A stretch of 64,000 nucleotides of DNA. It comes from Fusicatenibacter saccharivorans. GTDB lineage: Bacteria > Bacillota > Clostridia > Lachnospirales > Lachnospiraceae. Shown here one piece after another: positions 1 through 64,000 of this stretch (within the stretch, counting starts at the first letter, position 1; every line of letters begins with the position of its first letter). Where the stretch lies: assembly GCF_015557635.1 (NCBI RefSeq), contig NZ_JADNOP010000001.1:161582-225581 (forward strand), written 5' to 3'. The translations under genes were made by a program, and so were the position numbers. The notes beneath the pieces were generated by a model. It had not been told where the DNA came from. It saw nothing but the letters and a program-made list of their open reading frames with translations, and did no database searches.

Positions 1-1337
1 ACTATTTTTGCAACCTTCTTAAAGATCTTCGGCTTGCATTGATCCTGCTACGGACAGTTGGCACACTGCTCATGCAGAGAGGAAACGGCACACTGATTGC
101 TTGGTTTCATATAAGAACAGCTTTTCGGTGCATGGCCGGCTGGACATCGGAGGACTTTTGTTCCCTCTTCGTTGAATTCAAAATCAGCAAGGATATCCGG
201 AGCCGGTTTCCCCGTCAGACTTGTGGTAATCAGTTCTACGTTTTTATGAGCTGCAAGTTGTGTGTTTTCTGTTCCACTATATGCTCCATCCGTGACTATA
301 ACAGTCCGTTCTTCCTGGTTATCCATCTGCGCAAGGTGCTCCTGGATAAACTGACTGTCACTATGGTTGTTTTGCTCATACTGGTACTCTGTTACAACAG
401 AACCATTGGCTCCAACGGATTCTTCAAGATTAGCAGCATATCCTCGATGCTCTTTTCCTGCTTTATTCCGGAATGTCGCTTCAGGGTCAGAAGGATTCTG
501 CAGCATGGTTGATTTCATGCCGCCGTCTTCTTTCGTGCGGAGTCTTCGGTTTTCATTTTCAACAATGGTCTGTTCTGACAGGCATCTGACAAACAGATCA
601 TACTCTGTTGAATCATTGTAATCAGACTCACACAGGGCAAGAAGTTTATCCGCATCCGTTAAGAGCTGCTTCATGCGCTCATCTGCATCGGTACTGCGCT
701 GATGATAAATCACTCTGTTAAAATCGTTAGGATCGATATAATGTTTTAAATCGTCAGACAGAGCGGAACCATTGATTTTATTCACATACATCGCCAGCTT
801 TGCAATGCAGGTGTATATCAGTTCCATTCGGCTGAGCCTGCGGACGTTGGATTCGATCATCATGGAATCCATACGCCTGACTTTACCGCTGATTCCCACC
901 AGTTTTGCAATGGAAGCACTTAAATCTTTCACACAATCATGATAAAGATCCTTGTTGTGAAGTGTTTCATAATCATAGCACCTCTTGGGGAAACGGCTTA
1001 AGGTCTTGTCACTCAAAGACTGTTCTTCAAAACTTGTTGTGTGCAGTGCGTACTGAATTCGAAAATCCAGCATAAGATTTTCGACCATCTCGTCATCGGA
1101 ATAATCAAAAAGCTCTTTGATAATGAGCGCACCAACAATCACGTTGACCGGAGTATTCGGTCTGGATGCCTTATCGCTGTATAAGACAGAAAAACGCTTT
1201 TCATCAATGGCAGGAAATATTTCATCGGCAAAGACTTTTGCCCAGGATTTTTCCAATGCTTTTTGTTCTCTGGCAGTTAATCCAGAAAAACTATCTGTAA
1301 ATGACATTTGCTGGTAAGTATTTTCTTTGAATGACAT
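1..1337 (-). pseudogene. IS1182-family transposase with in-frame amber stop
   Basis: DDE-type transposase that would cut and join DNA ends of its own IS. An N-terminal helical transposase domain is followed by RMDSMMIESN (first catalytic Asp, about residue 157) and VTDGAYSG (second Asp, about residue 350). The third catalytic acid would lie past the left edge. The frame reaches TAG at 48-50, inside the C-terminal cysteine cluster: it reads CANCP-stop-QDQCKPKIF and continues in frame to base 1. Family members usually have an aromatic residue there, so a single Tyr-to-amber change is the simplest reading. I place the start at 1337 (MSFKENTY) because GGAAAGAAGG precedes it and a TATAAT -10 box (1371-1376) lies downstream of the longer alternative start at 1391. 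The product is probably inactive. Confidence 0.75.
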
Positions 1338-1370
1338 AGAGATTGCCTTCTTTCCTACTAAGATATCTCT

Positions 1371-1376
1371 ATTATA
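1371..1376 (-). promoter_or_regulatory. -10 box of the transposase promoter
   Basis: TATAAT on the minus strand, 34 bases before the transposase ATG. No convincing -35 box is found 17 bases upstream, so only the -10 element is supported. Its position argues for the start codon at 1337. Confidence 0.45.
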
Positions 1377-1540
1377 CAGCAAGTAAACCATTTAGGCTTG
1401 TATTTACTACAAAATATATGAACTTTTCAAGGTACTATAGAGGGGCTTTTGACCCCAACATCATAGTTTTAAAATAATATAAAGCAAACGGATAAAAATA
1501 TTTTCTCCGTCATAAACTTCAAAAAGAGAGGGAAAAACTT

Positions 1541-2179
1541 ATGATTTTTTATTTTACCGGAACTGGTAATTCGCTTTGGGCTGCAAAAGAAATTGGAAAA
1601 GAGCTGAATCAGCCTGTTGAGAATATTATAAAACAGAAAACAGAAAGCAATTTTTTCTGCAAAGACGATATAATCGGTTTTGTCTTTCCTACCTACATGA
1701 GCGATCTGCCATGGATTGTAAAAGAATTTTTATTGAAGTTAACGGTCAATCCTGACTGCTATACTTTTGTCGTCATGACTTCTAACAATGGAAAAAGCGG
1801 AAATTCTTTTGTCAGCCTAAGTCAGGCACTTTCCCGCAGCGGTGCAAACCTGTCGGCTGTCTTTGATCTGCAGATGCCAGGCAACTGTTTAATCAGCTCA
1901 GAGCAGGAAAATCTGGAACGACTGAAAAAAGCACCGGAACGGTTAAAATCTATCATATCTTTTATAAAAGAACGAAAAACAAACTTTACATCTGACGGAA
2001 GTCTGCCAAAAGAAGATTTTGTTACTGCATCGTATTTTTATGGAGGACATTCCTGTGCAGCCTGTTATGCCTGTCTTCACTGGTGTCCCAAGAATGCTAC
2101 CCTGCTTAAAGTTCCATTTTTGAAACATCGTCCGCAGTATCATCATCCAGATGTAATGCTGGCGGAAATCAAAGAATAA
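1541..2179 (+). CDS. EFR1-like flavodoxin/ferredoxin protein with a single 4Fe-4S motif
   Basis: Cytoplasmic electron-transfer protein of the type with an N-terminal flavodoxin-like fold and C-terminal ferredoxin domain. The FMN-binding signature FYFTGTGNSLWAAKEIG is at residues 3-19. The C-terminal iron-sulphur motif CxxCxxCxxxCP (CAACYACLHWCP) is at about residues 171-182, followed by the family ending RPQYHHPDV. Known relatives are about 250-260 residues long and have two cluster motifs. Here only the second remains, and the 212-residue length fits an in-frame loss of roughly 30 codons covering the first motif. The start at 1541 has the purine-rich ribosome site AGAGAGGGA. It stands alone beside an IS element and ends in a strong terminator. 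The redox partner is unknown. Confidence 0.75.
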   Translation: MIFYFTGTGNSLWAAKEIGKELNQPVENIIKQKTESNFFCKDDIIGFVFPTYMSDLPWIVKEFLLKLTVNPDCYTFVVMTSNNGKSGNSFVSLSQALSRSGANLSAVFDLQMPGNCLISSEQENLERLKKAPERLKSIISFIKERKTNFTSDGSLPKEDFVTASYFYGGHSCAACYACLHWCPKNATLLKVPFLKHRPQYHHPDVMLAEIKE

Positions 2180-2190
2180 GTCTGTAAACG

Positions 2191-2236
2191 GCGCCCCGGT
2201 CCTGCATCCAAATGATCTGCAGGGCCGGGGCGCTTT
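2191..2236. terminator. Convergent bidirectional terminator
   Basis: GCGCCCCGGTCCTGCA (2191-2206) pairs with TGCAGGGCCGGGGCGC (2218-2233) with one G-U pair and an 11-base loop. It lies between the convergent ferredoxin gene and DeoR gene, so it can end both transcripts, although the U tract is short on either side. Confidence 0.7.
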
Positions 2237-2267
2237 GCAATTTATGTGCGTGTAAGATGTTGGCTTT

Positions 2268-3023
2268 TTATTTTCGCTCCGTCTCGCATACGATGATATG
2301 TTTGCTCTTCTCATACCCGGGAACTTTCCGGTCCGTGATAAAAATCGGTTTTTCAAAGTCTGCGAAGGTAACGGAACTGATGCTGTTAAATTTGCTTGCG
2401 TCACAGAGGACGTAGCACTGGCGGCACTGCTCCATGGCGGTCTTTTTGATTACTGCTTCATTGACATCCGGCGTTGTGCAGCCGCTTCTTCTTGTGACAC
2501 CGTTAGTGCCGAAAAAGCCTTTGGTGAAGTGGTATTCTTGAATCGTGCGGATCGCCTGGTTTCCCACAACGGCTTCGGTGGAGCTTTTCAGCTCGCCGCC
2601 GACCAGAATGACTTTATAGCCGCGGGATGCCAGCCGCTGTGCATGGGCAACTGCGTTGGTCACGAAAACGGCGGAGGTTGTTCCGATAAAATCGATCATA
2701 TGCGCTGTCGTCGTTCCCGCATCGAGAAAGACGAAATCATCCGGTTCAATCAGGGATGCCGCATACTCTGCAATTTTCCGCTTGGCGTCGCAGTTCAGCT
2801 CATTTTTCTGTGCAACGGTGTACTCATGCGCCGTCACTTTCTGACCGGCCTCCACGGCACCGCCGAATACCTTTTCCAGCTTGCCCTCCTTATCGAGCGC
2901 CGTGATATCGCGGCGTACCGTAGATTCCGAAGTGTCGAGAAGATCCCGGACTTCCGTCACGGTGATGCTTCCCTTTTCTTTTAACAGTTTCAAGATAATT
3001 TCATGTCTCTGCTGTGTTAACAT
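2268..3023 (-). CDS. DeoR/GlpR-family regulator, probably of the fructose operon
   Basis: DNA-binding sugar-phosphate sensor of 251 residues, the usual family length. The N-terminal winged helix-turn-helix (RHEIILKLLKEKGSITVTEV, then SESTVRRDITALDKEG) spans about residues 6-55. The C-terminal DeoRC phosphosugar-binding domain follows, with the typical FLDAGTTTAHM and DASKF stretches. Its ATG overlaps the ptsI stop (ATGTTAA, 3017-3023), so it is translationally coupled as the last gene of fruK-fruA-ptsH-ptsI. In related operons such regulators respond to fructose 1-phosphate and repress fru genes; that role is inferred here from position. Having the regulator last instead of first is a less common order. 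Confidence 0.85.
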   Translation of the reverse strand: MLTQQRHEIILKLLKEKGSITVTEVRDLLDTSESTVRRDITALDKEGKLEKVFGGAVEAGQKVTAHEYTVAQKNELNCDAKRKIAEYAASLIEPDDFVFLDAGTTTAHMIDFIGTTSAVFVTNAVAHAQRLASRGYKVILVGGELKSSTEAVVGNQAIRTIQEYHFTKGFFGTNGVTRRSGCTTPDVNEAVIKKTAMEQCRQCYVLCDASKFNSISSVTFADFEKPIFITDRKVPGYEKSKHIIVCETERK

Positions 3024-4666
3024 TTCTTTCCTGCCTTATATTCTGCCACATTGGTTTCCAGAATGATTTTGCGGAGCGGAAGGATGTTTCCCGGGGATAC
3101 GGAGAGTTCATCCACGCCCATGGCAAGGAACTCTTTTGTCAGCTCCTGATCTGCGCCGAGCTCGCCGCAGATACCTGCCCAGATGCCTGCTTTGTGTGCA
3201 TTCTCCACAACCATCCGGATCATGCGCAGAATCGCCGGGTGGTGCGGATCAAAGAATGGATCCAGTTTGGTGTTCTGGCGGTCGATCGCGAGGGTGTACT
3301 GACTGAGGTCGTTCGTTCCGATACTGAAGAAATCAACCTCTTTTGCCAGCTCATCGCTGATGATGGCAGCCGCCGGGGTCTCGATCATGATACCCTGCTC
3401 TGGATTTCCGTACTCAATGCCCTGCTCAGCAAGAGAAGCTTTTACTTCCTCCACAATCGCTTTGATCTGGCGAACCTCGCCGACACTTGTGATCATTGGA
3501 TACATAATGGCAATTTTTCCATATGCGCTTGCGCGGAACAGCGCGCGAAGCTGTGTCTTGAAGATCTCCGGCCGCGTCAGGCAGATGCGGATCGCACGGC
3601 AGCCAAGTGCCGGATTCTCCTCTTTTTCCATCTCGAAATAATCGCACTGTTTGTCAGCACCGATATCGAGGGTACGGATGATGACGCGTTTTCCCGCCAT
3701 CGTCTCTGCTGCCTGTTTGTAGATACGGAACTGCTCCTCCTCTGTTGGATAGTGATCCTGCTCCAGATAGATAAACTCGCTTCGGAACAGGCCGATGCCG
3801 CCCGCGTCGTTCTGCATGACAGCCGCAAGGTCTTTGATGTTTCCAATATTAGCATACAGCAGAATTTTCTGTCCGTCCAGTGTAATATTTTCTTTTCCCT
3901 TTAAGGTGAGGAGCAGTTTTTTCTTTTCCTCCTCCTCGGTGCGGCGCTTCTGCATGGCAGCAAGAGTCTCCTCGTCCGGATCAACATAGATGGTTCCATC
4001 CGATCCGTCTACGATGCCGAGCTTTCCGTCTACGCTCTCATCCAGCGGAAGCGGTGTTCCGACCAGTGCCGGAATCGCCATGGTTCTTGCAAGGATAGCG
4101 GTGTGGGAATTTAAAGAACCGTGTACGGTAACAAAAGAAAGAACTTTGTCCTTATCCATCTGTACCGTCTCAGACGGCGCAAGGTCATCTGCCACGATGA
4201 TCGCCGGTTCGTCGTTTAAGGATGCGTCGGTGTCGTCTCCGTTTAAGATGGAGATCAGACGCTCGGAAATATCCTTTACGTCTGCCGCGCGCTCTCTCAT
4301 GTAATCATCGTCCATGGCAGAAAACATCTGCGCAAAGTTGTCGCCTGTCGTTGCAACGGCATACTCAGCGTTGACGCCCTGGCTCTTGATAATATTCTCG
4401 ACGGACTCGTTGTAGCCGTCGTCCTCCATCATCATCTGATGTACCTCGAAGATCGCTGCATTGGCCTCGCCAACCTCTTTGCATGCTTTTTCATACAGAA
4501 CGCCAAGCTGTGCGATTCCTTTTGCCTTTGCTTCCTCAAACCGTGCCATCTCCGCATCCGGATTTTCTACTTTCACACGTTTTACCTGACGCTCATTCTT
4601 TTTGTATACGCGGATCTTTCCGATCGCAATGCCGGAAAATACGCTTTTTCCCTGATAAATCTGCAT
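3017..4666 (-). CDS. ptsI: PTS enzyme I (phosphoenolpyruvate-protein phosphotransferase)
   Basis: First phosphoryl carrier of the PTS: it takes phosphate from phosphoenolpyruvate and passes it to HPr in the cytoplasm. At 549 residues it is slightly shorter than the usual 570-575. The N-terminal HPr-binding and phosphohistidine domain carries SHTAILAR with the active histidine at residue 188. The C-terminal PEP-binding barrel shows GIGLFRSEF, GIMIETPAA and the catalytic-cysteine motif GICGELG. The start at 4666 has GGTGGAG eight bases upstream. It lies 263 bases after ptsH, separated by two palindromic structures that could change its expression relative to fruK-fruA-ptsH. It overlaps the following DeoR gene. 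Confidence 0.96.
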   Translation of the reverse strand: MQIYQGKSVFSGIAIGKIRVYKKNERQVKRVKVENPDAEMARFEEAKAKGIAQLGVLYEKACKEVGEANAAIFEVHQMMMEDDGYNESVENIIKSQGVNAEYAVATTGDNFAQMFSAMDDDYMRERAADVKDISERLISILNGDDTDASLNDEPAIIVADDLAPSETVQMDKDKVLSFVTVHGSLNSHTAILARTMAIPALVGTPLPLDESVDGKLGIVDGSDGTIYVDPDEETLAAMQKRRTEEEEKKKLLLTLKGKENITLDGQKILLYANIGNIKDLAAVMQNDAGGIGLFRSEFIYLEQDHYPTEEEQFRIYKQAAETMAGKRVIIRTLDIGADKQCDYFEMEKEENPALGCRAIRICLTRPEIFKTQLRALFRASAYGKIAIMYPMITSVGEVRQIKAIVEEVKASLAEQGIEYGNPEQGIMIETPAAAIISDELAKEVDFFSIGTNDLSQYTLAIDRQNTKLDPFFDPHHPAILRMIRMVVENAHKAGIWAGICGELGADQELTKEFLAMGVDELSVSPGNILPLRKIILETNVAEYKAGKKC

Positions 4667-4717
4667 AAGTTTTCTCCACCTTTGTTCTCGATATCCGAAT
4701 TTTCTGTCCAGACAGCC

Positions 4718-4771
4718 GGAGCGTGTTTAAAAAGGATTTCTTAGTTTCAGAAAGTTTTTCAAACACGCTCC
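4718..4771. repeat. Stem-loop with 11-base inverted repeats between ptsH and ptsI
   Basis: GGAGCGTGTTT (4718-4728) and AAACACGCTCC (4761-4771) are perfect inverted repeats. The stem extends into AAAAA/TTTTT with one unpaired base, and the loop is A/T-rich. It lies in the ptsH-ptsI spacer, about 50 bases before the ptsI start in transcript orientation. There is no clean U tract, so it could be an RNA-processing or stability stem, a weak terminator, or a small repeat element. Confidence 0.6.
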
Positions 4772-4787
4772 TGCCGATTACTATATT

Positions 4788-4933
4788 GTAATTCTCCAGA
4801 GCCCCATCTCAATTCCGCTTACGCTCCATTTCGATGTGGCTTCTCGCCATATGGAATTCCAGAAAAAAGCACTCATTCATGCAAGCATGATTCGCACTTT
4901 TTTCTTCCATTCCGCATGGCTCTGTAGAATTAC
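4788..4933. repeat. Nested palindromic (MITE-like) element after ptsH
   Basis: Outer arms GTAATTCTCCAGAGCC (4788-4803) and GGCTCTGTAGAATTAC (4918-4933) are inverted repeats with 15 of 16 matches. Inside are a second imperfect pair (GGAATTCCAGAAAAAAG from 4854 against CTTTTTTCTTCCATTCC up to 4913) and a small CATGCAAGCATG hairpin. The right arm covers the ptsH stop codon (TAA at 4930-4932). The compact 146-base nested design without a gene suggests a non-autonomous or REP-like repeat. In RNA it would form a long cruciform between ptsH and ptsI. Copy number elsewhere in the genome is unknown. Confidence 0.6.
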
Positions 4934-5187
4934 AAGTTCTCTTTCATGAAATTGCTGATTGCTTCGTATGCAGCATCTTCATCTGCTCCATCGAAGGTCA
5001 GGGTAACTTCTTCGCCCTGTTTTACAGCCAGTCCCATGATGCCGAAGATGGCTTTGCAGTTCATGGCTTTTCCGTCTTTTGCGATCTTGATATCACAGGA
5101 AAATTCTTTGACTGCTTTTACCAGCATTCCTGCCGGACGAGCGTGGATTCCTTCTGGATCTGTTACAACATACTTAAATTCTTTCAT
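4930..5187 (-). CDS. ptsH: HPr phosphocarrier protein lacking the regulatory serine 46
   Basis: Small cytoplasmic carrier of 85 residues that moves phosphate from enzyme I to FruA. The catalytic site GIHARPA places the active histidine at residue 15, at its normal position. In Firmicutes HPr the sequence around residue 46 is typically KSIMGVMSLG, where Ser46 is phosphorylated by HPr kinase. Here it is KAIFGIMGL, so residue 46 is Ala and the later Ser is Gly. This predicts a carrier that works in transport but cannot form HPr(Ser-P) for CcpA signalling. It is the third gene of the fru operon (start 5187, GGAGG site), and its stop codon lies inside a palindromic repeat. A second, general HPr probably exists elsewhere. 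Confidence 0.93.
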   Translation of the reverse strand: MKEFKYVVTDPEGIHARPAGMLVKAVKEFSCDIKIAKDGKAMNCKAIFGIMGLAVKQGEEVTLTFDGADEDAAYEAISNFMKENL

Positions 5188-5255
5188 GATTTTTTCCTCC
5201 CATAGGATCTTTGATATTTTTATTTTACTTTGTTTTCTGTCTTTTTTCTACTCTT

Positions 5256-7169
5256 TTATGCAACTTTTTTCTTTAAAACTCCAAGCAGAACTGCGGATAC
5301 CACTGTTCCGATGACAACTGCCACCAGATAAAGCAGCGCATTTCCCATAACCGGTACAACGAAGATGCCGCCGTGCGGTGCCATTAAGGTACAGCCAAAT
5401 GCCATGGAGAGCGCACCTGCGAGGCCAGAGCCGATGATGCAGGCCGGAAGAACGTGGATCGGGTCTGCTGCTGCGAATGGAATCGCACCCTCGGTGATGA
5501 AGGCGAGTCCCATGATGAAGTTGGTCGGACCGGATTCTCTTTCTTCTTTTGTAAATTTATCTTTGAACAGCAGGGTTGCAAGTGCAATCGCACACGGAGG
5601 AACCATACCGCCGATCATAACGGATGCCATAATGTCGTAGTTTCCTGCTGCGATGGCTGCTGTTCCGAATACGTAAGCTGCTTTGTTGAACGGGCCGCCC
5701 ATGTCGATGGCCATCATGCCGCCGAGGATCATGCCAAGGATCAGCTTGCTGGATCCGCCCATGGAAGCAAGACCATTGTTCAGTACCGTGTTGACGGTTC
5801 CCATGATCGGCTCTACAATGAAGAGCATCAGAAGTCCCATCGCAAGGATGCCGACTACCGGGTAAATCAGAACCGGCGCAATCTTTTCGAGTGCTTCCGG
5901 AAGTTTCTCACATGCTTTGCGGAGGCCAAGGATAATGTAGCCTGCTGCAAAACCGGCAACGAGTGCTCCAAGGAAACCGGAGGTTCCGCTCGATGCCATC
6001 ATACCGCCGACAAAACCAAGGGCAAGTGCCGGCCGGTCGCCGATTGCCATGGCGATGTAGCCTGCAAGAACCGGGAGCATGAAGCCGAATGCCACGCCGC
6101 CGATCTGTTTGAACATCGCTGCAGCCGGGGTAATCGTACCGAAGTTTGATCTGGCTGCGGCATCAAGGGAGTTCATATCAACAAGAAGTCCGTCGATCAG
6201 GAATGCGATTGCGATCAGAATACCGCCGCCGACAACGAACGGAAGCATATGGGAAACACCATTCATCAGCTGGGTGTACAGCTGGTGGCCGATACCGCCG
6301 CTGTTCTTCTTCGTGCTTGCTGCGGCTGTCTGCGCATTGCCGCTCTTGTAAACCGGTGCGTTTCCGGACATCGCAAGCTCGATCAGCTCATCTGCTTTGC
6401 TGATACCGTCGGATACCTGGCGCTGAATGACTTTCTTTCCGTCGAAACGATCCATCGGAACCTGTGCGTCGGCTGCAACGATGATGCAGTCCGCATCGGC
6501 GATTTCCTGTGCAGTCAGCACGTTTTTCGCTCCGCCGGAGCCTCGTGTCTCGACTTTTACGAAGCATCCTTTTGCTTTCGCTGCTTTCTCGATTCCCTCG
6601 GCTGCCATGTAAGTGTGGGCAATACCGGTCGGGCAGGAAGTAACGGCGAGAATCTTCACCTGATTTTCTTTTGCTTCCACCGGCTCTGCAAGACGCTCAT
6701 CTACGCTCTTTTTCTCTTCATCGGCGCGGTCGATAATGGCAAGGAACTCTTCCGGTGTCCTTGCGTTTCGAAGGCTCTTGGTGAACTCTTCATCCATCAG
6801 CATCATGGAAAGTTTACTTAAGACATCGAGGTGAACGTTGTCTTTTGTGTTCGGCGCTGCGATGAGGAACAGCAGGGTGACCGGCTCTCCATCGAGAGAA
6901 TCAAAATCAACACCGTTCGGGATAACCATGGCTGCAAGGCCCGGTTTGTTTACTGCATCACATTTTCCGTGCGGAATCGCAATTCCCTCTCCGATTCCTG
7001 TGGTGCTCTCTTCTTCTCTTGCGTAAACCTGTGCGCGGTACGCATCTTCGTCTGTGATCTTTCCGCTTTTGACCATCAGCGCTACGGCTGCGTCAAGCGT
7101 TTCCTGTTTGCTTTTCGGTGCGGCATCCAGCGCAATACTGCGGATGTCCAGCAAATCTGTGATTCTCAT
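5256..7169 (-). CDS. fruA: PTS fructose transporter, EIIABC fusion
   Basis: Membrane permease that imports fructose and phosphorylates it to fructose 1-phosphate. Its 637 residues hold domains in the order IIA-IIB-IIC. IIA (about 1-150) has active His67 in AIPHGK. IIB (about 170-275) has the phosphocysteine loop TSCPTGIAHT at residue 179. A linker rich in Ala, Ser and Asn follows, then the multi-spanning IIC channel (about 295-637) with GGPFNKAAY and the ending LLGVLKKK. The start at 7169 has GGGAGGACG upstream and lies 15 bases after fruK. The product is passed to FruK, and phosphate arrives from the HPr encoded next in the operon. Confidence 0.96.
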   Translation of the reverse strand: MRITDLLDIRSIALDAAPKSKQETLDAAVALMVKSGKITDEDAYRAQVYAREEESTTGIGEGIAIPHGKCDAVNKPGLAAMVIPNGVDFDSLDGEPVTLLFLIAAPNTKDNVHLDVLSKLSMMLMDEEFTKSLRNARTPEEFLAIIDRADEEKKSVDERLAEPVEAKENQVKILAVTSCPTGIAHTYMAAEGIEKAAKAKGCFVKVETRGSGGAKNVLTAQEIADADCIIVAADAQVPMDRFDGKKVIQRQVSDGISKADELIELAMSGNAPVYKSGNAQTAAASTKKNSGGIGHQLYTQLMNGVSHMLPFVVGGGILIAIAFLIDGLLVDMNSLDAAARSNFGTITPAAAMFKQIGGVAFGFMLPVLAGYIAMAIGDRPALALGFVGGMMASSGTSGFLGALVAGFAAGYIILGLRKACEKLPEALEKIAPVLIYPVVGILAMGLLMLFIVEPIMGTVNTVLNNGLASMGGSSKLILGMILGGMMAIDMGGPFNKAAYVFGTAAIAAGNYDIMASVMIGGMVPPCAIALATLLFKDKFTKEERESGPTNFIMGLAFITEGAIPFAAADPIHVLPACIIGSGLAGALSMAFGCTLMAPHGGIFVVPVMGNALLYLVAVVIGTVVSAVLLGVLKKKVA

Positions 7170-7184
7170 GAGACGTCCTCCCTT

Positions 7185-8093
7185 TTATTTTGTAATCTGT
7201 TCGTAGACAGATGCAATTTCCTCCCGGGTTGCAAGGTTTTCAGAAAAAGCACTTGCACTTCCCGCTGCGATTCCCATATGGAACGCATGGAGGTAATCTT
7301 CTTTTTCCATGTAGCCTGCCATGAATCCGGCTACCATCGAGTCTCCTGCGCCGACGCCGTTGATAAGCTTTCCTTTCGGGGCCGGAGCTTCAAAGACCTC
7401 ACCGGATGCGGCAACGAGAACGGCTCCTTCGCCTGCCATGGAAACCAGAACGTTCTGTGCGCCCTTTTTCTGCAGCTGTTTTGCATACGGAACAACCGAC
7501 TCTCTTGTCTTTAATTCCACACCGAAAATCTCGCCGAGTTCGTGATTGTTCGGTTTGATGAGGAACGGGTGGTACGGCAGAACCTTCATCAGCAGATCAC
7601 GGGTCGCGTCTACGACGATGCGGATGCCCTTGCCGTCGAGCATTTCCATAATTTTCTGATAGGCATCATCTGCCATGGATGACGGGATGCTGCCTGCGAG
7701 GAAGAGAACGTCGCCCTCGCCGAGTGCGGAAAGCTGTTTCATCAGCTCTTCCACTTTTTTCTCCGGGATTTCGGGTCCCTGTCCGTTGATCTCAGTTCCG
7801 TCAATGCTCTTTAATTTGACGTTGATGCGGGAATATCCTTCTTCCAGCCAGATGCAGCCGTTTTTAATTCCCATCTGGTCGAGCCGTCCGGCGATTTCTT
7901 TTCCGGTAAAGCCTGCCAGAAATCCGAGCGCTGTGCTCTCAATTCCAAGGTTTCCAAGTACGGTCGATACGTTGATTCCTTTTCCGCCCGGAAGCATCAG
8001 CTCGGAGCTTGTGCGGTTGGTAAGGCCGAGCTTGAAGTCTTCCACCGATACAATGTAGTCCAGAGACGGATTGAATGTCACTGTGTAAATCAT
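7185..8093 (-). CDS. fruK: 1-phosphofructokinase
   Basis: PfkB-family kinase of 302 residues that phosphorylates fructose 1-phosphate to fructose 1,6-bisphosphate using ATP, feeding glycolysis. The substrate-binding N-terminal motif GGKGINVSTVLGNLG is at about residues 37-51. The C-terminal anion-hole and catalytic base motif is GVGAGDSMVAGF, with the Asp about residue 247. It is the first gene of the operon, with AGGAGGG ahead of the ATG and a recognisable promoter at 8139-8167. Pairing with FruA makes fructose the likely substrate; tagatose 6-phosphate kinase (LacC) is the close alternative and is less likely here. Confidence 0.95.
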   Translation of the reverse strand: MIYTVTFNPSLDYIVSVEDFKLGLTNRTSSELMLPGGKGINVSTVLGNLGIESTALGFLAGFTGKEIAGRLDQMGIKNGCIWLEEGYSRINVKLKSIDGTEINGQGPEIPEKKVEELMKQLSALGEGDVLFLAGSIPSSMADDAYQKIMEMLDGKGIRIVVDATRDLLMKVLPYHPFLIKPNNHELGEIFGVELKTRESVVPYAKQLQKKGAQNVLVSMAGEGAVLVAASGEVFEAPAPKGKLINGVGAGDSMVAGFMAGYMEKEDYLHAFHMGIAAGSASAFSENLATREEIASVYEQITK

Positions 8094-8447
8094 ATTTCCC
8101 TCCTGCTTTATTTTGATCGTGTTTGCTTTGATAAGATTATCATATCGTCATATTCATTCAAAATCAATCATTAATATTTCATGAATTTTCCCTTCTCTTT
8201 TTGTCACATTTGCATAAGTTTAGAGTTTTGTGACGGATTTTCCCGGTTTATCGCCCTGTTTTGACCGACTTTGACTGATCGTCATCTTTTCTTCCCTGTC
8301 ACGCATTGATCACTTTATTCTCTCCATTTCGGTCATTTTTTATCAGACACTTTCTTTCTGTTCTCATTTTTGTACTTTACTTTTTCCGGATTTGGTACTA
8401 AAGTGAAGAGAAATCAAAAAAAGAATTTCCAGAAGAGGTGATTTTAT
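8094..8447. promoter_or_regulatory. Divergent control region of the fru operon and the 8448 gene
   Basis: No coding sequence is seen in these 354 bases. Besides the fru promoter the region has GTCACA (8203-8208) and TGTGAC (8229-8234), a perfect 6-base inverted pair 20 bases apart. There are also several TTTTGAC/TTTGAC repeats at about 8258-8277 and TTCATT/ATCATT/TTCATG repeats around the -35 box. DeoR-type regulators often bind such short repeats, so these are operator candidates only. I found no convincing promoter for the rightward gene. Confidence 0.4.
8139..8167 (-). promoter_or_regulatory. fru operon sigma-A promoter
   Basis: On the minus strand TTGATT (8162-8167), a 17-base spacer and TATGAT (8139-8144) lie about 45 bases before the fruK start. 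The TGAATGAATATGA-like repeat in the spacer and upstream could host the operon repressor. Confidence 0.6.
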
Positions 8448-9239
8448 TTGAAACGATACTATATTCTTCACTATTTTGATCCCGCCAATGTGGGCAGTTT
8501 TCTGCTTGTCTCACTGCTCGGCCTGATTCTGGTGCTTGCCCTTGTGCTTCTGATTGCAAAATTGCAGATTCAGCGGCAGCTAAAAGAGGAGACAGAGGAA
8601 AAAGCGAAAAAAATACGCCGGAAGAAACACCAGCGCAGGCAGTATCAGATTGTGGAAAGCTTTTATGAGCTGGTTTTCTCCGGCACTTCGATTCTTCTCT
8701 TCCTCTCCCTCTATTACATTATCGATGAGCGTCTGCCGCAGATTTCGATGTACTGGGAGAAATATCAGGATGTGGTGCTTCTTGTCTTTATCGTGCTCTC
8801 CGTCTTTCTGACGAGCTGGCTCGATGTGGTTCTGGTAAAGCTCACGCACCTTGACCCGGAGCAGAAGGCGTCGGTGCGGCTGATTTCGGTCTTCTATATT
8901 GTACTGATTCTTCTGTACATCCGCTTTATCTACGAGGACACGAATTACGACGGCCTGATTCTCTATTTCCTGACACTGACGGTCGGCCGCTTCCTGTATT
9001 TCGACTTTACGGTCAAGAGTTTTCTTGAAACGATGCGGGGCGTGTTGGAAAATCTACCGCTTCTTGTCATCATGAGCGCCTACTCCGGTTTCGTGTGCTG
9101 GTATGGGTTCCATGTCGGCTTTCTGCTGAAATCAAATGGCGTCATTTTGAGCACCTTTCTTGCCCATCTGTTTATGGACTGCTCGATCTTTCTGCTCCAC
9201 AAGACAAGAATTTTAAAGCATGTGATACGAAAAATTTAA
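8448..9239 (+). CDS. Conserved membrane protein of unknown function
   Basis: Not recognised beyond being a multi-spanning membrane protein of 263 residues. One N-terminal hydrophobic helix (about 17-38) is followed by a strongly basic stretch with KKIRRKKHQRR (about 50-62). About five more hydrophobic segments follow (about 74-90, 105-125, 145-160, 170-185, 205-225). The start is TTG at 8448, chosen because AGAAGAGGTG ends seven bases upstream; no ATG occurs nearby. The gene is monocistronic, divergent from the fru operon and ends in a bidirectional terminator shared with feoB. No catalytic motif is visible, and neighbouring genes do not suggest a role. Confidence 0.75.
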   Translation: MKRYYILHYFDPANVGSFLLVSLLGLILVLALVLLIAKLQIQRQLKEETEEKAKKIRRKKHQRRQYQIVESFYELVFSGTSILLFLSLYYIIDERLPQISMYWEKYQDVVLLVFIVLSVFLTSWLDVVLVKLTHLDPEQKASVRLISVFYIVLILLYIRFIYEDTNYDGLILYFLTLTVGRFLYFDFTVKSFLETMRGVLENLPLLVIMSAYSGFVCWYGFHVGFLLKSNGVILSTFLAHLFMDCSIFLLHKTRILKHVIRKI

Positions 9240-9268
9240 AACCGGCATTTTTTTACCAGCCATATATC

Positions 9269-9320
9269 AAAAGCTCTGCAGATCAGAATTTTGCATTTTC
9301 TGTTCTGCAGAGCTTTTCTT
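9269..9320. terminator. Bidirectional terminator between the membrane protein and feoB
   Basis: AAAAGCTCTGCAGA (9269-9282) pairs perfectly with TCTGCAGAGCTTTT (9304-9317), loop of 21 bases. The A/T tails make it work for both convergent genes. Confidence 0.85.
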
Positions 9321-9335
9321 ATTTAACATTCTTTT

Positions 9336-11681
9336 TTACATGCCAAACAGCAGTGCAAAGCCATGTACGACAAAAGCTGCCAGCCAGGCGATCACACACT
9401 GTGAAACGACAACACCGGCTGCCCATCTGCCGCCAAGCTCCCGCTTGATGGAAGCGACTGCCGCCACACACGGCGTATAGAGGAGGCAGAAAACCAGAAG
9501 GCTTAATGCGGAAACCGGTGTCAGGATTTCGGTCAGCTGTGCGGTCGTGCCGAACAGTACGGAAAGTGTGGAGACGACACTCTCCTTTGCCATAAATCCG
9601 GTTAGAAGGGCGGTCGATACTCTCCAGTCTCCAAATCCAAGCGGCCGAAAAAACGGGGCGAGACGGCCGGAGACAACGGCGAGAATGCTGTCCTTGGAGT
9701 CCTCCACGACATTGAGATGCGTTCCAAAGGTCTGTAAAAACCAGATCACAATCGTGGCAACAAAAATGACGGTGAATGCCCGCTGCAGGAAGTCTTTTGC
9801 CTTATCCCACAAAAGCTGTCCGACATTTTTTGCCCCCGGCATGCGGTAGTTTGGAAGCTCCATGACAAACGGAACGGCTTCTCCCTGGAATAAAGTTCCC
9901 TGCATCAGCATCGCCATCAGGACAGCCATGAAGATACCACCGAAATACAGAAGAACCATCACAAGGGCACTGTATTTCGGGAAGAATGCGGCGGTAAAGA
10001 ACGCGTAAATCGGAAGTTTTGCCGAACAGCTCATAAACGGAGTTAATAGGATCGTCATTTTCCGGTCACGCTCGGAAGGCAGGGTGCGGCTCGCCATGAC
10101 GCCCGGCACGGTACAGCCAAAACCGACCAGCATCGGCACGATACTGCGGCCGGAGAGGCCGATTTTCCGGAGCAGCTTATCCATCACAAATGCCACGCGC
10201 GCCATATAGCCGCTGTCTTCCAGAATGGACAGGAAGAAAAACAGGGTGACGATGATCGGAAGGAAGCTTAAGACACTTCCGACGCCGTTAAAAATACCGT
10301 CAATCACAAGGGAATGAAGCACCGGATTGACGCCCCATGCTTTCATGGCGCTGTCCACGAGCTCGGTCAGTTTTCCGATCAGAACCTCCAGCACACTCTG
10401 CAGCGATGCTCCGATCACATGGAAGGTCAGGAAAAAGACAGCCGCCATAATCCCGGCAAAACATGGCAGAGCCGTATATTTTCCGGTCAGCACACGGTCA
10501 ATTTCTGTGCTCCGCACATGCTCGCGGCTCTCTTTTGGTTTTACCACGGTCTCACGGCAGACTTTTTCAATAAAATTAAAACGCATATCCGCAATCGCCG
10601 CCGCGCGGTCCAGGCCGCGCTCCGTCTCCATCTGACAGACGATATGCTCGAGCATCTCTTTCTCGTTTTCATCGAGGGCCAGCTGCTCCAGGACCAGCGC
10701 ATCGCCCTCTGCCAGCTTGCTCGCCGCAAACCGCACCGGAATATCCGCCCTTGTGGCGTGATCCTCGATCAGATGCATGATCGCATGCAACGCACGGTGG
10801 ACGGCACCGCCGTGGTCATTCGCCTCACAGAAGTCCTTTCTGCCCGGTTTTTCCTGGTATTTGGCCACATGGACAGCATGGGCAACCAGTTCCTCGATTC
10901 CCTCGTTTTTTGCAGCGGAAATCGGGATAACCGGGATGCCAAGTCTCTCTTCCATCTGGTTCACGAGCACAGAACCGCCGTTTTCGCGTACCTCATCCAT
11001 CATGTTGAGGGCCAGTACCATCGGAACGTCGAGTTCCATCAGCTGCATCGTCAGATACAGGTTTCGTTCGATATTTGTCGCATCTACAATATTGATGATG
11101 CCGCGCGGATGCTCGTTCAGAACGAAATTCCGGGTGACGATCTCTTCGCTTGAATACGGAGACATCGAATAAATGCCGGGAAGATCGGTGACCAGCGTGT
11201 TTTTCTGGCCGCGGATTTCACCGTCCTTCCGGTCTACGGTCACGCCGGGGAAGTTTCCGACGTGCTGGTTGGATCCCGTTAATTGGTTGAACAGGGTGGT
11301 CTTGCCGCAGTTCTGGTTTCCGGCCAGCGCAAAGGACAACAGCTCTCCTTCCGGCAGCGGATGCTCCTCTGCCTTATTGTGGTACTTTCCGCCCTCTCCA
11401 AAGCCGGGATGCGGAATTGCTTTCGCATCCGGCTGCTCTTTTTCTTTTACAGCGTCCCGCATCTCATCAATGGCAATCCGTCCGGCATCGGCGAGGCGGA
11501 GTGTCAGTTCATAGCTGTGAATCCGCACTTCCACAGGGTCTCCCATCGGTGCATACTTTACCATCGTCACTTCCGCCCCCGGAATGATTCCCATATCGAG
11601 GAAGTGCTGCCGCAGCGCGCCCTCTCCTCCTACCGTGCGGATGGTCGCTGTTTTGCCGATCGGCAGTTCTTTCAGTGTCAT
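9336..11681 (-). CDS. feoB: Ferrous iron transporter, FeoA-FeoB fusion
   Basis: Inner-membrane Fe2+ importer driven by an N-terminal G protein. The first about 75 residues are a FeoA-like SH3 domain (MTLKELPIGK, FLDMGIIPGA), normally a separate protein and here fused. Next is the GTPase: G1 GNQNCGKTT at about residue 121, G3 DLPGIYSM, G4 NMMD, G5 SAAK. The C-terminal half holds the Gate/FeoB_C transmembrane core with two long cysteine-containing repeats (GFGCTVPGVMASR and SCSAKLPIYAF). I moved the start from a GTG at 11690 to the ATG at 11681: AAGGAG lies eight bases before this ATG but directly abuts the GTG. That gives 781 residues. A Fur-like palindrome sits just upstream, so iron repression is likely. 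Confidence 0.95.
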   Translation of the reverse strand: MTLKELPIGKTATIRTVGGEGALRQHFLDMGIIPGAEVTMVKYAPMGDPVEVRIHSYELTLRLADAGRIAIDEMRDAVKEKEQPDAKAIPHPGFGEGGKYHNKAEEHPLPEGELLSFALAGNQNCGKTTLFNQLTGSNQHVGNFPGVTVDRKDGEIRGQKNTLVTDLPGIYSMSPYSSEEIVTRNFVLNEHPRGIINIVDATNIERNLYLTMQLMELDVPMVLALNMMDEVRENGGSVLVNQMEERLGIPVIPISAAKNEGIEELVAHAVHVAKYQEKPGRKDFCEANDHGGAVHRALHAIMHLIEDHATRADIPVRFAASKLAEGDALVLEQLALDENEKEMLEHIVCQMETERGLDRAAAIADMRFNFIEKVCRETVVKPKESREHVRSTEIDRVLTGKYTALPCFAGIMAAVFFLTFHVIGASLQSVLEVLIGKLTELVDSAMKAWGVNPVLHSLVIDGIFNGVGSVLSFLPIIVTLFFFLSILEDSGYMARVAFVMDKLLRKIGLSGRSIVPMLVGFGCTVPGVMASRTLPSERDRKMTILLTPFMSCSAKLPIYAFFTAAFFPKYSALVMVLLYFGGIFMAVLMAMLMQGTLFQGEAVPFVMELPNYRMPGAKNVGQLLWDKAKDFLQRAFTVIFVATIVIWFLQTFGTHLNVVEDSKDSILAVVSGRLAPFFRPLGFGDWRVSTALLTGFMAKESVVSTLSVLFGTTAQLTEILTPVSALSLLVFCLLYTPCVAAVASIKRELGGRWAAGVVVSQCVIAWLAAFVVHGFALLFGM

Positions 11682-11696
11682 ATATTTCACTCCTTA

Positions 11697-11713
11697 TTGA
11701 TTCTCATTATCAA
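11697..11713. promoter_or_regulatory. Fur-like operator upstream of feoB
   Basis: TTGATAATGAGAATCAA on the minus strand is a near-palindrome resembling the GATAATGATAATCATTATC Fur consensus, with outer TTGAT/ATCAA arms perfect. It lies immediately upstream of the feoB ribosome site, where a repressor would block transcription. This is a match by eye only. Confidence 0.55.
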
Positions 11714-11757
11714 TAGTAAGTATATGACACGATTCGACTGCGGTCAAGCAATTGTCA

Positions 11758-13287
11758 TTATTTCTCTTTTTGTTTTTCTTCGAGCTTCTTCTGTACACTC
11801 GGAAACAACTCCAGATCCGTGTGTGGGATTGCCTGGGCCGCTTTCATCATAGAGATGAAAGCGGCGACCTGGCCGAACTGGATGTAGACCATCTCGTCCA
11901 GAATGCGGTCAATATCGTCGATGCAGGTCCGATCCAGCAGGATTTTTTCTGCTCCCGCAAGCGACGTATTTCCGGCGCAGATCAGGCGGCTGCGGTCCAT
12001 ATCCGGGTACATGCCGATCGTGATGGCGGATTCCTTTGAAACGTGCTTTCCAAATGCACCAGCCGCGTAAAACCGGTCAATTTCTTCCATGGAAATGCCG
12101 GATTCACGCATCATGTACTCAACCATCGTGTAGGCCGCTGACTTTGTACGAAGGAATTCGGCGATATCACTCTGATAGAAGCACAGCCCTTCACTATATT
12201 CAACGCACCACTCTCCCGTCTCCGGGTCTTCCTTGATCTTTTCAGACCGCTCCGGCTGCAGGGTGCCGAACAGGTTGATCCATCCATTTAGGAATAATTC
12301 CGCGAGCAGATCGATAATGCCGGAACCGCAGATGCCCTTTGGCTTACCCTCTCCGATTACATGGCACTGGATTTTCCCGTCTTCTATTTTTACCGTATCA
12401 ACAGCGCCTTCTGCCGCTCGCATGCCGGTTTTGACCACGCCGCCCTCGAGCGCCGGACCGGCAGCGCCTGCGCCGCAGAGCAGAAATTCCCGGTTTCCGA
12501 CGACAAGCTCGCCGTTCGTTCCGATATCAAAAAAGACGCTGATCGTTTCTTTTTTATAGAGTTCCGTTGCGATCATGCCGCTTAATATATCACCGCCCAG
12601 GTAATTGGATTTTCCCGGCACGCAGTAGACACATCCCTTCATGGGAAATCCCATCTCTTTCGCCGGAAGGAATCCGACGCGGTCCGCGCGCACGGCGTAC
12701 GGGGATGAAAAGACGCAGAACGGATCCAGTCCCAGCAGGAAATGGATCATCGTTGTGTTGCCGGATACGACCATTGAGAGAACATCCGATGGCGCAATTC
12801 CTGTCTTTTGGCGAAGTTTTTCAAAGAGCAGTGTAAATGTCTCCATCGTACACGCACGGATGTCCTGCAGTACCTCCGGTTTATCCTTACAGGCAAAGAT
12901 TCTCGTCAGAATATCGGTTCCATAGGCAGTCTGGCGGTTGTATTCGCTCTCCTCGGCAAGCACGGTACCGTCGCTGCAGTTTACCAGGCGCACAACGACG
13001 GTCGTACTTCCAAGATCAGCGGCATAACCGTAATGCTCTGCTGCTGTATCGCCCGCTTCCAGATCAACCGCCTGCCAGATGCTTCCATTCCATGCGAGGG
13101 AAACCGTTATGTTATAGTCTGCCTCATCGCAGATGGGATACAGTTTCTGCAGCGCTGGAAGGGTAAATGATGCGGTGATTCCTTTCTCTTTTAATGCATC
13201 CAGTATCCGCATCTGGCTGGAGCGGGCGTCCTCCTCCGTCGGCGGGACCAACTCCAGATACTGTTTCTGTGTTATTCCTCTATTCAT
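11758..13287 (-). CDS. RACo-like ASKHA ATPase (DUF4445 family), no 2Fe-2S domain
   Basis: Cytoplasmic protein of 509 residues of the family that reductively reactivates corrinoid enzymes using ATP. The ASKHA core shows GYAADLGSTTVVVRLV (phosphate-1 loop, about 86-101), VSGNTTMIHFLLG, FFDIGTNGELVVG (about 245-257) and GICGSGIIDLLAEL (about 318-331). Known RACo proteins carry an N-terminal plant-type 2Fe-2S ferredoxin domain with four cysteines. This one begins directly with a linker-like region and lacks it. The start at 13287 has GAGGAAG. No corrinoid protein or methyltransferase gene is nearby, so its client is unknown; it may use a separate ferredoxin. It is expressed divergently from the HtrA gene. 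Confidence 0.8.
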   Translation of the reverse strand: MNRGITQKQYLELVPPTEEDARSSQMRILDALKEKGITASFTLPALQKLYPICDEADYNITVSLAWNGSIWQAVDLEAGDTAAEHYGYAADLGSTTVVVRLVNCSDGTVLAEESEYNRQTAYGTDILTRIFACKDKPEVLQDIRACTMETFTLLFEKLRQKTGIAPSDVLSMVVSGNTTMIHFLLGLDPFCVFSSPYAVRADRVGFLPAKEMGFPMKGCVYCVPGKSNYLGGDILSGMIATELYKKETISVFFDIGTNGELVVGNREFLLCGAGAAGPALEGGVVKTGMRAAEGAVDTVKIEDGKIQCHVIGEGKPKGICGSGIIDLLAELFLNGWINLFGTLQPERSEKIKEDPETGEWCVEYSEGLCFYQSDIAEFLRTKSAAYTMVEYMMRESGISMEEIDRFYAAGAFGKHVSKESAITIGMYPDMDRSRLICAGNTSLAGAEKILLDRTCIDDIDRILDEMVYIQFGQVAAFISMMKAAQAIPHTDLELFPSVQKKLEEKQKEK

Positions 13288-13325
13288 TATTACTTCCTCA
13301 TTTCCTGATCATTTTTCTGTTTCTT

Positions 13326-13331
13326 ATTGTA
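13326..13331 (-). promoter_or_regulatory. -10 box for the ASKHA gene
   Basis: TACAAT on the minus strand, about 38 bases before the start codon. The hexamer 17 bases upstream (TTCTCT) is a weak -35, so confidence is limited. Confidence 0.35.
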
Positions 13332-13501
13332 GCACTTTTCTCTTTTCCAGAGAACTTATTTTTTTCACATTTTTACTACATTTCCATCACAGATTCCCAT
13401 TATACTGCAAAGCATAGAAACAAAAAAAGGAAGCAAACAAAACCGGAAGCCGGTTCCGGAACACAGTTTAAAATACAGATACCAGAAAGGAAGTATTTAT
13501 T

Positions 13502-14980
13502 ATGATGGACTACAGAAACAACTACAATAACGAAAACGAAACCAATAATGAGAACATGATGGCAGCAGAGCAGAACAGCTTCAACGGAAAGAAACCTTCT
13601 TCCAAAAATAAAAAAGCTGCTAAGCTTGCAAAGAAAATCGGAGCCATCGCCTTAAGCGCAGTTCTGTTCGGCGGTGTTGCCGGCGGTACCTTCCAGGCAG
13701 TCAACCACTTTGCCGGAAGCACGACAGCCACTGCAACAACAACCACTGCACAGCAGACGACTTCCAACAGCAGCCTCTTAAAAGCCGCTGCCACATCCTC
13801 AAGCTCCACTTCCACCGGAACGATGGATGTTTCCACGATTGCGAAAAACGCAATGCCGTCGATCGTCTCCATCACAAACCAGTCCGTACAGGAAGTACAG
13901 AACTACTTCAGCATGTTCGGTTACGGTGCCCAGACTCCGCAGACCGAGGAGACCACAAGCTGCGGTTCCGGTATCATCATCGGAAAGAATGACACCGAGC
14001 TTCTGATCGTCACCAATAACCATGTAGTAGAAGATGCCGATACTCTTTCTGTCAGTTTTGTAAACAATCAGGTCTGCAAGGCAAATATCAAAGGTACCGA
14101 TGCCGATAACGATCTTGCCGTCATCGCCGTTCCGCTCTCCGAGATCCCGGATGACACGATGAGCAGCATCGCTGTTGCCACGATGGGCGATTCTGATTCC
14201 GTTGAGGTCGGCGAGCAGGTCGTTGCGATCGGCAACGCACTCGGCTACGGCCAGTCCGTTACGACCGGTATCATCAGTGCTGCAAACCGTGTGATCGACA
14301 GCGATTCCTCTTCTGACGGAAGCTCCGATGGAACAACGGCAGATACTTCTTCCACCGATACAACCGGAAAGACCTACTTACAGACCGATGCAGCCATCAA
14401 CCCTGGCAACAGCGGCGGCGCTCTTCTGAACATGAACGGAGAGGTCATCGGTATCAACTCCGCAAAACTTGCTTCTACAGAGGTAGAGGGCATGGGCTAT
14501 GCAATCCCGATCTCCCGTGTTTCCGATATTATTGAAAATCTGATGAATGAGCAGACCAGAACAAAGGTTGCCGCAGAAGATCAGGGAACGATCGGCATCA
14601 AATGCCTCGATGTCAGCAGCCAGATCCAGCAGGCATACAATATGCCGGCCGGCATCTATATCTCCGAAGTAACCTCCGGCGGTGCCGCTGAAAATGCAGG
14701 TCTGAAATCCGGATACGTTCTGACCAGCTTTGACGGACATTCCATCACCTCTACCAGCGAGCTGAAATCCCTGCTGCAGTATTACTCTGCCGGCGAAACC
14801 GTCGAGGTGGAAGTACAGGTTCCAGACAACGGATCCTATGAGACAAAGACCTTCTCCCTGACCCTCGGAACGAGCACCAGCTCTTCAGATGATCAGCAGA
14901 GCGATTCCCAGCAGAATGCGGGTTCATCCCGCTCTGCAGAGGGAGGAAATACCCTGACCTCCGCTACTCCTTCGATCTGA
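13502..14980 (+). CDS. HtrA/DegP-like membrane-anchored serine protease with PDZ domain
   Basis: Extracytoplasmic quality-control protease of 492 residues. A cytoplasmic Asn/Lys-rich tail (1-46) is followed by a membrane anchor or signal (about 46-70), then a Thr-rich linker. The trypsin-like domain shows the triad in NNHVVEDA (His), DNDLAVIAV (Asp) and NPGNSGGALL (Ser). A Ser/Asp-rich insertion (about 264-285) lies between Asp and Ser. One PDZ domain (about 365-455) precedes a disordered Ser/Gln tail. The start is one of two adjacent ATGs at 13502 with AAGGAAG upstream. It is a single gene closed by a strong terminator. Relatives degrade misfolded exported proteins under envelope stress. Confidence 0.93.
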   Translation: MMDYRNNYNNENETNNENMMAAEQNSFNGKKPSSKNKKAAKLAKKIGAIALSAVLFGGVAGGTFQAVNHFAGSTTATATTTTAQQTTSNSSLLKAAATSSSSTSTGTMDVSTIAKNAMPSIVSITNQSVQEVQNYFSMFGYGAQTPQTEETTSCGSGIIIGKNDTELLIVTNNHVVEDADTLSVSFVNNQVCKANIKGTDADNDLAVIAVPLSEIPDDTMSSIAVATMGDSDSVEVGEQVVAIGNALGYGQSVTTGIISAANRVIDSDSSSDGSSDGTTADTSSTDTTGKTYLQTDAAINPGNSGGALLNMNGEVIGINSAKLASTEVEGMGYAIPISRVSDIIENLMNEQTRTKVAAEDQGTIGIKCLDVSSQIQQAYNMPAGIYISEVTSGGAAENAGLKSGYVLTSFDGHSITSTSELKSLLQYYSAGETVEVEVQVPDNGSYETKTFSLTLGTSTSSSDDQQSDSQQNAGSSRSAEGGNTLTSATPSI

Positions 14981-15035
14981 CTGCCCGCTCTCCCGTGAAA
15001 GAAATCCATAAATAAAAAACATCATAAGCATGAAA

Positions 15036-15078
15036 GAAAGGCCTCGAAACATAACTCCAATGTTTCGGGGCCTTTCTC
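15036..15078. terminator. Bidirectional terminator between htrA-like and Na/Pi genes
   Basis: GAAAGGCCTCGAAACAT (15036-15052), seven-base loop, ATGTTTCGGGGCCTTTC (15060-15076). The stem has only one weak pair and serves both convergent genes. Confidence 0.88.
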
Positions 15079-15098
15079 CTATTCTCTTAATCCATTTC

Positions 15099-16760
15099 TT
15101 ATTTTTCTGCTCCTGCAACTGCCTCGCGGGCTGCTTTCTCTTCCGGATCTTCATCCAGAATGGAGAATGCAATATTGGTTGCATGGTCCGCGACACGCTC
15201 GAGTCCGGATACAAGATCGGAGAAGATCATGCCGGCTTCCGGCGTACATTCGTTGCGGGTCAGACGCTCTACATGCTTCTGCTGCAGATCCCGCTCCTCC
15301 TGATCAATGGAATTTTCAATATCAATGATCTCCTGCAGGTGCTGCAGATCATTCTTTGCAAACATTTCGATCGACTCATCGAGAATTTTTAATACCATAT
15401 CCAGCATCTCGGAAAGATCCAGTTCGCCCTGTTTGCTGAAGGTCACATTGTCATTCGTCATCTGCACAGCAGAATCTGCGACATTCTCGGCATGATCACC
15501 AATCCGCTCGATATCATTGACCACATGGAACAGCGCACCGATGCGCATAACGTCTGATGTCGGCAGCGATGCCTGATTTAAGTGAACCAGATAGTTCGTA
15601 ATCTCTTTATTCAGGAAATTAATATTTTCCTCGACACGGTAGACCTCGTCGATTTCTTTCTGATCGCGGGTCACCAGCGTATTCATCGCGCGAATCAGGT
15701 TGGTCTCTGCCATCTGTGCCATACGCTCCATCTCACGGACAACCTGCAGAACTGCAGTCGTCGGGGACATCGCATGTTTCGAGCTGATGTAGGCAAGCTC
15801 GAACTTTTTGTCTTCCTCGTCATTTCCGCGGATGATAAAGTACGTTGCCTTCACCAGAAGCGGGGTAAACGGCAGCATCAGGAGTACCTGGCATACTTTG
15901 ATGATCGAGTTTGCATTTGCGATCATACGGCCTGCTTCGTTTCCGGAAATACCCATAAAGAAGTCAACTACCTGATTTCCAAACAGCAGGAAAATAATGG
16001 AGCAGACAATCGTTCCGGAGATGTTGAACAACAGGTGGACACATGCCGCACGTTTTGCATCTTTTTTGCAGCCGAAGCTGGCAAGAATAGCGGACATCGT
16101 ACATCCGATGTTGCATCCAAGCATCATAAACAGACAGATCGGAAGTCCCATCAAGCCCTCTCTTGCAAGAAGCATGATGATTCCGACCGTTGCAGAGTTA
16201 CTCTGCAGAATCGCGGTAGCCACCCAGCCGACTAAGAACGCAAGAAACGGATTCGTCAGGGATCCGAGGGCGTTGACGACTGCCGGGATCTCTTTTGCTT
16301 CGTTCAGGGCTCCTGAGATACCGGAGATACCCATAAACAGAATACCAAATCCCAAGATAACCTCGCCGAGACGGCTGATCGTCAGATTGTTCTTTACGAA
16401 CATAACCATCAGAACACCGATGATGACAAACAGCGGCGCGATATCCGCAAGGTCAAACGCAATCAGCTGTCCGGTAACTGTCGTACCGATGTTTGCTCCG
16501 AGGATAATTCCAGGAGCCTGTGCCAGTTTCATCAGACCGGAGTTTACGAAGCTGACCACCATAACGGTTGTAGCGTTGGAGGACTGAATCAGCGCGGTAA
16601 AGAAAATACCGACCAGAAGACCGATCACACGGTTCTTCGTAAATACCTCCAGAATGCTTCTCATCTTGGATCCGGCAACCTTCTGCAGTCCTTCACTCAT
16701 CAGCTTCATTCCATATAAGAAGAAGCCCAGACCGCCCATCAAAGACACTATTACACTCAT
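15099..16760 (-). CDS. Na/Pi-cotransporter family protein with PhoU domain
   Basis: Membrane phosphate transporter of the NptA/PNaS type, 553 residues. Two inverted repeats carry the signature QSSNATT (about 59-65) and QSNSATVG (about 186-193) within about eight to nine transmembrane helices. A cytoplasmic C-terminal PhoU-like helical bundle (about 335-535) has two copies of the metal-binding pattern DIERIGDHAEN and GLERVADHATN. The start at 16760 has AAGGAAG ten bases upstream. It is a single gene. The family takes up phosphate with sodium, and the PhoU part is thought to adjust activity; direction of transport here is not shown by sequence. I saw no Pho box. Confidence 0.9.
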   Translation of the reverse strand: MSVIVSLMGGLGFFLYGMKLMSEGLQKVAGSKMRSILEVFTKNRVIGLLVGIFFTALIQSSNATTVMVVSFVNSGLMKLAQAPGIILGANIGTTVTGQLIAFDLADIAPLFVIIGVLMVMFVKNNLTISRLGEVILGFGILFMGISGISGALNEAKEIPAVVNALGSLTNPFLAFLVGWVATAILQSNSATVGIIMLLAREGLMGLPICLFMMLGCNIGCTMSAILASFGCKKDAKRAACVHLLFNISGTIVCSIIFLLFGNQVVDFFMGISGNEAGRMIANANSIIKVCQVLLMLPFTPLLVKATYFIIRGNDEEDKKFELAYISSKHAMSPTTAVLQVVREMERMAQMAETNLIRAMNTLVTRDQKEIDEVYRVEENINFLNKEITNYLVHLNQASLPTSDVMRIGALFHVVNDIERIGDHAENVADSAVQMTNDNVTFSKQGELDLSEMLDMVLKILDESIEMFAKNDLQHLQEIIDIENSIDQEERDLQQKHVERLTRNECTPEAGMIFSDLVSGLERVADHATNIAFSILDEDPEEKAAREAVAGAEK

Positions 16761-16962
16761 ATTCTTTTTTCTTCCTTGTCTTTTTCTGATGTCTTTTCAA
16801 AATCCCTGTCAAAGTATTTTCGTGTTTTGGTCTCAATATTTTACATTTACTTAACGCAGATTTTACAAGACACCTTTTTTATCATAAAAGAAATCATGAC
16901 ATTTGTCTATAGAAAAATTAAAAATTTCGACAAGAAATTTTCAGATTCTTTTCGTTTCTTTC

Positions 16963-16991
16963 TTGCATTCTACTTGATAATATTGTAACAT
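16963..16991 (+). promoter_or_regulatory. Promoter of the purine permease gene
   Basis: TTGCAT (16963-16968), 17-base spacer, TAACAT (16986-16991). The leader to the ATG is about 57 bases and contains a small AGGCG/CGCCT hairpin just before the ribosome site. The rest of the 294-base gap is A/T-rich and shows no gene and no purine riboswitch core. Confidence 0.5.
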
Positions 16992-17054
16992 TTAGGATGT
17001 TTCCATATTATGAGGCGACATTTCCGCCTACAAAATTCAAAAGGAGAGAAAACT

Positions 17055-18488
17055 ATGGAAAAGTTTAGCAAGCTGATGGAAAACACATTCAAGCTGCGGG
17101 AAAATGGAACAACGGTCAAAACCGAGATCATCGCCGGTGTCACCACGTTCATGACGATGGCGTACATTCTTGCCGTCAACCCGAACATCCTTTCCTCCAC
17201 CGGCATGGACCACGGCGCTGTCTTTACCGCAACGGCTCTGGCAGCCTTCCTTGGCACCCTGCTCATGGCACTTTTCGCCAATTATCCATTCGCTCTGGCA
17301 CCAGGAATGGGCCTCAACGCCTATTTCGCCTACACCGTTGTTCTCGGCTACGGATATAGCTGGCAGGCAGCCCTGACCGCCGTTTTTGCAGAAGGTATCA
17401 TCTTTATTGTACTTTCTCTGACCAACGTCCGTGAGGCAATCTTCAACTCCATTCCAGTCAGCCTGAAATCTGCAGTCAGCGTCGGCATCGGTCTGTTCAT
17501 CGCATTCATCGGACTTCAGAATGCAAAAATTGTACTGCCGAACTCTTCAACCGTGGCAGGTCTCTATTCCCTGTCTTCCTACAATGCCAACCTGCAGTCT
17601 GCAGCCACATTAAACGGAACAGAGTATGTGGCAGGAACGTTTAACGATGTCGGAATCACCGTTCTGCTCGCAGTCATCGGTGTTATCCTCACCGCCGTTC
17701 TTGTCGTACGCAATGTAAAAGGAAACATCCTCTGGGGAATTCTTGCAACCTGGATCCTCGGCATGATCTGCCAGGCATGCGGTCTCTACGTTCCGAACCC
17801 GGCAAACGGCTTCTACAGCCTGTTCCCGGATTTTTCCAACGGACTTTCCATTCCAAGCCTTGCCCCGATTTTCGGAAAACTGGATTTCTCCATTCTGAAA
17901 ACAGGCGAGTTCTTCGTGATCATGTTTGCATTCCTGTTTGTCGATATGTTTGATACCATCGGAACTCTGATCGGTGTATCTTCCAAGGCAAACATGCTCG
18001 ACAAAAGCGGAAAACTTCCGCGCATCAAGGGCGCGCTGATGGCAGATGCTGTTGCTACCTGCGCAGGTGCTGTTCTTGGTACTTCTACCACAACGACTTT
18101 CGTTGAGAGTGCTTCCGGCGTTTCCGAAGGCGGCCGTACCGGTCTTACCGCTGTTACCACTGCAATCCTCTTCGGCCTCGCTCTGTTCCTCTCCCCGATC
18201 TTCCTTGCCATCCCGTCCTTTGCAACGGCTCCGGCACTGATCGTGGTAGGCTTCTACATGCTGACCAACGTAGTCAACATTGATTTCAGCGATCTTTCCG
18301 AGGCGATTCCGTGCTACATCTGCATCGGAGCTATGCCGTTCTTCTACAGCATTTCCGAAGGTATTGCCATGGGAGTTATCTCCTACGTTGCAATCCAGAT
18401 CCTGAGCGGAAAAGCAAAAGAAAAAAAGATCAGCGTGATCATGTACATCCTGGCTGTTCTGTTTATCTTAAAATACCTTCTTCTGTAA
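17055..18488 (+). CDS. NCS2-family purine permease (guanine/hypoxanthine type)
   Basis: Proton-coupled nucleobase importer of the AzgA/PbuG subgroup (COG2252-like), 477 residues with about 12 to 14 membrane helices. Typical signs are the N-terminal TEIIAGVTTFMTMAYIL, the early NPNILSSTGMD, the motif FVDMFDTIGTLIGV (about 300-313) and TSTTTTFVESASGVSEGGRT (about 352-371). The start is at 17055 because AAGGAGAG lies six bases upstream; the longer frame from 17010 has none. It is transcribed alone. Adenine, guanine or hypoxanthine specificity cannot be decided by eye. Confidence 0.9.
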   Translation: MEKFSKLMENTFKLRENGTTVKTEIIAGVTTFMTMAYILAVNPNILSSTGMDHGAVFTATALAAFLGTLLMALFANYPFALAPGMGLNAYFAYTVVLGYGYSWQAALTAVFAEGIIFIVLSLTNVREAIFNSIPVSLKSAVSVGIGLFIAFIGLQNAKIVLPNSSTVAGLYSLSSYNANLQSAATLNGTEYVAGTFNDVGITVLLAVIGVILTAVLVVRNVKGNILWGILATWILGMICQACGLYVPNPANGFYSLFPDFSNGLSIPSLAPIFGKLDFSILKTGEFFVIMFAFLFVDMFDTIGTLIGVSSKANMLDKSGKLPRIKGALMADAVATCAGAVLGTSTTTTFVESASGVSEGGRTGLTAVTTAILFGLALFLSPIFLAIPSFATAPALIVVGFYMLTNVVNIDFSDLSEAIPCYICIGAMPFFYSISEGIAMGVISYVAIQILSGKAKEKKISVIMYILAVLFILKYLLL

Positions 18489-18514
18489 TGGCTTTTAACG
18501 ATACAGAACCGCAT

Positions 18515-18567
18515 AAAAAGGCTCCTGTCCCACAGATTTTATTCTGTGAAACAGGAGCTCTTTTTAT
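18515..18567. terminator. Bidirectional terminator between purine permease and hisI
   Basis: GCTCCTGT (18521-18528) and ACAGGAGC (18551-18558) with inner CACAGA/TCTGTG stem, flanked by AAAAAG and CTTTTT. It closes both convergent transcripts and marks the end of the his operon. Confidence 0.88.
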
Positions 18568-18585
18568 GCTCTGAATCAAAAATTT

Positions 18586-18930
18586 CTATTCTGCCAGGGT
18601 CCGGTAAAAGCAGGTGCGGTTTCCGGTGTGGCACGCTGCGCCGACCTGTTCTACTTTGGCAAGGATTGTATCGTTGTCGCAGTCGATCAGAAGCTGTTTT
18701 ACATACTGCACATGGCCGGAGCTCAGTCCCTTTATCCAGAGCTCATTGCGGCTTCTGCTCCAGTACGTCATTTTTCCAAGGCGCAGTGTCGTCTCAAACG
18801 CTTCTTCATTCATGTAGGCGAGCATCAGCACTTCGTCATTTTCCGCATCCTGTACAACAACCGGAACCATGCCGTCGCTGTTTGTCTTAAAATCCGCCCA
18901 GGTAAAATCACATTTTAATGCTTGTTTCAT
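18586..18930 (-). CDS. hisI: Phosphoribosyl-AMP cyclohydrolase
   Basis: Third step of histidine synthesis: opens the purine ring of phosphoribosyl-AMP. It has 114 residues with metal-binding CDNDT and the zinc cysteines of [14 protein letters not shown] near the C-terminus. It stops right after the cyclohydrolase domain, so the pyrophosphohydrolase HisE domain fused in many Firmicutes is absent and must be encoded elsewhere. I chose the ATG at 18930, which has GAGGAG ten bases upstream, over the longer frame that runs into hisB. It is the last gene of the his operon. Confidence 0.93.
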
Positions 18931-18955
18931 CTCTTGTTCTCCTCTTTTTCTGCTC

Positions 18956-19546
18956 TTACAGGCTGCCCTTGGTCGAGAGCACGCCGGCAATTCTCGGATC
19001 GAAGGAAGTTGCCTCATCGAGTGCCTTCGCAAATGCTTTGAACATCGCCTCGATGATGTGGTGGTTATTTCCGCCGTCAAGCACTTTGATATGCAGATTC
19101 ATCTGCGCCGCATAGGAAACGGCGTAGAAGAATTCTTTTACCATCTCGGTCTCCATCTCTCCTACTTTCTCCCGCGTAAATTCTGCCTGGAAAGAGAGAT
19201 ACGGTCTGCCGCAGAGGTCAACGGCCGAGAGCACCAGTGTCTCGTCCATCGGAAGGATTCTGTCGCCGTAGCGGCGGATGCCCTGTTTGTCGCCGACTGC
19301 CTCGCGGATTGCAGTTCCGAGCACGATACCGGTGTCCTCGATCGTGTGGTGGCCGTCTACATCAAGATCTCCGTCTACAGAAACGGAAAGGTCGAAAAGA
19401 CCGTGGCGGGCAAAGCCGTCGAGCATATGGTCAAAAAAGCCGATGCCGGTGTGGATGTCGCTCTTTCCCGTTCCATCCAGATTTAATGTCATGCGGATCT
19501 TTGTTTCTTTTGTCACGCGTTCTACGCTGGCTGTTCTGTTCTCCAC
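18956..19546 (-). CDS. hisB: Imidazoleglycerol-phosphate dehydratase
   Basis: Manganese enzyme that dehydrates imidazoleglycerol phosphate to imidazoleacetol phosphate; 196 residues, the normal size of a monofunctional HisB. Metal-binding motifs are [16 protein letters not shown] (about 36-51), [11 protein letters not shown] (about 63-73) and the C-terminal NNHHIIEA. The start is GTG at 19546, set immediately after the hisD stop (TAAGTG) with GGGGGAAGAG inside the hisD end, so translation is coupled. No phosphatase domain is present. Confidence 0.95.
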
Positions 19547-20845
19547 TTACTCTTCCCCCTCAAAACGGACGGCAATCGAATTGGCGTGTGCCGTCAAGCT
19601 CTCTGATTTTGCAAAGCTCTCGATATCCTCGTGGATCTCGGAAAGGGCTTCTCTGGAATAATAGATGATGCTGGATTTCTTCACGAAATCGTCTACGGAC
19701 AGCGGGGAGAAGAATTTTGCGGTTCCGTTCGTCGGCAGGATATGGTTCGGGCCGGCAAAATAGTCACCGAGAGGCTCGCTGGAGTTCTCGCCGAGGAAAA
19801 TAGCACCGGCGTTATGTACCTTCATCATATCCTCAAACGGGTTCTTCGTCACGATCTCGAGGTGCTCCGGTGCGATGGCATCTACGGTGTCGATCGCTTC
19901 CTGATGCGAATCGGTGACAAGGATGTAGCCGAAGTTGTCCAGTGATTTGGAGATGATGTCGCTTCTGGAGAGGACTTTTAAGAAACCGTCTACCTCTTCA
20001 CTTACCTTCTCTGCCAGTTCCTGGGAGGTGGTAATGAGGATCGCACTTGCAAGCTCATCATGCTCAGCCTGGCTTAAGAGATCGGCTGCCACGAACCGCG
20101 GATTTGCAGTCTCATCAGCAAGGACAAGAATCTCACTTGGGCCTGCGATGGAGTCGATGCTGACATTTCCGTATACGGCTTTCTTTGCAAGGGCAACGTA
20201 GATGTTTCCAGGTCCTACGATTTTATCGACTTTCGGAATGCTCTCGGTTCCGTAAGCAAAGGCTGCAATTGCCTGTGCACCGCCGATTTTAAAGACGCGG
20301 TCCGCACCGGCTTCTTTTGCTGCCGCAAGGACAACCGGGTTGACTTTTCCGTTTCTGCCGCACGGCGTTGTCATGCAGATTTCTTTGACCCCTGCCACTT
20401 TTGCCGGAAGAATGTTCATCAGAACGGAGGACGGATACGCTGCCTTTCCTCCCGGAACGTATACACCGACACGGTTCAGGGCGGTCAGCTTCTGGCCAAG
20501 CATCGTTCCGTTCTCGGTGGAGGTGAACCAGCTGTTCTGTTTCTGTTTTTCGTGGAACTCACGGATATTTTTCATGGATCTGCGGATGACACCGATCAGC
20601 TCTGGATCTACGATGTTGTACGCTTCATCAATCTCTTCCTGTGTTACTTCTACGGTAGAAGCATCGAGTACCGCGTGGTCGAATTTCTCGGTATATTCGA
20701 AAACAGCTGCGTCTTTTCTTGTTTTTACATTCTCAATGATCTCCTGCACGGAAGCCTCGTACGTTCCGTACTGTGTCGGGCTTCGTTTCAGCATATTCTC
20801 CAGAATATTTTCTGTGGTCTCTTTTGTCAGTTTTACGATTCTCAT
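19547..20845 (-). CDS. hisD: Histidinol dehydrogenase
   Basis: Last step of the pathway: two NAD-dependent oxidations turn histidinol into histidine. Its 432 residues include [17 protein letters not shown] (about 124-140), [17 protein letters not shown] (about 205-221), [13 protein letters not shown] (about 231-243), the catalytic Glu-His pair in APEHLEI (about 325-331), and [14 protein letters not shown]. Its ATG overlaps the hisG stop (ATGA, 20842-20845), showing translational coupling. Confidence 0.96.
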
Positions 20846-21480
20846 ACCAGTGCTCCTTTCAGATCCTGAATTAATTTGGTAATTCTCTCATTTTCCATCC
20901 GCATGCTCACCTGGTTGACAACCATACGCGCAGACAGCGGGCAGACCTCCTCGAGAACGGTCAGGCCGTTTTCCCGTAAAGTGCTTCCTGTCTCTACAAT
21001 ATCCACAATCACTTCGGAAAGTCCGACAATCGGTGCCAGCTCGATCGAGCCGTTCAGCTTGATCATCTCAACGGTCTGGTGCTTGCGGTTGTAGAAGTAA
21101 TCCTTGGCAATGTTTGGGTACTTCGTTGCCACACGGATCTGCTGGTTGTGCTGCAGCAGCTCACGCGCGGATTCCGGTCCGCAGACACACATGCGGCACT
21201 TGCCGTAGCCAAGGTCCAATACCTCGTAGAGGCGTCTTCCTTCCTCCAGAATCGTGTCCTTTCCGACGATTCCGATATCCGCTGCGCCGTACTCCACATA
21301 GGTCGGCACATCCGGACCTTTGGCGAGGAAGAAACGGAGCTTATGCTCTTCGTCCGTGAAAATCAGCTTTCTCGTATCTTTATTTTTCATTTCATCGCAG
21401 GTGATGCCGACTTTTTCCAGCAGCTCCAGCGTCTGGTACGCCAGGCGTCCTTTTGTCAGTGCAATGGTCAAATATCTCAT
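20842..21480 (-). CDS. hisG: ATP phosphoribosyltransferase, short catalytic subunit
   Basis: First committed step of histidine synthesis: joins ATP and PRPP. At 212 residues it is the short form that needs HisZ, which is encoded directly upstream. Recognisable parts are [10 protein letters not shown] at the start, [12 protein letters not shown] (about 73-84) and the PRPP-binding region [21 protein letters not shown] (about 148-168). It lacks the C-terminal ACT-like histidine-binding domain of the long form, so feedback control should act through HisZ. Confidence 0.95.
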
Positions 21481-21501
21481 CTTTTTCGTACCCTTCCTCT
21501 C

Positions 21502-22743
21502 CTACAGCTCCACCGGCTGTACTTCTCCTGTCGACAAATTGATGGCAAGCACCGAATCGCTCTTCTGAATATAGACAATGCCGCCGAACTGGTTCTTTCT
21601 GCCGTATTCTTCATAATCTGCAAGAACCTTGTCCCTTGCAAAGCAGACCAGCGCGACATCCATGCCTTTGCTTCTGTGCTCGTTGGCAAGTTTTACGGCC
21701 AGCGGCTGAAGGAAATCCGGGTAGAGCAGCATCGTTTTCGTATTGACAATCGGAAGAGAAATTTTCTGGCGCTCCAGTGCATTCATCAGAGATTCCATGA
21801 CAGTACAGAATCCGATCGCCGGCGCCTTCTTTCCGAAGTGCTGCAGCAGTGCATCGTAGCGGCCGCCTTTTACGATCGGCTCGCCGGTGCCGTAGGTGTA
21901 GGCCTGGAAAATAATACCGGTGTAGTAATGGAATTTGCTTAAAAGACCGAGATCGAAGAAGACGTATTTTTCATAGCCGTAATCTTTAACGATCTCATAG
22001 ATCGTAGCCAGACGATCGAGTGCCTCTCTTGCCGCCGGATTTCTTGTAAGGCCTTTTGCCTTTTCGAGAATCTCTGCATTTCCGAACAGCTGCGGAACAT
22101 CACGGAGTGCTTCAAACAGATCACTTCGAAGGTTCTGTTTTGCCAGCAGCTCCTCGGCGCCAAAATGATTTTTAATGGAAATCAGTTCTTTTAATTCGTT
22201 CAGAACATCCTCGGAGAGAGCAGCTTCCTCGGCGAGCGCCTGGAAGAAACCTACGTGGCCGATGCTGATCTGGAAATCGGTAAGACCGGCATCCAGCATA
22301 ACTTTTACGGTCATCGCAATGATCTCTGCGTCTGCCATTGCGGAATCATCGTTTAAGAGCTCGACGCCCATCTGGGTGGACTCTTTTAAGCGGCCCTGAT
22401 AGCTGCTGCTGTTGACGAAGCTGCTTCCTCTGTAGCAAAGGCGGATCGGCATCGTCTCTTCCATGAAATACATGGAGGCTGCACGTGCAATCGACGGGGT
22501 AAAGTCCGGACGGAGCACAAGGGTGTTGCCGTCGCGGTCAAAGAATTTGTAGAGCTCGCGGGACGGTGTTGTTCCCACTTCTCTTCCGAATACATCAAAA
22601 AACTCGAACGTCGGTGTTTCAATATCCTGATATCCAAACGCATGAAATACCTGCTCAATCTGATTCTCCAGGTATAATTTTTTCGTACATTCCTGATTGT
22701 AGACATCCCGGACGCCTTCCGGTGTATGAATTAATCGATCCAT
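21502..22743 (-). CDS. hisZ: ATP phosphoribosyltransferase regulatory subunit
   Basis: Histidyl-tRNA-synthetase-like protein without aminoacylating activity that forms a complex with short HisG and mediates feedback inhibition by histidine. Its 413 residues keep the class II core: TPEGVRDVYNQEC (7-19), VLRPDFTPSIARAAS (about 75-89) and the late motif with YTYGTGEPIVKGGRYDALL. The final about 90 residues replace the usual anticodon domain. It is the first gene of the operon, 70 bases after a strong promoter. A true HisS is the alternative; the direct pairing with short hisG makes HisZ much more likely. Confidence 0.94.
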   Translation of the reverse strand: MDRLIHTPEGVRDVYNQECTKKLYLENQIEQVFHAFGYQDIETPTFEFFDVFGREVGTTPSRELYKFFDRDGNTLVLRPDFTPSIARAASMYFMEETMPIRLCYRGSSFVNSSSYQGRLKESTQMGVELLNDDSAMADAEIIAMTVKVMLDAGLTDFQISIGHVGFFQALAEEAALSEDVLNELKELISIKNHFGAEELLAKQNLRSDLFEALRDVPQLFGNAEILEKAKGLTRNPAAREALDRLATIYEIVKDYGYEKYVFFDLGLLSKFHYYTGIIFQAYTYGTGEPIVKGGRYDALLQHFGKKAPAIGFCTVMESLMNALERQKISLPIVNTKTMLLYPDFLQPLAVKLANEHRSKGMDVALVCFARDKVLADYEEYGRKNQFGGIVYIQKSDSVLAINLSTGEVQPVEL

Positions 22744-22812
22744 GTTTTGTTGTCCTCACTTTTTCGCTTTAGTTCGCTACCATATTACCATATTAAATTT
22801 AAAACTATGGTT

Positions 22813-22841
22813 AGTATATCGGAAAACATTTTCCCTGTCAA
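22813..22841 (-). promoter_or_regulatory. his operon promoter with palindromic spacer
   Basis: On the minus strand a perfect TTGACA (22836-22841), a 17-base spacer and TATACT (22813-22818). The spacer holds GGAAAATGTTTTCC (22821-22834), a perfect 6-base inverted repeat around two bases, ideally placed for a repressor. The leader to hisZ is only about 63 bases, too short for a T-box. An ACCATATT direct repeat occurs in it (about 22779-22794). Confidence 0.8.
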
Positions 22842-22850
22842 CCCAAAATT

Positions 22851-23396
22851 TTAATCCGCTTTCGAATCCCGTATCTCCAGATCCTTCTGGATTCCGTTCA
22901 GGTACGGGACGAGAACGCTGCTTCCCGTTCTGGGAAGGAAGAATGACGTTTCAAGCTCGGTGTAGGAAAAATGCTTCTTTCCGCCGTTCTGTCCGCGGTC
23001 CCAGAAGGTTTTCATCGTCTCATACCGCAGGTAATAATATTCGTCCCGCGCCGTAAAATACAGCAGCAGGAAGGAAATCCCCCCCTGCTGCTCGAAATCT
23101 TTCATAAACGTGACCTGGTGCTCGTGGATGTTTGCGAGCGGAAAGGAATCCGTTTTGCACTCTTTGGCATCGAAGCAGACGGGAATGCCCTGTACAGCGC
23201 CGATATAATCAACGGTACTCTTCTTTTCAAAATAAGCCAGCGTGATGTGTCTGCTCTCCTTATCTATTTTGATCGGGGTGATCGGCGTCGGCACCTTCTG
23301 GATCAGTGCCAGATGCTTGTCACGGTACTGCTCGTTTGTGCGGTTGATCATTTCCTCCAGCGTTGATCCGCGGAGTCCCCTCGATGTCCATGCCAT
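22851..23396 (-). CDS. recU: Holliday junction resolvase RecU
   Basis: Resolves four-way DNA junctions in recombination; the Gram-positive counterpart of RuvC and partner of RuvAB, also encoded in this window. It has 181 residues from the chosen start. The nuclease core shows TVDYIGAVQGIPVCFDAKEC (about 61-80), with the acidic metal ligands and Lys, and HEHQVTFMKDFEQQGGISFL. I prefer the ATG at 23396 (MAWTSRGLRG), preceded by GAGGACAGG, over the ATG at 23432 that would overlap lepB. It is the last gene of a long minus-strand run and ends just before the his promoter. Confidence 0.88.
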   Translation of the reverse strand: MAWTSRGLRGSTLEEMINRTNEQYRDKHLALIQKVPTPITPIKIDKESRHITLAYFEKKSTVDYIGAVQGIPVCFDAKECKTDSFPLANIHEHQVTFMKDFEQQGGISFLLLYFTARDEYYYLRYETMKTFWDRGQNGGKKHFSYTELETSFFLPRTGSSVLVPYLNGIQKDLEIRDSKAD

Positions 23397-23424
23397 AATT
23401 CCTGTCCTCGTCTTCGTTCTGTTC

Positions 23425-24003
23425 TTATTCAATCATAGAAATTTTGTTCAGCGGCCAGTAGCGCAGAAAGGCCTTGCCGATGATCTTGTCTTTCTCTACG
23501 TACGGATTCAGCCAGTAGCGGGAATCCTTTGATACGTTCCGGTTGTCGCCGAGCATAAAGTAGCAGCCCTCCGGCACCTCATACGGTCCGAAATCGCCGA
23601 CCGGTGTTTCCGGGCAGAAATCATCGCGCAGCGACTCGGTGGAATCGTTGATATACACCTTTCCGTCGCGGATCGTAACCGTCTCTCCCGGCAGTCCGAT
23701 GACACGCTTGATAAACTTCTGCTTCTCGTCGTCCGGATAATAGAAAATAACGATGTCATACCGCTGCGGATCGCTCTTTACATAAGAAAGGCGGTTACCG
23801 AAGATCTGGTCTCCGGTCATAATCGTGTTTTCCATGGAAGGAGATGGGATTCTTGCGTTGATGACAATGACCTGCTCCACAAAAACGACGACTGCCACGA
23901 CAATGGCGATCATTTTTACATATTCCCAGATTTCCCGTCCGATGCTCGTCTCCTCCGTTTTTCTTGGTTTTGTTTCTTTCTTTTCGTTGTCTTTTCGGCT
24001 CAT
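23425..24003 (-). CDS. lepB: Signal peptidase I
   Basis: Membrane-bound Ser/Lys protease that removes signal peptides of exported proteins outside the membrane. Its 192 residues start with a Lys/Glu-rich tail and one transmembrane helix (about 30-48). The catalytic serine follows in PSPSMENTI (about 52-60) and the lysine in KFIKRVIGLPGE. The family box GDNRNVSKDSRYW is near the C-terminus. The ATG at 24003 has GGGAGAAGG and overlaps the stop of the upstream pseudouridine synthase by four bases; the longer frame to 24129 would lie within that gene. Confidence 0.93.
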   Translation of the reverse strand: MSRKDNEKKETKPRKTEETSIGREIWEYVKMIAIVVAVVVFVEQVIVINARIPSPSMENTIMTGDQIFGNRLSYVKSDPQRYDIVIFYYPDDEKQKFIKRVIGLPGETVTIRDGKVYINDSTESLRDDFCPETPVGDFGPYEVPEGCYFMLGDNRNVSKDSRYWLNPYVEKDKIIGKAFLRYWPLNKISMIE

Positions 24004-24986
24004 AATCCTTCTCCCGTTAAATGTTCTCCCTGTAAAATCCGGCGCACGGATGATGGCAGGGGCGCTGTAAAGGTTTTTCCGGACAGATCCGATAAGGTGC
24101 CCGTAAGCTCTGGAAATACCGCCTTCCACGAATGGAGAAGTTGGTATTTCAGTCCGTATTTTTCCCGGAAGCGGCGGTTAAACTCCGCATCCCCGTATTT
24201 CGTATCTCCCGCAAGCGGATGACCGATGCTCGTGAGATGGCTGCGGATCTGATGGCTCTTTCCGGTCACCAGCTCAACCTCCAGCAGCGTACAGCCTCTT
24301 CCGGCACAGAGCGGCCGGTATGCGGTTTCTATGTAAACAGCATCTCCCTGCTGCTCTCTCTGAATCGAAACACGGTTTGTCCTCTCATTTTTTGTGAGGT
24401 ATCCGCGGATCCGCTCTGTCTCTGTCACGGTTCCTTTTACAACCGTCAGATAGTATTTTCCAACAGCCCGCTCTGCGATCAGTTCTGAAAGCTGCTGCGT
24501 CGCCGCAACGGTTTTTCCGGCAAGAATCAGACCGCTGGTGTTCCGGTCCAGACGATTGCAGAGTCCGGCGCGGAACATGGTCTCCTCCCCGGCATTTTTT
24601 TCCGAAAGATAGGCGCCGAGCGCTTCGGTAAGGCTCACATCCGTCTCTTTCGCCTTCTGTGAGAGGACACCTGCCGGCTTGTTCAGGAAAATTACTTTTT
24701 CGTCTTCATAGACGATATCCAGCTTCGGATACTTTACCTGTTTTCCAGCCGCCGGTTTTTCCGGTGTTTTCCGAAATTTTTCGATGGTCTCTTCCGCCAG
24801 ATACAGCCGGATCGTATCGCCTGTTTTCAGCTTTTCACTGCCGTCCGCCTTTTTCTGGTTCAGCACAATGTTTTTCTTTCGCAGCATTTTATAGAAGAAG
24901 CTCTTTGGCGCCTCCTCCATATATTTGGACAGATATTTGATGAGCTGCTGCGCGCAGTCTTTTTCTGTCACGGTCAGTTCTCTCAT
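24000..24986 (-). CDS. RluA-family pseudouridine synthase
   Basis: Converts specific uridines in rRNA or tRNA to pseudouridine. Its 328 residues carry an N-terminal S4-like RNA-binding segment (about 12-70) and the catalytic domain, with NRLDRNTSGLIL (catalytic Asp about residue 147), KYYLTVVKGTV, and TGKSHQIRSHLTSIGHPLAGD (about 241-261). This divergent RluA branch is common in Firmicutes and its exact target is not known to me. It overlaps lepB downstream. The start at 24986 has AGGAG nine bases upstream. Confidence 0.88.
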   Translation of the reverse strand: MRELTVTEKDCAQQLIKYLSKYMEEAPKSFFYKMLRKKNIVLNQKKADGSEKLKTGDTIRLYLAEETIEKFRKTPEKPAAGKQVKYPKLDIVYEDEKVIFLNKPAGVLSQKAKETDVSLTEALGAYLSEKNAGEETMFRAGLCNRLDRNTSGLILAGKTVAATQQLSELIAERAVGKYYLTVVKGTVTETERIRGYLTKNERTNRVSIQREQQGDAVYIETAYRPLCAGRGCTLLEVELVTGKSHQIRSHLTSIGHPLAGDTKYGDAEFNRRFREKYGLKYQLLHSWKAVFPELTGTLSDLSGKTFTAPLPSSVRRILQGEHLTGEGL

Positions 24987-24998
24987 AGCAATGGTCTC

Positions 24999-25616
24999 CT
25001 ACAGTGCCAGCGCCAGCATCGTGTGTTTCACCAGTTCCGTGCGGGACAGATCCGGGTACCGCTCATCCGGTTTGAAGTTTTCACTGGCGCTCTTTTCCAG
25101 CTCATCGTAGTTGCGGTTCAGGGAATCGAGGCGCTCCAGAAACGCTTTTTCCCGCTCAAAAATCTTCACATGGCATTTGTAGCCGTTGGCACGGATGATC
25201 TTGTTCAGATACGTAGTGCAGTCCTCGATCTGTTTCTGGTCTTTGGCACGCGAGGTGTAGCAGGCGATCTCCTCACCGCAGAACGCCGCTGCTTCGATCA
25301 TCAGACTCGATTTTTCCTGTGTGATATACATTTCATATCCCATCAGCAGTTTTCCTTTTTTTGCCTCAATGGCATCGTACACTGCTTTGTCCACTGGCTT
25401 TTGCATAACCATCATGATAAAACCGACGGCGGCGCGGCAGCCCGGCAGACAGCCTACTACGGCGACAACCGTAAAAATGTTGCTCTTGTTTCCGTCTGCA
25501 AGCACAAGTCCGACAATAAAAACGATGGCCGGAAGGACGAACAGTCCCAGTGTCACAAGCAGTCTTTTTTTCTTTTCCCGGCGGATATAGCCGTAATCCC
25601 CTTTTCTGATCTTCAT
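24999..25616 (-). CDS. Conserved membrane-anchored protein, function unknown
   Basis: Not recognised as a named family. The protein has 205 residues: a basic N-terminus (RREKKKR), two closely spaced hydrophobic helices (about 19-40 and 46-70) and a soluble C-terminal half of about 135 residues rich in Glu and Lys and likely helical near residues 155-185. No enzyme motif is visible. It sits between ygiQ and the RluA gene in an apparent operon of RNA-modification and secretion genes. The ribosome site is weak (AAGGG 13 bases away). Confidence 0.75.
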   Translation of the reverse strand: MKIRKGDYGYIRREKKKRLLVTLGLFVLPAIVFIVGLVLADGNKSNIFTVVAVVGCLPGCRAAVGFIMMVMQKPVDKAVYDAIEAKKGKLLMGYEMYITQEKSSLMIEAAAFCGEEIACYTSRAKDQKQIEDCTTYLNKIIRANGYKCHVKIFEREKAFLERLDSLNRNYDELEKSASENFKPDERYPDLSRTELVKHTMLALAL

Positions 25617-25667
25617 TCTTCTGTCATTTCCCTTCTTCGATAAGATCCCCGCTCATCTTCTGCGTGT

Positions 25668-27611
25668 TTATTTCTTTTTGTGCACGTTGCGGAGCGTCTT
25701 TTTCGGCCGTCCGCCTGTTTTGGCTTTTCCCTGTCCGGAACGGTCATTCGCCGTCTTCTGGCCAAAGCCTTTTCCGTTGGACCCTTTTCCTCTTGACGGT
25801 TTTCCTGCCTCCCCGGCCATCTTTCTCGGCCGTACGAGACATTTCGGTCCGAATCCGATCAGATCCTCCCGGTGTGTCCGGCGCAGTGCCTCGCAGACGA
25901 GCTCATAGTTCTCCGGATTCCGGTACTGAATCAGCGCACGCTGCATCGCCTTCTCATGCGGCGATTTCGGCACGTAAACCGGATCCATCGTCCGCGGGTC
26001 AAGACCGGTATAGTACATACAGGTGGAAAGTGTGGAAGGCGTCGGATAGAAGTCCTGTGCCTGCTCCGGGATAAATCCCATATCGCGGATGTACTCGGCA
26101 AGCTCCACCGCATCCTCCAAGTCACACCCCGGATGGGACGACATAAAATACGGAAGTGCGTACTGCTGCTTCCCCGTCTTTTTGTTGCACGCATCGAAGC
26201 GGCGGATAAATTCCTGATATACTTCGTGGCGCGGTTTTCCCATATAGGAAAGCACACGGTTCGAAACGTGCTCCGGCGCAACGCGGAGCTGACCGCTGAC
26301 GTGATCCTTTACCAGCTCGGAAAGGAACGTCTGGTCTTTATCGGCCAGGACATAGTCAAAACGGATGCCGGAGCGGATAAAGACTTTCTTCACGCCCGGA
26401 ATGTCTTTTAATTCCCGCAGCAGCTTCACATAATCTCTGTGATCTGCCACCATATTTTTACACGGCTCCGGGAAGAGACAGTTCCGGTTCGGGCAGGCGC
26501 CTTTGGTGAGCTGCTTTTTGCATGCCGGACCGCGGAAATCCGCCGTCGGGCCGCCGACATCGTGAATATAGCCTTTAAATTCTTTTTCCTGAACCATCTG
26601 CCGCGCTTCCGCCAGAATGGATTCGTGGCTTCTTGTCTGCACAACGCGTCCCTCGTGGAACGTCAGCGCGCAGAAACTGCAGGACCCAAAGCAGCCGCGG
26701 TTGCTCGTCAGACTGTATTTGATTTCCCCAAGCGCCGGCACACCGCCGTCTTTTTCATAGCTTGGGTGATAGGCGCGCATGTATGGAAGCGCATAGACAT
26801 CATCCATCTCCTGCTCTGTCAAAGGACGGGAAGGCGGATTCTGTACAATGTAGCCCTGGCCCTCATACGGCTCTGCCATCGGCTTCGCATTGATGGCATC
26901 GGTATTTTTATACTGAATCGCAAAGCTCTCCGCATACGTCCGCTTGCTCTCCCGCACCTCCTCGAATGACGGCAGCACCACCGGGTCAATCAGGTGATCC
27001 AGCGTTTTGCTCCGATAAACGGTTCCCGGAATAAAGGTGATATCATGAACGTCAATGCCAGCCGCAAGTGCATCTGCAATCGCTACGATCGAAAGTTCTC
27101 CCATTCCGTACGAAATCAGATCCGCACCGGAATCGAGAAGGACGGAGCGGCGCACCTGGTCAGACCAGTAATCGTAATGCGAAAGGCGCCGGAGCGATGC
27201 CTCGATGCCGCCGAGGATCATCGGTGTATGTTTATACGTTCTCCGGATCAGATTGCCGTACACGGTAACCGCGCGGTCCGGCCGTTTTCCCATGACACCG
27301 CCCGGCGTAAAGGCATCTGTTTTTCGGTGCTTTTTCGCCACGGTATAATGGTTGACCATGGAATCCATATTTCCGGAAGAGACAAGAAAGCCAAGACGCG
27401 GTTCACCGAAAATCGAAATGCTGTTCTCGTCCTTCCAGTCCGGCTGTGAGATGATGCCGACGGAATAGCCGTTCGCCTCGAGCACACGGCTGATGATTGC
27501 CGGTCCGAACGAGGAATGGTCCACGTAGGCATCTCCGATGACATAGACAAAGTCAAACTGTTCGATTCCCCGTTCCTTCATCTCTTCTCTTGTAATTGGT
27601 AAAAAAGGCAT
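25668..27611 (-). CDS. YgiQ-family radical SAM protein
   Basis: Cytoplasmic radical S-adenosylmethionine enzyme of 647 residues. The N-terminal cobalamin-binding-like domain (FLPITREEM, then VIGDAYVDHSSFG) precedes the 4Fe-4S motif CFGSCSFCALTFHEGR at about residues 311-326. The distinctive PTADFRGPACKKQLTKG and GCDLEDAVELAEYIRDMGF follow. The last about 60 residues are Lys/Gly-rich and probably disordered. The reaction of this family is not established; the operon setting among RNA modification enzymes is only suggestive. The start has GGAAAG seven bases upstream. Confidence 0.9.
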   Translation of the reverse strand: MPFLPITREEMKERGIEQFDFVYVIGDAYVDHSSFGPAIISRVLEANGYSVGIISQPDWKDENSISIFGEPRLGFLVSSGNMDSMVNHYTVAKKHRKTDAFTPGGVMGKRPDRAVTVYGNLIRRTYKHTPMILGGIEASLRRLSHYDYWSDQVRRSVLLDSGADLISYGMGELSIVAIADALAAGIDVHDITFIPGTVYRSKTLDHLIDPVVLPSFEEVRESKRTYAESFAIQYKNTDAINAKPMAEPYEGQGYIVQNPPSRPLTEQEMDDVYALPYMRAYHPSYEKDGGVPALGEIKYSLTSNRGCFGSCSFCALTFHEGRVVQTRSHESILAEARQMVQEKEFKGYIHDVGGPTADFRGPACKKQLTKGACPNRNCLFPEPCKNMVADHRDYVKLLRELKDIPGVKKVFIRSGIRFDYVLADKDQTFLSELVKDHVSGQLRVAPEHVSNRVLSYMGKPRHEVYQEFIRRFDACNKKTGKQQYALPYFMSSHPGCDLEDAVELAEYIRDMGFIPEQAQDFYPTPSTLSTCMYYTGLDPRTMDPVYVPKSPHEKAMQRALIQYRNPENYELVCEALRRTHREDLIGFGPKCLVRPRKMAGEAGKPSRGKGSNGKGFGQKTANDRSGQGKAKTGGRPKKTLRNVHKKK

Positions 27612-27614
27612 GCT

Positions 27615-28373
27615 TTACTTTCCTTTCTGTGTTTCGGCGTCCGCTATGCCAAGCGCCGCTTTTTCTTCCTGCGTCAGGCGACGGGCACTGCCCTTTGGCA
27701 GCGCCGGATCAAGTTCCAGGCTCCCCATCGACAGCCGTTTCAAATAGACGACCGTTTTTCCGATCTTCTCAAACATGCGCTTGATCTGGTGGAAGCGGCC
27801 CTCACAGATGGTAATGCGGATCCGGCTTTCAAAAATGCCAGGCTCTTTTTCTGTCGTTTCCAGAATGGTAAGCTCGGCCGGAAGTGTCGGTTTGTCGTCC
27901 CCAATGTCGAGCCCTTCGGCAAATGCCTGCCGATCTTCTTCTGTCACTTTTCCGTCAATCACGGCCTCATACACTTTCGAGACATGCGATTTCGGAGAGA
28001 GCAGCCGGTGGGAAAGGGCTCCGTCGTTCGTAATCAGCAGCAGCCCTTCGGTGTCCTTGTCGAGCCGTCCGACCGGAAAGAGGTCTTTTCTTGCCGCATC
28101 ACTTAAAAGATCAAGTACGGTCCGGTCACGGCGGTCCTCCGTCGCAGAGACGACACCCGCCGGTTTGTGGAGCATCCAGTATTCCATTTTCACATAGGAA
28201 ATGCTGTTTCCGTCCACAGTCACCTGCGCTTCATCCGGGTCGACTTTCAGTTCCGGGGCTTTTGCCGTAATTCCGTCTACGGCCACCCGTCCCTTCCGGA
28301 TCAGGGCCTTTACTTCCTGGCGTGTTCCCACACCCATGTCCGCCAGATATTTATCGAGTCGTAATTTACTCAT
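27615..28373 (-). CDS. RsuA/RluB-family pseudouridine synthase
   Basis: rRNA pseudouridine synthase; RsuA modifies 16S U516 and RluB modifies 23S U2605, and the two are hard to separate by eye. The N-terminal S4 domain (LRLDKYLADMG, RKGRVAVDG) spans residues 3-60. The catalytic stretch is GRLDKDTEGLLLITNDG (about 98-114), and the late motif is EGRFHQIKRMFEKIGKTV. The start at 28373 overlaps the stop of the upstream methyltransferase (ATGA), preferred over the frame's earlier ATG. It has 252 residues. Confidence 0.88.
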   Translation of the reverse strand: MSKLRLDKYLADMGVGTRQEVKALIRKGRVAVDGITAKAPELKVDPDEAQVTVDGNSISYVKMEYWMLHKPAGVVSATEDRRDRTVLDLLSDAARKDLFPVGRLDKDTEGLLLITNDGALSHRLLSPKSHVSKVYEAVIDGKVTEEDRQAFAEGLDIGDDKPTLPAELTILETTEKEPGIFESRIRITICEGRFHQIKRMFEKIGKTVVYLKRLSMGSLELDPALPKGSARRLTQEEKAALGIADAETQKGK

Positions 28374-29746
28374 ACCATCCGCCATCCTGCATAATATTTA
28401 TTCTTTAACGTTCCGTTGTTTATTTTTCCCCAGCCAAGTGGGAAATCATCCAGGCACACAAGCACCCAGCCCTTTTTCCCCTGACACTCTTCCTCGGAAA
28501 ACGAGAGTGTCTCACCCTTTAAGTAGCGCATGACACGGTCATCTCCCTTGGGAATGGTCAAACACGAAACGTATTCTTCTTTTTTCAGATACGCCGCCAG
28601 CGCCTGGGACGGCTCGAAGCGGTTTTTCTTTACGGTGCCAAGCGAAAGTCCGGTCCGCAGATAGCGCAGACCCTTTGCCGCACAGACACCTTCCGGCAGA
28701 AAATAGAGCTGGTCTTTCACAAGGGCAAACGAACCATTCTTCCAGTCCATGCGCACGCCAGCAAGAAACTCTTCCGCCTCTTTCGGCAGCTTCTTTGTCG
28801 TTTCCAAAAGTCGGGACGGCTGCCGTTTCCGGCTCTCTCCCTGCTTTTTCAGGAGCGCCACGAAATGGCCTTCTCCCTCCATCCGCTGCGGGAAAATATG
28901 AACGCACCGGGAAAGATCGCGGCCATTCACGGATACTCCCGGCGCAAACCCTTCGTAACCCGGGGTAATTTCCTGCACTTCCATATCCGGATGCGCATCC
29001 AGCAGCCCTGCGATGACCTCTTCGTTCTCCTTTACAGAAAACGTACAGGTAGAGTACAGCAGCTCTCCGCCCTCTGCAAGCATCTGATACGCCTGCTCGA
29101 TCAGTTTTTTCTGGATCGGCACATAATGCTCCGGCCCATTTTCACTGTAGTAGCGCAGCATTGAGCTCTCTTTTCGGAACATGCCCTCCCCAGAGCACGG
29201 CGCGTCAAGAAGGATCTTGTCAAAAAAGACCGGATACAAGGTTACTAATTTTTCCGGATCCTCGCTCGTCACGAGAAGACGTCCCACTCCCTGGATTTCC
29301 AGGTTGCGCAGCAGCGCCTTCGCCCGCGAATTGCTGATATCGTTTGCCAGCAGCATGCCGCCCTCACCGATCCGGCTTCCCAGCTCCGTTGCCTTTCCAC
29401 CCGGTGCCGCACAGAGATCGAGCACACGGTCATCCGGCTCAATTGGAAGGCGGGATGCCGGTGTCATCGCACTCGGCTCCTGCAGATAATACAGGCCCGC
29501 ATAGTAATCGGCATCCTTTGCCGGATTGCAGCTCTCTTCATCGTAATAAAATCCATTGGGGATCCACGGAACCTTCTTAAGCGGAATATCGGTCCGACTA
29601 AGAAACTCTTCTGTCGAAATTTTTCCGTTGTTTACCCGCAGTCCTCTATGTACCGCCTCGTCAAATGTCTTGCGGTATGCCTCATATTCTTCCTCACCGA
29701 GCAGCTGTTTCATCTCCTGCTCAAAGGCTTCCGGCAGTGTGATCAT
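28370..29746 (-). CDS. RsmF-like RNA 5-methylcytosine methyltransferase (NOL1/NOP2/Sun family)
   Basis: Transfers a methyl group from S-adenosylmethionine to cytosine C5 in rRNA or tRNA. It has 458 residues. The SAM site DLCAAPGGKATELGS (about 109-123), the catalytic cysteines in LDAPCSGEGMFRK (about 179-191) and LYSTCTFS (about 230-237) are all present. The C-terminal about 150 residues match the RsmF-type extension (FPQRMEGEGHFVALL, then a PUA-like domain). It overlaps the downstream pseudouridine synthase by four bases. The rRNA target is likely but not proven. Confidence 0.9.
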   Translation of the reverse strand: MITLPEAFEQEMKQLLGEEEYEAYRKTFDEAVHRGLRVNNGKISTEEFLSRTDIPLKKVPWIPNGFYYDEESCNPAKDADYYAGLYYLQEPSAMTPASRLPIEPDDRVLDLCAAPGGKATELGSRIGEGGMLLANDISNSRAKALLRNLEIQGVGRLLVTSEDPEKLVTLYPVFFDKILLDAPCSGEGMFRKESSMLRYYSENGPEHYVPIQKKLIEQAYQMLAEGGELLYSTCTFSVKENEEVIAGLLDAHPDMEVQEITPGYEGFAPGVSVNGRDLSRCVHIFPQRMEGEGHFVALLKKQGESRKRQPSRLLETTKKLPKEAEEFLAGVRMDWKNGSFALVKDQLYFLPEGVCAAKGLRYLRTGLSLGTVKKNRFEPSQALAAYLKKEEYVSCLTIPKGDDRVMRYLKGETLSFSEEECQGKKGWVLVCLDDFPLGWGKINNGTLKNKYYAGWRMV

Positions 29747-29767
29747 ATCCGTTTATCCCCTTTTGTT

Positions 29768-30580
29768 CTAAAGTTCGTCTGTAATTGCCTGTGCGCGGTA
29801 TCCCTCTGCAATCAGATCCAGTTCTTTGTGGAACCGTTTTAACTCCTGCAGATCGTTCTGCGCATAGATGTGATAAAACTCATCCTGAATTTTTTCTACT
29901 TCGCGTTTGTTCGTCACCTTGTAAAGATTCTCGATATTATTCAGGATATCCGTGATCAGATTCCGCTGCATCTGGGAGGAATTCTGTGCATCCATAATCT
30001 CACTCCGCACAGAGGACATCTCATTATCCAGCACAATGATCGCCTTTGCAGCTGCGCTTAAGCGCTCCCGGATGTGATCCGGAATATTTGCCTTATATTT
30101 GTACTGCAGCGAGTGCTCAATCGTCGCCCAGAAATCCATCGCCATCGTGCGGATCTGGATTTCCACCTGGATGCGCTTCGGGCCGTTCATCGTCTCCACG
30201 GTATAGTAGACAATGAGGTGATAGCTCCGGTAACCGCTGTCCTTCATGTGGCGGATGTAGTCTTTCTCGCTCTTAATCTCAATATCCGACCGCTTCTGGA
30301 TCAGGTCGGCAACCTTTTCGATATCTTCAACGAACTGACAGATGATGCGGATGCCCGCGATATCCTCCACCTGCTCCTCCATCTCTTCGGGCGCAATGCC
30401 CTTTCTCTGCATTTTTTCCAGAATACTGGAAACACTCTTCACACGGCCGCTCACACTCTCGATCGGTGAGTACAGCCCTTTTCCGTGGTGCTCCTTGATC
30501 AGATGCCGGAATTTCACCTGTAATTCCTTGACAGCCAGCTCGTATGGTTCCAGAATCTCATGCCATAACAGTATATCCAT
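29768..30580 (-). CDS. Small alarmone synthetase (RelQ/YjbM-type GTP pyrophosphokinase)
   Basis: Makes (p)ppGpp by moving pyrophosphate from ATP to GTP or GDP. Its 270 residues contain only the synthetase domain, with no hydrolase, TGS or ACT parts. Conserved stretches are SGRVKSVSSILEKMQRKG (substrate Lys/Arg, about 44-61), DIAGIRIICQF (catalytic Asp, about 73-83), SGYRSYHLIVYY, and VEIQIRTMAMDFWATIEHSL (about 137-156). A long helical C-terminus follows, typical of tetrameric forms. It heads a run of RNA-modification genes. Control may be transcriptional; no clear promoter was seen upstream. Confidence 0.92.
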   Translation of the reverse strand: MDILLWHEILEPYELAVKELQVKFRHLIKEHHGKGLYSPIESVSGRVKSVSSILEKMQRKGIAPEEMEEQVEDIAGIRIICQFVEDIEKVADLIQKRSDIEIKSEKDYIRHMKDSGYRSYHLIVYYTVETMNGPKRIQVEIQIRTMAMDFWATIEHSLQYKYKANIPDHIRERLSAAAKAIIVLDNEMSSVRSEIMDAQNSSQMQRNLITDILNNIENLYKVTNKREVEKIQDEFYHIYAQNDLQELKRFHKELDLIAEGYRAQAITDEL

Positions 30581-30738
30581 GTCCCCTAATCTCCTTTTTT
30601 GCTCCTGCTTTCAGCCATTTTTCTTATCGGATGGTAAACGCTTTGGAAATTCAATCCCCACCCTGTTACTTTATGCCTGTCTTTTCTGTTTTATGACTGT
30701 TTTTCAGAAACTTTTTTGAAATAGACACGGGCAGTTTT

Positions 30739-32199
30739 TTATGCCTGCCGTTTCGAAAGCTGCTCCAGAACGCGGCACAGGTACTGATACGTTCTCTCCA
30801 CGGAGGAAATCGAAAGCCGCTCCTCGGTCGTGTGGATTGCTTTCATGTTCGGGCCGAAAGATACACAGTCAAGACCGGAAAGCTTTTCATAGAACAAACC
30901 GCATTCCAGTCCGGCATGAATCGCTTCCACTGCCGGTTTCTGTCCATACATGGCTTCATATTCCGCCACCATCAGATCGCGGAGGGCAGAATCCTCTTTA
31001 TACTCCCATGCCGGGTACGCGCCCTCTACGTGGAACTCACCGCCCAGGAAACCGATCAGATACTCCAGCTTGTCGGAAAGGGCTTCTTTTGCACTTCCCA
31101 CGGAGCTCCGCACACTCGCACACGCATGCAGGTGATCCGGCTCTAATTTCAGAATGCCGAGGTTCAGGGATGTTTCCACCAGTCCCGGGATCTGGCCGCT
31201 CATCTTCTGTACCCCGTTCGGAAGATTCATCAGGAAAAAGACGGTTTTCTGCAGGCTGACCGGATGAAGCGCCGGTGCAGCGCCCTCGCCTGTTTTCTCT
31301 ACCGTAACGGTAATACCGTCATCTGTTCCGCTGTACTCTCTGCGAAGATTTTCGGTGAAGCGTGATGCTTCCTCTTTTAAGATCTCTTTCTCTCCGCCGT
31401 CGATGGCAAGAAGCATGCGGGTTGTCCGCGGAATAGCGTTGTCTTTTAAGCCGCCCTCCAGCTCGATCAGGGCATAATCCATCTTTCCTGCCAGTTCGTA
31501 CAGGAAACGGCCCGCCAGAATGTTGGAGTTGGCACGGTTTTTGTGGATTTCCGTACCGGAATGGCCACCGGCAAGACCGGAAATCGTCACTTCCATCTGC
31601 TCACCCATCACTTCGCTTCTGCGCACCGGCAGATCCATCATGGCTGTCATACCGCCTGCGCACGATACGGTGAGAATGCCTTCCTCTTCAGAATCCATAT
31701 TTAACAGTGTTCTTCCCTTTAATTCATTCCCGTTTAATGCTGCTGCGCCGAGCAGTCCGATCTCTTCATCCGTCGTAATCAGTGCCTCGATGGACGGAAG
31801 CTGCAGATCATCCGATTCCAGCACAGCCAGCATATAGGCAACGGCAATTCCGTCGTCTCCGCCAAGCGTCGTGTCCCTGGCATAAATCTCATCGCCGTCG
31901 ATGTGAAGCTCAAGTCCGTCCTTCGTAAAATCGTGGCTGCTGCCCGGCTTCTTCTCGCAGACCATATCGCAGTGGCCCTGCAGAATCACGGTCGGAGCCA
32001 ATTCACATCCCTTCGATGCCGGGCGGCGGATGATCACGTTGTTGGACGCATCCTGATACCAGGATAATTCATGGTCCCTTGCAAACTGAACCAGATAGTC
32101 GCTCACTTCTTTTGTGTTTCCGGAGCCGTGCGGAATGCGGCAGAGCTCTTCAAAATAATAAAATACCCGTTCCGGTTTTAATCCTGCTAATACGCTCAT
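30739..32199 (-). CDS. pepD: Aminoacyl-histidine dipeptidase PepD-like (M20 family)
   Basis: Cytoplasmic zinc dipeptidase that splits Xaa-His and other dipeptides. It has 486 residues from the chosen start. Metal-site motifs are VILQGHCDMVCEKKPG (about 71-86), DTTLGGDDGIAVAYMLAVLE (about 111-130), TTDEEIGLLGA and the late SFGPNMKAIHTTEERLS. A lid or dimerisation domain lies between about 190 and 370. The start at 32199 (MSVLAGLKPE) has GGGAGAAG eight bases upstream, better than the codon at 32214. It appears monocistronic and divergent from ylbJ. Confidence 0.92.
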   Translation of the reverse strand: MSVLAGLKPERVFYYFEELCRIPHGSGNTKEVSDYLVQFARDHELSWYQDASNNVIIRRPASKGCELAPTVILQGHCDMVCEKKPGSSHDFTKDGLELHIDGDEIYARDTTLGGDDGIAVAYMLAVLESDDLQLPSIEALITTDEEIGLLGAAALNGNELKGRTLLNMDSEEEGILTVSCAGGMTAMMDLPVRRSEVMGEQMEVTISGLAGGHSGTEIHKNRANSNILAGRFLYELAGKMDYALIELEGGLKDNAIPRTTRMLLAIDGGEKEILKEEASRFTENLRREYSGTDDGITVTVEKTGEGAAPALHPVSLQKTVFFLMNLPNGVQKMSGQIPGLVETSLNLGILKLEPDHLHACASVRSSVGSAKEALSDKLEYLIGFLGGEFHVEGAYPAWEYKEDSALRDLMVAEYEAMYGQKPAVEAIHAGLECGLFYEKLSGLDCVSFGPNMKAIHTTEERLSISSVERTYQYLCRVLEQLSKRQA

Positions 32200-32275
32200 T
32201 TTTTCTTCTCCCATCTTCTTTTTTTCAAAGCTTCGTCATACTCTATTTTAGAAAGCGGGAGGAGGTTCGAACGTC

Positions 32276-33226
32276 ATGAAAAAATCACTTTTATTTCTCT
32301 CTTCCCTGCTTCTTTTTTTCTGTCTTCTTATCTTTCCCGCGCGGACTTTTTTCTATGCCTGCGAGGGTGTCAATCTCTGGTTTCATACCATTCTTCCGTC
32401 ACTTCTGCCGTTTCTGATTCTGACATCTCTTCTTCTGGAAACAGGAGCCGCGCGGCGGATCTCTGCCCGTGCAGAAGTTTTTTTTCAAACGGTTTTCGGT
32501 CTTTCCCCGGCTGGGTTTTATGCACTTTTTCTCGGTCTTTTCTGCGGTTTTCCCATGGGAGCGCGCATCACTGCCCAGCTCTATGAGGCAGAAGAAATTG
32601 ACCGGAACGAAGCATGCTATCTTTTAACCTTCTGCAGCAGTCCGAGTCCTGCTTTTCTGTCTTCCTATGTTATCTTAACTGCGTTTTCCGGACAGATCCA
32701 TCCCGGCTTCGTCTTCGGCGTGCTCTACGGTTCCAATTTTCTAACTGGTTTTCTGTTCCGGCTTGTTTTCCGCCGCTTCCGCCTGCACCGGCACACCGCC
32801 CATCGGACACATTCCGTGGAAAAAAAAGAGATGTCAAAACAGACTTCCAAAGGAAACCTGCTGGACACCTCTATCATGAACGGATTTGAAATCATTACAC
32901 AGCTTGGCGGATACATCATCCTGTTTTCCATTCTGTCCGGACTTCTGATGGATCTGCATCCGTTTGGTTCCGCCTCGCCCCTGCTCTGCGGCGTGCTGGA
33001 AATCACGACGGGAATCGCACAGCTTGCCGCGTCCTCTCTTCCTTACGCCGGAAAAGTCTCTGCTGTCCTTACCTGCGCCGCCTTCGGCGGTCTCTCTGTC
33101 GCTGCCCAGACAAACTGTATGATCCATAACAGCGGTCTGCCCCTCTGGCCTTATCTTGCCGGGAAGCTCTGCTGTGCTGCTTTCGCAGGAACGCTTGGTT
33201 TATTCCTCTTCGCTTTCCTCTTCTGA
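32276..33226 (+). CDS. YlbJ-like sporulation integral membrane protein
   Basis: Multi-spanning membrane protein of 316 residues with the nucleoside-recognition (Gate) fold. It has an N-terminal signal-like helix (4-22) and about seven to eight further helices. The signature FCGFPMGARITAQLYEAEEI is at about 100-119, with SSPSPAFLSSYV following. A charged cytoplasmic loop of about 40 residues lies near 165-205. The B. subtilis homologue is needed for spore cortex formation, and other sporulation genes in this window agree. Its 3' end overlaps the convergent gene at 33200 by 27 bases, and there is no room for a terminator between them. Confidence 0.85.
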   Translation: MKKSLLFLSSLLLFFCLLIFPARTFFYACEGVNLWFHTILPSLLPFLILTSLLLETGAARRISARAEVFFQTVFGLSPAGFYALFLGLFCGFPMGARITAQLYEAEEIDRNEACYLLTFCSSPSPAFLSSYVILTAFSGQIHPGFVFGVLYGSNFLTGFLFRLVFRRFRLHRHTAHRTHSVEKKEMSKQTSKGNLLDTSIMNGFEIITQLGGYIILFSILSGLLMDLHPFGSASPLLCGVLEITTGIAQLAASSLPYAGKVSAVLTCAAFGGLSVAAQTNCMIHNSGLPLWPYLAGKLCCAAFAGTLGLFLFAFLF

Positions 33227-33823
33227 TGCCGGATCATATTCCGGTACGACAACTTCTTCCTCTGGCTGCTCTTCTTCCGGAGCACCCTGCGGGGAGAGCT
33301 CACTTCTGTTCTGAACAACGGTATTGTAGCAGCTTGTCAGGGATTCTACAAAGCTGTTGTATTTCTCTCCTGCATCGTTTAATGCAGTCGTCATAATATT
33401 GCTTAAGTTGGCAAGCATATCATCGGTATATCCAATGGCACCGAGACGGATGCTGTTGGCATCGTTGGTTGCAGCATCCAGGATTTCCTGTGCCTGCTGG
33501 TTTGCATTGTTGACGGTCTCATTTGCCTGTGCGTATGCTGACTGCATCACTTCACTCTGCTCTACCATCTCTCTTGCCTTTGCCTGTGCCTCTGCAATGA
33601 TGGCATCTGCCTTGTTCTGTGCATCTGCCAGAATCGCATCTTTGTTGCTGATGATCTTCTGGTACCGTTTGATCTCGTCCGGTGTTTTCAGACGGAGCTC
33701 ACGGAGAAGCTCTTCTAATTCTTCTTTATTTACAACGATTTTGGTGGTAGACAGCGGCTGATATTTACAGCTCTCTACATACTCCTCAATTTCTTCGATG
33801 ATCTGTTCAATTCTGCTGCTCAT
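33200..33823 (-). CDS. Coiled-coil protein resembling V-ATPase subunit H/DivIVA, function unknown
   Basis: Soluble 207-residue protein, largely alpha-helical. The N-terminal part (1-60) is acidic. A long coiled coil about 60-120 is dominated by Ala and Glu (ADAQNKADAIIAEAQAKARE). A second helical part lies at about 120-170, and the tail is a 35-residue Glu/Pro-rich disordered stretch. Such proteins are often labelled ATPase without evidence; I see no nucleotide-binding motif. It follows coaD by 11 bases with AAGGAG overlapping the coaD end, so it belongs to mgsA-rsmD-coaD. A role in cell division or scaffolding is a guess. Confidence 0.75.
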   Translation of the reverse strand: MSSRIEQIIEEIEEYVESCKYQPLSTTKIVVNKEELEELLRELRLKTPDEIKRYQKIISNKDAILADAQNKADAIIAEAQAKAREMVEQSEVMQSAYAQANETVNNANQQAQEILDAATNDANSIRLGAIGYTDDMLANLSNIMTTALNDAGEKYNSFVESLTSCYNTVVQNRSELSPQGAPEEEQPEEEVVVPEYDPASEEESEEE

Positions 33824-33834
33824 TTTAATTCTCC

Positions 33835-34347
33835 TTATCTTTTATCCTGCGGCATTCCTTCTGAATTTCGGGCGGCATACTTTGCGCGGATTTCTTTTTC
33901 CACAAAATCCGGAACAAATTTGTGAATGTCGCCGCCAAAAGCAGCTACTTCTTTTACTACCGTGGAGCTGAGGTACGCATACTCCAGCGAGGTAATCAGA
34001 AACGTGGTATCTACTTCCGGTTCCAGAACGCGGTTCGTCTGTGCCATCTGCAGTTCATATTCAAAGTCTGTGATCGCGCGGAGTCCGCGGACGATCGTAT
34101 GCGCCTGGCATTCCTTCGCAAAATCAACAGCGAGCCCGCTGAAAGAACGGACTTCGACATTTGGAATGTCCTGGGTCGCTTTCTTTAGTATATTAACACG
34201 TTCTTCCACAGAAAACAACGGAGATTTTGAGGAATTATGTAAAACTCCCACGATTACGCGGTCAAAAAGCTTGGATGCACGCAGAATGACATCCAGATGA
34301 CCATACGTTACAGGGTCAAAAGTTCCCGGGTATACGGCTGTCTTCAT
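33835..34347 (-). CDS. coaD: Phosphopantetheine adenylyltransferase
   Basis: Fourth step of coenzyme A synthesis: transfers AMP from ATP to 4'-phosphopantetheine. It has 170 residues with the nucleotidyltransferase motif [20 protein letters not shown] (5-24), [19 protein letters not shown] (about 89-107) and the second ATP signature [11 protein letters not shown] (about 124-134). Its ATG overlaps the rsmD stop (ATGA), a gene pair conserved in many bacteria. Confidence 0.96.
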
Positions 34348-34922
34348 GATTCTTTTACTCCTTCGTGTTTGCTTTTCGGGGTAAGGAATACATGGACATT
34401 TGTCTTATAGATTTTTTTCTTCAGAATTTCGTATCCGGCATCCTCCGCCCAGTCGAAATCAGTATTCAGCGATGCTTCTACAATAATTAAGGTATCCTCA
34501 CCGATAAAAGAGGCGTCGCGGAACGCATACAGCACGTCCTTTTCCAGTCCCTTATCGTATGGCGGGTCCATAAAAATGCAGTCAAAAGGCTCCTGTCCCT
34601 GAAGCGACTGCAGAGCTGCATGCGCTTCCATGGGCAGGAGCACTGCCTGCTGTTCCAGCTTCGTAAATTTTAAATTCTGCCGGATACAGTCTGCTGCAGC
34701 TTTGTTCTGCTCTACGAACCACGCGCGCTCGGCGCCGCGGCTCAACGCCTCGATTCCGATCGCCCCGCTTCCGGCGAACAGGTCGAGAAAACGCGCATCC
34801 GGCAGATACGGCTGAAGCATATTAAATAAGGTTTCTTTGATCCGGTCCGTCGTCGGCCGGGTCTGTCTGCCGGGAACCGTCTTTAATGGAAGACTCCGGC
34901 ATTTTCCTGCTATTACTCTCAT
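34344..34922 (-). CDS. rsmD: 16S rRNA (guanine966-N2)-methyltransferase
   Basis: SAM-dependent methylation of G966 in 16S rRNA during 30S assembly. Its 192 residues start [25 protein letters not shown] is at about 21-35, the SAM-binding motif [20 protein letters not shown] at about 45-64, and the catalytic IFMDPPY at about 116-122. It lies between mgsA and coaD; the ribosome site upstream of 34922 is weak, so read-through from mgsA may matter. Confidence 0.94.
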
Positions 34923-34962
34923 GTTGGTCTTATTTTCGTCCTTACTGTTTTTGTTTGATGGA

Positions 34963-35364
34963 TCAGTCGGCTTTCAACTGCTCTCTCCAGTCCAAATCTC
35001 CTCTTGCAAGTCCCAAAATCAGAGACTCCGCAGTTCCGATATTTGTTGCAATCGGGATATTGTACTGGTCGCAGGTACGGATAATTTTGTAGACATCCGG
35101 CTCTTTCGGATTGATCATCGTCGGATTGTAAAAGAAAATTACCATATCCATATCGCCGCGTTCAATCATCTCGGTAAACTGTTTGTCTCCGCCTACGCTT
35201 CCAGGCAGAAATTTGTGTACATGAAGGTTCGTCACCTCTTCAATCCGCCGTCCGGTGGTTCCGGTGGCGTACACCTCATGTTTCATGAGGATTCCCTTGT
35301 ATGCAATACAGAAATCCTCGATCAGACTCTTCTTGCTGTTGTGTGCTATGATTCCAATATTCAT
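34963..35364 (-). CDS. mgsA: Methylglyoxal synthase
   Basis: Converts dihydroxyacetone phosphate to methylglyoxal and phosphate, a bypass of lower glycolysis. It has 133 residues. NIGIIAHNSKK is at the N-terminus, ATGTTGRRI binds phosphate (about 33-41), LPGSVGGDKQ carries the catalytic Asp (about residue 60), and CDQYNIPIATN holds the second conserved region. It is first in mgsA-rsmD-coaD with a strong promoter at 35410-35438. The ribosome site is distant and modest (AGGGG). Confidence 0.94.
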   Translation of the reverse strand: MNIGIIAHNSKKSLIEDFCIAYKGILMKHEVYATGTTGRRIEEVTNLHVHKFLPGSVGGDKQFTEMIERGDMDMVIFFYNPTMINPKEPDVYKIIRTCDQYNIPIATNIGTAESLILGLARGDLDWREQLKAD

Positions 35365-35409
35365 TACTGCAAACCGCCCCTTCTCCTGTTTTTACTACCA
35401 TGTACAGCA

Positions 35410-35438
35410 ATTATAACAAATTTATTTTCAAAACGCAA
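35410..35438 (-). promoter_or_regulatory. mgsA promoter
   Basis: Minus strand TTGCGT (35433-35438), 17-base spacer, TATAAT (35410-35415), about 46 bases before the mgsA ATG. Confidence 0.75.
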
Positions 35439-35566
35439 TTCTTTTTGTGAATTTTTTACACAGTTTTTATATTTTTTCTGCCGTTCCATTTTTCCTTCTT
35501 CTTTTACTTTCTCCGCTTTTCCGGAAAAAATACAGAATCTGGAAGTTTATTTTTGTTTTCTTTCCA

Positions 35567-35573
35567 CATACTA
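35567..35573 (+). promoter_or_regulatory. Candidate sigma-G -10 box for the spore protein gene
   Basis: CATACTA matches the forespore sigma-G -10 consensus and lies 87 bases before the SASP start. No good GAATA-like -35 is found 16-18 bases upstream, so this is tentative. Confidence 0.4.
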
Positions 35574-35659
35574 TGACCGTAGCAGAACAGATGAAAAACA
35601 CATCCGGATCTGCTTCACAGCAGCTTTTAACAAGCACAAAGATAAAGGAGGGAATGAAC

Positions 35660-35881
35660 ATGGCGAATCGTTCATCGAATACCGCAGCAGTACCAGAAGC
35701 AAAAGGCGCTCTGGACAAATTCAAATTTGAGGTGGCAAGCGAACTCGGCGTGCCGCTCAGTGATGGCTACAACGGTAACCTGACTTCCAAACAGAATGGT
35801 TCTGTCGGAGGTTATATGGTCAAAAAGATGATTGAGCAGCAGGAACGCCAGATGTCCGGCGGTTCTTCTGGCCAGTACTAA
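35660..35881 (+). CDS. Alpha/beta-type small acid-soluble spore protein
   Basis: DNA-coating protein of the dormant spore, made in the forespore and degraded at germination. It has 73 residues. The first conserved block FKFEVASELGV (24-34) contains the GPR protease site. The second, NGSVGGYMVKKMIEQQERQM, is at about 49-68. I chose the ATG at 35660 because AAAGGAGG sits eight bases upstream; the ATG at 35654 is too close to it. It is a single gene with a terminator after it. Confidence 0.93.
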   Translation: MANRSSNTAAVPEAKGALDKFKFEVASELGVPLSDGYNGNLTSKQNGSVGGYMVKKMIEQQERQMSGGSSGQY

Positions 35882-35919
35882 TCATCCCGGTATAACATCC
35901 TGATGCCGGAACAGGCATC

Positions 35920-35966
35920 AAAAAGCGTGAGCTCTTTTCTTTTCGGAAAAGCTCACGCTTTTTTCT
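35920..35966. terminator. Terminator of the spore protein gene
   Basis: AAAAAGCGTGAGCT (35920-35933) and AGCTCACGCTTTTTT (35950-35964). A smaller GATGCC/GGCATC hairpin precedes it. It can also serve the convergent DUF6465 gene. Confidence 0.9.
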
Positions 35967-35992
35967 TGCTCCTGCAGAGCTGTACATAATAC

Positions 35993-36511
35993 TTACAGAT
36001 CAATGCTTCCGGTTACATCATCATTGATTACGTAGTAAGCAGTAAATTCCTCCGGTTTTACATAAACCTTCAGGCTCTTTAATTCCTCTGCTTTCTTGCC
36101 ATATCCTTCGATCCAGATCTGCTGGATTCTCTCGTACAGATCTTTCTCCTTGATTTCTCTTCCGCCGAACTGCAGAATCATCTCCTGCTCCGCTTCTTTC
36201 TTTGCTGCTTTTGCAGGTGCTTTTTTCTCTGCCGGCTTTTTCGCTGCTGCTGGTTTTTTCGGTGCAGCCGCTTTCTTTGTCGTTGTTTTCTTCGCTGTTG
36301 TGCGGGTTGTTTTTGCAGCTTTTGCTGCCGGTTTTTCTTCTGCTTTTGCAGGTGCTTCCTCTGCTGCTGCAGTTTCCTTTACAACTTCTTTTGCAACTTC
36401 TTTTACAGCTTCTTTCTCTGCTGCGGTTGTTTTTTCTGCTGCTTTGGTCTCTACTTTTACTGTCTCGTTCTCTGCTGTCTTAGCCTGGGCAGCTGGTTTT
36501 TTCTTTACCAT
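35993..36511 (-). CDS. DUF6465-family protein with histone-H1-like Lys/Ala-rich N-terminus
   Basis: Protein of 172 residues in two parts. Residues 1 to about 105 are almost only Lys, Ala, Glu, Thr and Pro. The first half (about 8-60) is acidic-basic mixed. The second (about 60-105) is strongly basic with AKKTTTKK and APKKPAAAKKPAEKKAP, like the tail of histone H1 or HU-type DNA-compacting proteins. Residues 112-172 form a compact domain (LQFGGREIKEKDLYERIQQI, then YVKPEEFTAYYVIND) that I recognise as DUF6465. Nucleic-acid binding is inferred from composition. It is single, with its own promoter and a leader of about 110 bases. Confidence 0.85.
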   Translation of the reverse strand: MVKKKPAAQAKTAENETVKVETKAAEKTTAAEKEAVKEVAKEVVKETAAAEEAPAKAEEKPAAKAAKTTRTTAKKTTTKKAAAPKKPAAAKKPAEKKAPAKAAKKEAEQEMILQFGGREIKEKDLYERIQQIWIEGYGKKAEELKSLKVYVKPEEFTAYYVINDDVTGSIDL

Positions 36512-36774
36512 ATCTGTTTCCTCCCATTTAGACCGGCCCTGTATATTTTGGAAGAGCCGTCCTGCGAACTATCATTCAGGCGAACGCTTGACACTCACGG
36601 TCCGCACATTTTTTGATTCCTTGTTTATGATACATGAATTTTTTTGTCATTTCAAGTAATATCTGATTTCGCACGAATTTTCCACGAAATTGTACAGTCA
36701 TTTTCCATACTATCCAATCAGGCTGTTATTTTTATCCGATTTTGCATTTTAAAGCCGGATTTTTTTGTAATTTT
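36512..36774. promoter_or_regulatory. Intergenic region with the DUF6465 gene promoter
   Basis: TTGAAA (36650-36655), 17-base spacer and TATCAT (36627-36632) on the minus strand. No gene is visible in the remaining 263 bases. Near recG, ATCCG/CGGAT arms (about 36737-36763) with T tracts on the plus strand form a weak hairpin. Confidence 0.65.
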
Positions 36775-38829
36775 TCACAATCCAATGTCGTGGTTTTCCA
36801 GATCAAGATACGATTTCATTACCTTTTTCAGCAGTTCATGCTCCGGTTTTTCAAAATAAGGATCGTCGGCAAGCAGTTCTGAAGCCGCCTCACTCGCTTT
36901 CTGCAGGATATCGGCATCCCGGAAAATATCTGCCATCTGGAATTCCATATCCCCGCTCTGGCGCGTTCCCAGCAGATCGCCGCTGCCGCGCAGTTTCAAA
37001 TCTTCCGAAGCAATATAAAACCCGTCGTTCGAATGGTTCAGGATTTCCAGACGTTTGGCGGTCTCCTGATCTTTGTTTCCGCGGATGAAAATACAGTAGG
37101 ACTGATGCTCTCCTCTTCCGACACGTCCGCGGAGCTGATGGAGCTGTGCAAGGCCGAACCGTTCGGCATTTTCCACCATCATCACCGTCGCATTCGGCAC
37201 GTTGACACCGACCTCCACGACTGTCGTCGAGACGAGTACCTGGATTTCTCCGCTGGCGAACCGCTCCATGATCTCGTTTTTCTGCGCCGCCTTCATCTGT
37301 CCGTGCAGCATCTCTACTGTGATGCCCGGCAGCTCTTTTTTCAGGAGCTGTGTATAGTCGGTGACGTTTTCCGCTTCCAGACCCTCGCTCTCCTCCACCA
37401 TCGGGCAGATCACATACGCCTGACGGCCCAGTTCGACCTGACGCGTGATAAAGCGGTAAGCTTTTGGACGGTAAGACGTATCCACCACACAGTTTTTGAT
37501 CGGCAGACGCTTCGCCGGAAGTTCATCAATCACAGAAATCGAAAGATCTCCGTACAGAATGATAGCCAGGGTTCTTGGAATCGGCGTTGCACTCATAACG
37601 AGAACATTCGGCGGTTCCCCTTTTTCAGCAAGTGCCGTTCTCTGCCGGACACCGAAGCGGTGCTGTTCGTCTGTGATGACAAGCGCCAGATTTTTGTACT
37701 GTACCTTTTCCTGAATCAGTGCATGTGTGCCGATCACCATTTTGCAGCTTCCGTCTTCCAGACTGGCATAAATTTCCCGGCGTTCTTTTGCTTTCGTGGA
37801 TCCAGTCAGAAGGCGGGGATTGTATTCCGTCAGATTGTTTTCTTTTAACAGAGTGCAGAGCGATTCATAATGCTGCCGCGCCAGGACCTCCGTCGGAACC
37901 ATCAGCGCCGACTGGTAGCCGTTCTCGGCTGTCATAATCATTGCAAGGAATGCCAGAATTGTCTTTCCGCTTCCGACATCTCCCTGTACCAGCCGCGCCA
38001 TGCGGGTATGGCCTTTTAAGTCCCGCTCCAGTTCGCCCCACACGCGCATCTGTGCATTCGTGAGACGGTACGGCATATTTTCGATGACTTCCTCCGTCTT
38101 CCAGACGGCGCGGATCGGGAACGCATTGGTAATTCCCTCCGTCTGCTCTTTTAACTGCCGCAGGGACAGGATGAAGAGAAAAAACTCTTCGAACACAATT
38201 CTGCGCCGCGCCGTTGCCAGATGCTCCTGGTCTTTTGGGAAATGAACCTCATGGAGGGCATAATTGATTTCACAGAGTTCATACCGGGCACGGATTTTCT
38301 CCGGCAGATAGTCCTGCGCAGGTGCGCATCGTTCCAGCACCTGTGCGACGGCCTTGCTCACCATCTTGTTCGTGAGACCGGCTGTCAGCCCATAAACCGG
38401 CTGAAGACTTGCCAGAAGCTCATGGTATGCGGCAGGAGTGAAGATTTCCGGCTGCTCCATCACGAGACGGCCTGATTTTTCCTGTATCTTTCCGCGGAAG
38501 ATAAAAACACTGCCTTTCTTCAGCGTGCTCCGCAGAAACGGCATATTAAACCAGGTAAGCTGCAGCCGCACCGGCTCCTCGTAGAGTTCCAGGACGACGA
38601 CGCTCTTTCTCTGGTTTCCTTTTACCGACGGACTGTGGACAATTCTTCCGTATACCGCATTCTTTTCCTCTTGTCTGCATTCGCGAAGGGGAACCGGCTC
38701 TGCATAGCAGTCATAATCTCTTGGATAATAATGCAGAAGCTGCTGCAAATTGTAGATTCCTACTTTTGCAAACAGCTTCTCCGTTTTTTCACCGATCCCC
38801 TTCAGTGTTGTCAGGGGTTCCGTATTCAT
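36775..38829 (-). CDS. recG: ATP-dependent DNA helicase RecG
   Basis: Remodels stalled replication forks and branched DNA. It has 684 residues, the normal length. The N-terminal wedge/OB region (about 60-160) is followed by the helicase core: Walker A GDVGSGKTI (about 286-294), DEQH box at about 391-394, TGSTKAKERRE, and the late motif LRGRVGRGEHQSYC. The ending PYFEKPEHELLKKV is typical. It lies directly downstream of fakA, the same order as in Bacillus (yloU-yloV-recG). The start at 38829 has TAAGGAAAG. Confidence 0.97.
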   Translation of the reverse strand: MNTEPLTTLKGIGEKTEKLFAKVGIYNLQQLLHYYPRDYDCYAEPVPLRECRQEEKNAVYGRIVHSPSVKGNQRKSVVVLELYEEPVRLQLTWFNMPFLRSTLKKGSVFIFRGKIQEKSGRLVMEQPEIFTPAAYHELLASLQPVYGLTAGLTNKMVSKAVAQVLERCAPAQDYLPEKIRARYELCEINYALHEVHFPKDQEHLATARRRIVFEEFFLFILSLRQLKEQTEGITNAFPIRAVWKTEEVIENMPYRLTNAQMRVWGELERDLKGHTRMARLVQGDVGSGKTILAFLAMIMTAENGYQSALMVPTEVLARQHYESLCTLLKENNLTEYNPRLLTGSTKAKERREIYASLEDGSCKMVIGTHALIQEKVQYKNLALVITDEQHRFGVRQRTALAEKGEPPNVLVMSATPIPRTLAIILYGDLSISVIDELPAKRLPIKNCVVDTSYRPKAYRFITRQVELGRQAYVICPMVEESEGLEAENVTDYTQLLKKELPGITVEMLHGQMKAAQKNEIMERFASGEIQVLVSTTVVEVGVNVPNATVMMVENAERFGLAQLHQLRGRVGRGEHQSYCIFIRGNKDQETAKRLEILNHSNDGFYIASEDLKLRGSGDLLGTRQSGDMEFQMADIFRDADILQKASEAASELLADDPYFEKPEHELLKKVMKSYLDLENHDIGL

Positions 38830-38847
38830 ATTTTTCTTTCCTTACTC

Positions 38848-40536
38848 TTATTCAACCGAAACGACACAGTAGTAAATCGGCTGTCCGCCATAGTTTACTT
38901 CCACATCGCAGTCCGGATATGCCTGCTCGATTTTTTCGCCAAGGCTTTCGGCATCTTCCTCACTCATATCTTCACCGTAGTAGATGCTGATCAGCTCGCT
39001 GTCCTCATCGACCATGGCGCGGATGGTTTCTTCTGCAACGGTAAGAATATCCTGTCCGACAGCGAGAAGTCCGTGATCGCCAAGTCCCATGATGTCACCC
39101 TGATGGATCTCTTTCTCATCGATGTGGGTATCACGTACCGCGTACGTTACCTGACCGGTTTTTACCATCTGGATGCCCTCTGTCATGGCCTCCTCGTTCT
39201 CTTCTGCAGATTTCTCCGGCACATAGCTGATCATGGCTGTGATGCCCTGCGGAACGGTTTTGGTCGGAACAACGATGATATTTTTGTCCTCAGTCATGGC
39301 TTTTGCCTGATTTGCTGCGAGGATGATATTTTTGTTGTTCGGCAGAATAAAGATATTCTTTGCATTGACCTTCTCAATTGCAGTCAGCATATCCTCGGTG
39401 CTCGGGTTCATGGTCTGACCGCCCTCGATCAGGTAATCAACACCGAGTCCCTGGAAGATCTCTTTGATTCCCTCTCCGATGGACACGGCGATGAATCCGT
39501 TCTCCTTCGGCGGCTGTTTTGCTGCTTCTTTTCTCTTCTTATCTTCCTCTGCCTGCTGTGCTGCGATCTTTTCTGCGTTCTTGATCAGGCGCTCCTGATG
39601 CTCCTCACGCATGTTGTCGATCTTCATTCTGGTCAGCTGTCCGTACGTCAGCGCCTTGGAAATTGCTTTTCCAGGATCGTTGGTATGTACGTGTACCTTA
39701 ACCAACTCGTCGTCTGCAACGAGAACGATCGAATCTCCGATTCCGTTCAGGAAATCTTTGAATGCATAAACCTCTTCATCCGGAAGCGGGTTTTCCAGCA
39801 TAATGATAAACTCGGTGCAGTAGCCGAATTTGATTTCTTTTTCTGTCTCTTTGGACGGTCTGACAAATTCTGTCTTTGCTTCCGGCATCTCGAAATTCAG
39901 ATCAATCTCTTTCCCGAGGAACGCGTCATATGCGCCCTGCAGTACGGTTAAGAGACCCTGTCCGCCGGAATCCACAACGCCTGCCTCTTTTAATACCGGC
40001 AGCATCTCTGGTGTCTGGGAGAGCACGTACTCTGCATGCGCGAGAACGTCCTCGATGAATGCGTTCAGATCTTCGCTTTCCGGTGCAAGCTCTGCTGCTT
40101 TCTCTGCTGCTCCCTTTGCCACGGTCAGGATGGTACCTTCTTTTGGCTTCATAACGGCTTTGTATGCAGTCTCGACTGCTTTTTCCATTGCCTCTGCAAG
40201 AATCTCTGCATTCAGCTCTTCATAGTCGCGGATCTTCTTGGTAAAGCCACGAAGGAGCTGGGAAAGAATAACGCCGGAGTTACCTCTGGCACCGCGCAGA
40301 GAACCGGAAGAGATTGCCTTGGAAAGGTTGTACATGTTCACTTCTGTGAGCGAGTTTACTTCCTTGACTGCGGACATGATCGTCAGCGTCATGTTGGTAC
40401 CTGTGTCGCCGTCCGGTACCGGGAACACGTTCAGCTCATTGATCCACTCTTTCTTTACTTCCAGATTTTTTGCACCAGCCAGAAACATTTTTGCCAGTAA
40501 GCCGGCATCAATTGTATTTGTAGCCACTTTCTTCAT
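38848..40536 (-). CDS. fakA: Fatty acid kinase catalytic subunit (YloV, DAK2 domain)
   Basis: Phosphorylates FakB-bound fatty acids so that host or recycled fatty acids can enter phospholipid synthesis. It has 562 residues. The N-terminal DAK2/DhaL ATP-binding domain shows FPVPDGDTGTNMTLTI (about 38-53), SLRGARGNSGVILSQLL and VVDSGGQGLLTVLQG. A central DegV-like domain and a C-terminal acidic domain follow, with Lys/Glu-rich linker at about 325-350. No fakB gene is in the window. It is coupled to the Asp23 gene upstream and recG downstream. Confidence 0.92.
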   Translation of the reverse strand: MKKVATNTIDAGLLAKMFLAGAKNLEVKKEWINELNVFPVPDGDTGTNMTLTIMSAVKEVNSLTEVNMYNLSKAISSGSLRGARGNSGVILSQLLRGFTKKIRDYEELNAEILAEAMEKAVETAYKAVMKPKEGTILTVAKGAAEKAAELAPESEDLNAFIEDVLAHAEYVLSQTPEMLPVLKEAGVVDSGGQGLLTVLQGAYDAFLGKEIDLNFEMPEAKTEFVRPSKETEKEIKFGYCTEFIIMLENPLPDEEVYAFKDFLNGIGDSIVLVADDELVKVHVHTNDPGKAISKALTYGQLTRMKIDNMREEHQERLIKNAEKIAAQQAEEDKKRKEAAKQPPKENGFIAVSIGEGIKEIFQGLGVDYLIEGGQTMNPSTEDMLTAIEKVNAKNIFILPNNKNIILAANQAKAMTEDKNIIVVPTKTVPQGITAMISYVPEKSAEENEEAMTEGIQMVKTGQVTYAVRDTHIDEKEIHQGDIMGLGDHGLLAVGQDILTVAEETIRAMVDEDSELISIYYGEDMSEEDAESLGEKIEQAYPDCDVEVNYGGQPIYYCVVSVE

Positions 40537-40551
40537 TTCCTCCTATTACCA

Positions 40552-40908
40552 TCAGTCGATGACGCGAACGCCTTCAACCAGGATGTTGATTTTTTCAATT
40601 TCCATTCCGGTGAACTCTTCCACCTTGTATTTCACATTATTGATCAGGTTATCTGTTACGGCAGAAATACTGACTCCGTAAGAAACAATCACGTGGAAAT
40701 CCAGGGAAATTTTATTTTCCGAAATCGATACATTAATTCCGTGTGTCAGACTCTCTTTTTTCAGAAGTTTGACCAGTCCATCTTTCATGTTTACCGCTGC
40801 CATTCCGACAATGCCGAAGCACTCCACAGCAACGCTGCCCGCATACAGGGCGATTACATCCGGATTGATTACGATTTCTCCCAAGCCTGTATTCATACGA
40901 CCTTTCAT
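40552..40908 (-). CDS. Asp23/Gls24 family protein (YloU-like)
   Basis: Small envelope-associated protein of 118 residues in the family named after an alkaline-shock protein. GEIVINPDVIALYAGSVAVE is at about 10-29 and the FHVIVSYGVSISAVTDNLI core at about 71-89. The family member YloU sits before fakA in Firmicutes, as here, which suggests a link with FakA or the membrane; its biochemical job is unknown. The ATG at 40908 has GGAGG nine bases upstream. Confidence 0.9.
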   Translation of the reverse strand: MKGRMNTGLGEIVINPDVIALYAGSVAVECFGIVGMAAVNMKDGLVKLLKKESLTHGINVSISENKISLDFHVIVSYGVSISAVTDNLINNVKYKVEEFTGMEIEKINILVEGVRVID

Positions 40909-40983
40909 GCCTTGTATCCTCCAATTCCATCATACTATTCAAAACACATGGAGACAGGAATAACTGACTCCACTCTACGATAC

Positions 40984-40989
40984 ATTATA
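40984..40989 (-). promoter_or_regulatory. -10 box of the Asp23-fakA-recG operon
   Basis: TATAAT on the minus strand, 76 bases before the Asp23 gene start. The -35 position (TTTCTT-like) is weak. It is divergent from the rpmB promoter. Confidence 0.5.
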
Positions 40990-41061
40990 ACCGCTTTTCC
41001 GCAAAAAAGAAAGTTTAAAATGAAAAACCTTCAAAATTCATATAATTTTTTCATTTTTTAC

Positions 41062-41090
41062 TTGCAAAACCGGTATAGATCTGTTAGAAT
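41062..41090 (+). promoter_or_regulatory. rpmB promoter
   Basis: TTGCAA (41062-41067), 17-base spacer, TAGAAT (41085-41090). Transcription would start near 41097, just before a GAGTC...GACTC leader hairpin (41103-41125) and the ribosome site AAGGAGGTG at 41139-41147. Confidence 0.75.
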
Positions 41091-41152
41091 GACTTATGTT
41101 GTGAGTCTAAAATGCGTTTTGACTCAAGTACGTATGTCAAGGAGGTGCAATC

Positions 41153-41338
41153 ATGGCAAAGTGTGCAATTTGTGAGAAGGGTGCTCATTTCGGAAACAAC
41201 GTAAGTCATTCACATAGAAGAAGCAATAAAATGTGGAAATCTAACGTAAAATCTGTCAAAGTTAAAGTTGACGGTGTACCGCAGAAAATGTACGTATGTA
41301 CTTCCTGCTTAAGATCCGGAAAAGTAGAGCGTGCATAA
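41153..41338 (+). CDS. rpmB: 50S ribosomal protein L28
   Basis: Small protein of the large ribosomal subunit, 61 residues. It is the zinc-binding form: CAIC at residues 4-7 and CTSC near residues 49-52 form a four-cysteine ribbon. NVSHSHRRSNKMWKSNVK is the conserved core. The start has a near-perfect AAGGAGGTG. The gene stands alone between its own promoter and a terminator, divergent from the Asp23-fakA operon, as in Bacillus. Confidence 0.97.
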   Translation: MAKCAICEKGAHFGNNVSHSHRRSNKMWKSNVKSVKVKVDGVPQKMYVCTSCLRSGKVERA

Positions 41339-41349
41339 GTTGAATGGTT

Positions 41350-41381
41350 AAAAGGCCTTTCCAGTCCGGGAAGGCTTTTTT
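41350..41381 (+). terminator. rpmB terminator
   Basis: AAAAGGCCTTTCC, short loop, GGGAAGGCTTTTTT: a compact GC-rich stem followed by six T. It begins 11 bases after the rpmB stop. Confidence 0.92.
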
Positions 41382-41392
41382 GCTGTTCAAAA

Positions 41393-41482
41393 TAGAACTA
41401 AGATTTTTAAAAAGTTCTAGGAAGAGCAAACAGGACATAAGTTTTCGCTTATGCCCTGTTGTGCTCTATTTTTTATATTTTA
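41393..41482 (+). terminator. Two tandem hairpins, second one terminator-like
   Basis: TAGAACT (41393-41399) pairs with AGTTCTA (41413-41419). Next, a long stem AGAGCaaACAGGaCATAAG / CTTATGcCCTGTTgtGCTCT (41423-41467) with a TTTTCG loop is followed by ATTTTTTATATTTT. It lies just after the rpmB terminator, so it may be a back-up terminator; it also faces the leftward RNA at 41491-41639. Confidence 0.65.
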
Positions 41483-41490
41483 AAAGGGAG

Positions 41491-41639
41491 AAAAAAATAG
41501 CGTGGTCTCTTAAGCTGAACCTGCCAACGATCCATATGCTTAGCAAAAGAAAAAGAGCATCCTACCGAAACTTTCGTTCTGGTAAGACGCCCTCGTCTTG
41601 ATCTATGATATTAGTATAGTTGGCTGATTCATTTAAGAT
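41491..41639 (-). ncRNA. Candidate structured small RNA (about 149 nt), 6S-like architecture
   Basis: A near-consensus minus-strand promoter (41646-41674) faces this region and a run of seven U (41497-41491) ends it. No protein frame is seen. The predicted RNA closes on itself: 41638-41633 pairs with 41513-41508, 41630-41626 with 41521-41517, 41624-41619 with 41528-41523, and 41603-41600 with 41532-41529. An apical arm of 13 pairs (41593-41581 with 41554-41566) is capped by a GAAA tetraloop. Between closing helix and apical arm are two unpaired strands of about 15 and 20 bases. A closed stem, large central bubble and apical arm resemble 6S RNA, but length and sequence do not let me name it. 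It is not SRP RNA. Confidence 0.6.
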
Positions 41640-41645
41640 GGACTT

Positions 41646-41674
41646 ATTATAGCGCAGCTTTCTTCATTTTGCAA
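41646..41674 (-). promoter_or_regulatory. Promoter of the candidate small RNA
   Basis: Minus strand TTGCAA (41669-41674), 17-base spacer, perfect TATAAT (41646-41651). No protein start codon with ribosome site follows, which points to an RNA gene. Confidence 0.75.
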
Positions 41675-41729
41675 GTATTTCTCTGTACAAATCAGCCAGT
41701 TCATTTCCGATCTTTTTGTGCATCTTTCA

Positions 41730-41876
41730 CTATTCCCCTGTATTGCAGAACAGATGATATCCCACGCACAGCAGCAGAGCGGCCGCAAGAACCGTAAGAA
41801 ATGAGCTGCGGATCATCAGGCTGATGAGAAGCCCGACCCCCATCCAGAACAGCAGAAAACCTAAAATTCTGCACAA
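41730..41876 (-). CDS. Small hydrophobic protein, 48 residues
   Basis: A short frame directly after ytfJ: TTG start at 41876 with AAGGAG (overlapping the ytfJ stop) nine bases upstream, and TAG at 41730-41732. The product is almost entirely hydrophobic, with two likely membrane helices (GFLLFWMGVGLLISLMI, about 6-22, and FLTVLAAALLLCVGYHLF, about 26-43) separated by RSS, and ends NTGE. I do not recognise it. Position in the NUDIX-DUF2953-ytfJ operon suggests co-expression with the sporulation gene. The good ribosome site and clean membrane pattern support a real gene. Confidence 0.6.
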   Translation of the reverse strand: MCRILGFLLFWMGVGLLISLMIRSSFLTVLAAALLLCVGYHLFCNTGE

Positions 41877-41882
41877 ACGAGC

Positions 41883-42287
41883 TTACTCCTTATCCGCCTC
41901 TTGGTTTATTATATGCTCTACTTTCTCTGCGGTATACCCGTCCTCTTCCTTTTTGCCGGTAAAGCGGCTGATCAGATCCGGAGCCATGTCAATGATTTTG
42001 GTGACAGCATCCTGGTTTTTGATGTTGACCAGACGTGTTCCGTTTTTGCTGATGACAAGAACGGCGCTCGGAGAAATTTTTCCGCCCATACCGCCTCCTG
42101 CATTGTTCTTTGCATTTTCTGCGAATGCACCCGCTCCCACGCCGAAGGAAACGTCTACCAGCGGCAGAAGAATCGTATCATCAATGTGGATCGCCTCACC
42201 TACGACCGTCTTTGTTGTGATAAAGCTGTCCATTCCGCGGAACAGTGCTTCTACAGTATTCTGAAATGTGTTGTCCTTTTCTGCCAT
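41883..42287 (-). CDS. ytfJ: GerW/YtfJ-family sporulation protein
   Basis: Protein of 134 residues whose Bacillus relative is needed for spore germination. The N-terminal part is helical (FQNTVEALFRGMDSF). The family core is VVGEAIHIDDTILLPLVDVSFG (about 28-49), then a Gly/Ala-rich loop GVGAGAFAENAKNNAGGGMG and SAVLVISKNGTRLVNIK. It follows the DUF2953 gene by three bases, the same pairing (ytfI-ytfJ) as in Bacillus. The exact action is unknown. The start has GGAGG. Confidence 0.93.
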   Translation of the reverse strand: MAEKDNTFQNTVEALFRGMDSFITTKTVVGEAIHIDDTILLPLVDVSFGVGAGAFAENAKNNAGGGMGGKISPSAVLVISKNGTRLVNIKNQDAVTKIIDMAPDLISRFTGKKEEDGYTAEKVEHIINQEADKE

Positions 42288-42290
42288 CTT

Positions 42291-43274
42291 TTAGGCCTCC
42301 TTGTGTTTGAAATGTCGTATGGTTTTCCGAAGATTCTGATCCCGGAATAATCGAAGTGCAATGCCGGCTGCTGTCACAGCCTGAAAACTTCCTTTCATCC
42401 GGACATCGCCCCGGAGAATTTCCTGTTCGAAATCCGGCTGGACGGAAAGGTCTTTCGGCAGTTTTCCATAAATCATACCCAGAATGCCGAGTGTCTCTCC
42501 GGTCAGTGCCGGATCGTCAAATCCGAACCGGACTGTGCCGGTTACTTTTTTCGGTGCTGCTTTCTTCAGGAAATAAAGCACTTCTTTCTTTGCATGGAGC
42601 AGTGCCTCACGGAACATCTTCGAACGGAAGAATTTTTTCACACTCTCCCACTTTCTTTTTAACCGTCTGCCTGCCTGGATTTTCTGCTCCAGTTTTTCAA
42701 GCAGACGGAACGGAAGTTCCAACAGCCGGAAAGCTGTCTGCAGCAGACGGCTGACAAGATTCAGCAGTTTTTCCGGAAGATATTCGATCCTTCCGAAAAA
42801 CCGTTCCAGAATGCTTTTTTTCGGCGCATCCGGTTCCTGCTCTTGCTCTGGCTGCTCCTTCTGTGCTGTCACCTTCTGCTGCTTTTCTTTCTGGTCCGGT
42901 GCTTTCTGCTCTGCTGTTTTTTCTGCTTCCAGCGCATTTTCTGTCTCATTTTCCTCCGTCCGGGACACGGACGCTTCTCCCCGGCGGATCTTTTTCAGCC
43001 GCCGTTTCCATGTTTCCAGTGATGCCCCGAAAAGCAAAATCTGCGCCTCCGGCTTCTGTTCCTCATACGAGGCCGTCAGCGCGACAGCTCCGAAAAGCCA
43101 CGATACTCTTCCGCTCGCTTTTACGCAGGCAAATCCCTCTTCTTCTTTCAGAACCTGCGCCCGGTAGCAAAAAGGAAGAAACAGGACGGTGCAGACGATA
43201 AGAAGCACGAGAAACAGTAAAACAAGGAGTAAAATCCCCAGTGCCTTCAAAATCATGAATAGTATATGTATCAT
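42291..43274 (-). CDS. DUF2953-family membrane-anchored protein (YtfI-like)
   Basis: Protein of 327 residues with one long N-terminal membrane helix (about 3-38) and a large soluble part. Residues about 95-150 form a disordered Glu/Lys/Gln-rich insert (EQKAPDQKEKQQK). The C-terminal third holds the DUF2953 core (VTGTVRFGFDDPALTGETLG, about 236-255, then PDFEQEILRGDVRMKGSF). Its start overlaps the previous gene's stop by four bases. In sporulating Firmicutes it is paired with ytfJ, which suggests a spore-related role; no activity is known. Confidence 0.85.
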   Translation of the reverse strand: MIHILFMILKALGILLLVLLFLVLLIVCTVLFLPFCYRAQVLKEEEGFACVKASGRVSWLFGAVALTASYEEQKPEAQILLFGASLETWKRRLKKIRRGEASVSRTEENETENALEAEKTAEQKAPDQKEKQQKVTAQKEQPEQEQEPDAPKKSILERFFGRIEYLPEKLLNLVSRLLQTAFRLLELPFRLLEKLEQKIQAGRRLKRKWESVKKFFRSKMFREALLHAKKEVLYFLKKAAPKKVTGTVRFGFDDPALTGETLGILGMIYGKLPKDLSVQPDFEQEILRGDVRMKGSFQAVTAAGIALRLFRDQNLRKTIRHFKHKEA

Positions 43275-43600
43275 TCACATCCCTCAATCCGGTTCAGCAG
43301 CCATTCCCGGATTTTTACTTCTCCGGTTTCCCGATAAGTTTCCAATGCGATCGCCTCCACAAGCTCAAAAGCTTCCTCGCGCGACACGGCAAGTCCGACA
43401 ATCATCGGACAGTTTCTCCGCACGGCCGGCTGCAAAAGCAGATCCGCCGGAATTACATCCAGATTGTTCTGCTGATTGGAAGGCAGTGTGAGGAGCCAGA
43501 CTCCCGGAACTGCTTTTTTGTTCTCAATCCGGCGCATCCATTTTTTCTGTTTCTTTTTTGCAGTATCCCCGACGTACAGATTTTTATACCAGTTTACCAT
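43271..43600 (-). CDS. Conserved hypothetical protein
   Basis: Unrecognised 109-residue soluble protein. The N-terminus is basic (KKKQKKWMRRIENKK, about 15-29). A likely alpha/beta region follows (VWLLTLPSNQQNNLDVIPA, then CPMIVGLAVSREEAFELVEA). It overlaps both neighbours: 17 bases with the NUDIX gene upstream and 4 with DUF2953 downstream, so the three are translated as a unit. The ATG at 43600 has AGGGA six bases upstream. Confidence 0.75.
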   Translation of the reverse strand: MVNWYKNLYVGDTAKKKQKKWMRRIENKKAVPGVWLLTLPSNQQNNLDVIPADLLLQPAVRRNCPMIVGLAVSREEAFELVEAIALETYRETGEVKIREWLLNRIEGCE

Positions 43601-44060
43601 ATTTTCCCTGAGCCTGTGGCTGAACCTTCCATAAATTTGCTCTCTTCAGTTCCAGATACTCCTGATAGGCCTTTTCCAGAATCTGCCGTTCATTGGAAAA
43701 CTTCAGCAGATGATATGCTTCGTGATACTTGTAATAGCCCGAATCCACAAAGTATTCTTCTCTCTGTGGACGGCTGTAGTAGCCGGATGAGGCCATCAGA
43801 TACCAGTGCACCTCTTTTTCCACGGTGTCCTCCGGAATGCTGAAACTGTACTGGCTTTTTCCCACGTACTTGATGATGGTTCCGTGCACGCCGGATTCCT
43901 CATACACCTCGCGGACAGCAGTCTGTTCATGGGTTTCTCCCGGCTCAACGGTTCCTTTCGGCAGAACCCAGCCTTCATATTTGTTGCGGTAGCTTTTGTA
44001 AAGCGTCAATATTTTTCCACGGTAGATTACGATACCTCCGCAGCTAACTGCTTCGATCAT
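43584..44060 (-). CDS. NUDIX hydrolase
   Basis: Hydrolase of nucleoside-diphosphate-linked compounds, 158 residues. The Nudix box spans GTVEPGETHEQTAVREVYEE plus SG (about 36-57), with the REVYEE metal-binding residues intact, preceded by GWVLPKG. The N-terminal SCGGIVIYRGKILTLYK is typical of Ap4A-hydrolase-like or MutT-like members, so the substrate cannot be set. It is the first gene of a five-gene run ending with the small membrane ORF, behind a good promoter. Confidence 0.9.
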   Translation of the reverse strand: MIEAVSCGGIVIYRGKILTLYKSYRNKYEGWVLPKGTVEPGETHEQTAVREVYEESGVHGTIIKYVGKSQYSFSIPEDTVEKEVHWYLMASSGYYSRPQREEYFVDSGYYKYHEAYHLLKFSNERQILEKAYQEYLELKRANLWKVQPQAQGKYGKLV

Positions 44061-44140
44061 ACGTTTTAAGCTCCTTCTGGCTTTTTTCCATTCTCTGACA
44101 GCTCTTTTCTTCCCGCTTGCCGCCAGATCTTCTGTTAAAA

Positions 44141-44169
44141 AGTATACCTCTTTTCCCGCCCCCGCGCAA
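44141..44169 (-). promoter_or_regulatory. Promoter of the NUDIX-ytfJ operon
   Basis: Minus strand TTGCGC (44164-44169), 17-base GC-rich spacer, TATACT (44141-44146), about 80 bases before the NUDIX start. Confidence 0.65.
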
Positions 44170-44212
44170 CCTTAAAACCGCATCCTTTTTCTAACATTTT
44201 TCTAAAAATTCA

Positions 44213-44256
44213 GAAAACGCGCCCGAACCCATCCTTTCCGGTTCGAACGCGTTTTT
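44213..44256 (-). terminator. Terminator after the class B PBP gene
   Basis: AACGCG and CGCGTT arms plus GAACC/GGTTC (44216-44250). On the minus strand the stem is followed by TTTTCTGAATTTTT. It separates the cell-wall operon from the NUDIX operon. Confidence 0.8.
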
Positions 44257-44263
44257 TCATCGT

Positions 44264-45730
44264 TTACTGCTGTGCATAATATGCTTCGATTACCTGTCTT
44301 GCAATCGGTACAGCGACTTCACTCGAATATCCGCCGTTTTCTGCCACAACAGCAATGACAATATCAGGATCATCCGCATTGGAGAATCCGACAAACCAGG
44401 AATGCGGTGTCTCTCCGTCGCTTCCGTGTTCTGCGGTTCCTGTTTTACCGGCGATATTGTACGGCAGATCCGAAAGTGAAACTGCAGTTCCGCTCTGGAC
44501 AACGCCTTTCATCAGCTCTGTCAGCGTATTGGCTTCGCTCTCGGACATTACCGTGCCAAGAGACTCTTTGTAAAAGGTTTTGACTGCCTGTCCGTCCGCA
44601 GACACAATGTTGTCCACATAACGCGGTTTGATCATTTCTCCGTCATTTGCAACCGCGGAGGCGATCAGCGCCATCTCCATCGGTGTTACCAGCGTATCGC
44701 CCTGGCCAATGGAGGTCTGCATCACAAGAGCATCCGCCGTTGTCGAATCAAGGTCGAAAGAACTTTTGCTGGTCGGAAGCTCCAGATCCAGACGGCTGTT
44801 CAGATACAGGGAATCCGCCAGCGAGCGGAAGGCATCTTTATCCAGCCCAAGGCCAATCTGTGCAAAGGCAGAGTTGCACGAATGTGCAAACGCACCTGCA
44901 AAATCTTCCGGTCCATGCACTTCACCGCCGGAGCAGTGAATCGTATAGTTTCCTGCTGTCAGCTCACCGTCACAGTCGAACGAAAAACCGTCCAGTGTGC
45001 CGTTCTGACGGAGATACGCAAGCGAAGTAACAATCTTGAACGTAGATCCCGGCGGATATCTTCCCTGCAGACCGCGGTTCAGAAACACGCCGCTCTCATC
45101 GTCTGCGTTCAGTGCCTCCCAGTCCTCATCAATCGTATTGGGATTAAAAACCGGATTGCTCACATTGGCAAGTACACGGCCCGTTTTTGCCTCCATCACG
45201 ACAACTGCACCGCGGTATCCGTCCAGTGCATCGGCCGCGGCCTGCTGGAGTGTTGTATTCAGCGTTGTATAGAGACTGTCTCCCGGGTTCTTCGCATCGC
45301 TGAATTCATTCTTTACCTGCTTTAACTTACTTGTATGGGACTCCATCAGCATATAGTTGTAGGAAGATTCGAGGCCGCTGTTTCCTTTTCCCGTGTAGCC
45401 AACCACCTGCGCAAACAGGCTGCCGAACGGATACGTTCTTACCTCATCCCCGTTTTCATCTGTCGTCGTCTTTGCCAGTTCCTGGCCGTCCGCAGAATAG
45501 ATTGTTCCGCGGATCACGCGCTCTGCATAGTTATTCTGTCTCGTATTGTAAGAACTATTCAGAAATTCTTCTTTCCGCACGACATTAAAGTAAACGAGAT
45601 ACGCGATCAGCCCAAGAAACATGGCCACGAACAGGAACGAAACGATCAGATACGGCCCTGCGCCGTTGTTTGCCGCCTTACCAGTGGAGGCTGTTCTCGG
45701 TCTGCTCTTCGATCCGCCGTTCGAATTCAT
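44264..45730 (-). CDS. Class B penicillin-binding protein (transpeptidase)
   Basis: Cross-links peptidoglycan outside the membrane. After a short tail and one membrane helix (PYLIVSFLFVAMFLGLIAYL) comes a PBP dimerisation domain. The transpeptidase shows the serine motif STFK, then SCN (SxN motif), and KTGTAEHG. It most resembles PbpA/SpoVD-type partners of SEDS proteins, and the FtsW-like gene lies directly upstream. I take the ATG at 45730 (MNSNGGSKSR), giving 488 residues and a 53-base overlap with the upstream gene. A GTG at 45895 has a better ribosome site (AAGGG) but would overlap by 218 bases and add 55 very basic residues. The true start is uncertain. Confidence 0.9.
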   Translation of the reverse strand: MNSNGGSKSRPRTASTGKAANNGAGPYLIVSFLFVAMFLGLIAYLVYFNVVRKEEFLNSSYNTRQNNYAERVIRGTIYSADGQELAKTTTDENGDEVRTYPFGSLFAQVVGYTGKGNSGLESSYNYMLMESHTSKLKQVKNEFSDAKNPGDSLYTTLNTTLQQAAADALDGYRGAVVVMEAKTGRVLANVSNPVFNPNTIDEDWEALNADDESGVFLNRGLQGRYPPGSTFKIVTSLAYLRQNGTLDGFSFDCDGELTAGNYTIHCSGGEVHGPEDFAGAFAHSCNSAFAQIGLGLDKDAFRSLADSLYLNSRLDLELPTSKSSFDLDSTTADALVMQTSIGQGDTLVTPMEMALIASAVANDGEMIKPRYVDNIVSADGQAVKTFYKESLGTVMSESEANTLTELMKGVVQSGTAVSLSDLPYNIAGKTGTAEHGSDGETPHSWFVGFSNADDPDIVIAVVAENGGYSSEVAVPIARQVIEAYYAQQ

Positions 45731-47192
45731 CCGGCTGCTCGCGGTACTTCTGGCGGGTTCCCTGTCCGTCGTTCCGGCCGCCGCTCTTCTTTCGTCTTTC
45801 GGTCTCTTCGTCCGGGCGTCGTTTTTTCTTGGCGCCTGGGTCGTTTTTCTGCTGGTTTCGTTTCTTCTTGTTTCGTCTTTTCTCAAGCTCCTCACCTTCG
45901 TCTTCCCTTAAGATGTACAATCCCTGAATGATCGACAGCATCAGCACCGTGGAGAACATGGAGCTTCCTCCATAGCTGACCAGCGGCAGCGTGATACCTG
46001 TCATAGGAATAAATTTAATGGTTCCTCCGATGGTGAGGAACACCTGTGTCGCATATTCCGTTCCAAGACCCATGGCAATCAGTTTGTAGAACCGTTTGCT
46101 CATCTTCATGGAAATATTGATAATCAGAAGGAATGTGGACATGCACAGCAGAATCAGGCAGATTCCGAAGATAATGCCCATCTCCTCACAGATCGCACAG
46201 AAAATAAAGTCTTTCGTTGCAACCGGGATAATGTCAGGCCGTCCCTCGAAAAGGCCGGTTCCGAACCATCCGCCGGAGCACATGCCGAAGAGGCCCTGTG
46301 CTAACTGGCTGCTGATATCCCAGTTTCCGATCGGATCCTGCCAGAGTGCCACACGGTTCCGTACATGGGAAAACAGGAAATACGCCACAACGCAGGCGGC
46401 ACTCATTCCCGCAAGTCCCAAAAGCGGATATCTGGCTTTTCTCGTTGCCACATAGATTACAACCACGTACGCCATAAAGAAGACGAACGCAGTTCCAAGG
46501 TCGGTGGATGCAACAAGGATCAGCACATGAACTGCCGCAATGACCGTTGCTTTCACAACGTTTCCAAAGGAATTATCCTCGCGCAGCATGCCTGCCATAA
46601 AGAACACGAGTGTGATCTTGGCAATCTCAGAGAGCTGGAACGTAATGCCGTGAATTTCGATCGACAGCTTCGCACCGCCGGAAGTAAAGCCAAGCACCAT
46701 AACGACGGAAAGCATGGCAATTCCGAGCACAGCGTAAATCCAGGTCAGATTTTTCAGGAACTTGCCCTTTCGGACAATGACCGGAATGATGAAGCAGAGC
46801 AGTGTGGATGCCGCCAGAATTTTGTACTGGGACATCGCCTTTGACACGCTCAGTCTCGTCAGAATAATCATGCTGATCGAGAGCAGCATACACATGTTGT
46901 TTACCAGGATCATCGATGCCTTCCGGTAAATCAGGCGGTACAGGATCTGTACGCCCAGGATATACGCCATCGTGAGCAGAAACATCTGAATCGTTGATAC
47001 TTCGCCCTCCTGGAGGAACATCACGAAGAAACAGATGAAATTCATCAGAATGATCATGATGATCTGCCGCATCAGAATGTAATGGCGCTCATCCTCATCC
47101 CGCTCTTTGAGTGCAGCAAACGACTGCACGGTAAAACAGATCATGAGGAAGGTAATCACATATTTTGATAACTGAACAATGGTATTTTCCAT
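45678..47192 (-). CDS. FtsW/RodA/SpoVE-family SEDS glycosyltransferase
   Basis: Polytopic membrane protein that polymerises lipid II glycan chains together with a class B PBP. Its 504 residues hold about ten helices. SEDS motifs are STDLGTAFVFF (about 228-238), the VATKDFIFCAICEEMG loop (about 325-340) and PMTGITLPLVSYGGSS (about 393-408). The last about 75 residues are a charged Lys/Arg/Glu tail (RRNKKKRNQQKND), longer than usual. That tail region also encodes the start of the following PBP. Whether it serves division, elongation or sporulation cannot be decided by eye. Confidence 0.92.
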   Translation of the reverse strand: MENTIVQLSKYVITFLMICFTVQSFAALKERDEDERHYILMRQIIMIILMNFICFFVMFLQEGEVSTIQMFLLTMAYILGVQILYRLIYRKASMILVNNMCMLLSISMIILTRLSVSKAMSQYKILAASTLLCFIIPVIVRKGKFLKNLTWIYAVLGIAMLSVVMVLGFTSGGAKLSIEIHGITFQLSEIAKITLVFFMAGMLREDNSFGNVVKATVIAAVHVLILVASTDLGTAFVFFMAYVVVIYVATRKARYPLLGLAGMSAACVVAYFLFSHVRNRVALWQDPIGNWDISSQLAQGLFGMCSGGWFGTGLFEGRPDIIPVATKDFIFCAICEEMGIIFGICLILLCMSTFLLIINISMKMSKRFYKLIAMGLGTEYATQVFLTIGGTIKFIPMTGITLPLVSYGGSSMFSTVLMLSIIQGLYILREDEGEELEKRRNKKKRNQQKNDPGAKKKRRPDEETERRKKSGGRNDGQGTRQKYREQPDEFERRIEEQTENSLHW

Positions 47193-47218
47193 AAATTCCC
47201 CTTATTTTTTCTCACCGT

Positions 47219-49432
47219 TTACTCTACTTTCCGGCGGAAATGGCCTTTGGTATATTCCTGTTCGGCCGGAACTGCGATTCCTTTACAATACGTTCCAGCA
47301 AACGCAGCGGCGATTTCTTTTGTCTCCTCCAGTGTCTCGATGGTAAAATTCAGCCGCACCGCAGCCGGATGCATGGACCGGATCTCATCGGCTTCTTTTA
47401 CCAGGCCGAGCGGAAGGCTGTTGTAGATCACACTGTAGCACGAGGTGCAGTAACTCTTCACTGGGAAGTATTTTCCCATCCGGTCTTTTAAGCGTACCAG
47501 AGAATAACTGTGATTGCAGCCGTTCAGGTTCTTCTGGACACACTGGGCGGAAATCATCATCGGAAGGTAGCCGTAGACCACCATTTCGCTGTTCGTATTG
47601 TCACGTTTTCCGATTTCCCGCTCGTTCAGCTCATACGGAACGGTATCACGCTGCACGCCCTGCTCCTGCCAGAATGCCTGCGCACGGCTGTTGTACGTGT
47701 AAACGCTGTAATCGAGCCGGATATCCTTTTCCATTCCCATCTCTTTCAAAAACGAAAAGCTTTCGAGATTGCGGATCAGGAAACCGCCAAGACCGATTTC
47801 CTTCAGACAGCGGAACGTGTCGCGGTATTCCTTCAGATCGCCTTCACGCACAACGTGCGGCAGCATCAGATAAACCTGTTTTCCCAGTTCTTTCGCCTGC
47901 AGGATGCCTTTTTCCGCCTGCTCTTCGAAGATTTCCCGTTTGAAGCATCCCATGCCGGCGTAGATCGTCGTGATCTCCGGAATCTCGAGCAGCGCATTCC
48001 ACTGGGCTCTCGTCTCAGCAGATGCGGTCAGCTCCATTTTCTTTTCTGCCCTGCTCTCCTGGTCTGGTTTTCCAGATGCTTTTGCTTCCTGTTCCGGCTT
48101 TTCCGCTGCTTTTCTGCGGTATGGCTCTGTCATCTCCTTCACCAGCTGGTCCGAAACGCCTCTCCGCAACTCGTTTAACGTCTGCATCGGCACGAAACAG
48201 TTGTCATCCATACAGACATCGAGTTCTTTGAAATAGAATGGTGTCTCGCCTGTCTTTTCCAGCTGTGTTTTTGCGCGTTCCTCGGTCAGCGGCTGCTTCT
48301 TTGCCGGTTCTACCATGCCCGCCTCTGCTGTTACACTGTATTTTCCGCTTTCTGCACTTAAGAACGCCGGCTGGCCCGGATACAGGGTCAGAAAGCCGGA
48401 AATCGGCTCTTTTGCCTCAGTCTCGATATAATCTCTCTGGATCTCATAAAAGAGCTGCTCATTTCTGCGCTGTTTCTTTTTATTTTCCTGCTCTTTTTCG
48501 TTCTTCAGCGCCATCATATCGCGTCCGTTTCTTACGGTATAATAGCTTTTGTTGAAACCGTCACGGTTATACAGCTCATACAGCTTTTTCATGTCCTCCG
48601 GCAGAACGTGGAAACGGGACGGCTTTTTTTCGTACAGATCGAGGTATTTGCGGTAAATGCTGACAACGCCCGCTGTATACTCCGGCTTTTTCATTCTGCC
48701 TTCGATTTTGAGGGACATAATCCCGGATTTTACAATCTCCGGCAGCAGTTCTACCGTACACATATCCTTCGGGCTTAACGGATAGCGGTCGCCCGGCTCC
48801 CCCATGCGGTGGTTGTCTTTATCGTACGCTTCGTACGGCAGACGGCACGGCTGCGCGCATCTTCCGCGGTTTCCGCTTCTTCCGCCGATCAGGCTGGAAA
48901 AAAGGCACTGTCCCGAATAGCAGTAGCAGAGCGCCCCGTGGACGAAGCATTCAATTTCAAGGTTGGTCGTCCGGTGGATTTTCTGGATCTCCGCAAACGA
49001 AAGCTCACGGGCCGGTACCACACGCGTCGCGCCAAGGCTCTCCAGGAAACGCGCTCCCGCAGATCCTGTCACTGTCATCTGTGTGCTCGCATGAATGTCG
49101 AGATCCGGGAACCAGGAGCGGACCGCCTTTAAAACGCCCATATCCTGGACAATCACGGCATCCAGTCCCTGCTCATAGTACGGACGCAGATACGGATACA
49201 GTTTCTCTTCCAGTTCCTCCTCTTTTAAGAGGGTGTTGACCGTCAGATACAGTTTCCGGTTCCGCAGATGGACGTAATCGATGGCTGAGAGAATCTCCTG
49301 CTCATCCAGATTTTTTGCATACGCTCTTGCGCCGAATGCGGCTCCGCCGAGATAGACGGCATCCGCACCGGCGGAAACCGCTGCTTTTAACGCTTCCATC
49401 GAACCGGCTGGTGCTAATAATTCTGTCTTCAT
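47219..49432 (-). CDS. U32-family peptidase with DUF3656 domain
   Basis: Protein of 737 residues related to RlhA/TrhP/YegQ, which help hydroxylate RNA bases, and formerly classed as collagenase-like peptidases. The N-terminal U32 domain begins ELLAPAGSMEALKAAVSAGA. The signature ECFVHGALCYCYSGQCLFSS spans about 160-179, with further cysteines in RCAQPCRLP likely binding an iron-sulphur cluster. A DUF3656-type insert (about 370-470) is charged, and a second barrel-like half carries CTSCYSV. RNA hydroxylation is the likelier role given recent family work. It follows zapA closely. Confidence 0.9.
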   Translation of the reverse strand: MKTELLAPAGSMEALKAAVSAGADAVYLGGAAFGARAYAKNLDEQEILSAIDYVHLRNRKLYLTVNTLLKEEELEEKLYPYLRPYYEQGLDAVIVQDMGVLKAVRSWFPDLDIHASTQMTVTGSAGARFLESLGATRVVPARELSFAEIQKIHRTTNLEIECFVHGALCYCYSGQCLFSSLIGGRSGNRGRCAQPCRLPYEAYDKDNHRMGEPGDRYPLSPKDMCTVELLPEIVKSGIMSLKIEGRMKKPEYTAGVVSIYRKYLDLYEKKPSRFHVLPEDMKKLYELYNRDGFNKSYYTVRNGRDMMALKNEKEQENKKKQRRNEQLFYEIQRDYIETEAKEPISGFLTLYPGQPAFLSAESGKYSVTAEAGMVEPAKKQPLTEERAKTQLEKTGETPFYFKELDVCMDDNCFVPMQTLNELRRGVSDQLVKEMTEPYRRKAAEKPEQEAKASGKPDQESRAEKKMELTASAETRAQWNALLEIPEITTIYAGMGCFKREIFEEQAEKGILQAKELGKQVYLMLPHVVREGDLKEYRDTFRCLKEIGLGGFLIRNLESFSFLKEMGMEKDIRLDYSVYTYNSRAQAFWQEQGVQRDTVPYELNEREIGKRDNTNSEMVVYGYLPMMISAQCVQKNLNGCNHSYSLVRLKDRMGKYFPVKSYCTSCYSVIYNSLPLGLVKEADEIRSMHPAAVRLNFTIETLEETKEIAAAFAGTYCKGIAVPAEQEYTKGHFRRKVE

Positions 49433-49489
49433 CTTTATCTCCTAAAAACGGGCGATTACCTGTTCCGCAATCCCCCGTTTTTCCTTCTT

Positions 49490-49921
49490 TTACGCTTTTA
49501 ATAAATCTTCCAGATCCTTATTTGCCTTATCAAGCTGCCGCTGCAGTTCTTCCCTCTCGCCGCGCACATGTTCCAGCTCGATTCGTTTCTCTTCCAGTTC
49601 TTTTTTCAGATCGCCGGCCTGGATTTCCGCTGCGATCAGATCGTGCTTCATATCGTAGGTTTCCCGGTCTTTGGCTTCCATATCCTCTTCGAGGGTATCT
49701 ACCTGGCTTTTTGCTTTGAAATAGTCGTCTGCAATGTTCAGTGCAAGCAGTGTGTGCTTCGTATCCACCGACAGGCGGTTGTATCCGGCTGACTGGGAAA
49801 GTTCGCTGATCTTCTGATTCAGATAAGCAGCTACTTTCTGCAGATATTCCGGGCTCTCATAGCCTCCCAGTGTGATAATTTTTCCATCTATTAAAACCTG
49901 TGTTGTATTTTTTACAGCCAT
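49490..49921 (-). CDS. zapA: Cell division protein ZapA
   Basis: FtsZ-ring-associated protein that bundles filaments; 143 residues. The N-terminal globular ZapA head (TTQVLIDGKIITLGGYESPE, about 5-24, then VAAYLNQKISELSQ and LLALNIADDYFK) is followed by a long coiled coil (about 70-143) rich in Glu and Lys. That coiled coil is longer than in the usual about 90-residue proteins. It is first of zapA-U32-ftsW-pbp, an operon linking division and wall synthesis. Confidence 0.9.
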   Translation of the reverse strand: MAVKNTTQVLIDGKIITLGGYESPEYLQKVAAYLNQKISELSQSAGYNRLSVDTKHTLLALNIADDYFKAKSQVDTLEEDMEAKDRETYDMKHDLIAAEIQAGDLKKELEEKRIELEHVRGEREELQRQLDKANKDLEDLLKA

Positions 49922-49978
49922 TCTTTTGCTTTTCCTCCACTGAATTTAACCGGACCAAACTCCCGGCTAATATAACCT

Positions 49979-50007
49979 ATCATATACCGAAAATGGAAGA
50001 AAAACAA
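49979..50007 (-). promoter_or_regulatory. Candidate promoter of the zapA operon
   Basis: Minus strand TTGTTT (50002-50007), 17-base spacer, TATGAT (49979-49984), about 58 bases before zapA. Confidence 0.5.
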
Positions 50008-50051
50008 CCTTTTTCTGCAAAAAGCGACAGAAAATGAAAGATTCAGGGCTT

Positions 50052-51062
50052 TTACTCTTCGATCTTACGCGGTGCCTCCAGCCCCAGGTGGTGCCAGGCA
50101 AATTCCGTTGCCACTCTTCCGCGCGGAGTGCGGTTGATAAATCCGGATTTGATCAGGAACGGCTCGTAGACATCCTCGATGGTGCCGGCATCTTCTCCAA
50201 TCGATGCAGCCAGGGTATCGAGTCCCACCGGACCGCCCTGGAACTTTTCCATAATGGTGGTAAGAAGCAGCCGGTCAGTCTGATCCAGTCCGTAACGGTC
50301 TACTTCCAGCAGATCAAGAGCAAATGATGCGACCTCTTTTGTGATTCTTCCATCGTATTTCACCTGGGCAAAGTCGCGGACACGCTTTAAAATCCGGTTT
50401 GCCAGACGCGGTGTTCCCCTGGAACGGCGCGCCATCTCAAGCGCTCCCTGCGGGTCCACCTCCACATTCAGTACTTTTGAGGAGTGCAGAATAATGTTGG
50501 CCAATTCTTCCTCCGTGTAAAATTCCAGATGGTGGATGACACCGAACCGGTCGCGGAGCGGGGCAGTCAAAAGACCTGCACGCGTTGTTGCGCCGACCAG
50601 CGTAAACTTCGGCAGATCCAGGCGGATCGAGCGCGCCGAAGAGCCTTTTCCGATCATGATATCAATCGCAAAATCCTCCATCGCTGGGTAAAGAACCTCC
50701 TCGACCTGGCGGTTCAGGCGGTGGATCTCATCAACAAACAGGACGTCGCCCTCCTGCAGATTGTTGAGGATCGCTGCCATCTCACCCGGTTTTTCGATCG
50801 CCGGGCCGCTCGTTACCTTCATATGGGTTCCCATCTCATTTGCAATGATGCCCGCCAGCGTTGTTTTTCCAAGTCCCGGAGGGCCGTAAAACAGCACATG
50901 ATCGAGAACATCACTTCGCTGTTTTGCTGCTTCAATATATACTTTCAGGTTCTTTTTCGTCTTTTCCTGTCCGATGTAGTCGTCCAGGCGCTGGGGACGG
51001 AGCGAACCTTCGATTTTCACGTCCTCCTCGAGAACGTCAGTTGTGATAATTCTTCTTTCCAT
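50052..51062 (-). CDS. ruvB: Holliday junction branch-migration ATPase RuvB
   Basis: Hexameric motor that drives branch migration with RuvA. Motifs are [19 protein letters not shown], Walker [12 protein letters not shown] (about 58-68), Walker B FVDEIHRL (about 104-111), sensor GATTRAGLL and the C-terminal winged helix with [17 protein letters not shown] place the start at 51062 (MERRIITTD), giving 336 residues, because the upstream GTG at 51086 lacks a ribosome site. It follows ruvA by 40 bases. Confidence 0.96.
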
Positions 51063-51102
51063 CGTTATAAGGTTTCCTTCTTCCACAATTTAGGACCATC
51101 TG

Positions 51103-51717
51103 CTAAAACATATGCTTCAATGCCGCTTTCAGCACAGCCTCGCTGTCCATGCCTTCGGTGATTTCGACTTTCTTTACTGCCTGCAGTGCTTCCGTTCCGG
51201 AGTAGCCAAGCGCAGTCAGCGCCTGTACCGCATCCTGGAAGGCATCCGGTTCGCCTGCCTGCCGTACCGCCGCAGCCGCCTGATTTCCTGCCAGCTTCTG
51301 CTCGAACGCTTCCTGCAGGTCGAATTTGTCTTTTAATTCCAGAATCAGCTTCTGCGCGGTCTTCTTTCCGATGCCCGGTGTTTTGGCAATCGCCTGGACA
51401 TCTTCCGAGAGGACGGCAAAGCGCAGATTGTCTGCAGTAAGCGTGGACAGCACCGCAAGCGCCGCTTTTGGTCCGATGCCGCTTACGCCGATCAGCATAC
51501 GGTATATTTCAAGATCTTCACGGGACAGAAAGCCGAATAGGGAAATTCCGTCTTCCCGCACACTCATATGGGTATATATCTTTAACTCTTCTCCCTCCCG
51601 GATGCCTGCGTCGAACATACTCGCTGGAATATTCAGCTCATAGCCGATTCCATGGCTTTCGAGAATCATTTTTCCTTCCGAAAGAGAATCTACAGTTCCT
51701 TTGATAAATGCAATCAT
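51103..51717 (-). CDS. ruvA: Holliday junction DNA-binding protein RuvA
   Basis: Tetrameric junction-binding subunit of RuvAB, 204 residues. It has an N-terminal OB fold (MIAFIKGTVDSLSEGKMIL), then helix-hairpin-helix repeats around LIGVSGIGPKAALAVLS (about 75-91) and IAKTPGIGKKTAQKLILELK (about 110-129). A linker and the small RuvB-binding domain (ALTALGYSGTEALQAVKKV) complete it. The ATG at 51717 has GGAGG eight bases upstream. It is the first gene of ruvAB with its own promoter. Confidence 0.96.
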   Translation of the reverse strand: MIAFIKGTVDSLSEGKMILESHGIGYELNIPASMFDAGIREGEELKIYTHMSVREDGISLFGFLSREDLEIYRMLIGVSGIGPKAALAVLSTLTADNLRFAVLSEDVQAIAKTPGIGKKTAQKLILELKDKFDLQEAFEQKLAGNQAAAAVRQAGEPDAFQDAVQALTALGYSGTEALQAVKKVEITEGMDSEAVLKAALKHMF

Positions 51718-51768
51718 GTTTTTCCTCCAAAGCGCCGTTTTCTTTTTTCGAAAGCGAACGCACATTCT

Positions 51769-51797
51769 ATTATAGCAGAACTTTTCTCATCACGCAA
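51769..51797 (-). promoter_or_regulatory. ruvAB promoter
   Basis: Minus strand TTGCGT (51792-51797), 17-base spacer, TATAAT (51769-51774). No LexA-type GAAC-N4-GTTC box was seen around it. Confidence 0.75.
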
Positions 51798-51816
51798 CGA
51801 TTAGTCGCTGTCTTTC

Positions 51817-51845
51817 TTGCATGTCAGATTTTTTCGTCTTATAAT
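51817..51845 (+). promoter_or_regulatory. Promoter of the YprB-like gene
   Basis: TTGCAT (51817-51822), 17-base spacer, TATAAT (51840-51845), 45 bases before the ATG and divergent from the ruvAB promoter. Confidence 0.75.
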
Positions 51846-51889
51846 ATCTTTAGATTCAAAAAAGTTTTTCAAAGGAGACAAAAAACCTT

Positions 51890-52978
51890 ATGCAGATCAT
51901 AGATTCTACCCCCGCCGCTCTCTCTGCCGATCTTCAGATGTATCTGAGAAACGGCGATGTCTTTTTCGATATTGAGACGACCGGCCTTTCCTGGCGTACC
52001 TCGCATCTCTATCTGATTGGTGCGCTGTTCTTTGACCCGGCCGCGGATACTTTCACACTGCGCCAGTGGTTTCTTGATCGACCGACCGAAGAAAAAGAGA
52101 TGCTTGTCTCTTTTTTCACGTTTCTTTCCGACGTGAAGCAGCTGGTGCATTTTAATGGAACGACATTTGATCTTCCTTACCTCACACACAAAGCACTGTT
52201 TTATCAGATGGAAGATCCGCTTTCGTCAATCGCATCCCTGGATCTTTATCAGGCACTCCGCCCGTTTCAGTCAATCCTGGGACTTTCTTCAATGAAACAG
52301 AAAAATGTGGAACAGTATCTCTCATTCCCACGGAAGGATCAACTTAACGGAAAACAGTTGATTTCTGTTTACCACGACTATCTTCAGACACTGGATGAAA
52401 AGAAACTGGAACTGCTTTTCCTTCACAATTATGAGGATGTCCTCGGCATGGGTTCTGTTCTGGAACTGCTCGCGCTTCCTGCTCTGTTTCACGGCGATTT
52501 TTCTGTCCAGTCGTGTCGTTTTACCGGACAGACACTGGAAGTTTCACTGCAGCCCGAGCGGGAAGTTCCGGTTTTCCTCTCCCGTGTCTGCGCGGATGGT
52601 TCTCTTACAGCCTTTGGTTCACGGGTTTCTCTCTCCCTGCAGACGCATACGGCGGAGCTGAAATATTTCTTCCCGGACTATAAGAATTACTATTATCTTC
52701 CGCTGGAGGATCAGGCTGTTCACAAGAGCGTTGGCGCGTTTGTCGATCCGGAACACCGTCAGAAAGCAAAGGCTGCCAACTGCTATCAGCGGCGGACCGG
52801 TACATTTCTTCCGCAGCAGAAAGAGTTTTTCACCCCGGCCTTCCGCGAGGATTTCAAAAGCCGCCCTTACTATTTTGAGTGGTCCGATGCCTTTCTTTCG
52901 CAGGAAGATCTCCTGAAAGAGTATCTCTGTTCCGAGCTTCAGCTCTTTTTCAAAGACGATAGCAAAACCAGAAAATAA
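51890..52978 (+). CDS. YprB-like ribonuclease-H-fold exonuclease domain protein
   Basis: Putative metal-dependent exonuclease of 362 residues with a DEDD-type RNase H fold. Exo I motif FFDIETTGLSW is at about 25-35, Exo II LVHFNGTTFDLPYL at about 85-98, and Exo III NYEDVLGMGSVLELL at about 182-196. The C-terminal half is variable and has no recognised domain. The family (YprB) is widespread in Firmicutes, and its substrate is not known to me. It is a single gene beside ruvAB, compatible with a DNA repair role but not proof of one. The ribosome site is AAAGGAGA. Confidence 0.85.
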   Translation: MQIIDSTPAALSADLQMYLRNGDVFFDIETTGLSWRTSHLYLIGALFFDPAADTFTLRQWFLDRPTEEKEMLVSFFTFLSDVKQLVHFNGTTFDLPYLTHKALFYQMEDPLSSIASLDLYQALRPFQSILGLSSMKQKNVEQYLSFPRKDQLNGKQLISVYHDYLQTLDEKKLELLFLHNYEDVLGMGSVLELLALPALFHGDFSVQSCRFTGQTLEVSLQPEREVPVFLSRVCADGSLTAFGSRVSLSLQTHTAELKYFFPDYKNYYYLPLEDQAVHKSVGAFVDPEHRQKAKAANCYQRRTGTFLPQQKEFFTPAFREDFKSRPYYFEWSDAFLSQEDLLKEYLCSELQLFFKDDSKTRK

Positions 52979-52979
52979 A

Positions 52980-53015
52980 ACAGCCGTACACATTTTTGCA
53001 TGCACGGCCGTTTTT
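52980..53015 (+). terminator. Terminator after the YprB-like gene
   Basis: GCCGT and ACGGC arms around an A/T loop with TTTTT following (53011-53015). The stem is short. Confidence 0.6.
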
Positions 53016-53042
53016 CCGGGACTGTCCTTTCCAAGCAGTCCT

Positions 53043-54119
53043 TTATTTTTTCTCTTCTTTCTCTTCTACCTTTTTTTCTTCCTTTTTCAGAGAAGCATGA
53101 TGCGTTCCCTGCAGATGCGGATAGGCGCGCAGATAACGTTTCGTTGTCAGGCGCATCAGCCAGTTGGTCGGAAGCTGCGGTTTTGTCATCTGGTCAAAGC
53201 GCTCCAGCAGCTCTTTAAGATCCGGCATCTTATCACTGCGCACATCAAATCCAAGTGCCGCAAACCGTTCTTTCTGCTCTGCTCCGAACTCGGTCAGGCG
53301 TTCCTTCTGCTCTGCTCCGAACTCCATCAGGCGGTTCTTCGACTCGAAAAGCGGATTTCTTCTTCCCTCGGCTTCTTTCCGCTCCTTCTCCAGCTTCTGC
53401 ATCTGCTCCATTGCCTCAGACAGTGTCTGGCGCTTCTCGGCCAGATATTCTTTCATCTTATCTCTGGAATACTCTGCACGATACTGCTGTACTTTCGCAT
53501 TCATCTCCTCGGCAAGCTGGTTAAAGCGGGATTTCTGCAGATATTTCAGAAATTCTCCCCACGTTTTCTCCAGACTGCGCATCTTCTGTCCCAGCTGGAA
53601 TGCTGCGGCTGCGGAAAATCCAAAATCTACCAGATAGCAGACGGTAACAACGGAAACAATGATCTCTCCTGTAGTATCCGAAACAAGATTCACTACTTTC
53701 ACGGCAATCGGCTGCAGAATATAGAACAGCCCCAGTGTAAAGAATCCCCAGGCAATCGAACTGCTGAGGCAGATCTTTCCCTGAAAATTAAACTTCTGAT
53801 TGCTGTAGTCCCACCAGTGCGCATGAAAAATGGTCTCCATCAGCACGCCGGTTACATATTCCAGAACCGTCGCTACAATGACACCTCCGAAATACAGTGC
53901 CCAGACGTTCGCTTCAAACGGGCGCAGGATCAAGTATACCATAACAGCGCCGGTGCCGTACAGTGTCAGCAGCGGACCATTGACAAAACCGCGGTTGACC
54001 AGTTTTTTCTGCCGGATCGATACATAGGAACTCTCCCAGATCCATCCGCAGAAGCTGTACAGCCAGAACCATGCTAGAACGTGGTACAGATCCACACCCA
54101 GAATCTTCGTCTCCCACAT
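53043..54119 (-). CDS. CmpB-type putative ABC transporter permease with coiled-coil tail
   Basis: Membrane protein of 358 residues of the PF06541-like family, whose label as ABC permease rests on little evidence. Five to six helices lie in residues 1-180, with the family traits FWLYSFCGWIWESSYVS (18-34), NRGFVNGPLLTLYG (42-55) and HAHWWDYSNQKFNFQG (about 99-114). The cytoplasmic C-terminal half (about 185-358) is helical and charged. It contains an 11-residue tandem repeat, EFGAEQKERLT/F, mirrored in a 33-base DNA duplication at 53266-53331, and a KKEEKKVEEKEEKK end. No ABC ATPase gene is nearby. Confidence 0.82.
   Translation of the reverse strand: MWETKILGVDLYHVLAWFWLYSFCGWIWESSYVSIRQKKLVNRGFVNGPLLTLYGTGAVMVYLILRPFEANVWALYFGGVIVATVLEYVTGVLMETIFHAHWWDYSNQKFNFQGKICLSSSIAWGFFTLGLFYILQPIAVKVVNLVSDTTGEIIVSVVTVCYLVDFGFSAAAAFQLGQKMRSLEKTWGEFLKYLQKSRFNQLAEEMNAKVQQYRAEYSRDKMKEYLAEKRQTLSEAMEQMQKLEKERKEAEGRRNPLFESKNRLMEFGAEQKERLTEFGAEQKERFAALGFDVRSDKMPDLKELLERFDQMTKPQLPTNWLMRLTTKRYLRAYPHLQGTHHASLKKEEKKVEEKEEKK
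53266..53331. repeat. 33-base tandem duplication inside the CmpB-type gene
   Basis: Units 53266-53298 and 53299-53331 agree at 30 of 33 bases and keep the reading frame, adding one 11-residue unit (FGAEQKER core). A degraded third unit may follow. Confidence 0.9.
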
Positions 54120-54174
54120 AAACTTTCATCCCCTTTTTCTTTTCTGGTGCCAAAAACAGGATGATAAGAAAATA

Positions 54175-54223
54175 CCGCAGGCAACAGGTTTCCTGTCTGT
54201 TCAGGAAACCCGGTTGTCTACGG
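54175..54223 (-). terminator. Long hairpin after the ispH-S1 gene
   Basis: CCGCAG...GGTTTCCTG (54175-54195) pairs with CAGGAAACC...CTACGG (54202-54223), with small internal mismatches. On the minus strand it is followed by TATTTTCTT. It overlaps the predicted start of the next transcript, so it may act as terminator, leader hairpin or both. Confidence 0.6.
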
Positions 54224-54224
54224 C

Positions 54225-54254
54225 ATTCTAATCATCCAACTGCAGCACCTGCAA
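54225..54254 (-). promoter_or_regulatory. Candidate promoter of the CmpB-type gene
   Basis: Minus strand TTGCAG (54249-54254), 18-base spacer, TAGAAT (54225-54230). Confidence 0.5.
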
Positions 54255-54266
54255 GTTAAATTATTC

Positions 54267-56168
54267 TTACTCTTCTACTGGCTCTTCGTTTTCCAGAGCT
54301 TTCATGCTCAGAGAGATTTTTTTGTCTTCCTCGTTGAAATCAACTACTTTTGCAGTGATTTCCTGTCCGATTTTCAGTGCATCAGACGGTTTCTCAACAT
54401 GCTCTCTGGAAATCTGGGAAACATGAAGCAGAGCATCTACGCCCGGCTCAAGCTCAACGAATGCACCAAAGTCAGTCATACGGGCAACACAGCCTTCTAC
54501 TACGTTGCCTACAGCGTATTTGTCAGCAGCGTTCAGCCACGGATTCTCTTCCGGGAATTTTAAGGAAAGAGCAATCTTGTCGCCGTTGATGTCTTTGATC
54601 AGAACTTTTACAGTCTCACCAACTTTGAATACTTTTTTCGGGTTCTCTACGCGGCCCCAGGACATCTCAGAGATGTGAAGCAGTCCGTCAGCTCCGCCCA
54701 GATCGATGAATGCGCCGAAATCGGTAACATTCTTAACAGTTCCCTCTACAACATCGCCAACTGCGATGCGTGCGAACAGTTCTTCCTGCAGTTTCTTCTT
54801 CTCAGCAACGATGAGCTGTTTGCGGTCACCGATGATGCGTCTTCTTCTCGGGTTGAACTCGGTAATAACGAATTCAATTTCCTGATCTGCATATTTAGAC
54901 AGATCTTTTTCATATACATCAGATACAAGGCTGGCCGGAATGAATACTCTGGTCTCCTCAACAACTACGGATAATCCTCCGTTCAGTACCTGTGTTACTT
55001 TTGCTTTCAGAACTTCATGATTCTCGAATGCTTCCTCGAGTCTCTTGTTGCCTTTTTCAGCAGCAAGTCTCTTGTAAGTAAGAAGGACCTGTCCCTCTCC
55101 ATCATTTACTTTCAGAACTTTGACTTCCATTTTGTCACCTGGCTGTGCAACGGTGTGAAGATCGATGGAAGAATCGTTGGAATATTCGTTTTTGGTAAGA
55201 ATACCATCGGCTTTGTATCCGATATTCAGGATAATCTGATCGTCTTTGACATCGATTACAGTACCCTCAACGACTTCTCCGTTTCTGATTGTTTTAAATG
55301 ATTCATCCAGCATTTGTTCAAAACTCATTTCTGACATTTTTTGAACCTCCTCAATTATTTTATTCGGGGTGGATGCCCCAGCTGTAATACCTACGCGACC
55401 AAATGATTGAAAAGGCTTAGATTCCAAATCAACGAGTGTCTCTATAAAGTAAGTATTTTTACATTCTTCTTTACATATCTCATACAGCTTTTGCGTGTTT
55501 GAACTATGTCTGCCTCCCACGACAAACATGGCATCAACCTTCCTGGCAATTGCTCTCGCTTCCGTCTGTCTTTCCTCGGTAGCGTTGCAGATAGTCTTTA
55601 AAACAGTACTATCATAACTCTTTTTCAAAAAAATTTCAACTAAATCTTTAAATTTGTTGTAATTAAATGTCGTCTGTGCCACAATAGATATTGGTTTTCC
55701 GTTTTCCGGCACAAACTGCTCTGCTTCTTCGGAGGTATGGATCACGGTAACCGGGCCGCTCGCCCATCCCATGATGCCCTGCACCTCCGGATGATCCGCG
55801 CTTCCGATGATAACAACATGGCGGCCTTTTCTTCCCTCTTCATCCACAATCCGGTGGATCTTCTTGACGAACGGACATGTCGCATCTACAATTTTCATGC
55901 CGCGCGCTTCGATCTTTTCGCAGACATCACGCGATACGCCATGGGAACGGATCACAACGGTTCCGCCAGAAAGCCCCTCTAGTTCATCTTCCGAAAGGAT
56001 CACCTGCACACCGCGGTTTTCGAGATCCTCCACAACCTGTTCGTTGTGAATAATCGGCCCGAAGGTGTAGACCGGCTTTTCACCGCTCTCAATTTCACGG
56101 TATACCGTATCGACCGCCCGTTTGACGCCGAAGCAGAAGCCTGCACTTTTTGCAACAGTTACTTCCAT
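54267..56168 (-). CDS. ispH: IspH (HMBPP reductase) fused to ribosomal protein S1-like domains
   Basis: Bifunctional protein of 633 residues known from Clostridia. Residues 1-285 are IspH, the 4Fe-4S enzyme making IPP and DMAPP in the last MEP-pathway step. Its cluster cysteines are in GFCFGVKRAVD (12-14 region), DATCPFVKK (about 96) and TICNATEERQ (about 192). Residues about 300-630 contain four S1 RNA-binding repeats, the last two being canonical (VTDFGAFIDLGGADGLLHIS and MTDFGAFVELEPGVDALLHV). These presumably serve as ribosomal protein S1 or an S1-like factor. The cmk-ispH-S1 order matches other clostridia. The start has GAGGAG. Confidence 0.95.
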   Translation of the reverse strand: MEVTVAKSAGFCFGVKRAVDTVYREIESGEKPVYTFGPIIHNEQVVEDLENRGVQVILSEDELEGLSGGTVVIRSHGVSRDVCEKIEARGMKIVDATCPFVKKIHRIVDEEGRKGRHVVIIGSADHPEVQGIMGWASGPVTVIHTSEEAEQFVPENGKPISIVAQTTFNYNKFKDLVEIFLKKSYDSTVLKTICNATEERQTEARAIARKVDAMFVVGGRHSSNTQKLYEICKEECKNTYFIETLVDLESKPFQSFGRVGITAGASTPNKIIEEVQKMSEMSFEQMLDESFKTIRNGEVVEGTVIDVKDDQIILNIGYKADGILTKNEYSNDSSIDLHTVAQPGDKMEVKVLKVNDGEGQVLLTYKRLAAEKGNKRLEEAFENHEVLKAKVTQVLNGGLSVVVEETRVFIPASLVSDVYEKDLSKYADQEIEFVITEFNPRRRRIIGDRKQLIVAEKKKLQEELFARIAVGDVVEGTVKNVTDFGAFIDLGGADGLLHISEMSWGRVENPKKVFKVGETVKVLIKDINGDKIALSLKFPEENPWLNAADKYAVGNVVEGCVARMTDFGAFVELEPGVDALLHVSQISREHVEKPSDALKIGQEITAKVVDFNEEDKKISLSMKALENEEPVEE

Positions 56169-56200
56169 CTGTTTTTCTTCTCCTCTTTTCTCTGCCGCGT

Positions 56201-56866
56201 TTACATGCGCTCGCGGGCAAGGCTTAAGATCTTTTCCACAACCTCATCGATCGTCATTTCAGAGCTGTCAACGAGTACGGCGTCTTCTGCCTGTACCAGC
56301 GGGGAATGCTCTCTGTGCATGTCCTGATAATCACGCTCATTGATATCTTCCTCGATTTTCGCAAGATCGGCTGTCTGTCCCTTTTCGGTCAGCTCTTTCC
56401 AGCGGCGCAGTGCGCGGACATGGGCACTTGCTGTCAGATAGACTTTCAACGGTGCGTTCGGCAGAACGGCAGTTCCGATATCGCGGCCGTCCATCACAAG
56501 ATCCGTATTCTCCGCCATCTCCTGCTGCAGCTCCACGAGTTTTTTTCGTACTTCCAGATAGGCGCTTGTCGCGGATGCCATCTTTCCAGCCTCCTCGGTG
56601 CGCAGTCTTCCGGTGACATTGACGCCGTTTAAATAAACCTGCTGCTCTCCGTTTTCGTAGGAAATGGAAATTTTCACATCTTTGCAGGCTGCCTCAATTT
56701 TTTCCTGCTCTTCCGGTGCAATGCCAAGATCCGAAAAATAGATGCCCATGGCACGGTACATTGCTCCTGTATCAACGTAGACAAACGAAAGCTCCTTTGC
56801 CACACGTTTTGCGATTGTACTTTTGCCAGCGCCTGCCGGTCCGTCAATTGCAAGATTAAATCTCAT
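56201..56866 (-). CDS. cmk: Cytidylate kinase
   Basis: Phosphorylates CMP and dCMP to the diphosphates for nucleic acid and lipid synthesis. It has 221 residues with the P-loop AIDGPAGAGKSTIAKRVA (6-23), VDTGAMYRAMGIY (about 31-43), the CMP-binding MDGRDIGTAVLPNA (about 146-159) and the lid near INERDYQDMHR. It lies 32 bases before ispH-S1, a pairing seen as cmk-rpsA in many bacteria. Confidence 0.96.
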   Translation of the reverse strand: MRFNLAIDGPAGAGKSTIAKRVAKELSFVYVDTGAMYRAMGIYFSDLGIAPEEQEKIEAACKDVKISISYENGEQQVYLNGVNVTGRLRTEEAGKMASATSAYLEVRKKLVELQQEMAENTDLVMDGRDIGTAVLPNAPLKVYLTASAHVRALRRWKELTEKGQTADLAKIEEDINERDYQDMHREHSPLVQAEDAVLVDSSEMTIDEVVEKILSLARERM

Positions 56867-56910
56867 CTTCTCTCTTCCTCCTGAAAATTCTAAAATCTGT
56901 GATCCATATT

Positions 56911-58158
56911 TTATTCCTGTTCTTCCTTTGCCCGGATCTCTTCGGCTGCAGCGTGGGCACTTGCCCAGGCAATCTGCAGATTGAAGCCGCCGGTCAGTGC
57001 ATCGAGATCGAGCACTTCTCCTACGAAGTACAGACCTTCTTTTTTCTTTGCCTCCATCGTGCCCGGACGGATCTCTTTCACGGAAACACCACCCTGTGTG
57101 ATAATTGCTTCACGGAAGCCCCGTGTTCCGGTTACTGTAAACGGGAAATGCGTGATCAGCTCTTCAAAGTGCTGACGCTCCGCTTTCGATACGGCATTGA
57201 CCTGTTTGTACGGGTCGATCCCGCCAAGAGAGAGCATCACCGGAAGCAGTTTCGCCGGGAACAGACTGTTGATCACGTTGCGGAACTGTTTGTTTCGGTT
57301 TTCTTCAAATTCACGCAGGATCCGCGCATCCAGCTGTTCTTCCGTGAGTGCCGGCTTCAGGTTCAGATATCCTTTCAGCGGCTGCTGTTCCAGTGCTTTT
57401 CCGATGTAGGAGCTCGCAGAAAGCCCCAGCGGGCCGGAAATTCCAAAATGTGTAAACAGCATCTCGCCGAATCCATCGAACAGCGTCTTTTTGCCGTTTT
57501 TAATCGTCATCGTCACATTTTTCAGGGAGAGTCCCTGCAGCTCACGGATGTACGCTTCCTCTGTTTCCAGCGGCACCAGCGCCGGGCGGAGCGGAGTGAC
57601 GGCAAGTCCTGCCTCTTCTGCGAAACGGTAGCCGTCTCCATCCGACCCCGTCGTCTGGTACGACATACCGCCGGTTGCGACAACGACATCATCGTAAAAA
57701 AGCTCTTTCCCGTTTTCCAGGCGGATTCCTTTCACGCGGTCTCCTTCGAAAAGAAGCTCTTTTACTTTTGTATTCTTATGCACCTGCACATTTTTCCGTT
57801 TCAGTTCCGTCTCCAGCGCGCGGATAATATCCGAGGAGTGATCTGACTCCGGGAATACACGGTTTCCGCGCTCCACTTTTAAGCGGACACCTGCCGCTTC
57901 GAAAAACTCCTGCACCTGGGCGCTGTCAAAGCTGTAGGCGGAGCTGTACAGAAATTTCGGGTTTGTCACCACATTCGTGAAGAACTCTTCTGTCGGGCAG
58001 TCGTTTGTCACATTGCAGCGGCCCTTTCCTGTGATAAACAGCTTCTTTCCCAGCTTTTCATTTTTTTCATAGAGATGAATCTCTGTCTTTTCGCCGGCGG
58101 CAAGCACGGCGGTCATCATTCCGGCGGCGCCTCCGCCGATTACTGCTGCTTTTCTCAT
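56911..58158 (-). CDS. HI0933/BaiN-family FAD-dependent oxidoreductase
   Basis: Flavoprotein of 415 residues of the HI0933 (YhiN/BaiN-like) family. The FAD-binding Rossmann motif VIGGGAAGMMTAVLAA is at 6-21, then GRCNVTNDCP (about 46-55), VVATGGMSYQTTGSDGDGY (about 166-184) and the C-terminal DALTGGFNLQIAWASAHAAA. The physiological reaction is not settled; a clostridial member acts in bile acid metabolism but most are uncharacterised. Its ATG overlaps the stop of the RpiR regulator gene (58155-58158). Confidence 0.9.
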   Translation of the reverse strand: MRKAAVIGGGAAGMMTAVLAAGEKTEIHLYEKNEKLGKKLFITGKGRCNVTNDCPTEEFFTNVVTNPKFLYSSAYSFDSAQVQEFFEAAGVRLKVERGNRVFPESDHSSDIIRALETELKRKNVQVHKNTKVKELLFEGDRVKGIRLENGKELFYDDVVVATGGMSYQTTGSDGDGYRFAEEAGLAVTPLRPALVPLETEEAYIRELQGLSLKNVTMTIKNGKKTLFDGFGEMLFTHFGISGPLGLSASSYIGKALEQQPLKGYLNLKPALTEEQLDARILREFEENRNKQFRNVINSLFPAKLLPVMLSLGGIDPYKQVNAVSKAERQHFEELITHFPFTVTGTRGFREAIITQGGVSVKEIRPGTMEAKKKEGLYFVGEVLDLDALTGGFNLQIAWASAHAAAEEIRAKEEQE

Positions 58159-59129
58159 GCTTTCTCCTTTACCGGCAGAGCTGCCTTTTTTCCGCCCATG
58201 GGACGTGCATCGTCCAGCCCGTTGATTTCATCGTTGCTGTAAACCTGGTACTCATCCCACAGTTTTTCCATGCTCTCAAGTGTCTTTTTCACATCCGCCT
58301 GGCGTTTCATGCAGAGCGCCACGACAAGCGCATTGATTACACTCAAAGGGGCCACCAGAGAATCGACGATCGATGCCATATCGCTCTTGGCAATCAGCGT
58401 ACAGGCTGCATAAACATTCATCGGTGAATGCACACTGTCTGTGATCGTAATTACCTTCGCTTTGCGGCTGTTCGCAAATTCCAGTGCCTTCATCGTACGC
58501 ATCGAATACCGCGGGAAGCTGATGCCGATCACCACATCATCCTCCGTGATGCGGATCATCTGCTCGAAAATCTCGCTGGAACTGTTTGTCTGTACCTGGC
58601 GCACATCCGGGAAAATCATATGGAGATAGAACGCCAGAAAGCTCGCAAGCGGCGCGCAGCTCCGAATGCCGACAATGTAGATTGTCCGCGCAGAAAGAAT
58701 CGTATCCGCAGCGCGCTCAAAGGCGCTCCGGTCCACTTCTTCCAGCGTCATCTTGATTTTTTCAATATCCGACTGCAGGACGGTCTCCAGAATTTCTCCC
58801 TGCGGCACGCGGCCATACGTAAACTGCATCCGCTGCACTGAATTCAGACGATTCATCACCATCTCCTCCAGTGCGCGCTGGAACTCCGGATATCCCGCGT
58901 AGCCAAGCTGCATCGCAAAGCGAACCGTTGTCGATTCGCTGACGCCGACCTGCTGTCCCAGGCGCGCTGCCGTCATCGATACGGCCTGGTCATAATGTGC
59001 CGTAATAAAATCTGCCAGCCTCTTCTGTCCTTTGCTCAACTTTCCGTAATTTTGATTCAGACGAATGAGGAGATTCTCGTTCGCTGCCTTCTGCTCTTCT
59101 GAAGAAGACTGTTCTTTTTCTTTTTTCAT
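58155..59129 (-). CDS. MurR/RpiR-family transcriptional regulator
   Basis: Phosphosugar-responsive regulator of 324 residues from the chosen start. The N-terminal helix-turn-helix (about 20-95) has LSKGQKRLADFI and GVSESTVVRFAMQLGYAG-like VGVSESTTVRFAMQLGY. The SIS domain (about 130-270) has YIVGIRSCAPLASFLAFYL and DDVVIGISFPRYSMRT. The ATG at 59129 has AGGAAG nine bases upstream; a GTG at 59225 lacks one. It is first of a run with the BaiN-like gene, cmk and ispH-S1, unusual company for a sugar regulator, so its targets are unclear. Confidence 0.88.
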   Translation of the reverse strand: MKKEKEQSSSEEQKAANENLLIRLNQNYGKLSKGQKRLADFITAHYDQAVSMTAARLGQQVGVSESTTVRFAMQLGYAGYPEFQRALEEMVMNRLNSVQRMQFTYGRVPQGEILETVLQSDIEKIKMTLEEVDRSAFERAADTILSARTIYIVGIRSCAPLASFLAFYLHMIFPDVRQVQTNSSSEIFEQMIRITEDDVVIGISFPRYSMRTMKALEFANSRKAKVITITDSVHSPMNVYAACTLIAKSDMASIVDSLVAPLSVINALVVALCMKRQADVKKTLESMEKLWDEYQVYSNDEINGLDDARPMGGKKAALPVKEKA

Positions 59130-59238
59130 GTTATTTTCTTCCTGATTTGTTTTTCCGATCTGCAAATGCCGTTCGGCATCCACATTTCTTCTTTTGGGGG
59201 CATCCTGATTCTTTTTCGGACACACCTCAATCTTTTGA

Positions 59239-59267
59239 ATTATAACACGAATAAATTACTGGCGCAA
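59239..59267 (-). promoter_or_regulatory. Promoter of the rpiR-ispH-S1 operon
   Basis: Minus strand TTGCGC (59262-59267), 17-base spacer, TATAAT (59239-59244), giving a leader of about 100 bases. Confidence 0.75.
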
Positions 59268-59289
59268 TGGCTGAAAAGCTGAAAAGGAA

Positions 59290-59348
59290 AGCCGGTGTTC
59301 TGCATTCCCTTTTTACGGGGAACACAGAACACCGGCTGATTTTTTTTA
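59290..59348 (-). terminator. Terminator of the decarboxylase operon
   Basis: AGCCGGTGTTCTG (59290-59302) and CAGAACACCGGCT (59325-59337) are perfect arms with an inner TTCCC/GGGGAA stem. It lies 24 bases after the oadA stop in transcript direction; the longer T tract is on the plus strand. Confidence 0.8.
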
Positions 59349-59360
59349 CTCAGATTTTAT

Positions 59361-60770
59361 TTAGACCGGATATGCGCCGTCTTTTTTGTCAGCGGCTGCC
59401 GGATCTACTTTTGTCTGCTGTGCTTCACGATATTTGAAGAAGTCTACAGCTACCTGCGGGAACAGAGCATAGGTTAATACATCCTCATCCTGCTGTTTCC
59501 ACTGCTCGATCTCTTTCTCCAGTTTTGGAAGCTCCGGCTCAAGCAGGTCTGCGTAGCGGCAGGTGATCGGCTCGGTATCGCCGATGCATTTCTTCTGTAC
59601 TTCCGGATTGAACGGTTTTACAGTTGCACCGTATTTTCCGGCAAGAACGTCTTTTGTCTCTTTCGTTACCATCTTGTAACGCTCGCCCATCAGGACATTG
59701 AATACAGCCTGGGTACCAACGATCTGGGAAGACGGAGTAACCAGCGGGCACTCGCCGAGGTCTTTTCTTACGCGCGGTACTTCTTCGAGTACATCGTAGT
59801 ATTTGTCCTCTGCGTGCTGCTCTTTTAACTGGCTTGTCAGGTTGGAGAGCATACCGCCCGGTACCTGATACAGAAGAGTCTTGATATTTACGCCAAGGTT
59901 CTTCGGATTTAAGAGGCCTGTATCGAGCGCTTCGTCTCTCATCGGACGGAAGTAATCTGCGATCTCAGCCAGTTTGTTCTGATCCAGACCAGTATCGTAT
60001 GGAGTGCCTTTGAAGGTTTCAACCATAACCTCAGTTGCCGGCTGTGAAGTACCCATAGCGAATGGAGACATTGCGGTATCGATGATATCAACACCAGCCT
60101 CTACTGCTTTCAGGTACGTCATGGATGCAACACCGGAAGTATAGTGGGTGTGCAGCTGAATCGGAAGATCGGTTGCTTCTTTCAGCGCGGTTACCAGCTC
60201 AGTTGCCTTGTACGGAACGAGCAGGCCTGCCATATCTTTAATACAGATGGAATCTGCACCCATCTCTTCGATTCTCTTTGCCATGGTGGTCCAGTAATCC
60301 AGGGTGTAAGCATCTCCTAAAGTATAGGAAAGTGCTACCTGTGCGTGGCCTTTTTCTTTGTTTGCTGCGCTGACAGCGGTCTGCAGGTTGCGCAGATCGT
60401 TCATACAGTCAAAAATACGGATGATGTCGATTCCGTTTGCAATGGATTTCTGTACGAAATACTCTACTACGTCGTCTGCGTACGGACGATATCCCAGGAT
60501 ATTCTGTCCACGGAACAGCATCTGCAGTTTTGTATTTTTGAATCCGTCACGGAGTTTTCTCAGTCTCATCCATGGATCTTCATGCAGAAAACGTAAGGAA
60601 GCATCGAAAGTTGCACCTCCCCAGCACTCTACTGCGTGATATCCGACTTTATCCATTTTATCGATGATCGGAAGCATCTGTTCTGTTGTCATTCTCGTCG
60701 CGATCAGGGACTGATGTGCATCACGCAGAACAGTTTCCATAATCTTGACAGGTTTCTTTTCTACTGCCAT
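59361..60770 (-). CDS. Biotin-dependent 2-oxoacid carboxyltransferase (OadA / 5S-type)
   Basis: Carboxyltransferase subunit that moves CO2 between oxaloacetate or pyruvate and carboxybiotin. It has 469 residues. Metal and substrate motifs are TVLRDAHQSL (with the metal Asp), ECWGGATFDASLRFL (about 48-62), the carboxylated lysine in CIKDMAGLLVPY (about 177-188) and LHTHYTSG (about 207-214). There is no C-terminal biotinyl domain, since the biotin carrier is a separate gene in the operon. The start at 60770 follows AGGAGG; the longer frame to 60830 overlaps oadB. It is the last gene. A pyruvate carboxylase B subunit or transcarboxylase 5S subunit fits equally well. Confidence 0.9.
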   Translation of the reverse strand: MAVEKKPVKIMETVLRDAHQSLIATRMTTEQMLPIIDKMDKVGYHAVECWGGATFDASLRFLHEDPWMRLRKLRDGFKNTKLQMLFRGQNILGYRPYADDVVEYFVQKSIANGIDIIRIFDCMNDLRNLQTAVSAANKEKGHAQVALSYTLGDAYTLDYWTTMAKRIEEMGADSICIKDMAGLLVPYKATELVTALKEATDLPIQLHTHYTSGVASMTYLKAVEAGVDIIDTAMSPFAMGTSQPATEVMVETFKGTPYDTGLDQNKLAEIADYFRPMRDEALDTGLLNPKNLGVNIKTLLYQVPGGMLSNLTSQLKEQHAEDKYYDVLEEVPRVRKDLGECPLVTPSSQIVGTQAVFNVLMGERYKMVTKETKDVLAGKYGATVKPFNPEVQKKCIGDTEPITCRYADLLEPELPKLEKEIEQWKQQDEDVLTYALFPQVAVDFFKYREAQQTKVDPAAADKKDGAYPV

Positions 60771-60819
60771 TTCTATCCTCCTAAATGAAGTGTTTTTCAC
60801 TTTTGTTTGTCTTAAGAAG

Positions 60820-61971
60820 TTATACACCAAAGATCGCCATGAAGGTACCGGCCGCTACTGCTGTACCGATAACACCGGCTACGTTCGGTCCCATCGCATG
60901 CATCAGCAGGAAGTTCGTCGGATCTGCCTCAGCGCCAACCTTCTGGGATACACGGGCTGCCATCGGAACCGCAGATACACCTGCAGAACCGATCAACGGG
61001 TTGATTCTTCCATGTGTTGCCTTGCACAGTATTTTTCCTAACAGGACACCGCCTGCGGTGCCGAATACGAATGCGATCAGACCCAGGGCAACGATCTTTA
61101 AGGTGCTGACATTTAAGAATGCCTCAGCACTTGTGGATGCACCAACGGAAGTACCAAGAAGGATAACTACGATGTACATCATGGCATTGGAAGCTGTCTC
61201 CTGGAGCTGTTTTACAACGCCGCACTCACGGAACAGGTTACCAAGCATCAGCATACCTACCAGCGGAGCGGTAGATGGAAGGATCATGCAGACAACGATG
61301 GTGATAACAATCGGGAACAGGATCTTCTCGAGTTTGGATACGGAACGAAGCTGCTCCATTTTGATTTTACGCTCTTTCTCTGTAGTCAGAAGCTTCATGA
61401 CCGGCGGCTGGATGATCGGCACCAGTGACATATAGGAATATGCTGCTACGGCAATCGGTCCCATCAGGTGCTGCTGTCCGAGCTTATTCAGAAGGAAGAT
61501 AGAAGTCGGGCCGTCGGCACCGCCGATGATGGAGATAGCTGCTGCCTCTCTTCCGTTGAATCCCATGAAAATAGCGAAGAAGTATGCCAGATAGATACCA
61601 AGCTGTGCTGCAGCTCCCATGATGAAGCTGATCGGGTTTGCAATCAGCGGACCGAAGTCTGTCATCGCACCTACACCCATGAAGATCAGGGATGGGAGGA
61701 TACTCCACTCGTCCAGAGTAAAGAAATAGTAGAACAGACCGCCCGCATGCTCAAGACCCTGTACGTCGGTATAAGGCTCAGCCATGATGTCCGGGTAAAT
61801 GTTTACAAGCAGCATACCGAATGCGATCGGTACAAGAAGCAACGGCTCAAATTCATGCTTAATCGCAAGATACAAAAAGAAGCAAGCCACTGCGATCATA
61901 ACGTAATTGCCCCAGTCCAGATTAAAAAACGCCGTCTGGTGAAGCAGGTTGTTTAAAGTTTCAGTAATCAT
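60820..61971 (-). CDS. Na+-translocating decarboxylase beta subunit (OadB/GcdB/MmdB)
   Basis: Membrane carboxybiotin decarboxylase that couples CO2 release to export of sodium ions. It has 383 residues and about nine helices. The family signatures LIFMGVGAMTDFGPLIANP (about 96-114) and IIGGADGPTSIFLLNKL (about 149-165, with the Asp essential in relatives) are intact, and GNLFRECGVVKQLQETASN is in the middle. It is shared by oxaloacetate, methylmalonyl-CoA and glutaconyl-CoA decarboxylases, so it does not fix the substrate. GGAGG precedes the start. Confidence 0.94.
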   Translation of the reverse strand: MITETLNNLLHQTAFFNLDWGNYVMIAVACFFLYLAIKHEFEPLLLVPIAFGMLLVNIYPDIMAEPYTDVQGLEHAGGLFYYFFTLDEWSILPSLIFMGVGAMTDFGPLIANPISFIMGAAAQLGIYLAYFFAIFMGFNGREAAAISIIGGADGPTSIFLLNKLGQQHLMGPIAVAAYSYMSLVPIIQPPVMKLLTTEKERKIKMEQLRSVSKLEKILFPIVITIVVCMILPSTAPLVGMLMLGNLFRECGVVKQLQETASNAMMYIVVILLGTSVGASTSAEAFLNVSTLKIVALGLIAFVFGTAGGVLLGKILCKATHGRINPLIGSAGVSAVPMAARVSQKVGAEADPTNFLLMHAMGPNVAGVIGTAVAAGTFMAIFGV

Positions 61972-62004
61972 TTTTTCACCTCCGGTTTTTTCTTACAACG
62001 GGCA

Positions 62005-62382
62005 TTAGTTCATGGTTGCAAGAACGTCACCGGATTCTACTGCATCGCCTACTGCTACATTGATGGTTGCTACTGTGCCATCCTGCGGTGCTACAACCGG
62101 GATTTCCATCTTCATGGCTTCCAGTACAAGAACCGTATCGCCTGCTTTTACAGCTGCGCCTACGTTTGCTTCGATTTTGCAGATTTTACCAGGTACAGAA
62201 GCAGTAACCTCTACGCTGCCTGCTGCGCCTGCCGGAGCTGCTGCTTTCGGTGCTTCCGGAGCTGCTTTTGGTGCCGGAGCTGCTTTTGCTGCGCTGACAA
62301 CTGGAGCTGCGCCTGCTGTGGTTCCTTCTTCTACAGTTACGTTATATACATTTCCGTTTACGGTAATGGTGTAGTTTTTCAT
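62005..62382 (-). CDS. Biotin carboxyl carrier protein of the decarboxylase complex
   Basis: Biotinylated carrier of 125 residues that shuttles carboxybiotin between carboxyltransferase and OadB. The N-terminal part (KNYTITVNGNVYNVTVEEG) and an Ala/Pro-rich flexible linker (about 25-55) precede the biotinyl domain. The domain has GKICKIEANVGAAVKAGDTV and the biotin-lysine site EAMKMEIPV at about 90-98. It corresponds to the 1.3S or gamma/delta subunit of decarboxylases and transcarboxylase. Confidence 0.94.
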   Translation of the reverse strand: MKNYTITVNGNVYNVTVEEGTTAGAAPVVSAAKAAPAPKAAPEAPKAAAPAGAAGSVEVTASVPGKICKIEANVGAAVKAGDTVLVLEAMKMEIPVVAPQDGTVATINVAVGDAVESGDVLATMN

Positions 62383-62396
62383 TGAAAATTTCCTCC

Positions 62397-63170
62397 TTAA
62401 GCTCTTTTGCCTTTTCTGCGGATCGGACGTGCAACATAAGCATCTCCGGATGCAGAAGCCATATCGTCTTCATACATGGCGATTGCAGCTGTAATAACAG
62501 CCTGCAGCTCCATATCGTCTGCTTCCGGTGCTGTCTCTTCAACAACCGGTGCTGCGACAGCCTTCGGTACTTCCTGTAAAGGTGCTGCCGGTGCTTTTTT
62601 CTTCTTCTTGTCTCCCAAAATGTAATCAAACGAAGAAATAACGAAAATCAGGAAAATCAGCATAACAAATACGGTACCGATTCCGATGATGGTGTTCATG
62701 CCGGCCTGGCCGATCAGAACGCCCTTTGACTCCTCAACGGTGATGGTGAGGTCGGTCGGAACTGGTGTTCCGGTGCTGATGTTCCAGAATACGCGGACAA
62801 TACCAGGATTTTTTTCAAATTCACCCGGAATTGTGCAGGTTACAAAATCTCCGTCTACTTCGAGAGTACCGTCTTCCAGGCTTTTTACCTCTCCGAGGTC
62901 AGCCTTTGCCTCTTCCCATGCCTCAGCTGCTCTTGCATAGAACTGCTGGTCGGAAGCTTCCATATTGACAAGATCGTCATCGCTGTAGGTCATCAGGCTC
63001 TGTCCTACCCACTGAACACTGGAGGAGAGCAGAGAATCTACCGTAGATGTCTCAACCGGTGAATAAGCCGGTGTAGATGCCGCATCCGCAAAAACAGGAG
63101 CTACGGTCACAACCATGGTGCAGGCTGCGGTAAGGACGAGACTTACTAATTTTTTCCAGTTCTTTCTCAT
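62397..63170 (-). CDS. OadG-family protein with exported N-terminal domain
   Basis: Small-subunit-like membrane protein that anchors the carboxyltransferase to the pump. It has 257 residues, much longer than the about 80-120 of classical OadG. It starts with a signal peptide (MRKNWKKLVSLVLTAACTMV, cleavage near AFADA-like VFADA). An extracytoplasmic domain of about 120 residues follows, then one transmembrane helix (TIIGIGTVFVMLIFLIFVIS, about 160-179) and a KKKKKAPAAP linker. The cytoplasmic tail (MELQAVITAAIAMYED, then a basic RPIRRKGKRA end) is typical of OadG tails. It lies between the acyl-CoA carboxyltransferase and the biotin carrier. Confidence 0.85.
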   Translation of the reverse strand: MRKNWKKLVSLVLTAACTMVVTVAPVFADAASTPAYSPVETSTVDSLLSSSVQWVGQSLMTYSDDDLVNMEASDQQFYARAAEAWEEAKADLGEVKSLEDGTLEVDGDFVTCTIPGEFEKNPGIVRVFWNISTGTPVPTDLTITVEESKGVLIGQAGMNTIIGIGTVFVMLIFLIFVISSFDYILGDKKKKKAPAAPLQEVPKAVAAPVVEETAPEADDMELQAVITAAIAMYEDDMASASGDAYVARPIRRKGKRA

Positions 63171-63185
63171 CGTATGCCACCTTCC

Positions 63186-64000
63186 TTAGACTGTTCCGTG
63201 TTTTCTGTCCGGTCTGTCTTCTCTCTTGGTATACAGCATCTCGAATGCGCCGATAACATATTTTCTGGTGTCTTCCGGCTCGATGATGGTGTCCACATAG
63301 CCTCTTCTGGCTGCGGAAGTTACATTGTTCTGAAGGGTTGCATATTCAGCTGCTTTCTCGTTGATGGTAGCAGCGTCAGATCCTTCGTACATGATCTTTG
63401 CTGCAGATTTTGCATCCATCATTCCGATTTCTGCGTTCGGCCATGCAAATACCATGTCTGCTCCGATGGATTTGCTGTTCATGACAACGTATGCGCTTCC
63501 GTATGCTTTGCCGACAACAACGTTTACTTTCGGAACGGTTGCGTTTGCGAAAGCTGCGGTCAGGGCTGCTGCGTTCTTAGCCATGGTTCTCTCAGAGCAT
63601 TTGGTTGCCTTGAATCCGGTTACGTTTGTGATGGTAAGTACCGGGATGCAGAAAGCATCGCAGAAGTTTACGAAATCTGCTGCTTTTTTGGCTCCTCTTG
63701 CGCTTAAGGTTCCATCCATTTTCTCTTTTACAGTTCCGTCCTCGCCGTAGATTTCAGAGCGGTTTGCAACTGCTCCTACGGTTGCTCCGTTTAACTGGAT
63801 GAATGCGGTTACAACATCTTTTCCGTAAGCGGCTTTGGTCTCAAAATAGATGCCGTTGTCGCTGAGCTGGGAAAGAAGGATTCCGGTATCGCCTGCGCAG
63901 TTTGCAAGGTCTGCACATGCACGGTTCAGATCATCCTCGCACTCGGTGTATGCTTCGTCCTCATTGTTTGCCGGAAGCATAGATACCAGGTTTCTGATCT
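63186..64000 (-). CDS. Acyl-CoA carboxyltransferase (MmdA / 12S-type), partial
   Basis: C-terminal part of a carboxyltransferase of the propionyl-CoA carboxylase beta family; about 270 residues are visible. The frame continues past the right edge (codons for IRNLVS precede the first visible Met at 63980), so about half the gene is missing. Visible motifs are LPANNEDEA, VTGFKATKC, the oxyanion region AYGSAYVVMNSKSIGADMVF and PNAEIGMMDAKSAAKI. The usual GY(I/V)D-IIEP ending is present (RGYVDTIIEPEDTRK). It is the first visible gene of the sodium-pump operon. Methylmalonyl-CoA is the likely substrate; glutaconyl-CoA or propionyl-CoA cannot be excluded. Confidence 0.9.
   Translation of the reverse strand, partial: IRNLVSMLPANNEDEAYTECEDDLNRACADLANCAGDTGILLSQLSDNGIYFETKAAYGKDVVTAFIQLNGATVGAVANRSEIYGEDGTVKEKMDGTLSARGAKKAADFVNFCDAFCIPVLTITNVTGFKATKCSERTMAKNAAALTAAFANATVPKVNVVVGKAYGSAYVVMNSKSIGADMVFAWPNAEIGMMDAKSAAKIMYEGSDAATINEKAAEYATLQNNVTSAARRGYVDTIIEPEDTRKYVIGAFEMLYTKREDRPDRKHGTV

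Follow-up and report, generated by a model that had tools for sequence, protein, structure and literature searches.

The locus and its neighbours

Within the window (the whole stretch of DNA that was analysed, 64,000 nucleotides from Fusicatenibacter saccharivorans), the region of interest is read from the minus strand and lies between ytfJ and rpmB, a position given in an earlier note on this DNA and confirmed by Pfam matches for both neighbours. No sense gene is found close downstream: the rpmB side is antisense and is followed by an Asp23-family gene from 40908. The nearest named loci are from Fusicatenibacter sp. and Lachnospiraceae MAGs, two of them being the same places as in G004 and G005, genomes of the window's genus. 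No Rfam family reached its gathering score anywhere in the window. The features are as follows (L003 and L005 are the homologous loci of G005 and G004, respectively):

41153–41338, plus strand: rpmB (ribosomal protein L28; Pfam PF00830), convergent neighbour, outside the RNA
41491–41497, minus strand: U7 run, the 3' end proposed in the earlier note; also in L003, shorter in L005
41498–41544, minus strand: additional 3' sequence that L003 and L005 lack; GCTA at both ends
41545–41554, minus strand: terminator U tract UUUUUCUUUU
41553–41594, minus strand: intrinsic terminator hairpin, 14 + 4 pairs, −24.5 kcal/mol (predicted fold and covariation)
41584–41599, minus strand: alternative hairpin AAGAC-GAGGGC-GUCUU with an ANTAR-like hexaloop (loop 41589–41594), G at position 4
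41602–41618, minus strand: conserved core UAUACUAAUA..AUAGA; AUACUAA in 9/9 homologues, AUAGA in 9/9 with variable spacing (by eye)
41545–41639, minus strand: predicted small RNA of about 95 nt; its start is placed by the −10 box and its end by the U tract
41646–41651, minus strand: −10 box TATAAT, also in L003 and L005
41669–41674, minus strand: −35 box TTGCAA; at the same spacing TTGCAA in L003 and TTGAAA in L005 (by eye)
41883–42287, minus strand: ytfJ (Pfam PF09579), upstream neighbour, outside the RNA
L005 3696, L006 3690, L007 3720, L008 3635 and L009 3642, plus strand: AGACTAACA(T/G)GTCCG element of relatives

Between ytfJ and the RNA there is a membrane-like ORF of 48 aa with a TTG start (41730–41876, minus strand), and ORFs resembling it follow ytfJ in relatives. 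The element in the last line also stands after ytfJ in relatives, with a terminator-like hairpin behind it; it occurs together with the window-type RNA in L005 and was not seen at the window locus.

Promoter and predicted extent of the RNA

The minus-strand promoter TTGCAA-17-TATAAT claimed in the earlier note is present (41674–41646). Promoter-like matches as such occur at chance frequency (2 found in a 1-kb stretch, shuffle mean 2.0), and what makes the window promoter credible is that the −10 box and the start region are kept in relatives. The six homologues from two other genera (see below) have TATGAT or TAAGAT at −10, and no good −35 box was seen in them by eye. The region had also been described as free of reading frames, which holds for long minus-strand ORFs but not for a 9-codon ATG frame in the 5' part; this short frame is not kept in relatives (homologue frames compared by eye).

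The whole region down to a run of seven U had been presented as one closed, 6S-like hairpin. The run is indeed there (41497–41491), and the window sequence does fold unusually well (−54 kcal/mol; the mean of 200 shuffles is −34.66, z = −5.01, and none of the shuffles is as good), but this fold is not conserved. Its apical arm has the GAAA loop that was described, with 14 + 4 pairs rather than exactly 13. Followed by the U tract, this arm constitutes a strong intrinsic terminator internal to the claimed unit, one that a simple terminator scan did not list; the earlier note missed this terminator as well as the overlapping hexaloop of nitrogen-leader type. Since the apical arm is itself a strong terminator, the RNA predicted from the sequence is likely to be only about 95 nt long (41639–41545, minus strand).

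Neither of the two nearest relatives has the 3' half of the long hairpin, which confines the closed form to the window. None of eight homologues folds in this way: in predicted folds, pairing of the first 50 nt with positions beyond nt 100 amounts to 29 in the window versus 0–12 in the eight, and the long hairpin was rejected as a conserved element. The stretch that forms the 6S-like closed stem of the window sequence (41544–41498) looks like the 5' part copied in inverted orientation; among 1000 mononucleotide shuffles, 5 reach a match this good.

A divergent 6S RNA, one of the two identities offered in the earlier note, is an extremely improbable reading of the locus. The window sequence folds like a rod, but the rod is absent from the eight homologues and the genome already has a canonical 6S RNA at another place (RF00013, 61.3 bits, over the cut-off, C11:302767–302961, minus strand, corresponding to L001 1501–1695). 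A permissive search of the locus against Rfam gave four unrelated weak families and no 6S match, even at E ≤ 10. It is on these three grounds, i.e. the canonical copy elsewhere, the lack of a 6S match here and a closed hairpin found in the window only, that the 6S reading fails.

Homologues in three genera

The sequences of the window, L003 and L005 were aligned and have in common the −10 box, ATACTAATA, ATAGA, AAGAC and a hairpin with U residues after it. A model built from these three (R1) found, by construction, those 3 of the 7 genomes of the genus at 106.2–131.6 bits, the next match being at 34.2 bits. Over 397 genomes of the family, R1 gave matches at E ≤ 0.01 in 30, including L097, L098 and L099, which possess the common core; L098 and L099 are also convergent with rpmB, a feature unused by the R1 search. 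Adding these three sequences to those of R1 gave model R2 (six sequences), with which matches at E ≤ 0.01 were obtained in 52 genomes in all among the 397; five places were strong (78.0–105.5 bits), one of them new (L209), and the next scored 43.5 bits. Among 116 relatives of G108, R2 matched 17 genomes in all at the same threshold and two more places were new (L232, 66.3 bits; L233, 59.3 bits). The strong R2 matches fall in three genera among 334 sampled.

The resulting nine homologues come from three Lachnospiraceae genera (3/7 genomes of the window's own genus, 2 g91 genomes and 4/5 g103 genomes). The motif AUACUAA is invariant in all of them, and rpmB is convergent in six (window, L003, L005, L205, L206 and L233), synteny not having been used in the search; for L208, L209 and L232, rpmB is outside the stretch examined. 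The gene upstream of the homologues from the other two genera looks, from its sequence, like one for a D-Ala-D-Ala carboxypeptidase. Covariation across Lachnospiraceae, to which the earlier note had pointed, was found: 12 of the 16 consensus pairs of the terminator show two-sided changes with pairing kept (n = 9 homologues). With a core motif and a covarying terminator kept in nine sequences from three genera, the other identity that had been offered, a new family of small RNA, is supported.

By BLASTN over 299 family genomes, the region matched its own genome and three others. L084, L085 (both promoter-like) and L086 (a short match) were discarded; by eye, none of the three has the RNA.

A hexaloop hairpin overlapping the terminator

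In the three sequences of the Fusicatenibacter genus, the terminator shares sequence with a 5-bp hairpin whose six-nucleotide loop has the form RARGGY (GAGGGC in the window, AAAGGU in L003 and GAAGGU in L005). The loop has G at position 4 (G4) in all three, and AAGAC is kept outside the terminator arm in all three. At position 1, the window and L005 have G and L003 has A; G is also found there in 3 of 24 nitrogen leaders (see below). In the window loop G1 and C6 can pair, which leads to a tetraloop in RNAfold. In the finished RNA the hexaloop is buried in the terminator (−24.5 versus −5.2 kcal/mol for the small hairpin). A second hexaloop was looked for by eye at the window RNA and only one was seen; in the six homologues from outside the genus, no G4 hexaloop was seen by eye.

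Hexaloop-on-terminator structure alone is not rare, since a hexaloop of any letters with at least 4 pairs overlaps 7 of the 61 terminator-like hairpins of the window. Nor are the letters alone enriched, because ACRARGGBGT occurs at 57 places in the window's own genome versus 183 for the reversed pattern. Seven of these 57 places passed a loose terminator test: four are clear cases (the window RNA and the leaders of glnA, of the glutamine synthetase III gene, GSIII, and of a membrane-protein gene) and the other three, with stems of 2–3 pairs, look like chance.

Similar switches in leaders of nitrogen genes

Among the R1 matches are many leaders of amt, asnB, GSIII, gltB and amino-acid-type ABC transporter genes (Pfam was used for examples). 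In these nitrogen leaders a short stem carries a six-nucleotide loop, and the 3' strand of the stem doubles as the 5' arm of a terminator. Among 68 R1/R2 places, a nitrogen gene is downstream in 24 of the 35 with a RARGGY loop versus 4 of the 33 without it (Fisher, P = 1.8e-6), which is an internal comparison because gene classes were chosen post hoc and the models contain the motif. The 24 genes are amt (9), GSIII (6), asnB (5), glnQ-type (2), gltB (1) and glnA (1), and the four nitrogen leaders lacking RARGGY carry AAUGGC or GAUGGC. Six reference proteins came from loci having the loop; without these six loci the proportions are 18/29 versus 4/33 (P = 4.5e-5). Duplicates, the window's own place, its two genus homologues, L126, L128, L131 and R1/R2 places without locus sequence are excluded from the 68.

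A check that starts from the genes is free of these two biases: 11 amt copies were identified by Pfam in the seven genomes of the genus, two of the copies being cut inside the gene. A RARGGY hexaloop on a terminator precedes 5 of the 9 copies judged (L194, L195 and L203 by script, L200 and L204 by eye); the switch was not found at the other four (L197, L198, L199, which is that of the window's own genome, and L201). The gltB leader of the window's genome was likewise found to have no hexaloop terminator.

Covariation was also analysed in 21 leaders from other genera, picked for at least 3 hexaloop pairs. Two-sided cells number 17 in the hexaloop stem and 50 in the terminator, with 0 of 500 shuffles as good in each case; two of five measures do not stand out from shuffles in the hexaloop stem (pairs with two-sided changes, 82/500; further pair types, 366/500), nor does one of five in the terminator (85/500).

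Some hexaloop-terminators stand before other kinds of gene. At L150 (G000:C7:13606–13663, minus strand) one precedes a membrane-protein frame, the N-terminal part of which looks out of frame. Those of L259 (1501–1552), L230 and L244 (plus strand) precede genes of the circularly permuted ATP-grasp type, assigned by Pfam for L259 and by similar protein starts for the other two. At L104 (minus-strand match), the hexaloop-terminator AGAC-AAGGGT-GTCT is followed by no sense ORF of at least 100 aa starting within about 500 nt; it is possibly another orphan.

The 21 leaders were used to build a third model, R3, which contains no sequence of the window's genus. Over the seven genomes of the genus its top match is an amt leader (52.6 bits), followed by the homologues of the window RNA in G004 (48.8 bits) and G005 (43.0 bits). 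The window RNA itself scored 35.6 bits, second in its own genome after a terminator with no hexaloop (38.8 bits), the runner-up inside the window being at 17.7 bits; these scores are not independent of the window RNA because the leaders were found with R1 and R2, which contain it. Among the 63 matches listed, 27 places were read and 12 of these have a G4 hexaloop with at least 4 pairs: three are window-type RNAs, three precede amt, two precede genes for a solute-binding protein, one each precedes circularly permuted ATP-grasp, Na+/H+ antiporter and ABC permease genes, and one is at a locus end. At E ≤ 1, R3 recovers just one (16.3 bits) of the six homologues from outside the genus, so that the hexaloop switch is seen only in the window's own genus.

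A possible link to an ANTAR protein

A single ANTAR domain (PF03861) was found in the genome, in a 182-aa protein related to EutV (E = 1.3e-7). Its gene stands after genes that we take to be gltB, gltD and glnA (the glnA-type and gltB names being assigned from the look of the sequences). In another genus (L096), an ANTAR gene is directly before asnB and the asnB leader.

ANTAR proteins are reported to bind terminator-overlapping hexaloops with A1 and G4, mostly before nitrogen genes (PMC3369931). In the EutV–RNA structure, G4 is the sole base-specific contact, the minimal ANTAR site was redefined as one hexaloop and EutV can bind single hexaloops (PMC8934654), but antitermination by EutV still requires two hexaloops in turn (PMC8934654, PMC3369931). 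The same 2022 report calls for further bioinformatics on single-hexaloop sites (PMC8934654).

The reading that we favour, though tentatively, is that of an orphan small RNA whose 3' end may be gated by the nitrogen ANTAR protein. The terminator resembles those of nitrogen leaders and no gene comes after it; production of the RNA itself may therefore depend on nitrogen supply. A stand-alone RNA of about 95 nt would end at its intrinsic terminator and, in the Fusicatenibacter genus, the 5' arm of this terminator could alternatively form the short hairpin with the six-nucleotide G4 loop, apparently the switch type that Lachnospiraceae have before amt, glnA, GSIII, asnB and gltB. Under nitrogen shortage, the ANTAR protein whose gene stands after glnA would bind the nascent loop, the terminator would be blocked and the polymerase would read on, the normal 3' end then not being made. 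When nitrogen is plentiful the short RNA would accumulate, and it would perhaps act through its conserved AUACUAAYA core. A broader proposal, to which we commit ourselves even less, is that Lachnospiraceae have a nitrogen regulon based on single-hexaloop ANTAR switches and that the Fusicatenibacter genus grafted one of these onto the terminator of an older small RNA, in such a way that formation of the normal 3' end depends on nitrogen status.

Gating by the ANTAR protein is suggested by the invariant core and covarying terminator, the hexaloop in all three sequences of the genus, the association of RARGGY loops with nitrogen genes (also when amt was the starting point), the second and third ranks of two homologues in the R3 search and the position of the only ANTAR gene after glnA. 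Against it count the single hexaloop, the G at loop position 1 and its possible pairing with C6, the homologues without hexaloop in two genera, the dependence of R3 on the window RNA, the higher R3 score of a terminator with no hexaloop, the commonness of hexaloops on terminators, the lack of ACRARGGBGT enrichment, and the amt and gltB leaders of the window's genome, at which the switch was not found. Its main rival is an ordinary small RNA with no link to ANTAR, which would work via its core (e.g. by base pairing) and whose terminator would be similar to those of nitrogen leaders by chance or descent. We regard this as unlikely, if still to be reckoned with: the core and the terminator are kept in three genera and the hexaloop was seen in one only, and terminators with a hexaloop-like stem are, taken by themselves, no rarity, but AAGAC outside the terminator arm and loop G4 are kept in all three sequences of the genus, and two of these rank second and third among the R3 matches in the seven genomes.

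It is likewise unlikely, and slightly more so, that the RNA would instead be a sponge, titrating the nitrogen ANTAR protein by analogy with the action of EutX/Rli55 on EutV. A sponge would suit an orphan position with no sense gene directly downstream, and single hexaloops can bind EutV (PMC8934654); however, the loop of the finished RNA is buried in a terminator of −24.5 kcal/mol, against −5.2 kcal/mol for the small hairpin, and no second, free hexaloop was seen by eye. That the locus holds no functional RNA at all, being just promoter-like and terminator sequence between convergent genes, is very improbable: strong R1 matches in just 3 of 7 genomes of the genus and strong R2 matches in three of 334 sampled genera would agree with it, but an invariant core and a hairpin that covaries over nine species would not.

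If the grafted-switch proposal is correct, this small RNA would be controlled by regulated termination, beyond its promoter alone, nitrogen status would be tied to small-RNA 3'-end formation and the locus would offer a compact test system. The collected leaders, which precede nitrogen genes in a major family of gut bacteria, look like single-hexaloop sites, with the window RNA as an orphan case. Among the open-licence PMC papers listed for ANTAR hexaloops, Lachnospiraceae nitrogen terminators and Fusicatenibacter small RNAs, no title or abstract opening describes such an RNA.

Comparison with known systems

With 6S RNA (RF00013) the window RNA shares a rod-like fold in the window sequence only; it differs in having no covariance-model match and in that a rod with a central bubble is not conserved. 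EutX/Rli55 is similar in being a stand-alone RNA with an ANTAR-like element. Unlike EutX/Rli55, the window RNA has no cobalamin riboswitch (no Rfam family at gathering score in the window) and no dual hexaloop, and its loop is buried in the terminator of the finished RNA. The ANTAR-target leaders (eut, nas and ami) differ from the window RNA, for which one hexaloop rather than two was seen by eye, loop position 1 is G and no regulated gene is downstream. As in those leaders, the window has a G4 hexaloop hairpin with a closing C-G pair and a nitrogen theme, the 3' strand of the hexaloop hairpin is the 5' arm of an intrinsic terminator, and an ANTAR protein is encoded in the genome.
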